Shown here piece by piece: positions 1 to 52,565 of a stretch of DNA of 52,565 nt. This DNA is from Bacteroidota bacterium. GTDB taxonomy: Bacteria > Bacteroidota > Bacteroidia > Flavobacteriales_C > GCA-002722245. Within the stretch, counting starts at the first letter, position 1, and each line of letters opens with the position of its first letter. The notes beneath the pieces were generated by a model. The model was given only the letters and a program-made list of their open reading frames with translations. It was not told the origin of the DNA and searched no databases. The stretch spans positions 1-52,565 of the forward strand of contig JAPLEZ010000071.1 in the NCBI GenBank assembly GCA_026390935.1, written 5' to 3'. A program made the position numbers and the translations under genes.

Positions 1-523
1 ATTGAAATTCCTAAATTCACCATGGGCATAGTCGACCAAAACTCTATTTCGTTCAAATAATGATTGAGTTTGTTCCCACTGTCTTTTTCATAGGTAATAA
101 ACTCGGAACTCTCTTTGCGTAGTCTTCTGCGTACTCCGGCTTCAACAAAACAGTACTGCAAAAAATTATCTTTCCCGGCAAAAGGATAACACCTCAGGGC
201 AGTTGTAAAATCGGGAAAGAAGTTCCTTTAAGCAATTGCAACTGATACCTGTTTGGATCAACAGTGGATTGAATATCATTTTCAAATCTATGAACGCCAT
301 AACTCATTGTGTTGACCCAATAGAAAGACTTAAACAATCTGAGCTGAACTTGTAGATCAAAATAAGTTGATCTTGGTACTACGAGCATCCCTATTGGTGT
401 GAGAATTTCTGCTTTAACAAAAAAGCGCTTGGGCTTCATAGTATCTTGAGGCGCATAATATTGCTGAGCAAAAGAACTGACACTAATCAATACCAAAAGA
501 AAAAGAACTCTTACTTTTTTCAT
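1..523 (-). pseudogene. Outer-membrane beta-barrel-like protein, frameshifted, 3' end beyond the window
   Basis: The start at 523 begins MKKVRVLFLL and gives a clean signal peptide ending SSFAQ. An upstream in-frame ATG at 589 lies inside the terminator hairpin of the neighbouring gene and is unlikely. The frame stops at 194, but a one-base shift in the TTTCCC run (plus 213-218) restores a continuous reading frame to base 1, continuing as DFTTALRCYPFAGKDNFLQY and on through amphipathic strands. Adding one base would give TSFPDFTTAL. The composition (alternating strands, many aromatics, signal peptide) suggests a small outer-membrane barrel. The specific family is not recognised. The break may be a real mutation or a sequencing error in a homopolymer. 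Confidence 0.65.
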
Positions 524-541
524 ATCCAACGGTTTAGTTAT

Positions 542-583
542 AAAAAGAAAAAGTTCCAAAAATGGAACTTTTTCTTTTTTTTT
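542..583 (-). terminator. Rho-independent terminator of the cyclophilin gene
   Basis: An inverted repeat, AGAAAAAGTTCCA / TGGAACTTTTTCT, with a short A/T loop lies just after the cyclophilin stop codon and is flanked by A- and T-runs, so it could work in both directions. It rules out the long N-terminal extension of the next gene. Confidence 0.75.
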
Positions 584-596
584 AAGCAATTTATTT

Positions 597-1031
597 CTAC
601 TCTTCAGTAATCACAATTTTCTCAATCACATCACCTTGCTCGATCAAATCAATCACATCCAAACCTTCGTAAACTTTTCCGAAGCAAGTATGATTTCTAT
701 CTAAGTGAGCAGTATTTCTTCTGCTGTGGCAAATGAAAAACTGAGAACCTCCAGTGTTTCTTCCTGCGTGCGCCATTGACAAAACACCTCTGTCGTGAAA
801 CTGATTTCCGCCAGTCAATTCACATTTAATAGTATATCCCGGTCCACCTGCACCAGTTCCATTCGGACAACCGCCTTGAATTACGAAATCAGGGATTACG
901 CGGTGAAAAGTGATACCATCGTAAAATCCGCTTTTGGATAATTTCACGAAGTTAGCTACTGCCAATGGAGCATCTGCTTCGTAAAACCTTACTTTCATTA
1001 AACCTTTCTCTGTGTGAATTTCTGCAATCAT
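597..1031 (-). CDS. Peptidyl-prolyl cis-trans isomerase, cyclophilin type
   Basis: This 144-residue protein is a single cyclophilin domain that isomerises X-Pro peptide bonds during folding. Visible family motifs are [13 protein letters not shown] (residues 42-54, catalytic Arg in FHR), GSQFFI (95-100) and an HTCFGKV segment (114-120) matching the usual HTVFGKV. There is no signal peptide, so it is probably cytoplasmic. The length is that of a minimal bacterial cyclophilin. It ends in a strong terminator. The family assignment is secure; the in vivo client is unknown. Confidence 0.95.
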
Positions 1032-1048
1032 GATTTTTAATATTTAGT

Positions 1049-1900
1049 TTATAATCTTATTTCCATTTCTACAAGAGTGGATGCACCATTGTCGTTGTCG
1101 CAAATTGCTTTAAGTTCAATAACTCCCGCCTTCTTTCCTGTTACGCAAACACCTTCAATTTTTTCCAGATAAAATTTCTCTAGTTCCATCACCCGCACAC
1201 AATTCAAAACTTCATTTGAATTTTCACAAAGATGAATCAATCCGATAAAACTACCTAATATTTCGCCATCGTTTATCCAGTCGGTAGTTTTTTCAACCGA
1301 AGCGCAAAAAACCAAATGATCGTCTACCACACATGCACCGGAGAATCCCGCCATATAGCCCTCCAAAACTGGCAAATGATATTTAACAATTTCAATGTTT
1401 GAAAGCTCTTCCCCATTTTCCACGAAGGCATAAAACTCTTTAAGATTGAGAGTGAAAATACTGTTGTCGCCACGATTCATAAGCAACAAATTATTTTTAT
1501 AAATAGCTGCACCTTCAATGTTAAAATCTTCGGATTTTAATTGGGCTTCATACTTTAATTCTTCGTAAAATTCTTCCAGAGAAAAAGTGCTTACTGCTTC
1601 TGTTTGAAGATTTACTTTCACCAATACATTTCTCGGCGCAAGAGATCCCGATCCAAAAAGTAAAATTTCATCACCATCATTGGCCATGGCTTCAAAGTCG
1701 GGTTTAAGCGGTTTAGGAATTCTGCCTTCTTCCTCCCAATCGTAAATTTTTATTTTTTGGAGCACCTTGCCGTCCACATCTGTTTTGTATAAAAACGACG
1801 AGTCGTCACCGCAAATAAATAAATGACCATTGATGTATTCTATGGCCGATCCCGAAGGAATATCTTTTAAAACCGTACTTTTTTTAAGCTGAATCTCCAT
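1049..1900 (-). CDS. DUF6929-like protein (predicted beta-propeller)
   Basis: The start is taken at 1900 (MEIQLKKSTVLKDIP) because its ATG overlaps the upstream stop codon as TAATG, the usual sign of translational coupling. An earlier in-frame start at 1945 would lie inside the upstream gene. The ~283-residue protein has repeated strand-turn segments (LFICGDDSSFLYKTD, ILLFGSGSLAPRNVLVKV, LVFCASVEKTTDWIND) and a conserved-looking GxGS block, resembling Bacteroidota proteins annotated DUF6929. No signal peptide is seen. The biochemical role is unknown; its coupling to a dipeptidase suggests a shared physiological setting but no reaction can be assigned. Confidence 0.7.
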   Translation of the reverse strand: MEIQLKKSTVLKDIPSGSAIEYINGHLFICGDDSSFLYKTDVDGKVLQKIKIYDWEEEGRIPKPLKPDFEAMANDGDEILLFGSGSLAPRNVLVKVNLQTEAVSTFSLEEFYEELKYEAQLKSEDFNIEGAAIYKNNLLLMNRGDNSIFTLNLKEFYAFVENGEELSNIEIVKYHLPVLEGYMAGFSGACVVDDHLVFCASVEKTTDWINDGEILGSFIGLIHLCENSNEVLNCVRVMELEKFYLEKIEGVCVTGKKAGVIELKAICDNDNGASTLVEMEIRL

Positions 1901-3456
1901 TATTGAACAGGCACGTTTTTCAGCATATCCTGAAGAAAGGCCCAAAATTTCTGAACGGAAGCGATGTCAACTTTTTCATCTGGCGAATGTGGGTGCTTTA
2001 TGGTTGGACCGAAAGAAATCATATCCAATCCCGGATAAGCCTTGCCAATAATTCCGCACTCCAATCCCGCGTGAATAGCCATTACTTTGGGCTCTTCCTT
2101 AAATAAATTTTTATAGTTGTTTTTAGCCACCACTAAAATCGGCGAGCTCATATCGGGTTTCCATCCCGGATAACTTCCCTGAAATTTCACGGTGGCGCCC
2201 ATCAATTCAAAAGTAGATTGAATGCTTCTTGCTAGCTCATTTTTTCCAGCTTCGCCGTTGCTTCTTGCCAAACATTGAATAGAAATTTCACCTTTACCAA
2301 CATTGATTTTAGCGAGATTGTTTGAAGTTTCCACTAAACCTGGAATATCAATGCTCATTGCGAGAACGTTATTCGGACAAGCGTAAATCGCATGTAATAA
2401 ATCGCTTTGAGATTTTGAATTCATCACAGCAGCTGGAGCTTCCGAATCGTCGGCAATGATGCTTAATTTATCTTCCATTCTGAATTCCGATCGGATTTCC
2501 TTTTCAAAAACAGGAAGATAATTTTTAAACGCTTCTTCATTTTTTGCAGGAAGCACAACCATTACAAATGATTCACGAGGAATGGCATTGCGCAAACTTC
2601 CTCCTTCAATTGAGGCAATTTGCAATTGAAATTGTTCACTTGCATCGTACAATAAACGATTCATGATTTTATTGGCATTCCCTCTTCCTAAATGAATGTC
2701 AACACCAGAGTGACCGCCCTTCAAGCCCTTCAATGATAATTTAAAAGATTTACTCCCTGCCGGAAGAGCTTCTTCTTTATATTTTACACTAACGTTTATT
2801 TCTATTCCTCCAGCACAACCTACACACAATTCATTGTCTTCCTCTGAATCTAAATTCATTAAGACACTTCCTTTTAAAATACCTGGTTTCAATTGAAAAG
2901 CACCACTCATTCCGGTTTCTTCATCCACAGTGATCAACGCTTCCAAGGGTCCGTGAGCAATAGTATCACTTTGCATCACCGATAAAATGGCAGCAACACC
3001 AATACCGTTGTCGGCACCTAAAGTAGTTCCTTGCGCTTTCACCCAGCCACTATCAATTCTGGTACGAATGCCTTCTTTATCAAAATCAAAAGTAACATCG
3101 CTATTTTTTTGATGCACCATATCCATGTGCGCTTGAAGAATAACCGTTTTGCGGTTTTCCATTCCTTTGCTGGCCGGTTTTTTCAAGATGATATTCCCTA
3201 TAGAATCCTCTATGCATTCAATTTTATGTTTTTCGGCAAAGGCACGAAGAAATGCGCGCACCCTTTCTTCTTTTTTGGAAGGTCGGGGTATCGCGTTTAA
3301 ATCTTCAAAATTATTCCATAGTATGGTGGGCTCTAGTTTTCTTACTTCCTGCGACATTGTATTTTGTTTTTGTGAGTTGCTAAAATAATTCTTTTCAGTG
3401 GAATCTGAACAGGAAAGAATCAGCAGCGAAAAAGAAAAATACAAATAGTTTCTCAT
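1900..3456 (-). CDS. pepD: PepD-like aminoacyl-histidine dipeptidase (M20C), probable lipoprotein
   Basis: This is a dinuclear metal dipeptidase that cleaves Xaa-His and other dipeptides. From the start at 3456 (MRNYLYFSF) the metal-ligand motifs are AHMDMV (His about 110), LGADNGIG (Asp about 149) and the DEETG catalytic/metal Glu pair (about 179-180), followed by DSEE and GGHSG of the lid domain. The chosen start gives a lipobox-like LILSC with Cys16, implying an anchored, exported form. The internal Met at 3357 (MSQEVRKLEP) matches where cytosolic PepD proteins begin, so a cytoplasmic form is an alternative. It follows the nuclease gene after a 16-bp gap and overlaps the next gene by one base, so it lies in an operon. 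Confidence 0.88.
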   Translation of the reverse strand: MRNYLYFSFSLLILSCSDSTEKNYFSNSQKQNTMSQEVRKLEPTILWNNFEDLNAIPRPSKKEERVRAFLRAFAEKHKIECIEDSIGNIILKKPASKGMENRKTVILQAHMDMVHQKNSDVTFDFDKEGIRTRIDSGWVKAQGTTLGADNGIGVAAILSVMQSDTIAHGPLEALITVDEETGMSGAFQLKPGILKGSVLMNLDSEEDNELCVGCAGGIEINVSVKYKEEALPAGSKSFKLSLKGLKGGHSGVDIHLGRGNANKIMNRLLYDASEQFQLQIASIEGGSLRNAIPRESFVMVVLPAKNEEAFKNYLPVFEKEIRSEFRMEDKLSIIADDSEAPAAVMNSKSQSDLLHAIYACPNNVLAMSIDIPGLVETSNNLAKINVGKGEISIQCLARSNGEAGKNELARSIQSTFELMGATVKFQGSYPGWKPDMSSPILVVAKNNYKNLFKEEPKVMAIHAGLECGIIGKAYPGLDMISFGPTIKHPHSPDEKVDIASVQKFWAFLQDMLKNVPVQ

Positions 3457-3472
3457 TGCGCTAAGATAATTA

Positions 3473-4339
3473 TTATTCTCCTTCACATCCGTGCTGAGAG
3501 CAACATCCGTTCAGACATTTGGTTAAGGCTAAACAGCGTTTATCCATAACTGTTGTACCTATGCATTGAATCTCTTTTCTTCGCATTTTGTTTTTAAGGT
3601 AGTAGGAATTTGAACCGCCAGTCCAAAACGAGGTATTGACTTGCTTCTCCAAGTCCTGCTCCAAATATTCAGGCAATTGATAAAAGAAATCGATCCCAGT
3701 TAATCGCTCTATGGAATCCACCGACACGGGAGTTTTAAGGTAATCATACCGTACATCTATATTGGGCAAAACAAAACCTATCATTTGCATGTCGATGCCA
3801 TTGTGTACCAATAGGACTTTATAGAAATAATCGGGAACCGCTACTTTGTGTATCCCAACACTGTCGGAAGTTTTTTTGAAAGCTGGCCCCGAAACAACAT
3901 ATATAGTATCAAAAATCTGTGACCAGCCTCGCACCATATTTTCAAGGATGCGCCAGTTTTCCTGATCGAAGGTGGGCTGCATCGGACAAACATTGGCGTA
4001 ATAATATGAATCGTGCATTTCATTTACATCCGACCGGGAATCGCCCGATGGTTTTAAATGTCCGGGTGGATAAACCCTTTGATAAAAATCCTCACTATTT
4101 AATGCTCCCGCAGGTAATTTAGGATCGTTAAAAAATTGAACTTCAGGCTGTGTTTTCTTTAAGGCGTTGCTGCCTATTAATTTATAGGCCACCCATTTGG
4201 ATTGCTTGAATTCATGCGAATACTCAAAAGAATATCCACTGTGATAATCGAATGTCGACGACAAGGGCAATTCCCAATTTTGAGAATAAGCAGGCATTGC
4301 CGCTACCAAAAACGAAACAATTAATTGTAATTTTTTCAT
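3473..4339 (-). CDS. Secreted DNA/RNA non-specific endonuclease (NucA/EndoG family) with Cys/His-rich tail
   Basis: A signal peptide (MKKLQLIVSFLVAAMPAYSQ) precedes a beta-beta-alpha-metal nuclease domain. The catalytic His is in YPPGHLKPSGD (His94), a variant of the usual DRGH, and the metal-binding Asn is in YYANVCPMQPTFDQENWRILE (Asn116). The family hydrolyses DNA and RNA non-specifically, here in the periplasm or outside the cell. The last 30 residues form a compact cluster (C259, C269, C275, C279, C280, C285 and H283) of the pattern C-x2-TT-x5-RC-x5-C-x4-C-x2-H, which looks like a small metal-binding appendage. The gene diverges from recR. Family confident; the tail's role is inferred. 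Confidence 0.88.
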   Translation of the reverse strand: MKKLQLIVSFLVAAMPAYSQNWELPLSSTFDYHSGYSFEYSHEFKQSKWVAYKLIGSNALKKTQPEVQFFNDPKLPAGALNSEDFYQRVYPPGHLKPSGDSRSDVNEMHDSYYYANVCPMQPTFDQENWRILENMVRGWSQIFDTIYVVSGPAFKKTSDSVGIHKVAVPDYFYKVLLVHNGIDMQMIGFVLPNIDVRYDYLKTPVSVDSIERLTGIDFFYQLPEYLEQDLEKQVNTSFWTGGSNSYYLKNKMRRKEIQCIGTTVMDKRCLALTKCLNGCCSQHGCEGE

Positions 4340-4408
4340 ACCAGCATCTATTACGAAACTTCTGCCACTGAGTTATAAACACACCTGTTTTCATCAAAAA
4401 TAATACCT

Positions 4409-4416
4409 TAATTTCG
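4409..4416 (+). promoter_or_regulatory. Predicted -7 element of recR
   Basis: TAATTTCG matches the Bacteroidota -7 consensus TAnnTTTG at 7 of 8 positions. Only 5 nt separate it from the recR ATG, so the transcript would start at or next to the initiation codon. Confidence 0.45.
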
Positions 4417-4421
4417 CGCAA

Positions 4422-5042
4422 ATGGAATTTAATTTCCCTTCAAAAGTATTGTTCAGAGCAATTGAAAGTTTCAACAGCCTGCCCGGCGTTGGAAAGAAAA
4501 CTGCATTGCGCTATACTTTAAACCTCCTTAAAATGGAGCCTGATGAAATTATGCGCTTTGCCGATAATTTGAAAAGACTGGCCATTGACATTCGTTTTTG
4601 TGAACAATGCCATAATATTTCCGATCAAACGATTTGCGATATCTGCAGCAATTCATCGCGCAAGCAGGATGTTATTTGCGTAGTGCAGGATGTGCGCGAT
4701 GTTTTAGCCATTGAAAACACACAACAATATAACGGCTTGTATCACGTTTTGGGCGGGGTGATTTCACCGATTGACGGAATTGGCCCTTCAGACTTAAACA
4801 TTGAAAGTCTCGAAGAACGCGTAAAATCCAATGAAGTGAAAGAAATTATACTCGCTTTAAGTACCACTATGGAAGGAGATACTACTAATTTTTATCTTTA
4901 CAGAAAATTAGGCAACTTTCCGGTACAAATTTCGACTATTGCAAGAGGGATGGGATTTGGTGATGAAATTGAATATACTGATGAGCTGACTTTAGGACGA
5001 TCAATTGTAAACAGAGTGCCTTATAAGGGGGGCAACAAATAA
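4422..5042 (+). CDS. recR: Recombination mediator protein RecR
   Basis: RecR acts with RecO, and with RecF, to load RecA on single-stranded DNA gaps during repair. All three RecR parts are present in 206 residues: a helix-hairpin-helix (SLPGVGKKTALRY, about 19-31), a four-cysteine zinc finger (C60, C63, C72, C75) and a Toprim domain from about residue 83 with the VVQDVRDVLAIE signature. Length is normal. It is the first gene of a plus-strand set, followed after 10 bp by the glycosyltransferase gene. Confidence 0.97.
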   Translation: MEFNFPSKVLFRAIESFNSLPGVGKKTALRYTLNLLKMEPDEIMRFADNLKRLAIDIRFCEQCHNISDQTICDICSNSSRKQDVICVVQDVRDVLAIENTQQYNGLYHVLGGVISPIDGIGPSDLNIESLEERVKSNEVKEIILALSTTMEGDTTNFYLYRKLGNFPVQISTIARGMGFGDEIEYTDELTLGRSIVNRVPYKGGNK

Positions 5043-5052
5043 AAAAGAGAAT

Positions 5053-7026
5053 TTGAAACTAACTGTAGTTATAGTCAATTACAACGTCCAGCATTTCCTG
5101 GAGCAATGCCTCTATTCTGTTGAAAAGGCAATGAAAAAGACTTCGGGCGAAGTTTGGGTAGTCGACAATAACTCAGTGGACGGATCAGTCAACATGGTGA
5201 AAAACAAATTCCCATGGGTGAAATTAGTAGAAAGCAAAATTAATCTCGGATTTTCAAAAGGAAACAACTTAGCCATCAGTAAGGCCGGAGGTGATTATAT
5301 TCTCCTCCTCAATCCTGATACCTTAGTAGAAGAAGATACTTTTGAAAAGATAGTCCGCTTTATGGACGAGCATCCCGATGCTGGTGGATTGGGAGTAAAC
5401 ATGGTGGATGGTCAGGGTAAATTTCTTCCCGAATCAAAAAGAGGCTTACCCACACCGGCTGTAGCTTTTTATAAAATATTTGGCTTAGCGGCGCTCTTCC
5501 CAAAATCAAAAATATTTGGCAAATATCATCTTGGCTTTCTGGATCAAAACAAAACTCATGATGTTGAAATTTTGTCGGGAGCATGCATGTTGTTGAGAAA
5601 AAGTGTGATTGAAAAAATAGGCATGCTCGACGAGACTTTCTTTATGTATGGTGAAGACATTGATCTTTCTTATCGTATTATTAAAGCCGGCTATAAAAAC
5701 TATTACTTCGCCGACACCCGCATCATTCATTATAAAGGAGAAAGCACCAAGAAAAGCAGTGTGAATTACGTTTTTGTGTTTTATCGCGCCATGATCATTT
5801 TTGCGAAAAAACACTTCTCGCAAAAAAACGCTTCTATCTTTTCCTTTTTAATTAATCTGGCGATATACCTGCGAGCTACATTTGCTCTTTTAAGAAGACT
5901 AGTTTCTGAAATTTGGCTGCCACTTTTAGATGCAACGCTGATTTATGCTTCCATGTATGGCATAAAAAATTACTATGAACTCAATATAAAGCACGATGTT
6001 CGGTATTTCCCTAAAGAATTTATGATTTGGGAAATCCCAGCTTTCATAGGAATTTGGATTCTAGCTACCTTTCTTTCTAAAGGCTACCAATCGCAACCGC
6101 GACTAGCAAATCTCACAAAGGGTGTTTTGTTTGGAACGCTGGCCATTATGATTGTTTACGGATTGTTGCCCGAATCATTGCGCTTTTCAAGGATGATGAT
6201 TTTTGCAGGTTTTATTGTCACCATTTTAGTGATGCTCTTCAACCGTTTGCTCATTCACTTTATACAATACCAAAACTTTGATATCTCCTTTCAAAGAAAA
6301 AAACGCATTGTAATTGCTGGTAACAAAGACGAAGCCCGCCGGGTAGCTCGAATTCTAAATCTCTCGTACGTTAAGCCAATTTACACCGGTATTGTATCTC
6401 CAAATGATGAGACCAACTCGACAGATGAAGATTATATAGGTAACTTGTCGCAACTGGATGAAATTATTGAGGTGCATAAAATTGATGAAATTATATTTTG
6501 TGCGAAAGACATTTCTGCTCAAAAGATCATTGATTACATGACCGTCTCTTCTTCAAATAAAGTAGATTTTAAAATTGCACCACCAGAAAGCCTTTTTATT
6601 ATAGGAAGCAGCTCGGTCAATTCACCAGGCGAATTGTATGTCATCGACATCAACTCCATCAGCAAGTCGATCAATCTGAAAAACAAAAGAATTTTCGACA
6701 TCATCACCTCTTCTATTGTATTGCTGATTTCGCCGGTTTTGGTATTTCTGGTGGAAAAACCATTCGGATTATTGAAAAACGTGTTCAATGTGTTGAAAGG
6801 AAATATTTCTTGGGTGGGCTATTGTAAAATAAATGATACCTATCAAGATCTTCCAAATATTAAATCAGGGGTTTTAAATCCGGCCGACATCTTAAAAAGC
6901 ACTCCAACAAATTCCGATACCATCAAGAGACTCAACATGATGTACGCTAAAGACTACAACATTTTTAATGATCTTGATATCGTGATCAAAGGGATGAAAA
7001 AACTGGATCGACTTCCTTTACATTAA
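5053..7026 (+). CDS. Family 2 glycosyltransferase fused to a CoA-binding-like and degenerate sugar-transferase domain
   Basis: The only available start is TTG (5053): an in-frame TAA lies at 5008 and no ATG lies between. Residues 1 to about 235 are a GT2 enzyme (VVIVNYNV, WVVDNNSVDGS, NLGFSKGNN, LLLNPDT, GACMLLRKSVIEKIG, FFMYGEDIDLSYR) transferring a sugar in surface polysaccharide synthesis. Then come about four membrane segments (270-400), a Rossmann-like stretch (KKRIVIAGNKDEARRVARIL) as in WecA/PglC-type initiating transferases, and a C-terminal piece with NKRIFDIITSSIVLLISPVL and FNVLKGNISWVGY. The last part resembles a bacterial sugar transferase but lacks the KFRSM/DE catalytic core, so it is probably a non-catalytic membrane or regulatory module. 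Family assignments are confident; the substrate is unknown. Confidence 0.88.
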   Translation: MKLTVVIVNYNVQHFLEQCLYSVEKAMKKTSGEVWVVDNNSVDGSVNMVKNKFPWVKLVESKINLGFSKGNNLAISKAGGDYILLLNPDTLVEEDTFEKIVRFMDEHPDAGGLGVNMVDGQGKFLPESKRGLPTPAVAFYKIFGLAALFPKSKIFGKYHLGFLDQNKTHDVEILSGACMLLRKSVIEKIGMLDETFFMYGEDIDLSYRIIKAGYKNYYFADTRIIHYKGESTKKSSVNYVFVFYRAMIIFAKKHFSQKNASIFSFLINLAIYLRATFALLRRLVSEIWLPLLDATLIYASMYGIKNYYELNIKHDVRYFPKEFMIWEIPAFIGIWILATFLSKGYQSQPRLANLTKGVLFGTLAIMIVYGLLPESLRFSRMMIFAGFIVTILVMLFNRLLIHFIQYQNFDISFQRKKRIVIAGNKDEARRVARILNLSYVKPIYTGIVSPNDETNSTDEDYIGNLSQLDEIIEVHKIDEIIFCAKDISAQKIIDYMTVSSSNKVDFKIAPPESLFIIGSSSVNSPGELYVIDINSISKSINLKNKRIFDIITSSIVLLISPVLVFLVEKPFGLLKNVFNVLKGNISWVGYCKINDTYQDLPNIKSGVLNPADILKSTPTNSDTIKRLNMMYAKDYNIFNDLDIVIKGMKKLDRLPLH

Positions 7027-7050
7027 GCCATTATTAAAAAGGCTTTTTCT
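7025..7050 (+). terminator. Weak terminator after the glycosyltransferase gene
   Basis: AAGCC / GGCTT arms separated by an A-rich loop and followed by TTTTCTT overlap the stop codon region. The stem is short, so termination may be partial. Confidence 0.4.
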
Positions 7051-7065
7051 TCCGCATATATTTCT

Positions 7066-7073
7066 TACTTTTG
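7066..7073 (+). promoter_or_regulatory. Predicted -7 element of the E2 gene
   Basis: TACTTTTG is a perfect TAnnTTTG match, 23 nt upstream of the E2 start codon. No clear -33 box is seen. Confidence 0.55.
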
Positions 7074-7096
7074 AAACGCTTGTAAGCAAATAATAA

Positions 7097-8392
7097 ATGG
7101 GCGAAATAAAACTAATTCTTCCTAAAATGGGCGAAAGCGTAGCAGAAGCTACACTTACCTCATGGCTAAAAAACGAGGGCGACCGCATTGCTCTAGATGA
7201 AGCTGTGGCTGAAATTGCAACAGATAAAGTCGACTCTGAAATCCCTGCCACTCACGAAGGCATCCTCAAAAAACAATTGTTTAAAGTTGGTGAAATCGTT
7301 AAAGTAGGACAAGCTTTTGCCATCATTGAAATTGAAGGAAACGGTGATGAAGAAGCGGAAGCTCCAGAAGTGCAAAAAGCCGAGACAAAAAAAGCAAGCA
7401 CTCCTATTGCCACTAACGTTGAAAAGAAAAATGAAACTATTCACCTCTCAAAAGGCGATCGTTTTTATTCTCCATTAGTTCGAAGCATAGCTCAAAAAGA
7501 AGGGATTTCTAAAGAACAACTAGATAAAATTGAAGGTTCAGGAAAAGAAGGAAGAGTTACAAAAGATGACATTCTTGCCTTTCTTGAAAACAAAGAAACT
7601 TCAGTTCCTGCAACAGCGCCTGTTAAACAAAGCACTCCTGCTTCAGAACCTGCACCTAGCTATAAAGTAGTTTCATCCGGTGAAGATGAAATTATTGAAA
7701 TGGATAGAATGCGCAAGCTCATTGCCGAACATATGGTGAAGAGCAAGCAGATAGCACCTCACGTTACTTCTTTTGTGGAAGTTGACGTTACTTCAATGGT
7801 GCTATGGCGCGACAAAGTGAAAAATGAATTTGAAAAACGAGAAGGTTTTAAAATCACCTTCACTCCTATTTTTATTGAAGCTGTTGCAAAAGCCATAAAG
7901 GACTTCCCTATGGTGAATGTGCAGGTAGATGGAACCAACATCATTAAGAAGAGAGCTATTAATATTGGTATGGCAACAGCACTTCCAAGTGGCAACTTAA
8001 TAGTTCCAGTAATCAAAAATGCTGATCGATTGAACATCATAGGCTTAAGCGAGCAAGTAAGTGAATTAAGCAAACGCGCTCGTGAAAATAAACTGAAACC
8101 CGACGAAATTCAAGGAGGAACTTTCACCATCACCAATGTAGGAACCTTCGGAAACGTAATGGGAACGCCCATTATCAACCAACCTCAAGTAGCAATCCTA
8201 TCCACAGGCATCATCAAGAAAAAACCTGTGGTGATCGAAACACCAATGGGCGACAGCATTGCAATACGACACATGATGTTTTTATCGCTTTCCTACGACC
8301 ACCGTGTAGTTGATGGTATGCTAGGCGGAAGTTTTTTAAGAAAAATTGGAGATTATTTGGAAAACTTTGATATTAACAGGGTTATATGGTAA
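7097..8392 (+). CDS. Dihydrolipoamide acyltransferase, E2 of a 2-oxoacid dehydrogenase complex
   Basis: E2 transfers an acyl group from a lipoyl arm to CoA in 2-oxoacid dehydrogenase complexes. There is one N-terminal lipoyl domain with the lipoyl Lys in ATDKVDSEI (Lys44), an Ala/Pro/Glu/Lys-rich linker, a peripheral-subunit-binding domain (SPLVRSIAQKEGI to GRVTKDDILAFL, about 124-164), a second linker, and the catalytic domain from about 195 ending with the HxxxDG motif (His402, Asp406 in SYDHRVVDG). The DKVDSEI form is common in Bacteroidota branched-chain or broad-specificity E2s, but the sequence alone does not fix the substrate. E1 and E3 genes are not in the window. Confidence 0.93.
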   Translation: MGEIKLILPKMGESVAEATLTSWLKNEGDRIALDEAVAEIATDKVDSEIPATHEGILKKQLFKVGEIVKVGQAFAIIEIEGNGDEEAEAPEVQKAETKKASTPIATNVEKKNETIHLSKGDRFYSPLVRSIAQKEGISKEQLDKIEGSGKEGRVTKDDILAFLENKETSVPATAPVKQSTPASEPAPSYKVVSSGEDEIIEMDRMRKLIAEHMVKSKQIAPHVTSFVEVDVTSMVLWRDKVKNEFEKREGFKITFTPIFIEAVAKAIKDFPMVNVQVDGTNIIKKRAINIGMATALPSGNLIVPVIKNADRLNIIGLSEQVSELSKRARENKLKPDEIQGGTFTITNVGTFGNVMGTPIINQPQVAILSTGIIKKKPVVIETPMGDSIAIRHMMFLSLSYDHRVVDGMLGGSFLRKIGDYLENFDINRVIW

Positions 8393-8468
8393 ATTAGCAA
8401 CCTGAGATTTTTTTTCTCAACAAACACAAGGGCTTTATATAAAAAATATTTTTTTGCACAATAATTGA

Positions 8469-10541
8469 ATGAACCTGAAAAGGAAACTTAAAAAAACATC
8501 TATGAGAGTATTATTCGCACTTCTTTTGATACCGGTTTTATCGGTAAGCGCACAAAATGACGCTGCTATAAAAAAGGCAGATACTGAATTCGACCGTGAA
8601 AATTATTCAGTCGCTTTAAGCGAATATCTAGAAATCTACAAAACGGATTCACTGAATGCCAATCTTCAATATAAAATTGGAGAATGTTACTTGCATTCGG
8701 CAAGAGAAAAAGGAAGAGCGATCCCATACCTTGAACAAGCTGTTCAAAAAATAAGCAAGAAGTACAACACTACTTCTACTAAAGAAAAAAATGCTCCTTC
8801 TACTGCTTACCTTTTATTAGGAAATGCTTATCAGAAAAATTACCAATTCGACATGGCGATCAGCATGTATGAGTCGTACTTAAACGATGTTCCTGCCGAC
8901 AGCGCGTATTCTAACAGATTAATCGACCAGTGTATTTACGCCAAAATATTAATTGCCAATCCGGTGGATCTTATTGTTGCAAACATTAGCAAAACAGTAA
9001 ACGGCCCTTTCCCTGACTACGCTCCAGTAATGTCGGTGGACGAAAAAATATTGTTGTTCACCTCTAGAAGAGAAGGAAGCATTGGTGGAATTCATAAAGA
9101 TGAAGGCTCCATGTATCGTGAAGACATTTATATGTCTACCAAAGGAAGCGATGGCGAATGGGGACCTCCTAAAAACATTGCCAATATCAATAGTGAATTC
9201 AACGAAGCTACAGTAGGCCTTTCTGTTGACGGTCAGCAAGTATTGTTTTATTCCGACAAAACTCCTGATGGAAATGGTGATATCTATATCTCTAAATTAA
9301 ATGGCGACGAATGGGGTGCTCCAATTATGCTTCCGTCTCCAATCAACTCAAAATCACAAGAGCCTGATGCTTGTTTCAGTGCCGACGGAAATATCCTGTA
9401 TTTTGTAAGTGACCGAAAAGGCGGTTACGGAGGCTTTGATATATATATGGTAAAAAGATTACCTAATGGCGAGTGGAGCTTCCCTCAAAACTTAGGCGGA
9501 AAAATCAACACTCCTTATAATGACAGAGCGCCATTTATGCACCCTGACGGAGTAACATTGTTCTTCTGCTCTGAAGGCCACAAAACTATGGGAGGTTATG
9601 ACATCTTTCAATCCATGCAAGACGAGAATGGCGTATGGACAGATGCTGAAAACATTGGATACCCTATCAACACTACAGATGACGACGTGTTTTACGGTAC
9701 TTCTGCTGATGGAAAAAGATCTTACTACTCTTCATTCCGTGAAGATGGTTTCGGAGAAAAAGACATTTATTTGATCACACTTCCTAAAAAAGCTGAATCA
9801 GCTTTAACGGTGATGGGCGGTGTGTTCCGTTTGGAAGGTTCTGACGGTAAAATTCCTGAAAATGCTCAAATCGTTGTTACAGATAATGAAACAGGTGAGA
9901 TCATTGGTATCTACAAACCAAACTCTAAAACAGGAAAATACTTGTTCGTTTTACCTGCTGGAAAAAACTACAACGTTACTTATGAAGCTGAAGGTTATCT
10001 ATTTAAATCAGAAAACTTAATCGTTCCTGAAAAATCAGAGTTCACCACCATTCAAAGTGAAATTAAATTGGCTCCAATTGAAGCTGGTCAAAACATTATC
10101 TTGAACAACATCTTCTTTGATTTCGACAAAGCGACAATCACTCCTGAATCTAAAACTGAGCTGGATAAATTGTTCCGCTTATTGGTAAACAACCCTTCAA
10201 TGAAAGTGGAAATTCAAGGTCACACCGACTCAAAAGGTGACGACGGCTACAACAAAAGATTATCTCAAGAAAGATCTGAATCTGTTGTTAAGTACCTTGT
10301 TGAAAGAAGTATTCCTAAAAGTCAGTTAAGTGCAAAAGGTTATGGCGAAACTCAACCTATTGCTAAAAACACCAACAACGATGGATCTGACAACCCTGAA
10401 GGAAGAAAATTAAACAGAAGAACAGAGATGAAAATCCTTTCTACCACAGGAAATCCTAACATCATCAATGACATTTATGTTCCTGAGAACTTAAAAATCA
10501 AAGAAGAAGAAGGTAAAGGAAAGGGCAAAGGAAAAAACTAA
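8469..10541 (+). CDS. PorE-like TPR / PD40 / carboxypeptidase-regulatory / OmpA envelope protein
   Basis: The signal peptide is contained in MRVLFALLLIPVLSVSAQ; the ATG at 8502 starting this peptide is a good alternative to 8469. Domains in order: TPR repeats (about 30-165), WD40-like PD40 blades (APVMSVDEKILLFTSRREG, DACFSADGNILYFVSDRKGG, APFMHPDGVTLFFCSEGH), a carboxypeptidase-regulatory-like domain (about 445-540), then an OmpA C-terminal peptidoglycan-binding domain (NNIFFDFDKATI, IQGHTDSKGDD, SQERSESVVKYL). This order matches the type IX secretion protein PorE and related Bacteroidota OmpA proteins. It would tether an outer-membrane complex to peptidoglycan. There is no lipobox. No other T9SS gene is nearby, so a T9SS role is inference. 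Confidence 0.85.
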   Translation: MNLKRKLKKTSMRVLFALLLIPVLSVSAQNDAAIKKADTEFDRENYSVALSEYLEIYKTDSLNANLQYKIGECYLHSAREKGRAIPYLEQAVQKISKKYNTTSTKEKNAPSTAYLLLGNAYQKNYQFDMAISMYESYLNDVPADSAYSNRLIDQCIYAKILIANPVDLIVANISKTVNGPFPDYAPVMSVDEKILLFTSRREGSIGGIHKDEGSMYREDIYMSTKGSDGEWGPPKNIANINSEFNEATVGLSVDGQQVLFYSDKTPDGNGDIYISKLNGDEWGAPIMLPSPINSKSQEPDACFSADGNILYFVSDRKGGYGGFDIYMVKRLPNGEWSFPQNLGGKINTPYNDRAPFMHPDGVTLFFCSEGHKTMGGYDIFQSMQDENGVWTDAENIGYPINTTDDDVFYGTSADGKRSYYSSFREDGFGEKDIYLITLPKKAESALTVMGGVFRLEGSDGKIPENAQIVVTDNETGEIIGIYKPNSKTGKYLFVLPAGKNYNVTYEAEGYLFKSENLIVPEKSEFTTIQSEIKLAPIEAGQNIILNNIFFDFDKATITPESKTELDKLFRLLVNNPSMKVEIQGHTDSKGDDGYNKRLSQERSESVVKYLVERSIPKSQLSAKGYGETQPIAKNTNNDGSDNPEGRKLNRRTEMKILSTTGNPNIINDIYVPENLKIKEEEGKGKGKGKN

Positions 10542-10562
10542 AACCTTCCAAAATATTAAAAT

Positions 10563-10592
10563 AAAAAAAGACCTCGAAAGGGGTCTTTTTTT
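10563..10592 (+). terminator. Terminator after the OmpA-domain gene
   Basis: GACC / GGTC arms extended by an A7 tract on the left and a T7 tract on the right lie 20 nt after the stop codon. Confidence 0.75.
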
Positions 10593-10733
10593 ATGCTGTG
10601 AAAAATTTATTGTAATTATCCCCTACTTCCCTTTGGCATGTAATATGTGATTACTATCTTAACTCAAGAAAAACCAAAGTTTGTAAAAACACACAGCAGT
10701 AAACAACGATTACAAAAATTACGAAGCACAATA

Positions 10734-12473
10734 ATGAAAGTATTAATCTCCATAGTAACATTTTTGGTTTTAAGTTCTTCGGCGTTTGCTCAAGATGGTG
10801 GCTTCCCTCCTCCCTCTGGTGATATCGCTCTGGCAAAACAATACATAAGTTACTTCATGTACGGTCCGGCACTGGATGAATTAAAACTCTTTTACAAGAA
10901 AAAACCCGATGATGAAAAGGCCAATGAACTGATGGCTGAGTGCTACTTAAATCTCAATGACGACAAAACCAAAGCAATTCCTCATCTTGAATTTTTATTG
11001 AAACAACCCAAATACAATCCCTCTGTTCTATTTGATTTAGGTGAAGTTTACCACGCCACCGGTCAATTGGATAAAGCTCTTGAATTCTTTAACCGTTATA
11101 AAAAAGAAGGCGCTTTAAAAGAAACTGATGAGGTGGACAGAAGAATTGAATGTGTAAATACAGCCAAAGAATTAATGAAATTCCCAATGGCAGTAACCTT
11201 CACCAATTTAGGAAAAGACATCAACAGCGAATATCCTGAGCTTACTCCATTTGTAGATATGAATGAGTCGGAGATCATTTTTACTTCCCGAAAAAAAGGA
11301 ACCACTGGCAACATTGTTAGCTTTGAAGGATATGAACCTGATGTATTCATCACCGAACTAAAAAGCAACGACAAATGGAGCAAAGCCAAAAGCATTGGCG
11401 CCACCGTCAACACTAATCTTCCTGACGAAATATCCAGTCTGTCCCCAGAAGGAAACTACCTAGTGTACACCACTTCCGATGAAATTGGAATGCAAATCAT
11501 AAAAATATGCTACAAGGGACCGAAAGCCAGAGGATTCGATAAACCTGAAATTCCACCAGCCCCAATCAACGAACCAAAAAGCAATCAATTGGCTGGAACT
11601 GTTTCAAATGATGGTCAGGTGCTAATTTTCTCTTCTGACCGACCAGGTGGTTATGGTGGTTATGATCTTTACGTTTCGCAAAAATTACCTAATGGAATTT
11701 GGGGAGAGCCGATTAACCTGGGAAGTAAAATCAACACCAAGTATGATGAGAATTTCCCTAATTTCGGTGTCGACCAAAATGTACTTTTCTTTGCTTCAAC
11801 TGGTCACACCAACATGGGCGGATTTGATATTTTCAAAACCATTTTCTCTCAAGAATCGCACTCCTGGAAAACCCCTACCAATTTGGGATATCCTATCAAT
11901 ACCACCGACAATGACTACACTATTTCCTTCAACAAAACTGGTAGAAATGCATACTTGTCTAGAAACAAAATTGGCGGTTGGGGAAATACCGACATCTACC
12001 AAATGACCATCAATAGTGTTGAACCTGAGCGCAGCGCTTATGCCGTGTATTTAAAGCCTTACGTTAAATATGAAACGGAAATAAGAAAAGCAGATTCATT
12101 AATTTTAGTTTATAAAAAATCATTAGAGGGTGGAAATCTTAATCCTCTTTTGAGCGATTCACTCACAAAAAAAATAGAGACCTTAAAAACAAAAAAAGAG
12201 GCTCTGAATCCTGTTACCGGAAATGTAATCACCGTAAAAGATCTTACCCGCAACAAAGAATATGGTGAGTATCAACCCAACCTTAAAACAGGTAGATTTA
12301 TCATGATATTGGAACCAGGATCATATGAAATAACGGTGGAGAGCGATAAATACAAAGTCTCTAAAACTAAAATAACAGTGTACGACAAATCCAATTTTGT
12401 ATCCGAAAAAACCATGGATATCATTCTTCACAAAGGAGAACTGGACGCCGCAGCACCAGTCACAAAACCATAA
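10734..12473 (+). CDS. TPR / PD40 envelope protein, paralog of the preceding gene without an OmpA domain
   Basis: The start is placed at 10734 (MKVLISIVTFLVLSSSAFAQ) because it begins exactly at a signal peptide; an upstream in-frame start at 10647 would add 29 polar residues. TPR-like helices (about 25-150) are followed by PD40 blades (LTPFVDMNESEIIFTSRKKG, GTVSNDGQVLIFSSDRPGG, FPNFGVDQNVLFFASTGH) and a final carboxypeptidase-regulatory-like domain (about 510-595). It is visibly related to the preceding protein over the TPR, PD40 and regulatory-like regions, but ends before an OmpA domain would start. It probably works in the same outer-membrane assembly as a periplasmic partner; that is inference. 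Confidence 0.82.
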   Translation: MKVLISIVTFLVLSSSAFAQDGGFPPPSGDIALAKQYISYFMYGPALDELKLFYKKKPDDEKANELMAECYLNLNDDKTKAIPHLEFLLKQPKYNPSVLFDLGEVYHATGQLDKALEFFNRYKKEGALKETDEVDRRIECVNTAKELMKFPMAVTFTNLGKDINSEYPELTPFVDMNESEIIFTSRKKGTTGNIVSFEGYEPDVFITELKSNDKWSKAKSIGATVNTNLPDEISSLSPEGNYLVYTTSDEIGMQIIKICYKGPKARGFDKPEIPPAPINEPKSNQLAGTVSNDGQVLIFSSDRPGGYGGYDLYVSQKLPNGIWGEPINLGSKINTKYDENFPNFGVDQNVLFFASTGHTNMGGFDIFKTIFSQESHSWKTPTNLGYPINTTDNDYTISFNKTGRNAYLSRNKIGGWGNTDIYQMTINSVEPERSAYAVYLKPYVKYETEIRKADSLILVYKKSLEGGNLNPLLSDSLTKKIETLKTKKEALNPVTGNVITVKDLTRNKEYGEYQPNLKTGRFIMILEPGSYEITVESDKYKVSKTKITVYDKSNFVSEKTMDIILHKGELDAAAPVTKP

Positions 12474-12481
12474 ATATTCTC

Positions 12482-12489
12482 TAGTATTG
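12482..12489 (+). promoter_or_regulatory. Predicted -7 element of the exonuclease gene
   Basis: TAGTATTG matches TAnnTTTG at all but one position and lies 4 nt before the ATG, implying a leaderless transcript. Confidence 0.45.
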
Positions 12490-12493
12490 CTTC

Positions 12494-13312
12494 ATGAAAA
12501 TAAACCTTACCCGTCCCCTTGCTTTTTTCGATTTAGAAACCACTGGTACCGATGTCTCCAAAGACAGAATAGTTGAAATATCTATTATTAAACTTTCGCC
12601 CAATGGCGACAGAGATGTGAAAACACGAAGGATAAATCCTGGAATCCCTATTCCAGCTGGCGCATCCGCTGTGCATCATATTTACGATGAAGATGTGAAA
12701 GACGCTCCATTGTTTAAATCTGTAGCGAAGAGTTTGGACGACTTCATTAAAAACTGCGACCTTGGTGGATTCAATTCTGATAAATTTGACATCCCTCTTT
12801 TGGCCGAAGAATTTATGAGAGCTGGCATTGATTTCGATTTAGAAGGTCGTGCTACCATTGATATTCAAAACATCTTTCACAAGATGGAACAACGCACGCT
12901 CTCAGCCGGATACCAATTTTACTGCAACAAAAAAATTGAGAACGCGCACAGCGCTCAAGCCGATACAGAAGCGACTATTGAAATTTTGGAAGCCATGCTC
13001 GACCGCTATAAAGACACCGAAATTGAAGGCGCTGATAAAAAATTATACAAACCAATCACCAATGATATCAAGGCTCTTCAAACGTTTTCCAAACGTGATA
13101 AAAACGTTGACTTAGCCGGTCGAATTGTGTTTAATGAAGATGGCGTTGAGTGCTTTAATTTCGGCAAGCACAAAGGAGTTCCTGTTGAATTAGTCCTCAC
13201 CAAAGAGCCTTCCTATTATGCATGGATGATGAATGGTGATTTCCCATTATACACCAAAAAGGCCTTGGAAAAAATCAAACTCAAACTATTACAGAACAAA
13301 CTGAATTCGTAA
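12494..13312 (+). CDS. DEDDh 3'-5' exonuclease (DnaQ/ExoX-like)
   Basis: The exonuclease domain has all three metal-binding motifs: ExoI FDLETTG (Asp13, Glu15), ExoII GFNSDKFDIPLL and ExoIII HSAQADTEA (HxxxxD, DEDDh type). It removes nucleotides from 3' ends of DNA or RNA. The C-terminal 60 residues (VECFNFGKHKGVPVELVLTK onward, with SYYAWMM) resemble the small DUF3820 domain found behind ExoX-like nucleases. At 272 residues it is a stand-alone enzyme, not a polymerase subunit. Whether it proofreads for DNA polymerase III or serves repair cannot be told. Confidence 0.9.
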   Translation: MKINLTRPLAFFDLETTGTDVSKDRIVEISIIKLSPNGDRDVKTRRINPGIPIPAGASAVHHIYDEDVKDAPLFKSVAKSLDDFIKNCDLGGFNSDKFDIPLLAEEFMRAGIDFDLEGRATIDIQNIFHKMEQRTLSAGYQFYCNKKIENAHSAQADTEATIEILEAMLDRYKDTEIEGADKKLYKPITNDIKALQTFSKRDKNVDLAGRIVFNEDGVECFNFGKHKGVPVELVLTKEPSYYAWMMNGDFPLYTKKALEKIKLKLLQNKLNS

Positions 13313-13318
13313 AATGAA

Positions 13319-13362
13319 ATCACCTTCATACCAAAAAAGAAAAAAAACAAAATGAAGTGATT
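13319..13362 (+). terminator. Possible terminator after the exonuclease gene
   Basis: AATCACcTTCAT pairs with ATGAAGTGATT with one bulged base across a purine-rich 21-nt loop. No T-run follows immediately, so it may be an mRNA-stabilising hairpin instead. Confidence 0.35.
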
Positions 13363-13395
13363 CCATATGACAATGAAAAAGAAAGATAGGATCAT

Positions 13396-14010
13396 ATGAA
13401 AATTATTTGCATCGGAAAAAACTACCTGAAACACGTTAAAGAATTTGATGGAAAAGTGCCCGAAGAACTGTGTTTCTTCATGAAGCCCGACACTAGCTTA
13501 CTAAAAAACAACGATCCCTTTTATCATCCCGATTTCAGTAAGGACCTCCACCACGAAGTAGAAATTGTCGTGAAAATTGATAAAGTGGGCAAAAACATTC
13601 AAGAGAAATTCGCGCACAAATATTATTCTGAAATCTCCGTAGGTATTGATTTCACCGCTAGAGATTTGCAAATGAAATTGAAAGCAAACGGTTTACCATG
13701 GGAAAAAGCAAAGGCTTTCGATAACGCTGCTCCCATCGCTCCAGTTTTCCTTAAAGTGGCTGATTTCAAAAATGTACAAGACATAAATTTCCATCTTAAC
13801 ATCAACGGAAAAACAGTGCAAAAGGGTAATACGAGCGACATGATCTTTAAAATTGATGCCATCATCGCAGAAGTATCACGCTACATTACTTTAAAATCGG
13901 GAGATCTCATATACACTGGAACACCCGAAGGCGTTGGCGCAGTGAAGATTGGCGATCGACTGGAAGCCTACATTGAAAATCAGCGTCTGCTCGACTTCGA
14001 AATAAAATAG
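13396..14010 (+). CDS. Fumarylacetoacetate hydrolase (FAH) family protein
   Basis: This is a single FAH-fold domain of 204 residues, a family of metal-dependent C-C hydrolases, decarboxylases and isomerases acting on 2-oxo acids. Key parts are IGKNYLKHVKE at the N-terminus, the metal ligands in HHEVEIVVKI (Glu-x-Glu) and the GIDFTARDLQ block with the metal-ligand Asp, and GDLIYTGTPEGVG near the C-terminus. It is close to the short YcgM-type acylpyruvase/oxaloacetate decarboxylase branch. The gene sits between unrelated housekeeping genes, so its pathway is not shown by context. Confidence 0.9.
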   Translation: MKIICIGKNYLKHVKEFDGKVPEELCFFMKPDTSLLKNNDPFYHPDFSKDLHHEVEIVVKIDKVGKNIQEKFAHKYYSEISVGIDFTARDLQMKLKANGLPWEKAKAFDNAAPIAPVFLKVADFKNVQDINFHLNINGKTVQKGNTSDMIFKIDAIIAEVSRYITLKSGDLIYTGTPEGVGAVKIGDRLEAYIENQRLLDFEIK

Positions 14011-14011
14011 C

Positions 14012-14019
14012 TATTATTG
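14012..14019 (+). promoter_or_regulatory. Predicted -7 element of the DEAD-box helicase gene
   Basis: TATTATTG fits TAnnTTTG with one mismatch and is 5 nt before the ATG. It overlaps the end region of the FAH gene. Confidence 0.4.
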
Positions 14020-14024
14020 CGCTT

Positions 14025-15233
14025 ATGAGATTTGACGAATTTAACTTAGACGAAAAACTTTTAGAAGCCTTGAGCTACATGGGTTTTGAAAATGCTTCAC
14101 CCATTCAGGAACAAGCCATACCACAAATATTAGCCGGTAAAGATTTAATTGCTTGCGCTCAAACCGGTACCGGAAAAACAGCGGCATTTATATTGCCAGT
14201 TTTAAATAAACTAACAAAAACAAAATCAAAAGGAATCAATACCCTTGTTCTTTGTCCGACTAGAGAGCTAGCCATTCAAATTGAACAACAAATACAAGGT
14301 TTTTCTTATTTCACCGGAGCAAGCTCCATTGCCATTTATGGCGGTGATGATGGCTCCAGCTGGAACGATCAAAAAGCTTCGTTGAGTGAAGGCATTGACA
14401 TCGTGGTAGCAACTCCCGGTAAACTCATTGCTCACATCAACATGGGCTATGTTAATTTCCGCGACATTCAACACTTAATTTTGGATGAAGCTGATCGCAT
14501 GCTCGACATGGGTTTCATCAACGATATCCTTAAAATTATTTCAAGCATGCCTAAAGAAAAACAATGTTTGTTCTTTAGCGCCACCATGCAACCTAAAATC
14601 AGGGATTTCGCCAACAAAATATTACGAGATCCTTTTCAAATCAGTATCTCTATTTCTAAGCCTGCAGCAGGTGTTATACAGGAGGCTTACCTCACTTACG
14701 ACAATCAGAAAACTCGCTTGATTGATGCCTTGATCCATGGAAAAGATCAGTTTGAAAGCATAATTGTTTTCAGTTCTACCAAAATAAAAGTCAACGATAT
14801 CGTCAACGGATTAAAACGCAAAGGATATTCTGTACATGGCATCTCGTCTGATTTAGAGCAAAAAGAAAGAGAAAATGTTTTAGCGCAATTCCGTGCAAAA
14901 CGTGTGCGCATACTTGTAGCGACCGATGTTTTAAGCAGAGGAATTGACATTAAAGACATCAACTTAGTCATCAATTACGATGTTCCCAACGAAGCGCAAG
15001 ACTATGTGCACCGTGTGGGACGAACAGCCCGCGCTAGCACCACAGGGGTTGCCATCACATTGATCAATCCTGACGACATGTATAAGTTTCACCGCATTGA
15101 ACAACTGATAGAAAGCATTATTCCTAAACTTCCATTGCCTGCCGATTTAGGTGAAGGTCCGGAATGGGACACCCGCCCTAAAAGAAAAGAGCACAGTGGC
15201 GGTGGTGGCAAAAAACCGTTTAAAAGAAGATAG
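14025..15233 (+). CDS. DEAD-box RNA helicase (RhlE-like)
   Basis: An ATP-dependent RNA helicase with the full motif set: Q motif region (FENASPIQEQAIPQIL), Walker A AQTGTGKT (44-51), PTRELAIQ (Ia), DEADRMLDMGF (II), SAT (III), VFSSTK (IV), ATDVLSRGIDI (V) and HRVGRTAR (VI). A short basic, glycine-rich tail (GGGGKKPFKRR) follows the core, as in RhlE-type helicases acting in ribosome assembly or RNA decay. At 402 residues it lacks extra accessory domains. A long palindrome begins directly after its stop codon. Confidence 0.95.
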   Translation: MRFDEFNLDEKLLEALSYMGFENASPIQEQAIPQILAGKDLIACAQTGTGKTAAFILPVLNKLTKTKSKGINTLVLCPTRELAIQIEQQIQGFSYFTGASSIAIYGGDDGSSWNDQKASLSEGIDIVVATPGKLIAHINMGYVNFRDIQHLILDEADRMLDMGFINDILKIISSMPKEKQCLFFSATMQPKIRDFANKILRDPFQISISISKPAAGVIQEAYLTYDNQKTRLIDALIHGKDQFESIIVFSSTKIKVNDIVNGLKRKGYSVHGISSDLEQKERENVLAQFRAKRVRILVATDVLSRGIDIKDINLVINYDVPNEAQDYVHRVGRTARASTTGVAITLINPDDMYKFHRIEQLIESIIPKLPLPADLGEGPEWDTRPKRKEHSGGGGKKPFKRR

Positions 15234-15234
15234 T

Positions 15235-15388
15235 TTTTCGGGCATTGGTTCCCTCTCGGAGGAGAGGGGTGCGCTAGAAAGTGCGAAGGCAGGGAGATGG
15301 ATTATTTATTTCTTTTTTATTCCATCTCCCTCCTTCCCGCAAATCCTTCACACCCCTCTCCTCCGAGAGGGAATTCCACACTCGAAAA
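15235..15388. repeat. ~154-bp imperfect palindrome between helicase and mnmE (MITE/REP-like)
   Basis: The two halves are inverted copies: each contains a CCCTCTC / GAGAGGG mini-hairpin (15251-15270 and 15353-15372) and the outer ends match as TTTTCG / CGAAAA (15235-15240, 15383-15388). The inner arms pair over AGGGAGATGGA / TCCATCTCCCT around a T/A-rich centre. A 23-bp core is identical in both arms. It encodes no protein. It may be a non-autonomous mobile repeat and could also stop transcription from the helicase gene. Confidence 0.75.
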
Positions 15389-15431
15389 TCATTCCCTAAA
15401 ATAGTTTCTTTCCTAAAAGGAGAACTTACCC

Positions 15432-15439
15432 TATCTTCG
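15432..15439 (+). promoter_or_regulatory. Predicted -7 element of mnmE
   Basis: TATCTTCG matches TAnnTTTG at 7 of 8 positions, 4 nt before the ATG. Confidence 0.45.
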
Positions 15440-15443
15440 CTCC

Positions 15444-16838
15444 ATGGACGGACTCCGAAAACTTTCTGCAAAAAACGACACCATCATTGCCCCGGCAACA
15501 GCTCCAGGCATTGGTGCTATTGCAGTTATTCGCGTATCTGGCGCAGATGCGATCACACAATGCGCTGAAGTTTTTCAATCTATAAAAGGCAAAAAAAATC
15601 TAAATAACGTTGCTTCTCACACCGCCCACTTTGGAAATATTTTAGATGGCGAACGCATCATCGACGAAGTATTGGTGACAGTTTTTAAAGCGCCTCACTC
15701 CTATACTTCCGAAAATACAATAGAAATTTCTTGTCACGGTTCACCCTACATCCAACAAGAAATCATTAAACTTTTTTTGAAAAAAGGAGTGCGCATGGCC
15801 GAGCCCGGAGAGTTTACTTTGCGTGCATTTTACAACGGCAAACTCGATTTATCGCAAGCCGAAGCTGTTGCTGATTTAATTCACTCTTCTTCCGAAACAG
15901 AGCACCAACTGGCCATTCAGCAAATTCGCGGAGGATTTTCCAACGAAATTAAAAAGCTGCGCGAAGAAATCATTCGCTTTGCCTCTCTCATTGAATTGGA
16001 ATTAGACTTTAGTGAAGAAGACGTAGAATTCGCCGACCGCAAGGATTTCATCGCTTTGATCAGCAAAACAAAAATGGCCATTCAACGATTGATGGATTCC
16101 TTTTCTGCAGGCAATGTTATTAAAAACGGAGTTCCTGTAGCCATTGTAGGAAAACCAAATGTTGGAAAATCAACTTTACTCAACGCATTGCTCAATGAAG
16201 AAAGAGCCATCGTTTCAAGCATTGCAGGTACTACTCGCGACACCATTGAAGACGAAATAAACATCAAAGGAATTAAATTCCGTTTTATTGATACAGCAGG
16301 AATCCGTGAAACTACCGACGAGATAGAAAGCATTGGTATTGAAAAAACATTTGAGAAAATTACGCAGGCCAGCATCGTTTTATATTTGGTGGATCCATCC
16401 ACTCCCGAAGAAGAATTGGCATCCATCCGCAAATCTTTCGCTGATAAAAGCGATAGCGACAAGCGCTCACTGATTTTCATTTTCAACAAAACCGATGTCA
16501 CGCAGCCGTCTGTAAAAGAAAGCAACGATGTACTTTTTATCTCTGCCAAAGAGAAAAAAGGAATAGAAAAAGTAAGCGAAAAATTATTGTCGCTGGTGAA
16601 TCTCGGACAAGTAAAAGTGGGCGATGTCATCGTCTCCAACAGTCGCCATTACGATGCGCTTTTCCGTGCACAAATAAGTTTGGATACAGTACTAAAAAGT
16701 TTAACCACCCAAATGCCAACCGATTTAATTGCCATTGATGTGCGCACTGCAATGCATGAGTTGGGGACTATTACTGGTGATGTTTCAACGGATGATTTAT
16801 TGGAATCGATATTTAGGAATTTTTGTATCGGAAAGTAG
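15444..16838 (+). CDS. mnmE: tRNA uridine-5-carboxymethylaminomethyl modification GTPase MnmE
   Basis: MnmE works with MnmG to modify the wobble uridine (position 34) of several tRNAs. The N-terminal folate-binding domain begins at about residue 10 (IIAPATAPGIGAIAVIRVSG) with the GEFTLRAFYNGKLDLSQAEAV block. An inserted G domain carries P-loop GKPNVGKST, the TTRDT switch I, DTAGIRETTDEIE switch II and NKTD. The C-terminal helical domain ends with the obligatory FCIGK. Length 464 is standard. The sigma-factor gene follows after 4 bp, so they may be co-transcribed. Confidence 0.97.
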   Translation: MDGLRKLSAKNDTIIAPATAPGIGAIAVIRVSGADAITQCAEVFQSIKGKKNLNNVASHTAHFGNILDGERIIDEVLVTVFKAPHSYTSENTIEISCHGSPYIQQEIIKLFLKKGVRMAEPGEFTLRAFYNGKLDLSQAEAVADLIHSSSETEHQLAIQQIRGGFSNEIKKLREEIIRFASLIELELDFSEEDVEFADRKDFIALISKTKMAIQRLMDSFSAGNVIKNGVPVAIVGKPNVGKSTLLNALLNEERAIVSSIAGTTRDTIEDEINIKGIKFRFIDTAGIRETTDEIESIGIEKTFEKITQASIVLYLVDPSTPEEELASIRKSFADKSDSDKRSLIFIFNKTDVTQPSVKESNDVLFISAKEKKGIEKVSEKLLSLVNLGQVKVGDVIVSNSRHYDALFRAQISLDTVLKSLTTQMPTDLIAIDVRTAMHELGTITGDVSTDDLLESIFRNFCIGK

Positions 16839-16842
16839 GTAA

Positions 16843-17394
16843 ATGTCTGACCAGGAAATAATATCATTAATTCAAGCCGATAAACAAAACCATGCTTTAT
16901 TGAGGCTCTATAAACACTATCCAGGCGTTGAGCATTTTCTTATAATGCATGGGGCAAGTAAAGAGGAAGCTCAGGATATTTATCAGGATGCTTTATATGT
17001 ATTTTGTAAAAAAGTTAAGGAAGGCAATTTAACGCTTACCGTACAATTGAATACTTATTTATACAGTATATGTAAATTAATGTGGAAAGTTGAATTGCGA
17101 AAAAAAAATAAAAATGCGCTTTTGTTTTCTGAAATACAAGATGAAACAGCCAACTACGACAGTGAGGAATTGGAGAAAATATCAAGAGCTGAAAAGGCTT
17201 GGGAAAGCTTGGGAGACAAATGTTGGGAAATACTGAAAGCCTTTTATCACGAAGGAATGAGCATGGCCAAAATAGCCATGAAATTTAGTTTTTCAACCGA
17301 AAAGTCGGCAAAAAACCAAAAGTACAAATGCCTTGAAAAAGCAAAATTGAAGTACAACGAATTGGCCACACAAAATTATGAACAATTATTCTGA
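16843..17394 (+). CDS. ECF-type RNA polymerase sigma factor
   Basis: At 183 residues it has sigma region 2 (ASKEEAQDIYQDALYVFCKKVKEG, with the typical LNTYLYSICKLMWKVELRKKNK end) and region 4 (SLGDKCWEILKAFYHEGMSMAKIAMKFSFS, a helix-turn-helix). ECF sigma factors direct RNA polymerase to envelope- or stress-response promoters. It begins 4 bp after mnmE and ends 9 bp before a one-pass membrane protein gene, the usual sigma/anti-sigma layout. The signal sensed is unknown. Confidence 0.85.
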   Translation: MSDQEIISLIQADKQNHALLRLYKHYPGVEHFLIMHGASKEEAQDIYQDALYVFCKKVKEGNLTLTVQLNTYLYSICKLMWKVELRKKNKNALLFSEIQDETANYDSEELEKISRAEKAWESLGDKCWEILKAFYHEGMSMAKIAMKFSFSTEKSAKNQKYKCLEKAKLKYNELATQNYEQLF

Positions 17395-17403
17395 AGGAAG
17401 GAA

Positions 17404-18216
17404 ATGCGCGCCGAACTTGAAGAAATAGAAAAAATTGAACTCTACCTCTCGGAAGGAATGAATCCAGCGGATTTACAATCTTTTGAGGAGGAGTTAAAAA
17501 CCAATCCGGTGCTGCGCAACAAAGTACAGGACCAACAAATACTAGTGGAAGGTCTTCACAAAAAAGTGTTTAGAGATGCCGCCAATACTGCTTTCAAAAA
17601 ATATAAACTCTATAAAAAACTGCGCTGGGGAGGAATTGCAGTAGTTTGCATAAGTTTACTCATACTGCTCTATTTATTGTTCCATCCTAACAATGAGCAA
17701 ACAGAGGAATCAGGAGCTATTCCCAACAGTGAAGTGAGCAATGCAGATGAAAAAATCAATATTGCTGAAGCAAAAGAAATTTCAAATAATGCAATGCAAG
17801 ATCAACCCTTGCAAAACAAAAAAAACACCTCCCCTTCCCTTTCCGATGAAAGAAAAGATACTGTATCCGAAAATGCAGCAAAAACAGAAAACATCCAGCA
17901 AAACACCAATAAAAAAATATTGGGATGGCTTGGCATATATGAGATTACCGACAAAATAAAATTCATGGGAGTTTCTTCCAATTCATCGGAAAAAGGTGAG
18001 TTTTCCTTATTGGGCTCAGGCATTATCAAAACAACAATAACAACATTAAACGGAGCTCAATGGGCATTTGACGATGCAAAAACATCCATCAAGATAGCAG
18101 AAGAAAATTATCCTGTTACATGGATTGAAAAAGATCAATCTTTCAGCTTTAAAATGAAGTACGAAAAGCGCAACCACAAGTGTACTTTCAATTATGAAGA
18201 GCACCTTGAAGAATAA
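17404..18216 (+). CDS. Single-pass membrane protein, probable anti-sigma factor
   Basis: The N-terminal ~75 residues are acidic/helical and predicted cytosolic (EIEKIELYLSEGMNPADLQSFEEELKTNPVLR), resembling the sigma-binding part of Bacteroidota anti-sigma proteins. A membrane segment follows (GGIAVVCISLLILLYLLF, about 78-95), then a Ser/Asn/Glu-rich linker and an exported C-terminal domain of about 90 residues (KILGWLGIYEITDKIKFMGV onward). Its position directly after an ECF sigma gene supports the anti-sigma role. The exported part is not recognised and presumably senses or binds something in the periplasm. No zinc-binding ZAS motif is seen. Confidence 0.65.
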   Translation: MRAELEEIEKIELYLSEGMNPADLQSFEEELKTNPVLRNKVQDQQILVEGLHKKVFRDAANTAFKKYKLYKKLRWGGIAVVCISLLILLYLLFHPNNEQTEESGAIPNSEVSNADEKINIAEAKEISNNAMQDQPLQNKKNTSPSLSDERKDTVSENAAKTENIQQNTNKKILGWLGIYEITDKIKFMGVSSNSSEKGEFSLLGSGIIKTTITTLNGAQWAFDDAKTSIKIAEENYPVTWIEKDQSFSFKMKYEKRNHKCTFNYEEHLEE

Positions 18217-18237
18217 AGGTTAAGCGCTTTTTTAGTG

Positions 18238-19962
18238 TTAGTTCTTTTTAATCTCCGAAACAGGCGTCCAATTGTATTTTTTTCTGTTATATCGATCTGT
18301 GACAGCCTCTATAGCCTGTTGAGTTCTCCAATGTTCGGGGAATTTTTGTACCAGCTGAACATAAAATTGATTTGATTTTTGATATTGACCTTCTTCTTTG
18401 TAGAATCGATAAAGGTGATAATACACCTCGGCTTCTTCAGGAAACAATCTTAATTGCATTTGGTAAAGGCTTAATTGCCTTGCCTTGTGTTTACTATTAT
18501 CACCCGCACAGCAGTATTCAGTGGCTAATTCACTTGAGTAGTCGTAATTTATTGAATCTAATTCCAAAGCCTTTTCCAGATATTTTAATTCAAGTTTTCG
18601 TTCAGGTTTTTCATATGCCTTGTTGAGTCCCCAGGTTGCAATCCAATAAGATTTTCCGAGCCCATAGGCATAATAAGCATTTGTGGGATCCTGATTAAAG
18701 GCTTTTGCAAATGCCGCTACAGCTTGTCTTCCCATTGCTCTGATTTCATTGTTGCGATCATTATTTGTTCTCAGGTTGCTCCATTTCTCCAGATAGAAAT
18801 CGAAGTTGAGTGAGTCCATCTGAATTGCTTTGTCAATTTGGGGAAGCGCTCGTTCCAGCTGCATCCAATTGTGATTGGAAACAGAGGCGTAGTAATAATA
18901 CCATGCATGTGTTGAATCAAGAGCAATTGCTTTTTCAAAATATTGAGCGGCAACTTCCATTTCGGGTTTGTTGTGCGTCCACCCACCATATTTTTTTCTA
19001 ATTGACAATCCTGTTTTATAATACCAAACCGGATTTTCACTCTCTTTTTCGCAAAGCAGGGAATAATATTTTTGTGCTTGTTCATAATCTTCGGATTCAT
19101 AATAGGTGGAGGCCAATTGTTTTTTTAATTCAATTCCCTTTTCCTTTTTAGATTTTTCTTCCAGATAATTAATGGCTTCATTTTTTTTTCCGCCATCCGT
19201 CAGAAGCTGTGCTTTGCGGGTAATGTATTCCACCTGGTTGCTATCGGGATAGAGTTCAATTAAAATGGATAGGGCATCAACGTACTTTTCTTCCTTCAGT
19301 TTTGTGTTGTAACGGTATCTACTTGCTTCGTGAGGGTATTCGGATTTGATGGCATTTATAATTTTGTAAACGAAGTCATATTTTCCATTTTGGGTATAAT
19401 AATCCATTAGTTTCTCTGATTCATCGATTTGAAAAGGATTCATTTTTAAACTGATGAGATGATGAACAAAAGCACTGTCATCGATATTAAATGCGCACTC
19501 TGCTGATACCAGCTTGTTAAAAAACTCAGGCACATTGCGATCAATACTTATTACTTTTTTAATGTAATAAATAGCCGAATCTGATTTTTGTTTACTCTTA
19601 AAAGAATCTGATTTTATAATACAGGATGAAATTTCAATCGCTTTGACAGAAAGGATATCAATTCGTTTTGTAATTAGTTTATTTTCCTTCTTCGATAATT
19701 GCTCTCTGTTCAGAGCTGTTTGATAATAATAGAAAGGGTATGAAACATGTCCTTCTTCATAAAAAACGTTGGCTATTATTAGTTGGGCCTTCAGATCTGT
19801 ATTCATGATTTTAATATTTCCCTTGTAGAAATAATAAATTGCTTTTTCGTAATTTTTTTCATGATAAGCCTGAACAAGGCTATCCAAAAACGAGTTTGAA
19901 AAACACGAAAACGAAAATGACAGAAGAAGTCCGGATAAAAATAATCTCATAATATTCATCAT
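18238..19962 (-). CDS. Secreted TPR-repeat protein
   Basis: A hydrophobic leader (MMNIMRLFLSGLLLSFSFSCFS) precedes about 12-14 TPR-like helical pairs that fill the rest of 574 residues (KNYEKAIYYFYKGN, EDYEQAQKYYSLLCEKESEN, AAQYFEKAIALDSTHAWYYY, LEKALELDSINYDYS). The protein is likely a periplasmic scaffold. Its start overlaps the upstream stop as ATGA, so it is the last gene of a three-gene operon with an outer-membrane-like and a secreted protein. Cys20 does not fit a good lipobox. Partner unknown. Confidence 0.75.
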   Translation of the reverse strand: MMNIMRLFLSGLLLSFSFSCFSNSFLDSLVQAYHEKNYEKAIYYFYKGNIKIMNTDLKAQLIIANVFYEEGHVSYPFYYYQTALNREQLSKKENKLITKRIDILSVKAIEISSCIIKSDSFKSKQKSDSAIYYIKKVISIDRNVPEFFNKLVSAECAFNIDDSAFVHHLISLKMNPFQIDESEKLMDYYTQNGKYDFVYKIINAIKSEYPHEASRYRYNTKLKEEKYVDALSILIELYPDSNQVEYITRKAQLLTDGGKKNEAINYLEEKSKKEKGIELKKQLASTYYESEDYEQAQKYYSLLCEKESENPVWYYKTGLSIRKKYGGWTHNKPEMEVAAQYFEKAIALDSTHAWYYYYASVSNHNWMQLERALPQIDKAIQMDSLNFDFYLEKWSNLRTNNDRNNEIRAMGRQAVAAFAKAFNQDPTNAYYAYGLGKSYWIATWGLNKAYEKPERKLELKYLEKALELDSINYDYSSELATEYCCAGDNSKHKARQLSLYQMQLRLFPEEAEVYYHLYRFYKEEGQYQKSNQFYVQLVQKFPEHWRTQQAIEAVTDRYNRKKYNWTPVSEIKKN

Positions 19963-20555
19963 TCCTTGAAAAAATACGCATAACGCACAGATCCACCAAA
20001 GCTGGAGAACATTCCCAAACTACCTATGGAAGCATTAGGTGCAAATCCTAAACACAAATTACTTTTACCAAACTCTAATTTATAGCCTAGTTCAATAGGG
20101 ATATACAAATTTACACTATGGTAGGCTCCAACATGATTAGTAACCGACGAAGATAAAATTGAAAAATTATAATAAGAAATTCCAATATTGGGATTCAGGT
20201 ACATTCCCGACTTATCACCGCCAAAATAAATACTTCTACCTACCGTCAGACCGAAAAAGTTGGAAGAGGAAAAAACATCTGTCGGACTCGATATTATTGC
20301 TGTACCAGGGGCATATTTCACATAATTGAAACTGATTTGCAAAAAACTGCTGTTGTACAATTGCAATCCAAAACTCTTCCCTAACGAGTAACTATCAACA
20401 AACTCAAGGTCCTTCAAATCCGATTTAAAAGATTTGAATATACCCATCTTATGCACTGAAATGGATGCTCCTGCTCCCGTAGGAGAAAGGAAAGATTGCG
20501 CGTTAATTAAGTTTACAAGCAAAACTAAGGCAAGAAAGGCGAATAACTTTTTCAT
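19959..20555 (-). CDS. Predicted outer-membrane beta-barrel protein
   Basis: The signal peptide MKKLFAFLALVLLVNLINAQ is followed by alternating aromatic/small strands separated by short turns (FGLQLYNSSFLQISFNYVKY, FFGLTVGRSIYFGG, GISYYNFSIL, GYKLEFGKSNLCLGFAPNA) and a C-terminal strand ending in ..VRYAYFFKE. At 198 residues this would be an 8-strand barrel. It lies 17 bp after the upstream secreted-protein gene and overlaps the TPR gene by 4 bp. No family is recognised. Confidence 0.65.
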   Translation of the reverse strand: MKKLFAFLALVLLVNLINAQSFLSPTGAGASISVHKMGIFKSFKSDLKDLEFVDSYSLGKSFGLQLYNSSFLQISFNYVKYAPGTAIISSPTDVFSSSNFFGLTVGRSIYFGGDKSGMYLNPNIGISYYNFSILSSSVTNHVGAYHSVNLYIPIELGYKLEFGKSNLCLGFAPNASIGSLGMFSSFGGSVRYAYFFKE

Positions 20556-20572
20556 GGTTTTTATGATTAAGA

Positions 20573-22228
20573 TTAATTAAACTTCACTATTAATTTTCCA
20601 AAACTGTAATACCCTGGGAAAATAACCAGGTTGTTGGATTCATCCAGGAGTCCCGAAGAAATCGTCACGTATTCGGAGGGACAAGTAAACTCTTTGGCAT
20701 TTATTTCCCCCTTGTGGTTAATGGAAATGATTTGCGGGCAGCAAGCCGCCACCGCATTATCACCCTGCTGGCAAAAAACGTAGAGCGTATTATTCATTAA
20801 CACCGGAGCAGTAGCTCCTATTTTGGATTTCGGATTTGTTCCTTTTTCATTTGGAATAACAACATCCCATACAATACCCTTTTGCAAATCATACTTACAA
20901 ACCACCATATCTAAATGACGAACGCCATATTTCGAACAGGAGCTGGAGCCATTGCTATTGGTAGTCCCTTGGACGCATATCACAATTTGATATTCCATCA
21001 ATAAATAATAGCTGCCGTCCTCCTGCTGAATCATGTTTGTGATTTTATAATTCATCAGGGTGCTATCTACCTTGCTGATTTTTTTTCCTTTCTCCTCTTC
21101 ATTCAGTGCATTCAGCTTTCCATTAAAATCTTTAGAAAACAAGTTTGTTTTCTTGCTTATTATTTTGAAGTTCTCCCTGTCGATAACCAAAGAATAACAA
21201 CCCACAAGATCGGTTTCCACAGTATTGAACTCCTGGTCAACAAAGCTACTTTCTTGTTTTGTCAAAATTGAACCGGCTTTGCTTCTGCGACCAACGGTAC
21301 CCTGTGTGGAGATACCTCCAAAAAATGTTAGTGTTTTATTATCGAGAGCGATCAACTCCATCCCACTCATAAAATAATTGTCGATGGCAATGTCGAGAAA
21401 AAGAAAATCTTTCTTTGTTTTATCATACTTGACCATAGTATATTTCTCCCTGAAAACATCATTGTCGGCGCCCAGCTTAACTTTATATTCCTCAGCATAT
21501 TTAAGGTATCCATACACTTCTCCATTAGGCAACATGGCAAATTTCAATTGCTCAATCTGATTTCTTTTTACCTTGAAAACACAAGTATCGGTATACTCCA
21601 GATTTAACTTTTTATCGTACACCGAAATCACGGTTTTTTCTATGTCCTTTTCAGCTCTCGTTGTCATTTTAGGATATTCGCTGTACAATACCGAAGAAAC
21701 AACAAGGAGGTGCTGCTGATCTGGAGACACCATGATATCAAAGCCTCCAAAAGTATACTCCATCACACCAATAGGTATATTAGGCTCTTTATATTCTTTA
21801 AAATCGTATACCATTAGTGCTTTGTAGCTGGTTGGTTTATAATTGGCATCAAAAAAATTGACAAACAAAGTATTCTTGCTTTCTTTTAATGATATCTCAT
21901 GATTAAATAAAATCCTTTGTCCTTGAAAAAGGAGAAAGCTGTTGTAAACTCCCTTTTTCATTAATCCTTGTTTTACCATGGGACGCTGTTCAACAAAAGA
22001 GTTTTTCTTGTTTACCCCAGCATTGTCAAAAACTTCAAAATACAATTTCTCCCTTCCGTAAAATCCACCATGATCAAAACGCACATAATTACCATCGTCA
22101 TCTGTCAAAAAAACAGGCGCTGTCATGGCAGTAGGTCTTTCGGGCAATTTTTTCACCCAATTATAATCTTGTGCATTGGAAACTAAACAGAAAAGTAGTA
22201 AAACAGAGAGAGGTAAAATTGTTTTCAT
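20573..22228 (-). CDS. Secreted protein of unknown function, probable beta-propeller
   Basis: The signal peptide is MKTILPLSVLLLFCLVSNAQ. The remaining ~530 residues are repeated blade-like units with turn-rich strands (FDIMVSPDQQHLLVVSSVLY, LALDNKTLTFFGGIS-like segments, GSYYLLMEYQIVICVQ, NTLYVFCQQGDNAVAACC). It resembles the large secreted propeller-like proteins common in Bacteroidota operons, but I recognise no named family. It is the first gene of a three-gene minus-strand operon with a barrel and a TPR protein, suggesting a cell-surface or periplasmic complex. Confidence 0.65.
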   Translation of the reverse strand: MKTILPLSVLLLFCLVSNAQDYNWVKKLPERPTAMTAPVFLTDDDGNYVRFDHGGFYGREKLYFEVFDNAGVNKKNSFVEQRPMVKQGLMKKGVYNSFLLFQGQRILFNHEISLKESKNTLFVNFFDANYKPTSYKALMVYDFKEYKEPNIPIGVMEYTFGGFDIMVSPDQQHLLVVSSVLYSEYPKMTTRAEKDIEKTVISVYDKKLNLEYTDTCVFKVKRNQIEQLKFAMLPNGEVYGYLKYAEEYKVKLGADNDVFREKYTMVKYDKTKKDFLFLDIAIDNYFMSGMELIALDNKTLTFFGGISTQGTVGRRSKAGSILTKQESSFVDQEFNTVETDLVGCYSLVIDRENFKIISKKTNLFSKDFNGKLNALNEEEKGKKISKVDSTLMNYKITNMIQQEDGSYYLLMEYQIVICVQGTTNSNGSSSCSKYGVRHLDMVVCKYDLQKGIVWDVVIPNEKGTNPKSKIGATAPVLMNNTLYVFCQQGDNAVAACCPQIISINHKGEINAKEFTCPSEYVTISSGLLDESNNLVIFPGYYSFGKLIVKFN

Positions 22229-22442
22229 ATTTATAATTTTTGCTCTTTAATGACGAAAAAGGGTAAAGGTCACCTCAAAGTTGATTTTTTTTTTGAATTT
22301 ATATACAATTTGTAGGAAGGGATTCAAAAAAAACCATTTATGGGGTTTCGTTATTCGATATAATATATATTTTGGGAATTAATATTATTTTATCTAAATG
22401 TAGTAAGTCCACACTAGGGTTCGTGTATTTTTTTGTAATTAA
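22229..22442. other. AT-rich intergenic stretch with no gene
   Basis: It presumably holds the promoter of the propeller/barrel/TPR operon, but no clean TAnnTTTG element is visible on the minus strand. I see no RNA gene or repeat here. Confidence 0.4.
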
Positions 22443-22771
22443 TCAACTCCTGTTTTCATGATCGATCTCCTTTTCTGCTTCGTGCTTAATTATTATTAGT
22501 TTAGTTTCTCTCCAACCTTTCGCAGACATTCTATAAGCAGGAACTCCTTTTTCAATCAATAGATGAACAATGGCTTCCGCTCTTATTTGTGAAAGAGCCC
22601 TATTAAAATCATCCTGCTCTCTGTAATCAGTAAAATGTTCTATCTGAACTTTAAAAGAAGGTTTAAGTTTTAAAAAAGCACAAAGACTTTCATTATCACC
22701 TCCTTTGATTTTTCAGCCATTGAAGAACAAGGAACACTTATTAAAATTGAATTGCCAACGGAAGAAGACAA
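22443..22771 (-). pseudogene. Remnant of an OmpA C-terminal (peptidoglycan-binding) domain
   Basis: Reading the minus strand upstream of the TGA at 22443-22445 gives FLKLKPSFKVQIEHFTDYRE, then DDFNRALSQIRAEAIVHLLI and EKGVPAYRMSAKGWRETK. This aligns with OmpA domains (xVxIxGHTD..G....N..LSQ.RA..V...L...G....R....GWGE). Further upstream the similarity moves to another frame (SILISVPCSSMAEKSK), so there is a frameshift near the A5 run, and no start codon serves either part. It is too degraded to be functional. It could be debris of a duplicated OmpA/PorE-like gene. Confidence 0.65.
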
Positions 22772-22790
22772 CTAAATGTATTCAGCACAA

Positions 22791-24044
22791 TCACAACTCA
22801 TTCAACGCCAAAGCTAAGCGCTCCATCTCCTCAGCTAAAGTGTAGATATTAGGAGAAATTCTCACGCCGTTAATGTCTTTCCAGAGTGCACTGCCCACCA
22901 GTATGTTTTTCTTGCGCAAAGTTTGAACAATTTTTGATGGCTCCAATTCACTATGCATAAAAAGAACTATTCCCGCAGAGAAACGGATATCTGAAGAAGT
23001 ATAGATTTTTATTTGAGAATGATCTTTCAACTGCTCTCTCCACAACTGATTTAAATAATGCAGTCGCTGATGTATCAAGCCGCTACTTATTTTTTCATGA
23101 AAACGAATAGCTTCTTTTAAGGCCAATTGAGCAGCAAAAGAATGGGTGCCATAAGTTTCAAATTTATCGATGAAAGAGGAATAGGGATGTAAACCGGGAT
23201 GAATCGGAGTGACTTTTCCTATCAAACTTTTCTTCACATAGAGCATGCCTGTACCCGGCGGTCCACACAACCATTTGTGAAAGCTGGCGGCAAAAAAATC
23301 ACAATCTATTTCATGCAAATTAATACTGATATGCGCTACCGACTGTGCGCCATCCACCAAAGTATATACGCCTTTTTCTTTGGCAGCAGCACATATTTCT
23401 TTCACCGGCAAAATCTGTCCGGTCCAGTTGATCATGTGCGTTACCAGCAACAACTTCGTTTTCGGTCCGAGAGCATTTTTATACAAATCCACCAGCACCT
23501 GATCGTTCTCGGGCATTGATGGAATATCCAGTATTTTAAGAGACAATTTTCTTTTACTCGCGATGTACTCTGCAGCTGTATAAACAAGAGAATAATCCTG
23601 CTTTGCTATGATTATTTCATCTCCTTCAGCGAGATCAAGTCCCCAAAAAATAGTATTTACTGCTTCAGTAGTATTGCGCAAAAGCACGAGTTCTTCTACA
23701 GAACAGCCAAGCAATTTTGATAGATCTCCCTTCACGGAAATTATTTCCTTTTCCTGAACATGGCGGTTGACCGTGGGAGTTTTATTGGCAAAAATTTCGG
23801 CTTGTTGTAAAGAGTTTATCACCGGCATGGGCATCGGACTTATTCCTGCATTGCTCAGGTTAATGACAGAAAAATCCACATTAAACTGCTTCCTTACCTT
23901 TTTCCAAAATTTTTCATCTTTCATCAGCGCACCTTTATCTGCAGGAACCTCCAATGCTTCCTGCAAAACAAAATCAGTGTTACCCAACAAAGGCAATGCG
24001 CCAAATCCTAGCGACACATTTTTAATAAATTTTCTGCGTTCCAT
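22791..24044 (-). CDS. Tat-exported class V aminotransferase-fold PLP enzyme
   Basis: The start at 24044 (MERRKFIKNVSLGFGALPLLG) gives a twin-arginine leader of the Bacteroidota RRKFIK type; an ATG at 24086 would add 14 hydrophobic residues in front. The enzyme is a fold-type I PLP protein: NTTEAVNTIFWGL, LVDGAQSVAHI (cofactor-binding Asp), and the PLP Lys in SFHKWLCGPPGTGMLYV. It is nearest the isopenicillin-N-epimerase/cysteine-desulfurase-like group of class V, typically acting on amino acids. Tat export fits a cofactor loaded before secretion. Substrate unknown. Confidence 0.88.
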   Translation of the reverse strand: MERRKFIKNVSLGFGALPLLGNTDFVLQEALEVPADKGALMKDEKFWKKVRKQFNVDFSVINLSNAGISPMPMPVINSLQQAEIFANKTPTVNRHVQEKEIISVKGDLSKLLGCSVEELVLLRNTTEAVNTIFWGLDLAEGDEIIIAKQDYSLVYTAAEYIASKRKLSLKILDIPSMPENDQVLVDLYKNALGPKTKLLLVTHMINWTGQILPVKEICAAAKEKGVYTLVDGAQSVAHISINLHEIDCDFFAASFHKWLCGPPGTGMLYVKKSLIGKVTPIHPGLHPYSSFIDKFETYGTHSFAAQLALKEAIRFHEKISSGLIHQRLHYLNQLWREQLKDHSQIKIYTSSDIRFSAGIVLFMHSELEPSKIVQTLRKKNILVGSALWKDINGVRISPNIYTLAEEMERLALALNEL

Positions 24045-24082
24045 GCAGAAAAGATATAAAAAAGGAATCAAGAACTTGTGAA

Positions 24083-24244
24083 TCATTCATCAACAACATC
24101 TTCATTTCTTTCATTTTTTCCATTGACCGTTGGATTTTCTCCTGTTTGCGACTGACGTGGAATTTTCAATTGCTCTTTCAACCTTTTAAATCCAAATACC
24201 CTTTGAGCTGCGCCTGGAGAATGCCTATTAAGAAAATATATCAA
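24083..24244 (-). CDS. Possible small ORF upstream of the PLP enzyme
   Basis: A 53-codon frame from a TTG at 24244 reads LIYFLNRHSPGAAQRVFGFK and continues with basic and Asn/Glu-rich sequence to a TGA at 24083. Its stop overlaps the alternative ATG (24086) of the PLP enzyme as ATGA. Codon use looks coding-like, but there is no ATG, no recognised family and no promoter. It could be the tail of a decayed larger gene. Confidence 0.25.
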   Translation of the reverse strand: MIYFLNRHSPGAAQRVFGFKRLKEQLKIPRQSQTGENPTVNGKNERNEDVVDE

Positions 24245-24341
24245 TGCTTATTTTATAATCAACAACAGCAACATTTCTGTATAAACAACTAAATTTCCCT
24301 ACTTTTAACGCGGTACTTTCAAAAAACTTAAATCATTTAAC

Positions 24342-24877
24342 ATGAAAAAAATTCTAAGTATTGGCCTTGTTCTTTTTGCAGCTATCATTGGATTGAGCTT
24401 TACTGCAATTGAAGACAACATTGTAGTAAAAAAGGTGGCATTAAAATTAATGGCACATCAGTAAGCACCGATTGGAGTCTTGCAAGTTATGAATCTGTTT
24501 TGGGAAAATCCGACAGAACTAAAGATGGCTACAATATCACTCATACCTACGATCAAAAAGGATTGGTTTTGTTTGAAGGTAAAAATAAGCCTGGACACAT
24601 CAACGAATTTCAAATTTACTTCTCGCACCCTAATCCAAATGAAGTTAGTCCGAAAGGAATCTTTGTTGGAAACCTCAAAATTGATGGCCTCACTATTTAC
24701 TCTTCTCTGGACAGTGAAACAATGCTGAAAAAATTAAAGAAGTGGAAAAAAACAGATAGCTACATTGAGCATAGCTACAGAATGCAATTCAAAATGACCT
24801 ACATTTATTTTCAGTTTGCTGATGATGAAAAAACTTTGATTAAAGTAAGCATCGGACAGGCTAGTACGAAGGCATAA
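24342..24877 (+). pseudogene. Small secreted protein with a one-base frameshift
   Basis: The ATG at 24342 gives a signal peptide (MKKILSIGLVLFAAIIGLSF) but stops at about 24464. A second frame carries the rest: KINGTSVSTDWSLASYESVL, then GYNITHTYDQKGLVLFEGKN and on to a stop at 24877. The two join in the A6 run at 24428-24433: one additional A would give ..VVKKGGIKINGTS.. and a single ~178-residue protein. The body resembles small Bacteroidota proteins with an iinG..l..Lg...r......YtYDk.Gi.ly pattern (DUF7738-like, tentative). Real inactivation or an assembly indel cannot be told apart here. Confidence 0.7.
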
Positions 24878-24897
24878 AAAACACTTTAAAAAGTATG

Positions 24898-24926
24898 AAG
24901 GCAGTTTAATACACTGCCTTTTTTAT
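24898..24926 (+). terminator. Terminator before the PBP1A gene
   Basis: AAGGCAGT / ACTGCCTT with a 7-nt loop is followed by a T-run. It lies 20 nt after the frameshifted gene. Confidence 0.75.
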
Positions 24927-24953
24927 TTTATACTTATCAATCATCTCTTTTTG

Positions 24954-24961
24954 TACTTTTG
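24954..24961 (+). promoter_or_regulatory. Predicted -7 element of the PBP1A gene
   Basis: TACTTTTG is a perfect TAnnTTTG match, 17 nt before the ATG. Confidence 0.55.
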
Positions 24962-24978
24962 CCAAGTAAATTTAGCCC

Positions 24979-27285
24979 ATGCAAGCTCTCGAAAAAGTAA
25001 AGTCGTTTTTCCTTTACCTCTGGAAAAAGAAAATATATCGCTACTCTATCCTCTCTGTTGTGTTTTTGTACCTGGTCGTGCAATACAATTTTTTGTGGTT
25101 GGTTGGAAACATGCCATCTGTTAGTGAACTGAAGGATCCGGATCTTCCGGTGGCTTCGGAAATATACGCTGCCGACGGACAATTGATTGGAAAGTTTTTT
25201 AGAGAAAATCGCTCTTCTGTAGATATGAAAAGCATCAATCCTGTTTTTTACAAAGGATTGGTGGCCACCGAAGATGTTCGTTTTTACGATCACACAGGTA
25301 TTGACTGGAAGGCCAACGGCGCCATTTTTTGGTACATGATCAAAGGCGACAAACGTGGCGGTAGCACCATCACACAGCAGCTCGCTAAAAATTTATTTAA
25401 AATCCGTAAAGTCAACAAAGGTCTACTCAGCTACATTCCTGGTGTAAAAACCGGAAATGCAAAACTGAAAGAATGGATGACTGCAAAGCGTTTAGAAGAA
25501 AACTACTCCAAGGATGAAATTCTTTTGCTGTACATGAATACCGTTGATTTTGGAAGCAACGCCTTTGGTATCAATACCGCCGCCCGCACCTATTTCAACA
25601 AAACACCAAAACAACTTAGCATTGATGAATGTGCCATATTGATTGGCTTACTCAAAGCAACCACTACTTACAGTCCGGTATTGCATCCCGAAAAATCACT
25701 GGAGCGACGAAACGTAGTGTTATCGCTCATGAAAAAACACAAAGTCATTAGCGATAATGAATTTAAAAAAGCAGTTGAAAAACCCATTGCACTTAACTTT
25801 CACATTGAAAATTCCGAAGACTGCAAAGTGCCGTACGTGCGCTCGGCCGTTGCACGAGAAATTAGTGAATGGTGTAGTGAAAACGGTTATGATATTTATA
25901 GCGATGGCTTGAAGATATACACCACCATCGACATGCGTATGCAGCAGCACGCCGAAGAAGCAGTGAACGAACACATGAAAAGTTTACAACACAAGTTTGA
26001 TGCACAATGGGCCAATCAAAATCCTTGGACCGATTCGAAAAAACAGGAAATACCAGGCTTTTTAGAAAATGCTATCAAGCAAACTGATGCTTATCGAGGT
26101 TTGAAAAAAATGTGGGGAGAAAACGAAGATACCATCATGCATTTTCTTCGTCAGCCTCATCCTTGCGTGATCTACACGCACGACGGATATAAAAAAGAAA
26201 ACATCAGTTCAATGGATTCTTTGGCGCACTACAAAAAAATGTTGCGCTGCGGATTTTTCACCATTGATCCAAACTCCGGATTTATTAAAACCTGGGTGGG
26301 TGGATGGAACTACAAAATCACAAAATTTGATCATATAGTTCAAAGTAAAAGACAACCAGGATCTACTTTCAAACCCTTTGTATATGCTACCGCCTTTGAA
26401 CAAGGCAATGGACCTTGCGACACCCGAGTAGACAAATACATTCGTCATGAATACGACGAAGACGGCGAGCATCACGTGTGGACGCCCCACAACGCTAATC
26501 GTGTTTTTTCATACGACACGCTTACTCTCCGACAAGGTATGGCCACTTCAATCAACAGTATTGCTGTGCAATTGACACTGGAATGCGGACCGAAAAACGT
26601 GGCAGAAACAGCCAAAAACTGCGGAATCAGCAGTCCGCTAGCAACCGTTCCATCCATTGGTTTAGGCTCCAACGACGTTTCCTTATTGGAACTCACCTCC
26701 TCCTACGCTCCTTTTATTAATGGCGGATACAGAGTGAAACCAGTTTTGGTGACGCACATCGTCAATCAAAAAGGAGAAGAAATTGCGCGCTTTACTCAAA
26801 ATAAAGAACGCGCTATCAGCGAAGAAACTGCATGGTTAATGTCGTACATGCTTCGCGGAACAGTTGAAGAAAACGGCGGAACCTCGCAAGCACTTTTTCA
26901 ATATCCTATTTTCGGCAGAAATCAAATGGGCGGAAAAACTGGAACTTCCAACAACTACTCTGATGGTTGGTATGTTGGGGTGACCAGTGAATTGATAGGT
27001 GGAACATGGGTGGGTGCTGAAGATCGCTGTATTCACTTTAAAACCTCTTCTACCGGTGAAGGTATGAGAACTGCCTTGCCTGTATTTGGTTTATTTATGT
27101 CGAAGGTTTACGCCGATAAAAAATGCGCGCTCAAGCCTACGATGTTTCCTAAAGAACCATTTCCCATTGATAAAGCGCACAATTGCAGGGTTTACGTACC
27201 AAGGAAAGACACTGTTGTTGCTGTGGTTGATTCTCTGCAAATCGACGTCAACACTATTGATTCAATTCCAGTTCCTGCAGATTAA
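24979..27285 (+). CDS. Class A penicillin-binding protein (PBP1A-type)
   Basis: This is a bifunctional peptidoglycan synthase anchored by one N-terminal membrane segment (YSILSVVFLYLVVQY, about 22-36). The GT51 glycosyltransferase domain has its catalytic Glu98 in ATEDVRFYDHTG, followed by GGSTITQQLAKNLF and the KDEILLLYMNTVDFG block. The transpeptidase domain has the SxxK motif in PGSTFKPF (Ser462), SIN for SxN, and GGKTGTSNNYSDGWYVG near residue 655. Length 768 is normal. It is probably transcribed alone from its own promoter. Confidence 0.96.
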   Translation: MQALEKVKSFFLYLWKKKIYRYSILSVVFLYLVVQYNFLWLVGNMPSVSELKDPDLPVASEIYAADGQLIGKFFRENRSSVDMKSINPVFYKGLVATEDVRFYDHTGIDWKANGAIFWYMIKGDKRGGSTITQQLAKNLFKIRKVNKGLLSYIPGVKTGNAKLKEWMTAKRLEENYSKDEILLLYMNTVDFGSNAFGINTAARTYFNKTPKQLSIDECAILIGLLKATTTYSPVLHPEKSLERRNVVLSLMKKHKVISDNEFKKAVEKPIALNFHIENSEDCKVPYVRSAVAREISEWCSENGYDIYSDGLKIYTTIDMRMQQHAEEAVNEHMKSLQHKFDAQWANQNPWTDSKKQEIPGFLENAIKQTDAYRGLKKMWGENEDTIMHFLRQPHPCVIYTHDGYKKENISSMDSLAHYKKMLRCGFFTIDPNSGFIKTWVGGWNYKITKFDHIVQSKRQPGSTFKPFVYATAFEQGNGPCDTRVDKYIRHEYDEDGEHHVWTPHNANRVFSYDTLTLRQGMATSINSIAVQLTLECGPKNVAETAKNCGISSPLATVPSIGLGSNDVSLLELTSSYAPFINGGYRVKPVLVTHIVNQKGEEIARFTQNKERAISEETAWLMSYMLRGTVEENGGTSQALFQYPIFGRNQMGGKTGTSNNYSDGWYVGVTSELIGGTWVGAEDRCIHFKTSSTGEGMRTALPVFGLFMSKVYADKKCALKPTMFPKEPFPIDKAHNCRVYVPRKDTVVAVVDSLQIDVNTIDSIPVPAD

Positions 27286-27328
27286 CGCATGAATATAAAA
27301 TATAGGAATTCAATTGTAATTGTGGTAT

Positions 27329-27336
27329 TATTTTTG
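27329..27336 (+). promoter_or_regulatory. Predicted -7 element of the beta-barrel gene at 27378
   Basis: TATTTTTG, a perfect consensus match, lies 41 nt before the start codon. Confidence 0.5.
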
Positions 27337-27377
27337 GAAATCAAGTGCTATTAAACTCATCATTAAAATAAAAAGTC

Positions 27378-28079
27378 ATGAAATTATCGCAACCACTTTT
27401 CTTACTCCTTATTATTTTCAGCACCCAACTTTCCGCACAAAAAAACATTGTAAAATGGCGACCTGCATCATTAGCCTGGAACAGTATTGATTTTTCTTAC
27501 GAAAGAGTGCTTAGCGAAAAAACCTCTTTTGCTGTTAAAGCTGGAGCACTAATACCTGTTGATTTCACCAACGATTTTAATGGCTATAAATCTATTTTCC
27601 AATCTTCAAATAATATGGCAGGTGGATACACCATGACCAGTGGCGCTTATGGCGGTTTTTCTGTACTTCCTGAATTTCGCTATTACACCTCTAAGGATGC
27701 TCCCAACGGATTTTATGTTGCTCCCTACTTAAAATTTTGGAGGGCCGGCATAAGTACTAACGTAAGCAACGACACCACTCACATTGCTTCAGGTATTGGA
27801 GGAAGTATAAATGTACTTGGAGGTGGTGTTGGAATAGGATACCAGTGGTTGATTGGCGATTCATTTACCGTCGACTGGAACTTTATGGGATTAGGAGTTG
27901 ATGCTTACATCCTTAATTTGAACGTAAGTGGCGTAAATGCATTGGGCACAGCTGGAAATATCCAATCGGAATTTGCTGGCGCTAAAGTAACTACTACTTC
28001 CAATTCAGCATCAGTAACTTCTCCAGCACTATTTGCACTTGGATTTAAATCGAATTTCTCAATTGGATACATGTTTTAA
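27378..28079 (+). CDS. Predicted outer-membrane beta-barrel protein (DUF3575-like)
   Basis: A signal peptide (MKLSQPLFLLLIIFSTQLSAQ) is followed by VKWRPASLAWNSIDFSYERV, which resembles the start of DUF3575 and similar small outer-membrane barrels (N-terminal strand, then repeated glycine-rich strands such as GGGVGIGYQWLIG). The final strand ends in Phe (SIGYMF), the usual Bam recognition feature. At 233 residues an 8- to 10-strand barrel is plausible. A terminator follows. Ligand or function is unknown. Confidence 0.75.
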   Translation: MKLSQPLFLLLIIFSTQLSAQKNIVKWRPASLAWNSIDFSYERVLSEKTSFAVKAGALIPVDFTNDFNGYKSIFQSSNNMAGGYTMTSGAYGGFSVLPEFRYYTSKDAPNGFYVAPYLKFWRAGISTNVSNDTTHIASGIGGSINVLGGGVGIGYQWLIGDSFTVDWNFMGLGVDAYILNLNVSGVNALGTAGNIQSEFAGAKVTTTSNSASVTSPALFALGFKSNFSIGYMF

Positions 28080-28098
28080 AAAACAATTGAATTAAATG

Positions 28099-28133
28099 AA
28101 ACTCCCATCTCCGAAAGAAGTGGGAGTTTTTAT
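28099..28133 (+). terminator. Terminator after the beta-barrel gene
   Basis: AAACTCCCA / TGGGAGTTT with a 13-nt loop is followed by TTTATTTT. Confidence 0.8.
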
Positions 28134-28230
28134 TTTGCCAAAAATCACCACACAAAATGAAGTAAAAAAAGACAATGTTTTATATGCCTCCAAATATGTC
28201 CAAGAGATAATTCAGAACAAAAAAAGTAAT

Positions 28231-28641
28231 CTATTTTATAAATACTTTGTCTTGAAGTCCGCCGTTGATAAATGCAACAAGTAAGGTCAGCGGAATTCCA
28301 AAAATCTGTCCGAAAACCATTAGAAGAAATCCTCCTTTAAGCATATCAATAATTGTATAATCAATATTAGTCATGCTTAACAGCATTCCATAAATAAAGA
28401 GAAAAACGAGCATACTAATATAAAACACCAATATTTTATAAAGCCAATCCTGCTTGCGGTTTAAAAAGAAGTATTGAATTATTATCAATGGAATTGCACA
28501 AATCCATGACTGCAGCATACCTTTTGAAAAGAACTCTTCATCGTCACCAAAAAAATACAGCAGAGCTAATGAAATCAACACGAAATTTAAGATGAAGAAA
28601 TTTAGAAATTGTTTAGTGTAATAGTACTTCCGTATATTCAT
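28231..28641 (-). CDS. Small polytopic membrane protein of unknown function
   Basis: The 136 residues contain four predicted membrane segments (LNFFILNFVLISLALLYFF, WICAIPLIIIQYFFL, ILVFYISMLVFLFIYGMLL, GGFLLMVFGQIFGIPLTLLV). The start ATG overlaps the stop of the lipocalin gene as ATGA, so the two are translationally coupled and this is the last gene of a three-gene operon. No family is recognised. Confidence 0.7.
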   Translation of the reverse strand: MNIRKYYYTKQFLNFFILNFVLISLALLYFFGDDEEFFSKGMLQSWICAIPLIIIQYFFLNRKQDWLYKILVFYISMLVFLFIYGMLLSMTNIDYTIIDMLKGGFLLMVFGQIFGIPLTLLVAFINGGLQDKVFIK

Positions 28642-29108
28642 TTTAATTCCACCAGCGTATTCACATGTTTTTTCAAAATGCTATCAGCGAGCATTTTACT
28701 TTTTATTTCTTCCAACACTTTTGCGTCTAAAGGTTTATTCCTGCTGATGATGTCCACGCCTTCCGGAGTAAATATTGTTTTAGAAAACCAAATGACAGCC
28801 CATTGATTTTGTTCGTCCTTCAACTTGATTTCCCAATTACTTTTTGCAATGGCCAGCCAACCTTTTCCTTGCCAGGTAAAGGCTTTATTGTTGGTGGGAT
28901 TTAAATAATCGAAACCCGAAATACTTTTTGATTTTCCATTTTCAAGATAAGTGACTTCATCCAAAAGAATGATCTCTCCCTTTTTTTCGGCAATGGCGTA
29001 ATTAAATTGAGGATTGGTTTTGGAACCTTCCAACCAAAGCGGAAAGTTGCTGGAAACCACAAACCAAGTACCGGCAAGAATGGCGAAAATGGAATTGAAA
29101 CTACTCAT
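28638..29108 (-). CDS. Lipocalin-like protein
   Basis: The first residues carry the lipocalin signature pattern GTWFVVSSNFPLWLEGSKTN (the G-x-W at the first strand), followed by eight antiparallel strand-like segments, including a YLNPTNNKAFTWQGKGWLAI block and the final helix-like KMLADSILKKHV. Lipocalins bind small hydrophobic molecules in a barrel. The short hydrophobic N-terminus (SIFAILAGTWFVV) merges with the first strand and is not a convincing signal peptide. The start overlaps the upstream MORN gene by 8 bp. Ligand unknown. Confidence 0.72.
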   Translation of the reverse strand: MSSFNSIFAILAGTWFVVSSNFPLWLEGSKTNPQFNYAIAEKKGEIILLDEVTYLENGKSKSISGFDYLNPTNNKAFTWQGKGWLAIAKSNWEIKLKDEQNQWAVIWFSKTIFTPEGVDIISRNKPLDAKVLEEIKSKMLADSILKKHVNTLVELK

Positions 29109-29952
29109 TCACCACCTGTACTACTTTCCCTCCTTTATAAATTAGGGTTTTAGTAATTTTTCCATTGGTGCCATATTGAAATACTTTTCCGTCCACCAAA
29201 GCTCCGTTTTCAAACAAGCCCTCTCTGGCAACTCTACCTTCTCTATCTTTCAACTGATACATTCCATTGCCATCAAAAACACCAACTTCAAATTTTTCTT
29301 TTGTCGCTTCTTTTACCGGCTCTTCCTTCACTTCCAATTTGGTGTCGGAAGCAGTTTTATTAATTGGATTTTTTCTATCGTACTCTTTACTTGCCTGGGC
29401 ATCCATATTGCCTTGCTGGTAAATTTTTTCTGATTTCAAATCACCGTTTTCATAGTACTCTTTAATGGAACCATTCTCTTTACCATTAATCCACTCGCCA
29501 CTGATTCTTACTTTTCCATTTTCGTAATAGTACTTTTGCTCACCAGTTCTATTGCCTGAATTGTTGTAATTCCATTCATTGGCCAGCTGTCCATTTTCAT
29601 AGTAGAATTTGTAAACACCAATCCATTGTCCGTTTTTCCAAGTACCTTCTTCTTTCTTATTACCATTTGGATAATAAAAAACAGCAGGACCATTAGGTAA
29701 ATTTCTTTGATAAGTGAGTTGCTCCTTTACTTTTTCGTTATTGAAATAGTGCAACCATTTGCCGTCTTTAAGATTGTCAACATAATCACCCTCTTCTACT
29801 TTTTGATCGGCTCTGTATCCTGCAAGTTTTTTGTCTTGATTTAAAAACACCCAATGTCCTTGTTTCAATTTGTTTTGATCAACAACATTTTGCGCACTCA
29901 TAAGCGAATGGCACCCAAGAAACATCACAAAAATCAACCCTTTTTTCATCAT
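29101..29952 (-). CDS. Secreted YwqK-family MORN-repeat protein
   Basis: A signal peptide (MMKKGLIFVMFLGCHSLMSAQ) precedes six or more MORN-like repeats with the x-Y-x-NG-x2-x-E-x-x-Y pattern (VFYYPNGNKKEEGTW, KFYYENGQLANEWNY, KYYYENGKVRISGEW, KEYYENGDLKSEKIY) and a later half-repeat region. YwqK proteins are often labelled antitoxins, but exported MORN proteins like this are common in Bacteroidota and no toxin gene is beside it. It leads a three-gene operon with a lipocalin-like and a four-helix membrane protein. Confidence 0.82.
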   Translation of the reverse strand: MMKKGLIFVMFLGCHSLMSAQNVVDQNKLKQGHWVFLNQDKKLAGYRADQKVEEGDYVDNLKDGKWLHYFNNEKVKEQLTYQRNLPNGPAVFYYPNGNKKEEGTWKNGQWIGVYKFYYENGQLANEWNYNNSGNRTGEQKYYYENGKVRISGEWINGKENGSIKEYYENGDLKSEKIYQQGNMDAQASKEYDRKNPINKTASDTKLEVKEEPVKEATKEKFEVGVFDGNGMYQLKDREGRVAREGLFENGALVDGKVFQYGTNGKITKTLIYKGGKVVQVVNE

Positions 29953-30163
29953 AACAATTTTTTCCTCAAGGCAACCATCAACTAAGGAGTCGGATGGGAT
30001 TTAATAACCAAAAGTTAATTCAGTGCATAATTTTAGGAATTAAATCCATGCAACACAAATTTAGTTAATCACAAACGAAAGTGAATAAATACGAATTTCT
30101 CTTATTTACCAAGGCTTTAAAAGACATATAAACCTTAATAAGATTTACATTATTGCACCAGAA

Positions 30164-31669
30164 TTACGAAGTCTGCATTTGTTGCTGAAAGGCAAGCTCA
30201 ATAAATTCGGCCGGATGCGTAATGGCAACCATCACCGAAACGTTCATGTAGCCATTTAAAATATCCTGCCCTGTCATCGTTGATCCTAAGCCCACCGACA
30301 CATTAAAAGCATCCGCAGGTTGAGCTCCAGCTAACGCTCCTTCTTTCCAAAGATTCGTCAAGAAATTTTCTATCATACTTTTTACCGTTGCCCAAGTATT
30401 GGTGTCGTTGGCTTCGAACACGTATGCCTGCATCGCTGCTTTAATGGATTGTTCAATCATGATCAAAGTTCGACGAACATTGATATAGCGATAGTCATTA
30501 CTGTTGCCGTCGAGAGTACGTGCACCCCAAACCAAAATTCCTCTTCCAGCAAACGATCGAATGGCATTAATTGCTTTTCCGTCCAACGGAACATTAAGAT
30601 CTCCCTGTGTTGCATCATTGATATTAACAACAGGTGATACCACTGCACTTATCCCAACGTTTGCCGGAGCTTTAAAAACTCCCTCAGCATTATCCACTGT
30701 ATTAATTAGTCCGGCAATGGCTGGCGTTATTGGCAAGCAATTTATCTTATGTACAATAGTGCTTATTAAGTTATTATAATTAGGAGAAATCAAAAGCAAA
30801 GAATTATGAGCCATAGTTACTTTTTGCTGATCTTGCGGCGACATACTTAAATAATCACCCGATTGCGGTAAGCCTGCTAAAGCCACACTCACCCTAGCTG
30901 CAATACTCGGATCGGTGTCAACAAGCGCTCCACTAAATCCACCTTCAATATTTAAAAAAGTAATTTGATTAATTTCCACAATAGTGGTGTTCACCCAAGG
31001 ATAATACGCAGCGCCATAACTTAACGATGGAGAAGAAATGTTTGTCCTAAATTCAGCTGTAACATCAATTGATTTGCCTGAGCCGCCGTAAACATCCAAC
31101 AAAGCAATTCTGCTTTGCACAATTCCACAATGATCAATGCTTTTGTTCATCAAACTATAATAATCTTGCTGAGAAAGAAGCAGCGCATCGGGAATTAAAA
31201 TCATTGTTGGCTCTGGATTAGTCAACAAAACAGAAAATACATTCTCCTGATCATTAACAAAATCACTTAGCCTAACGCCATTCACTCCTTCTACTGCAAA
31301 AGTCCCAACCGACATTACATAACACGTTCCTCCTCCATTTTGATAAAAAAGTTGAATGCTGTTGTACAAATAAAACTGAGTATTGGTATTTACATTTAGT
31401 GAATAGTCAATGTTATTTAATTGAACATCACTCGCTTCTCCCTCTTTATTTAATGCATAAACGGCATTGGAAGCTTCACCAAAAAGAGCTATAAAATCAG
31501 TCATCGACTGAATTTCTATTACTTGATTTTTCAGCGATTTCCCATTGTAGACATTCCTTTTAGTATAGCCAATAAATACGGGCAATGCTGTTGGAACTTG
31601 AACCACCGAATTAGGAAAAGCATTGATTTCATTGATGTATACTCCAGGGGTGCTAATATTAAGAGACAT
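30164..31669 (-). CDS. Contractile tail sheath protein (phage/extracellular contractile injection type), solitary
   Basis: The N-terminus STPGVYINEINAFPNSVVQV and FIGYT block are hallmarks of eCIS/phage sheath subunits, and the C-terminal domain (GRGILVWGARTL, DYRYINVRRTLIMIEQSI, VFEANDTNTWATVKSMIENF) is the conserved sheath core that polymerises around a tube. The 501-residue length includes one variable inserted domain. In phage tails, PVC/Afp particles and T6SS-like systems, sheath subunits are encoded with tube, baseplate, spike and ATPase genes. None of those is found in this window; its neighbours are a MORN operon and a U32 peptidase. Expression seems independent: it has its own upstream region containing a 10-bp perfect inverted repeat. 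Confidence 0.9.
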   Translation of the reverse strand: MSLNISTPGVYINEINAFPNSVVQVPTALPVFIGYTKRNVYNGKSLKNQVIEIQSMTDFIALFGEASNAVYALNKEGEASDVQLNNIDYSLNVNTNTQFYLYNSIQLFYQNGGGTCYVMSVGTFAVEGVNGVRLSDFVNDQENVFSVLLTNPEPTMILIPDALLLSQQDYYSLMNKSIDHCGIVQSRIALLDVYGGSGKSIDVTAEFRTNISSPSLSYGAAYYPWVNTTIVEINQITFLNIEGGFSGALVDTDPSIAARVSVALAGLPQSGDYLSMSPQDQQKVTMAHNSLLLISPNYNNLISTIVHKINCLPITPAIAGLINTVDNAEGVFKAPANVGISAVVSPVVNINDATQGDLNVPLDGKAINAIRSFAGRGILVWGARTLDGNSNDYRYINVRRTLIMIEQSIKAAMQAYVFEANDTNTWATVKSMIENFLTNLWKEGALAGAQPADAFNVSVGLGSTMTGQDILNGYMNVSVMVAITHPAEFIELAFQQQMQTS

Positions 31670-31680
31670 AATTTTTAAGT

Positions 31681-31717
31681 TAAAAGATTAGGTAAGCGAA
31701 CTTAACAATCTTTTAAT
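31681..31717. repeat. Perfect 10-bp inverted repeat just upstream of the sheath gene
   Basis: TTAAAAGATT (31681-31690) and AATCTTTTAA (31708-31717) are exact reverse complements with a 17-bp spacer, 11 nt upstream of the sheath start codon on the minus strand. It could be an operator or a 5'-UTR hairpin. The divergently transcribed U32 gene starts 73 bp away. Confidence 0.6.
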
Positions 31718-31790
31718 GATTTGAGAATAAGAACCAAAAAACAACTTCCCACTTGCGATAGTTCATTATTTATCAGACCTTTGCAAGCTC

Positions 31791-33650
31791 ATGAAGAAGA
31801 AAATTGAAATACTCGCTCCCGCAAAAGATTTAGTTCATGGCATGGCTGCCATTGATGCCGGAGCCGACGCTGTATACGTTGGCGCGCCTATGTTTGGCGC
31901 ACGTTCCAACGCCACCAACTCCATTGAAGATGTTGCTGCCTTGGTAAAATACGCTCACTTATTTAAGGCTCAAGTTTTCGTAGTGATCAACACTATTTTG
32001 TACGATAATGAGCTGGAAACTTGTCGTAAAATGATTTATGAATTGTACGATATTGGCGTTGATGCGCTCATCGTGCAAGACATGGCCCTGCTGGAAATGG
32101 ACTTACCTCCTATTACCATTCACGCTAGTACACAAGCCAACAACAGAGACCCTAAACACGTTAAATTTTTAGCCGATGCAGGTATCAAACGTGTGGTATT
32201 GGCTCGAGAACTGAATTTACATCAAATAAAAGAAATAAGCGCTGCAACTGATGTGGAGCTGGAATTCTTTGTAACTGGCGCACTATGCGTGTCCTTTAGC
32301 GGAAACTGTTACATGAGCGTTGCCAACGGAGAACGCAGTGCCAATCGCGGATCATGCGCACAAAACTGCCGATTGGCTTACAACTTAATCGACGGAAAAG
32401 GTGAAACTTTAATTTCCAACAGTCATCTTTTGTCTATCAAAGATTTTGATGTGACCGATGAAGTTCCTCAACTGATTGAAGCTGGTATCACTTCATTTAA
32501 AATTGAAGGTCGACTGAAAGACATGGTATACGTTAAAAACAACGTGTCCTACCTTCGTAAAAAATTAGATTCCTTTTTAGAAGGCAACGATAAATACACC
32601 AAGGCATCATCGGGAAAAACCACTTATATATTTGAGTCGGCTTTAGATCGTAGTTTCAACAGAGGCTACACCGATTATTTCGTCAACGAAAGAAAAACAA
32701 AAATTGGTTCTTGGGAAAGTCCGAAATCGAAAGGACAATTGATTGGTAACCTCATTGAAACCAAAGGAAATGCCTATGTTATTGAAAATGCACATCAGCT
32801 CAACAACGGAGATGGCTTGTATTTCTTGAACGATGAAGGAATTGCTGATGGCGTTTTAGTCAATAAAGTAGAGGGCAATAAAGTGTATCCTAACGCCATG
32901 AAAATGATCGCGAAAGGAACTGCGATTTATCGCAACAGCGATTCAGCTTTCAACAAACTTGTAGAACGTGAAGACAGTGCCGTGCGAAAAATCAGCACTT
33001 CACTTTTATTAAGCGAAACCGAAAACGGATTCCAATTGTTGGCTACAGATGAAGACGGACACCAAAGTTCATTTTCAATTGTACATGCCAAGGAAAAAAC
33101 AAAAACAGGGGAATCCATTGCCACCAACATAAAAGCACAATTACAAAAAACCGGCAACACGCCTTATAACGCTGATGAAATTGAAATTCAGTTTTCGGAA
33201 AACTGGTTTCTTCCAATTTCAAAAATCAATGAATTAAGAAGAACGGTGTACGAACAACTCACTGAAATAAGAGTGAGGGATTACGTGCGTCACGAACAAA
33301 AAATTGAAAAAACATCACACCCTTATCCAGTTGCTGATTTGGATTTCACCTACAACGTAGCCAATAAACTAGCCCGTAAATTTTACGAACGCCACGGCGC
33401 CACTAAAATTGAAAAGGCTTTTGAGTTGCAATGGGATCCAGGAAAATCACGTGTGATGGTGACAAAGTACTGCGTGAAATACGAGTTAGGAAAATGCCCT
33501 AAATACAATAAGGACACCATGGGCACCAAATTGCAAGAGCCGCTAACATTGACTCATGGCGATAACGCCTACAAATTAAAATTCAACTGCAAGCCTTGCG
33601 AAATGGAGATTTGGGAGAAGGATGCGGAATTGGAATTTGAAGAGGATTAG
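31791..33650 (+). CDS. U32-family protein, RlhA-like (23S rRNA hydroxylation)
   Basis: This is a full-length two-part U32 protein: an N-terminal TIM-barrel U32 domain (APAKDLVHGMAAIDAGADAV, RVVLARELNL, IKEISAATDVELEFFVTGAL) with the cysteine cluster CVSFSGNCYMS and GSCAQNCRLAY, and a C-terminal DUF3656-like region ending with a second cluster (YCVKYELGKCPKY, NCKPCEM). RlhA, the closest named relative, hydroxylates C2501 of 23S rRNA and needs an iron-sulfur cluster. Despite the family name, peptidase activity is doubtful. Length 619 fits RlhA better than the shorter TrhP. A GACCTTTG element 7 nt before the ATG is a weak promoter candidate. Confidence 0.85.
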   Translation: MKKKIEILAPAKDLVHGMAAIDAGADAVYVGAPMFGARSNATNSIEDVAALVKYAHLFKAQVFVVINTILYDNELETCRKMIYELYDIGVDALIVQDMALLEMDLPPITIHASTQANNRDPKHVKFLADAGIKRVVLARELNLHQIKEISAATDVELEFFVTGALCVSFSGNCYMSVANGERSANRGSCAQNCRLAYNLIDGKGETLISNSHLLSIKDFDVTDEVPQLIEAGITSFKIEGRLKDMVYVKNNVSYLRKKLDSFLEGNDKYTKASSGKTTYIFESALDRSFNRGYTDYFVNERKTKIGSWESPKSKGQLIGNLIETKGNAYVIENAHQLNNGDGLYFLNDEGIADGVLVNKVEGNKVYPNAMKMIAKGTAIYRNSDSAFNKLVEREDSAVRKISTSLLLSETENGFQLLATDEDGHQSSFSIVHAKEKTKTGESIATNIKAQLQKTGNTPYNADEIEIQFSENWFLPISKINELRRTVYEQLTEIRVRDYVRHEQKIEKTSHPYPVADLDFTYNVANKLARKFYERHGATKIEKAFELQWDPGKSRVMVTKYCVKYELGKCPKYNKDTMGTKLQEPLTLTHGDNAYKLKFNCKPCEMEIWEKDAELEFEED

Positions 33651-33660
33651 GTTGTTGATC

Positions 33661-33729
33661 TTGTAGAGACGCAAAATTTTGCGTCTTCAATATGTATATT
33701 TTGAGACGGAAAATCTTCCGTCTCTACAA
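33661..33729. repeat. Double-hairpin repeat bounded by inverted TTGTAGAGACG ends
   Basis: The 69-bp element has terminal inverted repeats TTGTAGAGAC (33661-33670) / GTCTCTACAA (33720-33729). Inside lie two more hairpins: GACGCAAAATTTTGCGTC and GACGGAAAATCTTCCGTC. This is the structure of the GTAGAGACG repeat class seen across many bacterial genomes. It separates two convergent genes (U32 and hrpB) and may serve as a bidirectional terminator. Confidence 0.75.
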
Positions 33730-33738
33730 AACAAAAAA

Positions 33739-36231
33739 TCACTTCAACCCATTCTGTTTCTTCGTCCCCTTTATCGCAGGGTGATTCCACGGATCATCGG
33801 GCCAGGCATGTTTCGGATAACGGGGCTTTAATTCCTTGCGCACTTCAAAATAAGCATTCTCCCAAAAGCTTTTTAAATCGCCGGTGATTTGAACTGGTTT
33901 ATAAGCTGGAGAGAGTAAATGCATCAACACGCTCACTTTATCATTGTTCACTTTTGGGGTATCAGCCAATCCAAAAACTTCCTGAATGCGAACGGCTAAA
34001 ACAGGAGCCGATGCAGAGGCAAAATATTCTAAAGCAATGTGTGATCCGCTGGGCACTTCCATTTTTGCAGGAGCGAGTTTATTGAGCAGGTTTTGTTTTT
34101 CGTAATCTAAAAAATGAAAAAGAATATCGTGGAGATTCAGTTTTTTTAAATCATCATTCGACTTGATATTCACTAAATAAGGCAGTATCCATTCTTCACA
34201 TTCCGACAATAATTTTTCGGTAGATAAATCAGGCCATTCCTGACTCCCGTTCCATTTTTTCAAAGAAAGAATTCGGTTTTGAAACTGAGTTACCTGATCA
34301 TTCCAATCCAGCAAATGAGCTCCATCTTTTTTCAAAACATCGCAAATGGCTTTTTGAACCAGTTCGGGATTGGGTTTTGGAAGCGGAACTGATTTCAAAA
34401 CGATTCTTCCCAATCGCATTTCACGCGTAGCAGTTAATCCGCCTTTTTTAGAATTCCATTCTAAAATTTCCTTCTCTTTTAAAAGCGGCATCAAATCTTT
34501 TGGATTGAGTGATGACGCCATAAATATTTTTCCCATTCCGTCGCGGGCATCCATATGCGCAATGGCGAGCCAGGGTTCATGTGCCAGGTCATCTTTGTGA
34601 GAAGCCATCGCTAAAATCCCACCCGATAGTTGAAACTGTGCGTTGTTGCCCGGACGAGCACAAGCGATGCGCTCAGGATAAGCATGCACCAACAACAATC
34701 CGGTTTCATAAGGATCAACCGGCTGGTTGTTTTCTTTGGCTTCAAACATTTTGCGATATTGCTCGGCTACTTTAATGATTCGTCCGAATTTCCTTCCGCT
34801 GGAATTCAATTGACGCTGACGGCGCAAAGCTTCAATACGTAAATTAATATCTATTCCAGCTTCTTTTCCTAGTGGATCGCGTTCTTCCAGCAAGGCTGCA
34901 ACATCGGCAGCCAAATGAATTTTATCATGCTCCTCAGCCATGAGCATCATGTGAGCAACACGCGGATGACAAGGCAAAGCCTGCATTTTTTTGCCATGCG
35001 CAGTGATGCGACCATTCTCAATAGCATTTAATTCCTCCAACAAATCCGTGGCTAATTTCACGTTAAAAGAAGGTGGCAAGGTTAGCCAAGTTAATGAGTT
35101 AATATCGTGCACTCCCCACATCGCCAAATCCAAAACCAAAGAAGTTAAGTCGGCTTCTGCAATTTCTGGCGTGCGGTGATCGGGTAGTTTTGCATGCATT
35201 GGTTTCGACCATAAGCGATAACACACACCAGGCGATAGCCGTCCGGCACGACCCGCCCGCTGATCGGCGCTATCTTTTGAAATCACAATGGTTTCCAGTT
35301 TGGATAAACCCGAACGTGGATCAAATTTTTGTACACGTCCGAAGCCCGAATCCACTACCACTTTTATTCCTTCAATGGTTAAACTAGTTTCAGCAATAGA
35401 AGTAGCAATCACCACTTTTCTCGCTCCCGATCGAGACGGCATAATCGCTGCCATTTGCTGCTGAGGAGGCAGCGTTCCATACAAAGGATGCAATTCAACA
35501 CCACTGCTTTGAGCAGCTAAAATTTCTTCGCACTTTCTGATTTCGCCTTCACCTGGCAAAAAAACCAGCACATCACCCTTCTGCTCCCGAAGCGCACGCA
35601 TCACTGTTTGCGCGCAGGTTTCAGCCATGAGCATCATGTCCTGCTGATCGGTATAAATCAAGTCGACGGGATATTGTTTTCCAAAACTTTCAATGACAGG
35701 TGCCTTCAATAAATTCTTTAATTCTTCGAGATTCAGCGTCGCCGACATTACCAAAATGCGCAAATCATCACGCAAAATTTGTTGTGCTTCTCTGCTTAAA
35801 GCCAAAGCTACATCAGCAAAAATACTACGCTCATGAAACTCATCAAAAATGACAATTCCGACTCCTTCCAAAGAATTATCCGATTGCAGCATTCGCGTGA
35901 GAATTCCTTCTGTCACCACTTCAATTTTTGTTTTAGAAGAAACTCTGGATTCAAAACGAATGCGATACCCTACCCTCTCTCCTACTTGTTCTCCCAAGAG
36001 ATCCGCCATGCGCGTCGCCACCGTTTTAGCAGCCAAGCGACGAGGCTCCAACATAATTATTTTTTGATCTTTCAACCATTCTGCACCCAGCAAAGCCAAA
36101 GGAACCAAAGTACTTTTTCCAGCTCCGGGTGGTGCACTCAAAATCACAGTAGAATTTTGCTTCAATGCATTTTGAAGTTCAGGAAGAACATCACACACTG
36201 GCAAACCTGTATCTTGAAGAAAATTTAACAT
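33739..36231 (-). CDS. hrpB: ATP-dependent helicase HrpB
   Basis: A DEAH-type helicase with Walker A SAPPGAGKST, PRRLAA, DEFHER (motif II), SAT, TSIAETSLTIEG and the QRAGRAGRL motif VI, followed by the HrpB-specific C-terminal region and the ending PRYPKHAWPDDPWNHPA. HrpB is found in most bacteria; its cellular substrate is not firmly known. The start is placed at 36231 (MLNFLQDTGLPV) because a perfect -7 element sits just upstream, which excludes the seven-residue extension to 36252. Confidence 0.95.
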   Translation of the reverse strand: MLNFLQDTGLPVCDVLPELQNALKQNSTVILSAPPGAGKSTLVPLALLGAEWLKDQKIIMLEPRRLAAKTVATRMADLLGEQVGERVGYRIRFESRVSSKTKIEVVTEGILTRMLQSDNSLEGVGIVIFDEFHERSIFADVALALSREAQQILRDDLRILVMSATLNLEELKNLLKAPVIESFGKQYPVDLIYTDQQDMMLMAETCAQTVMRALREQKGDVLVFLPGEGEIRKCEEILAAQSSGVELHPLYGTLPPQQQMAAIMPSRSGARKVVIATSIAETSLTIEGIKVVVDSGFGRVQKFDPRSGLSKLETIVISKDSADQRAGRAGRLSPGVCYRLWSKPMHAKLPDHRTPEIAEADLTSLVLDLAMWGVHDINSLTWLTLPPSFNVKLATDLLEELNAIENGRITAHGKKMQALPCHPRVAHMMLMAEEHDKIHLAADVAALLEERDPLGKEAGIDINLRIEALRRQRQLNSSGRKFGRIIKVAEQYRKMFEAKENNQPVDPYETGLLLVHAYPERIACARPGNNAQFQLSGGILAMASHKDDLAHEPWLAIAHMDARDGMGKIFMASSLNPKDLMPLLKEKEILEWNSKKGGLTATREMRLGRIVLKSVPLPKPNPELVQKAICDVLKKDGAHLLDWNDQVTQFQNRILSLKKWNGSQEWPDLSTEKLLSECEEWILPYLVNIKSNDDLKKLNLHDILFHFLDYEKQNLLNKLAPAKMEVPSGSHIALEYFASASAPVLAVRIQEVFGLADTPKVNNDKVSVLMHLLSPAYKPVQITGDLKSFWENAYFEVRKELKPRYPKHAWPDDPWNHPAIKGTKKQNGLK

Positions 36232-36235
36232 CCAA

Positions 36236-36243
36236 CAAAGATA
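36236..36243 (-). promoter_or_regulatory. Predicted -7 element of hrpB, near-leaderless
   Basis: On the minus strand TATCTTTG is a perfect consensus match ending 4 nt before the hrpB ATG. It lies inside the N-terminal extension that would be encoded from the ATG at 36252, so it helps to choose the shorter start. Confidence 0.6.
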
Positions 36244-36304
36244 GAATTTCAACCTCCCCTTTAAAGTTGATTTTAAATTTTACCGTAAAAAATAATAATT
36301 CGCC

Positions 36305-36312
36305 TATTTTTG
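36305..36312 (+). promoter_or_regulatory. Predicted -7 element of the barrel/lipoprotein operon
   Basis: TATTTTTG, a perfect match, lies 15 nt upstream of the ATG at 36328. Confidence 0.55.
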
Positions 36313-36327
36313 CAAAAAGTATACTGC

Positions 36328-37047
36328 ATGAATCCCCAATCTTCACTGAAACTTCCCTGCTTGTTTTTTTTGCTTCTTGTTGTTTTGCAAAAATCAAACG
36401 CCTCCACTCCGATAGCATTATCAGTTGGTTATAACGGGTCAGTTTTTGGAAATGGAATAAGCAATATCCGAAATGAGGTTTACCATTTGAATCATTTTAC
36501 TTATCCCAACTTAGACCAGCCATTTCAATTCAATAATTTTTTTCACGGTTTAAATATTGACTTGATTTTTAACCACGGAGAAGAAAAGGACTTTTTTTAC
36601 TTTATGTCGTGGACACAACGAAGAACTTACCTTTCGGGCAGTGGAACAGTGAATGGAAGTGCCTTCGATATGGATTTGAAATACCGCTTCAATAACCTCA
36701 CCTTTACCGGATTTGGTTGGCGCATCAACGAACACCTTGCAGTAGCTATTAGTCCGGTAAACATTGGCATCTTCCAAGTGAAGTACAAAAACTCAACTGA
36801 AAGTGATCCCAAGGAATGGAAAGACTATCACAATATTTCCAAAGGAGTGGTATCTAGTAATATCGATTTCGGCTCGGCTCTTTATCTGGATTACTATTTC
36901 TCCAATCATTTTCGTGCGCGTTTGGAAGGTTTTTATGATTGGTATGGAGTAACAATGCGCGACAATAACAACATTAATTTCAACTACAAATACACAGCCA
37001 CCAACCTGAGCCTTTCAGTGTCATACATTTTGTTTAAAGAAGATTGA
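36328..37047 (+). CDS. Predicted outer-membrane beta-barrel protein
   Basis: The start is the ATG at 36328; a TTG at 36310 would overlap the -7 element. A signal peptide (MNPQSSLKLPCLFFLLLVVLQKSNAS) precedes long alternating strands with glycine/aromatic girdles (IALSVGYNGSVFGNGISN, FNNLTFTGFGWRINEHLAVA, IDFGSALYLDYYFSNHFRAR, LSLSVSYILFKED). At 239 residues an 8- to 10-strand barrel is plausible. It heads a tightly packed operon with a second barrel and a lipoprotein. No family is recognised. Confidence 0.7.
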   Translation: MNPQSSLKLPCLFFLLLVVLQKSNASTPIALSVGYNGSVFGNGISNIRNEVYHLNHFTYPNLDQPFQFNNFFHGLNIDLIFNHGEEKDFFYFMSWTQRRTYLSGSGTVNGSAFDMDLKYRFNNLTFTGFGWRINEHLAVAISPVNIGIFQVKYKNSTESDPKEWKDYHNISKGVVSSNIDFGSALYLDYYFSNHFRARLEGFYDWYGVTMRDNNNINFNYKYTATNLSLSVSYILFKED

Positions 37048-37049
37048 TT

Positions 37050-37865
37050 ATGAAATTTAATAAATTAAAAACACTCATTTCATCGTTGCTCACTTGCGTG
37101 ATTTCAACTACAGCTTATGCTGGTGAAGGAGATTTCACTGTGTTTATTAACGGAGGTTACAACCTAATATATCAGGATTTAAGCATCTCTCAGTTTCATA
37201 AAGATTATGCAACAGTTTGGGGAGCCGGATTGAAAGAAGGATTTCACTCTACTGGCATTCCTTTTCGTTATCAATTTGGAGCCTCGTATTGGTTTTTAGA
37301 TAAGGCCGGATTTTATATCAGCACTACCTACGCCCAACAAAGTTTTACTGCTGAATTTAATAATGGCGACAAAAGAATTATGCAGATGAAATCCAAGGGA
37401 CTTTTTAATTTCGGAATCAATTTAGGCAATCCCGACAAAATATATTTCGGCCTGGGTTGTGGCGTTGGAACTTCTTTATTTAATAGTAGTTTGGTTTATA
37501 AAGATGGTACTACCAGTTACAATTACGGTTATCAATACAATTATGAATCAGCTATCAATGGCATATATTCCGATTTCGGATTTTCCTACGAAGGCAATGT
37601 ATACGTGCATGTTTTTAAAGGTCTTCATGCAATGGCAGGTATCAGCGGAATAATAGGTTCGGGATATACCGATAAAAATTTCATAAAAGGAATTGATAGA
37701 AACGCGCCATATGAAACTGTTTTTTTTCCATCCGATTACATCACATTTGTGAATGCCACTAGCAATGGCACTTCCTATGATTACCCCACAAGCAAAATTG
37801 CTAAAGCTGCTACATTTAACGCCTACATCGGACTTCAGTACAATATTAAATTATTCAAGCTATGA
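37050..37865 (+). CDS. Predicted outer-membrane beta-barrel protein
   Basis: The ATG at 37050 lies 2 bp after the upstream stop; a TTG two codons earlier is less likely. A signal peptide (MKFNKLKTLISSLLTCVISTTAYA) is followed by barrel-type strands (FTVFINGGYNLIYQDL, FRYQFGASYWFLDKAGFYIS, IYFGLGCGVGTSLFNSSLVY, FNAYIGLQYNIKLFKL). It shows the same general organisation as the preceding barrel but no obvious sequence identity. The stop overlaps the start of the lipoprotein gene as ATGA. Confidence 0.7.
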   Translation: MKFNKLKTLISSLLTCVISTTAYAGEGDFTVFINGGYNLIYQDLSISQFHKDYATVWGAGLKEGFHSTGIPFRYQFGASYWFLDKAGFYISTTYAQQSFTAEFNNGDKRIMQMKSKGLFNFGINLGNPDKIYFGLGCGVGTSLFNSSLVYKDGTTSYNYGYQYNYESAINGIYSDFGFSYEGNVYVHVFKGLHAMAGISGIIGSGYTDKNFIKGIDRNAPYETVFFPSDYITFVNATSNGTSYDYPTSKIAKAATFNAYIGLQYNIKLFKL

Positions 37866-38371
37866 GGATTTTATACACAATAAGCTTATTGCTATTACTT
37901 ACTACAATACTAAGCGGGTGCGACAAGTTCAACACAGCCCAAAGCAGAATGGAAATTGCTGGACCAAAAAAAATCAGCAGGTATGTGTGGAAGAAAATGG
38001 ATGCCAATGGAGATTTTAGTATTTCCATATACGACACCCTAAACTTCGGTCAAATTATTTTTTGGGACAACAACGATGAAGTGATCAACAACGTGTGGTT
38101 GGATACAAAAGGTGTAGCTCCGGCTGGTTGGTATTTTGCCAACGTTGGCGTTGGTACTCCAGCTCCGCCAATTGGTTGGTATGTGGATTTTGAAGAAGGT
38201 AAAACACTTACATTATGGAGCGCAGAAAGTTTAGGCGGTAAATCCCGTGTAACTTATACCATGACCAAAAACCTAAATGCTAGCAAAATAATTTTAGAAA
38301 CAGTATACTTTACCGATAAGGGAAATTTTAAAGAAATACTGGAATTACAAAGCATCAGCGGAAATGAATAA
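37862..38371 (+). CDS. Lipoprotein of unknown function
   Basis: A lipobox LSGC (Cys20) after MRILYTISLLLLLTTI shows an envelope lipoprotein, probably outer-membrane. The 150-residue mature part contains beta-strand-like segments and a Pro/Gly/Trp loop (GVAPAGWYFANVGVGTPAPP). It overlaps the upstream barrel gene by 4 bp, so it is co-translated with it and may act as the barrel's partner lipoprotein. No family is recognised. Confidence 0.72.
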   Translation: MRILYTISLLLLLTTILSGCDKFNTAQSRMEIAGPKKISRYVWKKMDANGDFSISIYDTLNFGQIIFWDNNDEVINNVWLDTKGVAPAGWYFANVGVGTPAPPIGWYVDFEEGKTLTLWSAESLGGKSRVTYTMTKNLNASKIILETVYFTDKGNFKEILELQSISGNE

Positions 38372-38459
38372 TTCAACAGTTCTTAGCATCTGCAGATTTG
38401 CCACTGTTGCAGAATAACAATACCTTTAAAACCGTAAAAAACAAATTAATAATAAAAGC

Positions 38460-39077
38460 ATGAAAAAATTACTCGTTATTTGCCTATCAACTGTGCTTCT
38501 TTTTACCAGTGCGTTTGTGGGAAGCATCATCTTTGAAGATCATTTCAATGAAAATGAAAATGGCTGGGATCTCGGAGAAAAAGAAAGTGCCAACATTACT
38601 ATAAAGAATGGTAAACTGCTTTTTGAATGCAAAAAATATTTAACCAATAAAGGCGGTTACTGGGTAAAAACTCCCGATTTAAACTTACCCGAAAGTGGCT
38701 TTACTGCAAAGTGCACAACCAAGTGGATAAAAAACCGATTGACAGATGAAAATTACAGTCCTTACGGTTTCATCATTGGCAGCTACTACTTTTTAGTTTA
38801 TGCCGATGGAGAGCGTCGCCTATTGTTTTATAATTCCGATGCAAAACAATACGAAACCATAGTTGATTGGGGAAAAAACTCTGCAATAAAAACCAAAGAC
38901 TCAGGAGAAAATCAATTTGAAATTAGCTACCGAGAAGGTAAAGTTTCTCTTTATTGTAATGGGGAAATGCTATTCAAAAAACCAATGAATTTTAGTAAAG
39001 ACGGAGAACATTTAAAATTATATACCGAAAACTCAGAAGTTATTGAGTTTGATGATTTGGTAGTGACTAAGGACTAA
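38460..39077 (+). CDS. Secreted concanavalin-A/LamG-like protein
   Basis: A signal peptide (MKKLLVICLSTVLLFTSAFVG) precedes a single jelly-roll-like domain: FEDHFNENENGWDLGEKESA, YWVKTPDLNLPESGFTAKCT, YSPYGFIIGSYYFLVYAD and the closing FDDLVVTKD. This pattern (DdF.dn..gW at the start, fDdv.v at the end) is typical of the 3-keto-disaccharide hydrolase/DUF1080-like and LamG lectin folds. It may bind glycans at the cell surface. A TACCTTTA at 38421-38428 is a weak promoter candidate; a strong terminator follows. Confidence 0.72.
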   Translation: MKKLLVICLSTVLLFTSAFVGSIIFEDHFNENENGWDLGEKESANITIKNGKLLFECKKYLTNKGGYWVKTPDLNLPESGFTAKCTTKWIKNRLTDENYSPYGFIIGSYYFLVYADGERRLLFYNSDAKQYETIVDWGKNSAIKTKDSGENQFEISYREGKVSLYCNGEMLFKKPMNFSKDGEHLKLYTENSEVIEFDDLVVTKD

Positions 39078-39094
39078 AAGAAATTATTTTACTG

Positions 39095-39128
39095 AAAAGG
39101 GTTGCTGGAAAAACAGCAACCCTTTTTT
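39095..39128 (+). terminator. Terminator after the LamG-like gene
   Basis: AAAAGGGTTGCTG / CAGCAACCCTTTT with a 6-nt loop, then a T-run: a textbook intrinsic terminator. Confidence 0.85.
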
Positions 39129-39218
39129 ATTGTATAAAGACATGAATTAGTCTTACAGCTTTTTTCTGGATCACTCATCAATTATTCTACTACTCGAGTT
39201 CCAAATTTCTTTACGTAT

Positions 39219-39710
39219 TTAATTTTTGTGTTTTATGGGAATCCATATTTCTTCTTCGGAATCAGGCGCATCCTTTTTATACTTTTCACCCAGTATTTCA
39301 AAATGAGGACGCTGATCCAATTCGTAAATTGAATTGGGAATCCATTGTCCGTAAATATAACTGAATACCTTTGCTGCCGCTGCCGGACTAGCATCTCCTT
39401 TATAGAAAAACACTGCATACAAGCCCCCAACTAAAACAAAACTTTCCATTCCTTCAGGAATAGCTTTGAAATCAGAGACTTCAGTAGTTGCCCATTTATC
39501 AAACTCAGCTTCAACATTAAAATTTATAAAATCGAAGAAAGGAGAATACACTTGCATGGAGATCAAATCCGAATTCAAATTGTTTTGAATTTCTTTTCTT
39601 CGTTTCATAAATCCCTGCCACAACAATCCTGTTTTATTTTGGGCAATCGACATTGTAAGACGCATTCCCAAAAGTTTTTTTTCAGCTAAAAGTTCAATTC
39701 TCGGCTCCAT
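39219..39710 (-). CDS. GyrI-like small-molecule-binding protein
   Basis: At 163 residues this is a stand-alone SOUL/GyrI (AraC effector-binding) domain: EPRIELLAEKKLLGMRLTMS at the N-terminus, FVLVGGLYAVFFYKGD and QWIPNSIYELDQRPHFEILG near the end. These match the conserved GyrI-like strands and the terminal RPxFExxxE segment. No DNA-binding domain is present. Stand-alone members bind hydrophobic or cationic compounds; a few are hydrolases. No operon partner. Confidence 0.85.
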   Translation of the reverse strand: MEPRIELLAEKKLLGMRLTMSIAQNKTGLLWQGFMKRRKEIQNNLNSDLISMQVYSPFFDFINFNVEAEFDKWATTEVSDFKAIPEGMESFVLVGGLYAVFFYKGDASPAAAAKVFSYIYGQWIPNSIYELDQRPHFEILGEKYKKDAPDSEEEIWIPIKHKN

Positions 39711-39727
39711 AATTTTTCATTATCTAC

Positions 39728-39735
39728 CAAAAATA
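39728..39735 (-). promoter_or_regulatory. Predicted -7 element of the GyrI-like gene
   Basis: Minus-strand TATTTTTG is a perfect match, 17 nt before the start codon. Confidence 0.5.
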
Positions 39736-39829
39736 AACATTTTACTAAGTGAAAAAAGCTCTTCACTAATTGTGACTATCAATGACTTTAGTTTACCAAT
39801 ACTTTAGCTGAAACACTAAAAACAAAAAC

Positions 39830-41539
39830 ATGAAAAAAATACTTTGTATTCTTTTATCCTTAAATATTTCAATAGCCTTTGCTCAAGACGAAATAGCAGT
39901 GAAATCAAAAATCACAAGAGCAACATTTTTTCTAGAAGGCGCTCAAGTATTTCGATCGGCGACCGTTGATTTAAAGAAAGGAAATAATAAATTTATTTTT
40001 CGCAATTTATCAGATGAAATCATTGCGAAAAGCATTCAGGCAACAGGGACAAATTCTTACATCATCTTGGATGTTGCACATTGGATTTCTTACCCACTTC
40101 CCGAACTATCCAGCGCTCATGCGCTATCGCCACAAGTAATTAAGGAAATGAAAACAATGAAAGACTCTTTAGTAATCATGAATTTAATCACTGAGCAAAA
40201 CAACAATAAAATAACTCATTTGCAGAGTGAAAAAAACATTGTCATTAACAACAACTTAATGGTTCAAAGCGATATTAACGACACCCTTCCTATTCTCAAA
40301 GAAGCTTTGTTGTTTTATCGCGCAAAGTTGGATGAAATAGACGGGGAAATTTACAAACATAAAATCCGTCAGAATACGATAGCGCAAACCACTACGCGAC
40401 TCAATACACGATTGAATGAATTAAAGACATATGAATCACAAACGACAACAACAAAGTCATCAAAATTTGAAAAACAACATGAAGTGCTGGTGACTATTTT
40501 TTCAGAACGAGATATTAACGACACCAAATTGGAAATCAATTATGTGATTCCCAATGCAGGCTGGTCGCCAGCTTACGACATTCGAGCCAACGGAACCGAC
40601 GAGGCAATTACACTCACCTACAAAGCCAATATTTATCAGGCATCGGGTACCGATTGGGAAAACATTCCCATTAAACTTTCCACCTTCAATCCAACCAATT
40701 GCAATTTAAAACCCGAGTTGCCAGTTTGGGATGTAAGCAAAGTTTCTTACCGTCAAAAATTTCCGAGCTCAATAAAAATGAAAGAAAACAAATCCGCTGA
40801 ATATGAATATGACGACAAAAAGAGCATGAAGACTATGGGTAATGTGACCATGAATACCCAGCTAGAACTGACAGAAGCTTCATCAATTATACAAAGTGAA
40901 AAAGTAGTTAAAGTTGAAGTTGACAAACATCCGTCGTTCACCAACATTGAATTTGACATTGAACTGCCTTGCAATCTTAAAAGCAGCAACAAAAGCATTT
41001 TGATTTTCGTGAGCACAACAACCATCAATGCAGCGTATCAAAGATACCTTGTTCCAAAGCTTGATAAACAATCGTACATCGTTGCCAAAATTGGCGGATG
41101 GGAAAAGTTGAATTTGTTGAATGGCCCAGTGAACATCTATTTCAAAAACACTTACATGGGTGAAACACTACTCGACGTTTGGAGTCCTAGCGATTCCTTG
41201 CAAGTGTCTCTTGGAAGAAATCAAAGTGTGATCGCCTTGCGCAATAAAATTAAAGATGAAACGAAAAACATCCCTTTATCCAATTTAAAGTCAAGAGAAA
41301 TGACCATTGAGCTTACAGTAAAAAACACCAACGACAATGAGGAGGAAATCATACTGCAGGATCAACAGCCGATTTCTACCAACGAGAAATTCAAAATCAA
41401 GTTGAATGATGCTGCTGGCGCAAAAATAAACGCAATAACCGGATTATTGGAATGGGAACTTAAACTAGCACCAAAGGAAACCAGAGTTATAAAATTCACT
41501 TACATTATCGAATGCGATAGAGATGCTATAATTGAGTAA
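39830..41539 (+). CDS. DUF4139-family (MuiA-like) secreted protein
   Basis: The signal peptide MKKILCILLSLNISIAFAQ is followed by a DUF4140 N-terminal domain (KITRATFFLEGAQVFRSATV), a helical coiled-coil-prone region (about 100-200) and a DUF4139 beta-rich region (LEINYVIPNAGWSPAYDIRA, ITLTYKANIYQASGTDWENI, LEWELKLAPKETRVIKFTYI). The family was first named for a mucoidy inhibitor; its mechanism is unknown. Length 569 is usual for Bacteroidota members. It is transcribed alone and ends in a strong hairpin. Confidence 0.88.
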   Translation: MKKILCILLSLNISIAFAQDEIAVKSKITRATFFLEGAQVFRSATVDLKKGNNKFIFRNLSDEIIAKSIQATGTNSYIILDVAHWISYPLPELSSAHALSPQVIKEMKTMKDSLVIMNLITEQNNNKITHLQSEKNIVINNNLMVQSDINDTLPILKEALLFYRAKLDEIDGEIYKHKIRQNTIAQTTTRLNTRLNELKTYESQTTTTKSSKFEKQHEVLVTIFSERDINDTKLEINYVIPNAGWSPAYDIRANGTDEAITLTYKANIYQASGTDWENIPIKLSTFNPTNCNLKPELPVWDVSKVSYRQKFPSSIKMKENKSAEYEYDDKKSMKTMGNVTMNTQLELTEASSIIQSEKVVKVEVDKHPSFTNIEFDIELPCNLKSSNKSILIFVSTTTINAAYQRYLVPKLDKQSYIVAKIGGWEKLNLLNGPVNIYFKNTYMGETLLDVWSPSDSLQVSLGRNQSVIALRNKIKDETKNIPLSNLKSREMTIELTVKNTNDNEEEIILQDQQPISTNEKFKIKLNDAAGAKINAITGLLEWELKLAPKETRVIKFTYIIECDRDAIIE

Positions 41540-41797
41540 TCATATAGAGAAGGTCTTGTTAGCAAGACCTTCTCTTTTAAACATCATAATTTCCCAGTTC
41601 CTTAATTCTTTTGCTTCCATTGTTGGCTGGTAATCTTTCATTAGTTCTGGTGGCACATTATTCCAGGCAGCACCATAATATCGCACCTTCAATCCCCTTT
41701 TCAAACATTCTTGATGAATTTCATTGTATTTAGATTTTAATCGATAAAAAATCATCACCTGCCCCCAAAAAAACGGAAGTAATAGAACAATAAACAC
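41540..41797 (-). CDS. Small membrane-anchored protein of unknown function (GTG start)
   Basis: An 85-residue frame starts at GTG 41797 (an in-frame TAA lies three codons upstream). It has one N-terminal membrane segment (MFIVLLLPFFWGQVMIFY) and a polar C-terminal part (KYNEIHQECLKRGLKVRYYG, WEIMMFKREGLANKTFSI). Composition and codon use look genuine. Its last codons lie in the terminator hairpin of the convergent DUF4139 gene. A hydrophobic stretch in another frame directly upstream (minus strand, about 41804-41903) might be a frameshifted original N-terminus. No family is recognised. Confidence 0.5.
   Translation of the reverse strand: MFIVLLLPFFWGQVMIFYRLKSKYNEIHQECLKRGLKVRYYGAAWNNVPPELMKDYQPTMEAKELRNWEIMMFKREGLANKTFSI
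41546..41579 (+). terminator. Terminator of the DUF4139 gene, inside the 3' end of the convergent gene
   Basis: AGAGAAGGTCTTG / CAAGACCTTCTCT with a 4-nt loop is followed by TTTT. It starts 7 nt after the plus-strand stop and overlaps the coding end of the minus-strand small gene. Confidence 0.8.
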
Positions 41798-41901
41798 TTT
41801 CCATTACGCAGGAGAAGCCCTGAAATAAAGGCATCCAAATAAATTAACCACAAATTGCGAAAAAACAGCTACGGTTATTACCGTACAATCGATTCTATTC
41901 A

Positions 41902-41909
41902 TATCTTTG
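41902..41909 (+). promoter_or_regulatory. Predicted -7 element of the repeat-protein gene
   Basis: TATCTTTG, a perfect match. Downstream ATGs at 41924 (a 7-codon upstream ORF ending at 41947), 41931 and 41949 compete for initiation; the last two are in frame with the main gene. Confidence 0.55.
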
Positions 41910-41948
41910 CATAGAATTTTACTATGTCCTATGATTCTTTTATTTAAA

Positions 41949-43496
41949 ATGAGCATCCGGTCGATCCTTAGTGTATTTGTGTTTTCAATTCTCTCCTTGA
42001 GCTTGAATGCTGAGGAGAACAACTTTGAATTGTCGTGTTTAACCTCCGACAATAATGCACCTCTATCCAATGTTAAGGTTACTGTGTACGAAGGAAGCAT
42101 TTTCATGACGCAGTACTCTACTTCAAATAACGGCAAATTCAGCTTTACTCTGGAGTTCAATAAAAACTTTAAAATCACCCTTGAAAAAGATGGCTATATC
42201 AGTGAAAATGTAAGTGTGAACACAACTGTACCGCAAGAATTCTCAGGAAAAAAGATGTCACATAACTTTTCTCTGAAAATGTTTGTTCCTTCTACCGCTG
42301 CGCCATTCACATTTGAAGAGCCTGTTGCTAAAGTGTTTTTCAATCAAGTAATTAAAGGCTTTACAAACGAAATCAATTACAAAAAGACTTTTCAAACCAA
42401 AGTCGAAAACAACCCGTCCGTTCACGACAAACTTGGTAACGCAGGAATCAGTGCTGAATACAAGTACGAGTTGTCTTTAAGAAGAAATCAACCTAAAAAA
42501 GAAGAGATTAAAGAAGAGCCAAAAACCGAAGCTAAAAAAGAAGAAAAACTGACAACCACCGCTTCTCTCGAAGTAGCTAAATCAGAGGTGAAAGATGAGG
42601 TTTTAACTAAAAATGAAAGCGCTTCTGTAGCCACTGCAAAAACAGAAACTAGTACTGAAATTCACACGAATAACACAAGTACACTTGCATCCAATGCAAA
42701 AGCTGAAGTAAAAGAGGAGAAAAAATCGGTACTTACAGAAACTGAAAAGAAAAGTACTGAATCTACAATCAAACAAAGCATTGCAACAGAAGCAAAACCA
42801 GCCTTGAAAAAAGAAGTAGTTGCTGCTAGTACTGAAGAAGTGTATGTGGTCAACGAAGAAAAAACGGCCGTTGCTCAAAAAGAAAAAAAGTACATCGTTA
42901 AAGAAGAAGCAGTAGCTGAAGTAAAAGAAAAAAAGTACGTAGTTAAAGAAGAGGCCGTTGCCGAAGTAAAGGAGAAAAAATATGTTACTAAGTCGGAACC
43001 TGTTGTTGAAGAAAAGAAATACGTAGTGAAAGAAGAAGCGGTTGTTGAGGTTAAGGAAAAGAAATATGTTACTAAAGCTGAGCCTGTTGTAGAGGCTAAG
43101 GAAAAAAAGTACGTAGTTAAAGAAGAAGCGGTTGCCGAAGTAAAAGAGAAAAAGTACGTTGCTAAAGCCGAACCGGCTGCAGAAGCAAAAGAAAAGAAAT
43201 ATGTAGTTAAAGAAGAAGCTGCTCCAGTAGTAAATAAAGAGAAAAAATACGTTTCTAAAGAAGAGCCAAAAAAAGTGGCCTTTTATGAACCAGAGAAAAA
43301 AGAAGAGAAAAAGCCTGGAAAAGAAGTTATTGTTGAGCGCACCAGAAAAATCAACAGGGAAGTAATTGAATTGAATGGTAGAACGATTGAGTACACTCAA
43401 ATCACCTACGATAATGGAGGAATGTATTACTTTAAAAACGGACAATCCATTTCAGCTGAATCCTACCAAAGAGAGATTAAAAACGCTAAAAAATAA
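41949..43496 (+). CDS. Secreted Lys/Glu-repeat protein with conserved N- and C-terminal domains
   Basis: The signal peptide is MSIRSILSVFVFSILSLSLNA (an in-frame ATG at 41931 would extend it by six residues). Residues ~22-165 form a carboxypeptidase-regulatory-like beta domain (APLSNVKVTVYEGS, NGKFSFTLEFNKNFKITLEK). A long Lys/Glu/Thr-rich region follows, including nine ~15-residue repeats (about 311-443). The C-terminal ~65 residues (EVIVERTRKINREVIELNGR, YDNGGMYYFKNGQSISAESY) are a separate conserved domain. The next gene is a paralog with the same two ends but without the repeats. Exported or surface scaffold is likely; no named family is recognised. Confidence 0.7.
   Translation: MSIRSILSVFVFSILSLSLNAEENNFELSCLTSDNNAPLSNVKVTVYEGSIFMTQYSTSNNGKFSFTLEFNKNFKITLEKDGYISENVSVNTTVPQEFSGKKMSHNFSLKMFVPSTAAPFTFEEPVAKVFFNQVIKGFTNEINYKKTFQTKVENNPSVHDKLGNAGISAEYKYELSLRRNQPKKEEIKEEPKTEAKKEEKLTTTASLEVAKSEVKDEVLTKNESASVATAKTETSTEIHTNNTSTLASNAKAEVKEEKKSVLTETEKKSTESTIKQSIATEAKPALKKEVVAASTEEVYVVNEEKTAVAQKEKKYIVKEEAVAEVKEKKYVVKEEAVAEVKEKKYVTKSEPVVEEKKYVVKEEAVVEVKEKKYVTKAEPVVEAKEKKYVVKEEAVAEVKEKKYVAKAEPAAEAKEKKYVVKEEAAPVVNKEKKYVSKEEPKKVAFYEPEKKEEKKPGKEVIVERTRKINREVIELNGRTIEYTQITYDNGGMYYFKNGQSISAESYQREIKNAKK
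42879..43278 (+). repeat. In-gene array of nine KEKKYVxK(E/A)E repeats
   Basis: Nine in-frame units of about 15 codons share the core EKKYVxK. Two types, YVVKEEAVAEV and YVTKAEPVVEA, mostly alternate after the first two units, so the DNA also has a period of about 90 bp. Copies are diverged at synonymous and non-synonymous sites. Confidence 0.85.
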
Positions 43497-43523
43497 TCTG
43501 ATCGCATTCCCTTTACACCGCAG

Positions 43524-43537
43524 TTCACATGTGTGAA
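43524..43537. promoter_or_regulatory. 14-bp palindrome upstream of the second paralog
   Basis: TTCACATGTGTGAA has perfect 6-bp arms around a 2-bp centre, 84 nt before the ATG at 43621. It could be an operator or chance; nothing else supports it. Confidence 0.3.
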
Positions 43538-43620
43538 TTACGCAAGATCTAATCTTAGTTCTGTAACACCCCTTCTGGAACTTAAGTCGACATTTGTTAC
43601 TCATACAAATGCAAACGCTT

Positions 43621-44649
43621 ATGAAAACAAAATCCAGAATCTCCTACACCTTCAGCTTTATTCTTCTGTTGTGTACATACACTCTCAGTGCAAATGAACA
43701 AACATTTAAGCTCTCAGGAATTGCTGCTGATTACAACGGTCCTTTAAACGAAGTTAAGATCACTGTTTTTGAAGAATCCCATTTAATGAAAGCAATGCCT
43801 GCTGCCGCAAATGGTAAATTCACTTTTTCTTTAGACTTCAACAAAATTTTTAAAATCATCATTGAAAAGGATGGCTATGTAAGTGAAAACATAAGCGTCA
43901 ACACAATGCTTCCAAGTGGTGTTGCAATACAAAAAATGGCTCACGAGATCTCTGTAAAGATGTTTCCTGTTTCTGAAGAAACACCATTTACATTTGAACA
44001 AGCGGTCATGAGCATCAACTACAATAAGGTGATCAATGGCTTCACCGAGGAAGTTAATTATAAAAAAACATTTCATTCAAAATCTGAAAATGATCCGTCA
44101 GTGCACAATAAATTGGGAAATGAAGGAATCAGCGCAGATTATAAATATCAATTGTCGTTAAGGAGATTTCCAAAAAAAGAAAAGTCTGAAGAACCTCTTG
44201 TAATTGCAGTTGAAGAAGTGAAAACAGAAAGCAACACAAATGCAGAAATAGCAACAGCGTCCATAGTTGCAGCCAGTGTGCCAGATCAAGAAAACAAAGA
44301 AAACAGCCCAAAGACGGCTAGCAACAGCATCGTTGAACCAATGATAAAACAAACAGCCCTTATTGAAGAGGCTGTGGTTGCCAAAATTGCAAAAAAAGAA
44401 AAGCTATATGCAGCAGAGCCAAAAAAAGTAGTGTATGCTGAATTGGTGAAAAAAGAGGTGCAAAAACTAGGTAAAGAAGTCATCATAGAAGACACCCGTC
44501 AAATCAACAAAGAAGTGATTAAATCAAAAGGCAAAATCATTGAATTCTCCTACATCACCTACAACAACGGAGGAATCTATTACTTTAAAAACGGAGCCTG
44601 TATTTCAGCTGAAACATATCAAAGAGAACTAAAATATACTCATCAATAA
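43621..44649 (+). CDS. Paralog of the Lys/Glu-repeat protein, without the repeat array
   Basis: The start at 43621 (MKTKSRISYTFSFILLLCTYTLSA) gives a signal peptide; a TTG/ATG 9 residues earlier adds nothing. The N-terminal domain (NEVKITVFEESHLMKAMPAA, NGKFTFSLDFNKIFKIIIEK, PSVHNKLGNEGISADYKYQL) and the C-terminal domain (EVIIEDTRQINKEVIKSKGK, YNNGGIYYFKNGACISAETY) correspond closely to the preceding gene. The linker is shorter, unrepeated and only vestigially carries one EKLYAAEPKK unit. Tandem duplication is clear. Its 3' end overlaps the convergent DsbA-like gene by 7 bp. Confidence 0.72.
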   Translation: MKTKSRISYTFSFILLLCTYTLSANEQTFKLSGIAADYNGPLNEVKITVFEESHLMKAMPAAANGKFTFSLDFNKIFKIIIEKDGYVSENISVNTMLPSGVAIQKMAHEISVKMFPVSEETPFTFEQAVMSINYNKVINGFTEEVNYKKTFHSKSENDPSVHNKLGNEGISADYKYQLSLRRFPKKEKSEEPLVIAVEEVKTESNTNAEIATASIVAASVPDQENKENSPKTASNSIVEPMIKQTALIEEAVVAKIAKKEKLYAAEPKKVVYAELVKKEVQKLGKEVIIEDTRQINKEVIKSKGKIIEFSYITYNNGGIYYFKNGACISAETYQRELKYTHQ

Positions 44650-45293
44650 TTTTCTGAAGACCATTCAGCATACGATTTTTCCAAGGCGTCCAAAAACGTA
44701 ACGCTTTGCTGCGCGCCAGATACTGCATATTTTCTATTCAAAACAAAAAATGGCACCCCTCTCACTCCTATTTGCGCAGCTTCTTGAATGTCAGCCTTCA
44801 CTTCAGCTGCGTAGCTCCCATTCTCTAAAGCTGTCTTTACATCCTCAGCGTTTAAGCCGATTTCTTGTCCCAGACTAATTAGCGTCGCAAAATCATCAAT
44901 GTTTTTTCCATCAGTAAAATAAGCTTGAAATAATTTTTCTTCTGCTTCATTTTGCTTCCCTTGGCTTTTTGCGAAATGAGCAAAACGATGTGCATTCAAA
45001 GAATTGGCAACAACAGCTTTATCAAAATTATATTGCAATCCCACCTGCTTGGCCAAATCAGTTACGTAGTCGTTTAATCGCTTTGCCTCTTGCAAATCTA
45101 TACCCTTGTGTTCAGCTAAATACTCATGAATTTTAATATTGGTATTGGTTTTTAAATAAGGGGAAAGCTGATAACTTTTCCATTCCAACACCACCTTGTC
45201 TTTATGAGAAAACTGCGCAAGAGCTTCTTCAAACTTGCGTTTTCCAATGTAGCAGAAAGGACACATTACATCGCTCCATATCTCTATTTTCAT
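44643..45293 (-). CDS. DsbA-family oxidoreductase, FrnE-like
   Basis: A thioredoxin-fold protein with CxxC site CPFC in EIWSDVMCPFCYIGKRKFEE, a helical insertion, and the cis-Pro loop in GVRGVPFFVLN. This is the FrnE branch, whose members are cytosolic disulfide isomerases/oxidoreductases. There is no signal peptide, consistent with cytosol. The start is placed at 45293 (MKIEIWSD), with five extra residues possible from 45308. TAACTTTA on the minus strand (45330-45337) is a weak -7 candidate. Confidence 0.92.
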   Translation of the reverse strand: MKIEIWSDVMCPFCYIGKRKFEEALAQFSHKDKVVLEWKSYQLSPYLKTNTNIKIHEYLAEHKGIDLQEAKRLNDYVTDLAKQVGLQYNFDKAVVANSLNAHRFAHFAKSQGKQNEAEEKLFQAYFTDGKNIDDFATLISLGQEIGLNAEDVKTALENGSYAAEVKADIQEAAQIGVRGVPFFVLNRKYAVSGAQQSVTFLDALEKSYAEWSSENY

Positions 45294-45406
45294 TTTGTCC
45301 TTCATCATAAACGTCTCATTTTAGAAAGCTAAAGTTATTGAATACCTACGAATTAGTGGAACAATATATTTGATGCATTTTTAGTTTAACTTGCTAAAAA
45401 TTCAAA

Positions 45407-46045
45407 TTGGTTTTGAAAAATCCGATTGCCAACATATTTAAAAATTTTGTCATCTATCTTTTGCTTTGCCTGGCAACTTTCCTGATGCTGAAAACGATTT
45501 CTCTTTATTTTTCCTTTGATGACAAAGTCGCGTTTTTGAGTCAGAAACAGGATTACATCGACAATACCATTTGGAAGATTTCTTTTTACGTTCACGTGTT
45601 TTCCAGCATTTTCGTATTGCTGGCCGGCTTTACACAGTTTTCAAATTACATATTGGCAAATCACAAAAAAATCCATCGCTGGCTGGGAAGATTTTACGCA
45701 TACAATATTTTCCTAATCAATTTCCCTGCGGGCATGATCATGGCCATTTACGCTAATGGTTTTCTTCCATCGAAAATGGCTTTTATTATTTTGGATTGTC
45801 TTTGGTTTTGGTTTACGTTAAAAGCGGTGATTGAAATTCGTCGCAAAAATGTGAAGGAGCACAAAAACTATATGATCAGGAGTTATGCCTTAACCTGTTC
45901 GGCCATTACCTTGCGGACGTGGAAATTAATTCTTTCAAATTTATTCACCATTGATCCAATGACGCTGTATATGATTGATGCATGGCTTGGCTTTGTACCC
46001 AACTTGCTTTTTGCAGAGTGGCTGATCAAAAGGAAGAAAAAGTGA
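45407..46045 (+). CDS. DUF2306-like membrane protein (TTG start)
   Basis: About seven membrane segments in 212 residues, with the DUF2306 pattern: an HVFSSIFVLLAGFTQF segment, HKKIHRWLGRFYAYNI (His-x2-Lys-x-His-Arg), IEIRRKNVKEHKNYMIRSYA, and a late TLRTWKLIL. The start must be TTG, either 45407 or 45413, as no in-frame ATG is available upstream. The function of the family is unknown; conserved His residues suggest a redox or haem link, but that is inference. The gene is convergent with the small membrane gene behind it. Confidence 0.75.
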   Translation: MVLKNPIANIFKNFVIYLLLCLATFLMLKTISLYFSFDDKVAFLSQKQDYIDNTIWKISFYVHVFSSIFVLLAGFTQFSNYILANHKKIHRWLGRFYAYNIFLINFPAGMIMAIYANGFLPSKMAFIILDCLWFWFTLKAVIEIRRKNVKEHKNYMIRSYALTCSAITLRTWKLILSNLFTIDPMTLYMIDAWLGFVPNLLFAEWLIKRKKK

Positions 46046-46270
46046 TTATCTGCCTAAAACCATATTCTCCTCGATGATCCAAACAAGTAAGTACAAAATG
46101 ATTGCTGCCGACAAAATAAAGGAAAGTATTGCGCCAGCCATTGGCTGTTTATGGCCTTGCGCTTTAAGAGAGGCGTGAACTTTTTTAGAGAGCAGGAAGC
46201 ATACAAACCCCACTAATAACAGTACTACAAGAGCAATTACTATAAACATAATCTTCAGTTTAAATTTCAC
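46046..46270 (-). CDS. Small two-helix membrane protein
   Basis: The 74 residues have two membrane segments (IMFIVIALVVLLLVGFVCFL and AILSFILSAAIILYLLVWII) joined by a basic loop (SKKVHASLKAQGHKQ). The stop abuts the convergent gene with no spacer. Composition is gene-like, but no family is recognised. Confidence 0.55.
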   Translation of the reverse strand: MKFKLKIMFIVIALVVLLLVGFVCFLLSKKVHASLKAQGHKQPMAGAILSFILSAAIILYLLVWIIEENMVLGR

Positions 46271-46336
46271 AAATCTTATCCGTCTGCAATATAACTACCG
46301 TTAAGAGGAATTATTTTAGTCCGAAGATTTTAAAAA

Positions 46337-46372
46337 CAAAAAAGCCTCAACTTTTCAGTTAAGGCTTTTTTT
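46337..46372 (-). terminator. Terminator of tRNA-Pro
   Basis: AAAAAAGCCT / AGGCTTTTTT with an inner AAC/GTT pair lies directly 3' of the tRNA gene on the minus strand, with a T-run at the end. Confidence 0.75.
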
Positions 46373-46373
46373 G

Positions 46374-46448
46374 TCGGGGCGGCAGGATTCGAACCTGCGA
46401 CCTCCTGGTCCCAAACCAGGCGCGATGACCGGACTACGCTACGCCCCG
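46374..46448 (-). tRNA. tRNA-Pro (anticodon TGG)
   Basis: The minus strand folds as a cloverleaf: acceptor stem CGGGGCG / CGCCCCG with discriminator A, D arm around TAGCGTAGTCCGGTCA, anticodon stem CCTGG / CCAGG with loop TTTGGGA (anticodon TGG, reading CCA and related Pro codons), and T arm GCAGGTTCGAATCCTGC. The 3' CCA is not encoded. It is isolated from other tRNA genes. Confidence 0.97.
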
Positions 46449-46495
46449 AGTACTCTTTTTGATTTTTGAAAGAACGATTCTTCAAAACCGGAGGG

Positions 46496-46503
46496 CAAAT
46501 TTA
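46496..46503 (-). promoter_or_regulatory. Predicted -7 element of the tRNA-Pro gene
   Basis: Minus-strand TAAATTTG matches TAnnTTTG perfectly, 47 nt upstream of the mature tRNA 5' end. Confidence 0.45.
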
Positions 46504-46540
46504 GAATATTTTTTTGTCCCACCAACTTTTTATAAACTCT

Positions 46541-47638
46541 TTATACATTAAATCTGAAATGCATCACATCTCCATCACCTACCACATACTCTTTTCCTTC
46601 AACAGAAAGTTTCCCCGCATCTCTACAAGCCGCTTCAGATCCGTATTTTACGAAATCCTCATACTTAATTACTTCAGCTCTAATAAATCCTTTTTCAAAA
46701 TCGGTGTGAATAACTCCTGCTGCTTGAGGTGCTTTAAAACCAACTTTGATCGTCCAAGCTCTAACTTCTTTTACTCCAGCGGTGAAATAAGTACTTAGTT
46801 TCAGTAATTTATATGAAGCAGCAATTAATTTATTTACTCCAGGCTCAGTTAATCCAGCATCCTGCAAAAACATTTGACGCTCTTCGTAGCTTTCCAACTC
46901 AGCGATGTCTGATTCCAGCTTCGCACAAATGGTCATCACTTCGGCACCTTCTTCTATTGCTACTTTTTTTACTGCATCAACGTGTTTGTTTCCAGCTGCG
47001 ATACTTTTCTCATCCACGTTGCATACATATAATACAGGCTTCGCTGTAATCAAGTTCAATTCCGCCAGGATAAGAGCTTCATCTTCAGCTAAAGCCAATG
47101 AACGCGCCGATTTACCCTGTAATAAAGTAGCTTTTGTGCGCTCTAAAATACTCACCAGTTTGATAGCATCCTTATCGCCGTGCTTGGTCATTTTATTGGC
47201 TTTCTCCAAACGCTTATCGATAGTATCCAAATCCTTTAATTGCAATTCGAAATCAATAGTTTCTTTGTCGCGAATAGGATTTACAGAACCATCTACGTGA
47301 ATGATGTTGTCATCTTCGAAACAACGGATAACATGCAAAATAGCATCGGTTTCACGGATATTTCCTAAAAACATATTTCCCAATCCCTCTCCTTCGCTTG
47401 CGCCTTTCACTAATCCTGCGATGTCAACAATTTCCATCACATTGGCTTGAACCCTTTCAGGTTTTACCAACTCTTCCAGCTTGGTTAAGCGCGCATCAGG
47501 AACGATAATGGTTCCGATATTCGGTTCAATTGTACAAAACGGAAAGTTTGCTGCTTGTGCTTTTGCACTCGACAAACAGTTGAAAAGAGTTGACTTTCCT
47601 ACGTTTGGCAATCCAACGATACCACATTTTAATCCCAT
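46541..47638 (-). CDS. ychF: Ribosome-binding ATPase YchF
   Basis: An Obg-family P-loop protein that prefers ATP and binds ribosomes. Features: [20 protein letters not shown] (P-loop), [15 protein letters not shown] (switch I), [17 protein letters not shown] (switch II), a coiled-coil middle part and a C-terminal TGS domain ending [15 protein letters not shown]. The start is 47638 (MGLKCGIVG), the family's usual N-terminus; the upstream frame to 47737 passes through the promoter. Length 365 is standard. Confidence 0.97.
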
Positions 47639-47657
47639 GACAAAAAATTTAAGGATG

Positions 47658-47665
47658 CAAAAATA
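47658..47665 (-). promoter_or_regulatory. Predicted -7 element of ychF
   Basis: Minus-strand TATTTTTG, perfect match, 19 nt before the ychF start codon. Confidence 0.55.
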
Positions 47666-47709
47666 GTCAAATAGTTGACAGTAGACAGCGCTCAGTTGAT
47701 CGAAAATTG

Positions 47710-47717
47710 TATTTTCG
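47710..47717 (+). promoter_or_regulatory. Predicted -7 element of the transketolase N gene
   Basis: TATTTTCG (7 of 8) lies 19 nt before the ATG at 47737, divergent from the ychF promoter. Confidence 0.45.
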
Positions 47718-47736
47718 TAAAAAAAACATCTGCACA

Positions 47737-48582
47737 ATGGCTGACATCAAAAATCTCGAAAAAATAGTTTCACAAGTTCGTCGTGATATCGTTAGAATGG
47801 TACATCAAAATAATTCTGGGCATCCAGGAGGTTCTTTAGGTTGTACTGAATTTTTAGTTTCCTTATACAATGGTGTGATGGAACACAATCCAAAAAACTT
47901 CAGCATGGATGGAAAAAATGAAGATTTATTCTTTTTATCCAACGGACATATCTCTCCGGTGCTATATAGCGTTTTGGCTAGAGCAGGTTACTTTCCGGTG
48001 AAAGAAATGGCAACGTTCCGTAGTTTGAATTCTCGTTTGCAAGGACATCCAACTCCGCACGAAGGATTAGAAGGCATAAGAATTGCATCAGGATCATTGG
48101 GCCAGGGTTTATCAGTTGCACTTGGTGCAGCCCAAGCCAAAAAATTAAATAAAGACAACAAGTTGGTATATGTATTAATGGGCGATGGCGAGCAGCAAGA
48201 AGGTCAGATTTGGGAAGCAGCCATGTACGCAGCACACAATAAAGTAGATAACATCATTGCAACAATAGATTACAACGGCGCGCAAATCGACGGATCAACA
48301 GACGAAGTTCTTTCATTAGGAAATCTAAAAGCCAAATGGGAATCTTTCGGCTGGAAAGTTTTGGAGACGAACGGCAATAATTTGCAAGACATCAACAACA
48401 CTTTACAAGAAGCAAAAAGTTTAACCGGAAAAGGAACACCAATCTTAATTAAGATGAGTACGCAAATGGGAAATGGTGTTGACTTTATGATGGGAACCCA
48501 CAAATGGCATGGAGTTGCTCCTAATAACGATCAATTGAAATCGGCTTTGGCACAAAATCCTGAGACTTTGGGCGACTACTAA
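47737..48582 (+). CDS. Transketolase, N-terminal (TPP-binding) subunit
   Basis: The start at 47737 (MADIKNLEKIV) is chosen because an upstream frame to 47707 overlaps the promoter. The protein has the thiamine pyrophosphate half of transketolase: NNSGHPGGSLG, FFLSNGHISPVLYSVL, GSLGQGLSVALGAAQA, the GDGEQQEGQIWEAAM diphosphate-binding motif and IATIDYNGAQIDG. In the pentose phosphate pathway the complete enzyme transfers two-carbon ketol units. Length ~281 fits a split-type N subunit. The other half is encoded 1.4 kb downstream, after an intervening VWA gene. Confidence 0.95.
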   Translation: MADIKNLEKIVSQVRRDIVRMVHQNNSGHPGGSLGCTEFLVSLYNGVMEHNPKNFSMDGKNEDLFFLSNGHISPVLYSVLARAGYFPVKEMATFRSLNSRLQGHPTPHEGLEGIRIASGSLGQGLSVALGAAQAKKLNKDNKLVYVLMGDGEQQEGQIWEAAMYAAHNKVDNIIATIDYNGAQIDGSTDEVLSLGNLKAKWESFGWKVLETNGNNLQDINNTLQEAKSLTGKGTPILIKMSTQMGNGVDFMMGTHKWHGVAPNNDQLKSALAQNPETLGDY

Positions 48583-48592
48583 AAATAGTCCC

Positions 48593-49984
48593 ATGAAAAA
48601 ACTGAAAGTACTTTTTCTTGCATTTCTTCTTGCCTTCCATCTTTCTCCTGCACAAAAAGCAGTTGAAGAAAAGAAGGAAGAGCCAATGGTTACGCGCATC
48701 CTCTTTATTTTTGATGCTTCGCAAAGCATGTGGGCCAATATGGGCAGTGAGCGAAAAATTGTTATTGCTCAACGCTTGTTATCAGCAGCTATTGATAGTT
48801 TGAGAAATCTTGAGAACGTGCAAGTAGCATTGCGAGTTTATGGAAACCGCGTTGACATTAATAAAGGAGTTCAGGATTGTGAAGACACTCACCTGGAAGT
48901 ACCTTTTGAAAAAGACAACATCGATAAAATCAAACACGTACTTAAATCCACCCAACCTAAAGGAACTACTTTAATAGCCCGTTCTTTAGAAGCAACACAA
49001 AGCGACTTCCCTCCTTGCGCCAATTGTCGCAATGTTGTGATTTTAATTACCGATGGAATTGAAGCCTGCGATGGCGATCCATGCGCAGTATCAAGAGCCT
49101 TACAACAAAACGGCGTGATTTTAAAACCATTCATTATTGGCTTAGGCAACGGAAAAGAATACGATCAATACTTCCGTTGCATTGGAGAATATTACGATGC
49201 ATCCAATGCCAACTCTTTCAAAACCATTTTATCGGTGGTGATCTCCGAAGCTTTATCCAGCACCACATGTCAGGTGAATCTTTTAGACGTGAATCAAAAG
49301 CCTATTGAAACCAATGTCACCATGACATTTTACGATAAAAACTCCGGAGAAGTAAAATACAATTTGATCCACACGATGAACAGCAATGGAAATCCGGATA
49401 CCATTTCTCTCGACCCAATTGCTACCTATAACATTGTAGTGCACACCAAACCCGAAATGAGCAAAGAGAACGTTCGTTTAAAACCTGGTCAGCACAACAT
49501 CATATCTATTGATGCACCCCAAGGTTCCCTCTATTTAAAATCAAATGGAAATTTGAACAACCAATACAATTTCAAATGCGTGATGAAACAAAACGGAAAA
49601 GCGCAAATCATCAATGTTCAGGATTTTGAAAAAACAGAGAAATACATCGTTGGTGAATACGAAGTAGAGATACTAACCATTCCACGCATTATTACCACCG
49701 TACAAATTTCGCAAAGCAATACTTCAAAAATTGAAGTTCCTCAACCCGGCAAGGTAAGCTTTAATGCACTTGGACCAGGTTACTGCTTTATTTACCAAAT
49801 GGTGGATGGAAAACTAAAACTCATTTACGAGCTCAACACCGAACAGCCCAACGAAACGATATATATGCTGCCCGGCACTTATAAAATAGTATACCGCGCC
49901 AAAGGAGCAAAAAGAACAATGTACTCAGTAGAAAAAGAATTTAAAGTTGAATCAGGAAAGAGCAGTAAAGTAGATTTATTTTAA
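48593..49984 (+). CDS. Secreted von Willebrand factor A (VWA) domain protein
   Basis: A signal peptide (MKKLKVLFLAFLLAFHLSPA) precedes a VWA domain with an intact MIDAS: D41-x-S43-x-S45 in FDASQSMW, a Thr in KGTTLIARSLE and Asp in ITDGIEACDGD. Two cysteine-rich spots (CANC, CDGDPC) may form disulfides. The last ~250 residues are two or three beta-sandwich-like segments (CQVNLLDVNQKPIETNVTMT, GKVSFNALGPGYCFIYQMVD, LPGTYKIVYRAKGAKRTMYS) resembling carboxypeptidase-regulatory repeats. VWA proteins bind partners via a metal. It sits between the two transketolase halves with 10- and 26-bp spacers, so it is in the same operon. Confidence 0.85.
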   Translation: MKKLKVLFLAFLLAFHLSPAQKAVEEKKEEPMVTRILFIFDASQSMWANMGSERKIVIAQRLLSAAIDSLRNLENVQVALRVYGNRVDINKGVQDCEDTHLEVPFEKDNIDKIKHVLKSTQPKGTTLIARSLEATQSDFPPCANCRNVVILITDGIEACDGDPCAVSRALQQNGVILKPFIIGLGNGKEYDQYFRCIGEYYDASNANSFKTILSVVISEALSSTTCQVNLLDVNQKPIETNVTMTFYDKNSGEVKYNLIHTMNSNGNPDTISLDPIATYNIVVHTKPEMSKENVRLKPGQHNIISIDAPQGSLYLKSNGNLNNQYNFKCVMKQNGKAQIINVQDFEKTEKYIVGEYEVEILTIPRIITTVQISQSNTSKIEVPQPGKVSFNALGPGYCFIYQMVDGKLKLIYELNTEQPNETIYMLPGTYKIVYRAKGAKRTMYSVEKEFKVESGKSSKVDLF

Positions 49985-50010
49985 CTTCGCGCTTCCAATA
50001 AAAATTAGGC

Positions 50011-50964
50011 ATGAAAAAATACGAAATACAAAACGTAAAAGATACTCGTTCAGGATTTGGCGAGGGATTGACAGAACTGGGAAGAACGAATCCTGAAGTA
50101 GTGGCTTTATGTGCCGACTTGATTGGTTCTCTTAAAATGGATGAATTCATTAAAGAAAATCCAGAAAGATTTTTTCAAATGGGAATCTCTGAAGCCAATA
50201 TGATGGGCGTTGCAGCTGGATTGACCATTGGTGGAAAAATTCCTTTCGCTGGAACTTTCGCCAACTTTGCAACTGGAAGGGTTTACGATCAAATTCGTCA
50301 ATCCATTGCTTACTCTGGAAAAAATGTAAAAATTGCTGCATCTCATGCCGGATTGACTTTGGGCGAAGACGGTGCAACACATCAAATATTGGAAGACATC
50401 GGATTGATGAAAATGTTACCAGGAATGGTAGTGATCAACCCTTGCGATTTCAACCAAACCAAAGCGGCGACTATCGCTGCAGCGGCATACGAAGGTCCGG
50501 TTTACCTCAGATTCGGTCGTCCGAAAGTACCTAACTTCACTCCTGTTGACCAAAAATTTGAAATTGGAAAAGCAGTTGTTTTGAATGAAGGAACCGACGT
50601 GACCATCTTCGCAACAGGCCATTTAGTATGGAAAGCAATTCAGGCTGGCGAAATTTTAGCTGAAAAAGGTATCTCTGCAGAAATAATAAATATACATACC
50701 ATTAAACCTTTGGATGAAAAAGCAGTCCTAGCTTCTGTAAAGAAAACTAAATGCGTGGTAACCGCTGAAGAACATCAGATGAACGGCGGACTGGGAGATA
50801 CTATCGCCCAGTTATTGTCGAGACAACTTCCAACTCCAATTGAATTCGTTGCTGTTAACGACAGCTTCGGAGAAAGCGGAACAGAAGAGCAATTGATGAC
50901 CAAATACGGCATCAACACTCCTCACATCGTGGAAGCGGTTCAAAAGGTGATTGCCCGAAAATAA
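50011..50964 (+). CDS. Transketolase, C-terminal subunit
   Basis: This holds the pyrimidine-binding and C-terminal halves of transketolase: NPEVVALCADLIGS, FFQMGISEANMMGVAAGLTI (the activating Glu is in GISEAN), FANFATGRVYDQIRQSIAYS, ASHAGLTLGEDGATHQILED, and the C-terminal domain (VTIFATGHLVWKAIQAGEIL, VVTAEEHQMNGGLG). Length 317 fits the split form. It forms the active enzyme with the N-terminal subunit; their genes are separated by the VWA gene. Confidence 0.95.
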   Translation: MKKYEIQNVKDTRSGFGEGLTELGRTNPEVVALCADLIGSLKMDEFIKENPERFFQMGISEANMMGVAAGLTIGGKIPFAGTFANFATGRVYDQIRQSIAYSGKNVKIAASHAGLTLGEDGATHQILEDIGLMKMLPGMVVINPCDFNQTKAATIAAAAYEGPVYLRFGRPKVPNFTPVDQKFEIGKAVVLNEGTDVTIFATGHLVWKAIQAGEILAEKGISAEIINIHTIKPLDEKAVLASVKKTKCVVTAEEHQMNGGLGDTIAQLLSRQLPTPIEFVAVNDSFGESGTEEQLMTKYGINTPHIVEAVQKVIARK

Positions 50965-50972
50965 TTTTGAAT

Positions 50973-51021
50973 GTTGAATGATGAGTTTTGAATATTCGAC
51001 ATTTAAAATTCATAATTCAAC
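50973..51021. repeat. Imperfect 21-bp inverted repeat between transketolase and the sigma gene
   Basis: Arms 50973-50993 and 51001-51021 pair at 18 of 21 positions around a 7-bp centre. The sequence is built of TTGAAT / ATTCAA words, a style common in Bacteroidota intergenic repeats. It ends 5 nt before the sigma gene's ATG, so it can fold in the 5' region of that mRNA or attenuate read-through. Confidence 0.6.
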
Positions 51022-51026
51022 GTTAA

Positions 51027-51575
51027 ATGAAAGTTTGGACCGACAAAGAACTTCTTGAAAAATTCCGTCAACCTGAAACCAGGAACTACGGATTCAATCT
51101 TATTGTACAATCGTATACTCAGCGTATATACTGGCATGTGCGACGAATGGTCATCGATCATGACGACGCCAACGATCTTACACAAGATATCTTTATCAAA
51201 ATATGGAAAGGGCTTGACGGCTTCAACGAAGATTCAAAACTCTTCACCTGGATATACCGCATTGCCACTAACGAGTGCATCACCTTCCTGAATAAAAAAA
51301 GAAAACGATTTTTCATTCCTATTGTCAATATTGAAAATGATTTGGCACACTCGCTGGAAAGCAGCACGCACTATACAGGAGATGAAATTCAACTTAAACT
51401 TCAAAAAGCATTGTTGACCCTTCCCGAAAAACAAAGAATGGTTTTTAACATGAAGTATTTTGATGAATTGAAATATGAAGAAATCGCTGAAATAACAGGC
51501 ACTTCTGTAGGGGCACTGAAAGCATCTTATCACCTCGCCTCAAAAAAAATTGAAGAAATTTTAAATAAGGATTAA
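51027..51575 (+). CDS. ECF-type RNA polymerase sigma factor
   Basis: Sigma region 2 is clear (VIDHDDANDLTQDIFIKIWK, FTWIYRIATNECITFLNKKR) and region 4 carries the helix-turn-helix LPEKQRMVFNMKYFDELKYE, EIAEITGTSVGALKASYHLA. At 182 residues it is a typical ECF factor. The next two genes encode a single-pass membrane protein and a Spy/CpxP-like periplasmic protein, a common Bacteroidota envelope-stress arrangement. Confidence 0.95.
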   Translation: MKVWTDKELLEKFRQPETRNYGFNLIVQSYTQRIYWHVRRMVIDHDDANDLTQDIFIKIWKGLDGFNEDSKLFTWIYRIATNECITFLNKKRKRFFIPIVNIENDLAHSLESSTHYTGDEIQLKLQKALLTLPEKQRMVFNMKYFDELKYEEIAEITGTSVGALKASYHLASKKIEEILNKD

Positions 51576-51605
51576 ACCATTGTTATAAATCATAGTCTTA
51601 AAAAC

Positions 51606-52019
51606 ATGAATCAAAAATTCAATATAGAAAATGATAAAATAGATTCGGGATTTTCTGCTCCAAACAATTATTTTAATGAGTTGGAAGTCGCTATTCAAAA
51701 CAGAATTTCTCAACCACAAAAAGTTTCTTTTTTCAATAGATACAAATATGCTTTGTCTGGTGTTGCAACTTGCATTATTGGGCTTTCCCTGTGGCTCCTT
51801 CAACCCCAAAAAAGCAGCACAACCATTGCCCCCCAGCAAACCCTGGATTACGCAATGTACATCAATGATAATATTGAAGAATTTGACGAAGAATTGATTT
51901 ATGAATCATATGCAGAAGCTTCCAACACGACATCTGCCCGCGCAGCAGAAGATGAGGTTTACAGCTCCTACCTCATCGACAACGACATCGATGAAAACAC
52001 TTTAATGGATGAACTTTAA
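51606..52019 (+). CDS. Small single-pass membrane protein, possible anti-sigma factor
   Basis: An N-terminal cytosolic part (FNIENDKIDSGFSAPNNYFN), a membrane segment (YALSGVATCIIGLSLWLL, about 48-65) and an acidic exported C-terminal part (EEFDEELIYESYAEAS, LIDNDIDENTLMDEL). The N-terminal F.aP.nYF..l pattern is often seen in genes following Bacteroidota ECF sigma factors. It ends 11 bp before the Spy-like gene. No zinc-binding anti-sigma motif. The anti-sigma role rests on position and topology. Confidence 0.65.
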   Translation: MNQKFNIENDKIDSGFSAPNNYFNELEVAIQNRISQPQKVSFFNRYKYALSGVATCIIGLSLWLLQPQKSSTTIAPQQTLDYAMYINDNIEEFDEELIYESYAEASNTTSARAAEDEVYSSYLIDNDIDENTLMDEL

Positions 52020-52030
52020 AACCAAAACTT

Positions 52031-52525
52031 ATGAAAAATAAAATTTTAACAGCACTGATCGCACTATTGGCAATAGGCTCAAACATCAATGCGCAGCCCC
52101 AAAAAAAGAAAGAGGAAATGAAAGCCATGAAAGTTGGCTTTATCACTAAGGAACTCAACCTCACGGCAGATGAGGCTCAAAAGTTCTGGCCAGTGTACAA
52201 TGAGTTTCAAGACAAAATGGAAAAACTGCACAACGAAAGAAAAGAGATCCACAAAGCTGCAAAAAGCAAAGGCAGTATTGATAGCTTATCCAATGCAGAG
52301 GTGGAAAAATTAGTAGACAAGGAAATGCTGTTGCAGGAAAAAGAACTGCAAATCAAAAAAGAATTCCATGTGAAAGTTAAAACCGTGTTGCCTATAAAAA
52401 AGGTAGCAAAGCTTTACCGTGCCGAACATGAATTCAGAAGACAGATTCTAAAGAAAATGAAAGAACACCATGGTCCGGGCGATCATCCAAAAGGAAAACA
52501 TGGCGAACAAGACGAAGATGATTAA
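52031..52525 (+). CDS. Spy/CpxP-like periplasmic protein
   Basis: A signal peptide (MKNKILTALIALLAIGSNINAQ) is followed by a helical LTxxQ-like domain: ELNLTADEAQKFWPVYNEFQ, long charged helices and LPIKKVAKLYRAEHEFRRQI. The C-terminal tail is His/Lys/Asp-rich (KEHHGPGDHPKGKHGEQD). The protein resembles Spy/CpxP/CnrX-type chaperones or sensors acting in the periplasm. Being last in a sigma/membrane-protein operon it is probably part of the envelope response or a metal sensor. Confidence 0.82.
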   Translation: MKNKILTALIALLAIGSNINAQPQKKKEEMKAMKVGFITKELNLTADEAQKFWPVYNEFQDKMEKLHNERKEIHKAAKSKGSIDSLSNAEVEKLVDKEMLLQEKELQIKKEFHVKVKTVLPIKKVAKLYRAEHEFRRQILKKMKEHHGPGDHPKGKHGEQDEDD

Positions 52526-52529
52526 TAAG

Positions 52530-52562
52530 AAAGTCGGGAAGTAAAACTCCCGACTTTTTATT
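52530..52562 (+). terminator. Terminator of the sigma/Spy operon
   Basis: AGTCGGGA / TCCCGACT with an 8-nt loop is followed by TTTTTATTTT at the window's right edge. Confidence 0.85.
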
Positions 52563-52565
52563 TTA

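Follow-up and report, generated by a model that had tools for sequence, protein, structure and literature searches.

The window, by which we mean the whole 52,565-nucleotide stretch of Bacteroidota DNA that was analysed, carries a single intact gene for a contractile sheath protein standing among ordinary genes (Table 1). Its open reading frame runs from ATG to stop with no internal stops and coincides exactly with the interval in which the sequence-only reading, which gave no strand, had placed a full-length sheath with both conserved termini. That description holds, since the best PDB alignments run from residue 5-6 to residue 501, so that both termini are present. The MORN operon lies downstream of the sheath on the same strand after a 211-bp gap, while the U32 gene is divergent from it; the MORN_2 and peptidase U32 assignments that had been proposed for the flanks were both confirmed.

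Table 1. Features at the sheath locus, in window coordinates.
Feature	Coordinates	Strand	Remarks
Solitary eCIS-type contractile sheath gene	30164..31669	-	501 aa, intact
Single-gene segment without homology in G007 (sheath plus about 75-80 bp on each side)	30089..31751	.	BLASTN breaks
MORN_2-repeat protein, 283 aa, native flank	29101..29952	-	Pfam; on another contig than U32 in G007
MORN operon, two small downstream ORFs of 156 and 136 aa	28231..29108	-	no Pfam match
Peptidase U32 family protein, 619 aa, native flank, divergent	31791..33650	+	97% identical in G007
10-bp inverted repeat TTAAAAGATT-N17-AATCTTTTAA, directly upstream of the sheath start	31680..31716	-	

The window protein is an eCIS sheath of the AlgoCIS/tCIS type, closer to eCIS sheaths than to those of phages or T6SS. 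Phage_sheath_1C (PF17482, the C-terminal sheath domain) matches it with E=3.1e-14 (53 bits against a Pfam cut-off of 26.9), and the subtilisin-like domain Phage_sheath_1 (PF04984) reaches 26 bits, under its cut-off of 31.4, although a structure match spanning most of the length lends it support. PHROG tail-sheath families also match. The PDB matches are contractile sheaths exclusively and are headed by eCIS/CIS sheaths, namely 9r9h (422 bits), AlgoCIS 7adz (317) and Anabaena tCIS 7b5h (302), with PVC, AFP and Streptomyces CIS following at lower scores. Phage records show 25-33% identity over 38-55% of the length, and a search of viral contigs returned 9 distant relatives with a profile and no relative with the single sequence as query.

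The fold points in the same direction. The AlphaFold2 model, built with 36 window and locus sequences (mean pLDDT 82.7, pTM 0.83), leaves residues 1-17, the N-terminal arm, disordered, as would be expected of a lone subunit. Foldseek and VIA-align both rank AlgoCIS Alg2 above phage sheaths, the VIA-align superposition having a Z of 34.6 and an rmsd of 2.8-3.1 A over 387-396 residues. The two handshake arms, TPGVYINEINAFPNS (N-terminal) and PAEFIELAFQQQMQ (C-terminal), align with those of eCIS sheaths and match the eCIS consensus at 0.72 and 0.79, respectively. At an overall identity of 38-51%, the window sheath retains 73 of the 77 columns that are invariant in 40 eCIS sheaths, and 117 of 126 at the 95% conservation level. 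The best-conserved regions are the C-terminal domain, whose two long helices are conserved at 0.85 and 0.81, and both arms. This domain should include the tube-contact helix, and no relaxation is visible in it; no loss of the putative tube-contact surface was seen, the C-terminal domain being conserved as in eCIS sheaths. Its unrelaxed state speaks slightly against a prolonged existence without a tube and is compatible with a recent transfer or with those residues serving the fold itself. The window sheath has no close orthologue, and the constraint may have acted before or after it became solitary.

Comparison with the nearest same-genus genome (G007) delimits the segment to which the gene belongs. 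BLASTN homology to the window ends at 30088 toward the MORN operon and at 31752 toward the U32 gene; in G007 itself, the flanking units sit on separate contigs. With homology lost some 80 bp beyond either end of the gene, the sheath occupies a single-gene segment between native genes, which bears out the earlier description of a single-gene unit; the part lacking a G007 counterpart measures about 1.66 kb, with the sheath as its only gene. The sheath gene is absent from all four same-genus species genomes. Foreign composition was not seen, the GC content being 0.392 for the gene and 0.381 for the window and the codon use close to that of its neighbours, nor was any mobile-element gene seen adjoining it. 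The flanks are native in the genus, as the sequence-only reading had supposed in arguing against recent prophage decay, and a prophage remnant is rejected on this ground and because phage matches are partial at 25-33% identity. The inverted repeat upstream of the start is a possible operator or 5' UTR hairpin, or may have arisen by chance. Its fold z-score is -0.66, an energy that is not unusual, and other solitary sheaths lack it, so a conserved regulatory hairpin is rejected. A genome of the sister genus (G005) also has a solitary sheath, with 44% identity, but its surroundings differ and include a scramblase-like gene and a desaturase-like gene.

Partners of the sheath were sought in the window and in the source genome, a draft of 3,755,448 bases in 155 contigs with a completeness of 100 and a contamination of 1.12. 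In the six frames of the window, no match was given by profiles built from clustered loci for 11 other eCIS gene families, in agreement with the previous observation that the window contains no other contractile-system gene. At a control eCIS locus, 10 of these 11 profiles find their gene, the GH18-type family being on the untranslated strand. The source genome holds one sheath gene and no second was found, and profiles detected no Afp11-type baseplate, spike or gp25 in it. The Pfam gp19 search was silent in control genomes and was replaced by a built tube profile, which finds no eCIS tube in the source genome and four in the Chitinophaga control. Likewise, the T6SS TssD tube (PF17642) is absent from the source genome and was found in three others (G260, G016 and G036). 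The sheath is not accompanied by the linked genes of a functional eCIS (tube, spike, baseplate, gp25 and cap), none of which is in the window. The window sheath is alone in its genome as far as the searched parts extend, these being sheath, eCIS tube, TssD, spike, Afp11-type baseplate and gp25. The proposal that it complements an eCIS or T6SS-like cluster elsewhere finds no support and is rejected for this genome, in which tube, spike, baseplate, gp25, TssD and a second sheath are undetectable by profile. In sequence and fold the gene belongs with the eCIS sheaths; judged by gene content, it lies outside any eCIS.

This state is recurrent. A scan of species genomes identified 70 relatives of the window sheath, about 40 of them in eCIS clusters and about 25 solitary. 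Clustered relatives accompany genes for the tube (PF06841), the DUF4255 cap, CIS_tube/LysM, spike, gp25 and large baseplate proteins, whereas the neighbours of solitary relatives are ordinary genes and vary between genera; no conserved partner gene emerges from them. Solitary sheaths are hosted by Roseivirga, Algoriphagus, Flavobacterium, Pedobacter, Mucilaginibacter, Tenacibaculum, Saprospiraceae and Marinomonas. A profile search detected no tube anywhere in 18 of the 28 genomes carrying a solitary sheath or a sheath-tube pair; some of these 18 are incomplete MAGs, and most of the named ones are isolates. In five Algoriphagus-type genomes the lone sheath, 49-83% identical between them, has stayed close to a shared set of neighbours. 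Some solitary copies look broken (L073, G206). Cultured species with such genes include Roseivirga seohaensis, Algoriphagus hitonicola, A. faecimaris, Flavobacterium rakeshii and Pedobacter polysacchareus, which makes the question of the lone sheath directly testable.

Several individual loci deserve mention. Two Pedobacter sheaths (L040 9989-11964 and L039 9989-11467) are 93% identical and share an upstream epimerase gene, one having a tube gene directly downstream and the other not. This difference suggests that the sheath-tube pair is a step toward the lone sheath. The solitary sheath of Marinomonas phaeophyticola (L053 10001-11578), a member of the Gammaproteobacteria, is nested among Bacteroidota sequences, an interphylum transfer. 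A megaplasmid of Pararhizobium sp. A13 carries a full-length sheath relative (L164 7001-8431, 37% identity) in a stretch without a listed gene. Clusters of eCIS genes are plasmid-borne in Parabacteroides, Aureibacter, Chromobacterium and Iodobacter, and plasmids thereby offer a route of spread. In genome G353, a 393-aa sheath-domain protein with a lipoprotein-like signal peptide (L105 7760-8938) lies near a thioredoxin-like gene and is possibly exported.

Since the first search began from the sheath, separate surveys for sheath, tube and baseplate served as a control for bias, all three covering one set of 395 class-level genomes, with nearby matches merged into places. Sheath places numbered 73 (45 with tube and baseplate, 19 solitary), tube places 72 (45 with sheath and baseplate, 16 solitary) and baseplate places 50 (45 with sheath and tube, 3 solitary). 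Each of the 3 solitary baseplates either sits at the start of a contig or belongs to a genome of 59% completeness. Some of the 19 solitary sheaths are fragments or contig-end cases; full-length copies well inside contigs occur in G128, G159, G240, G260, G332 and G395. Decay to random remnants fails to explain this pattern, because sheath and tube persist alone and the baseplate does not.

Solitary gp19-type tubes were found in unrelated contexts (L113 7407-7871, L117 7280-7750, L111 7595-8026 and L119 7519-8022), and three genomes (G206, G240 and G395) have a lone tube and a lone sheath at separate loci. Spike-PAAR-like pairs also stand alone in tube-less genomes, for example in Roseivirga ehrenbergii (L167 6890-9077, G011), with further pairs at L168 7671-9665 and at L169 7115-8551, where the spike is shortened; G159 and P. 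foliorum (G018, shortened spike) are among the genomes with such pairs. At another locus of G353 (L114 5215-8268), where no sheath was found within 25 kb, one tube gene is grouped with cap-like, spike-like (573 aa) and PAAR-like genes. The existence of solitary tubes and spike-PAAR pairs indicates that solitude is not peculiar to the sheath and that several eCIS parts are scattered singly. The idea that only polymer-forming parts become solitary is weakened by the lone spike-PAAR pairs.

Phylogenetic reconstruction shows that solitary sheaths are polyphyletic and arose several times. On the maximum-likelihood tree the solitary label takes 13 changes, at least 7 of which are forced by well-supported branches, and a single origin is rejected. 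The window sheath groups with Hymenobacter eCIS sheaths (support 99/87) on a long branch. Solitary sheaths with close orthologues are under purifying selection, somewhat weaker than that on eCIS pairs: pairwise dN/dS is 0.149 in Roseivirga, 0.169 in Flavobacterium and 0.12-0.14 in Algoriphagus (dS 0.7-1.3), against 0.03-0.11 for pairs of eCIS-cluster sheaths.

AlgoCIS is among the closest known systems. In its sheath, a handshake links the subunits to one another, while contact with the tube is made by an attachment helix in domain I (PMC8894135). Alg2 (PDB 7adz, 7ae0 and 7aek; PMC8894135) resembles the window sheath in fold, in being the single type of sheath protein and in its handshake arms, with 41% identity over the aligned structure; it differs in its length of 692 aa and its extra outer domains. 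Alg2 wraps a tube, and its gene has tube, baseplate, spike and cap genes for neighbours, whereas the window sheath is solitary. The closest solved sequence is the eCIS sheath of PDB entries 9r9h, 9r9i, 9r9n and 9rce ('Phage tail sheath family protein', 519 aa), which was solved together with its own tube (9r9h_B), while the window sheath has none. A large survey of eCIS grouped linked genes and demanded at least 10 core genes (PMC8213781), so that a class of solitary sheaths was filtered out by design, and searches of the open-access literature brought up no account of sheath genes that stand alone or are orphaned.

Our preferred reading, which we hold tentatively, is that the window gene encodes an AlgoCIS/tCIS-type sheath that was horizontally acquired and now works without a tube, having been exapted most likely to form tube-less polysheath cylinders. 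The sheath gene of an eCIS of this type would most likely have arrived by horizontal transfer and settled as a single gene, and its product may then have been exapted as a stand-alone polymer. In such a polymer, the handshake would involve three subunits, a beta-sheet in one of them being completed by an N-terminal arm from the second and a C-terminal arm from the third. Lacking a tube as template for the extended form, the subunits would be expected to build hollow cylinders of the contracted polysheath type. With the arms and core kept and the tube absent, one would most directly predict a hollow cylinder of the contracted type. Candidate roles for the cylinders would be an intracellular scaffold, a released particle or the titration of invading contractile parts.

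Precedents for such assembly come from phage sheaths. The extended sheath requires the tube as a template, while contracted polysheaths arise from the sheath proteins of T4 and phiKZ in the absence of both tube and baseplate (PMC6088184); tubes of FV3 gp053 are about 28 nm wide and survive heating to 100 C (PMC6357053). The diffocin sheath protein CD1363 remains monomeric (PMC6088184), so not every sheath protein polymerises alone. We propose the polysheaths of T4 gp18, phiKZ and FV3 gp053, hollow tubes without tube or baseplate, as the working model (PMC6088184, PMC6357053), with the difference that they are recombinant or by-product assemblies from complete phages, whereas the window sheath is the only component encoded. 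By analogy with them, the window protein would be predicted to form polysheath. The suggestion of the sequence-only reading that the protein has been reused, for example as a self-assembling filament, is strengthened by recurrence, purifying selection and the retained invariants, the filament itself being a prediction. For the solitary class as a whole, exaptation is likelier than decay; for the window copy taken singly, exaptation leads a recent stray copy by a narrow margin only. The wider proposition that solitary eCIS sheaths are repeatedly evolved, tube-independent protein cylinders, that is, stand-alone self-assembling tubules with a function of their own, we consider possible and rather doubtful.

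The strongest competing explanation is that a single eCIS gene was taken up recently, is functionless here and has not yet decayed, which we regard as somewhat unlikely. The sequence-only reading held that a complete eCIS elsewhere, together with absence or decay of the gene in close relatives, would reduce it to such a stray copy; the gene is indeed absent from the four same-genus species, which keeps a recent stray copy plausible, and the genome holds no eCIS elsewhere. The tight single-gene break is as a stray copy would leave it, and with Hymenobacter eCIS sheaths nearest in the tree, the retained invariants could stem from a donor eCIS. Clusters of this kind occur on plasmids and travel between phyla, other eCIS genes are also scattered singly, and broken solitary copies exist. 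On the other hand, the base composition and codon use of the window sheath are not foreign, no adjoining mobile-element gene was seen, and the solitary class is under purifying selection and syntenic in Algoriphagus-type genomes.

Orphan hcp and vgrG genes of T6SS are located away from the main cluster and serve a T6SS elsewhere in the genome. The window sheath is like them in being a gene for a contractile-machine component away from any main cluster; unlike them, it encodes a sheath rather than a tube or spike, and no machine was found in the genome. An action in trans would here need a partner that the profiles fail to recognise or that is missing from the draft, such as a diverged tube or a plasmid-borne eCIS, and this we judge improbable. 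In its favour, the assembly is a draft of 155 contigs, the C-terminal domain, where tube binding is expected, matches eCIS sheaths in its degree of conservation, and G240 and G395 are among the genomes with a lone sheath and a lone tube at separate loci. However, completeness is 100%, five other component families are absent from the source genome, the profiles readily detect these parts in controls, and 17 other solitary-sheath genomes likewise have no tube. Least probable, by a small margin, is interference, in which a lone subunit would poison or titrate the assembly of foreign contractile machines such as plasmid-borne eCIS or phage tails: intact handshake arms make co-assembly with related sheaths possible and the patchy single-gene distribution resembles that of defence genes, but no defence neighbourhood was noticed around the window sheath (without a PADLOC search), and the 25-33% identity of phage sheaths over partial length makes co-assembly with them doubtful.

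To speak of an undescribed system here would be an overstatement, since the protein is a known one and what is new is the genomic state, which recurs. The usual view is that contractile sheaths are useless without tube and baseplate. If the preferred reading of an exapted, tube-less sheath is true, a selected and recurrent class of sheaths in tube-less genomes would represent a second life of the sheath as a stand-alone assembly, and recurrence together with selection suggests that the sheath alone serves some undescribed use.
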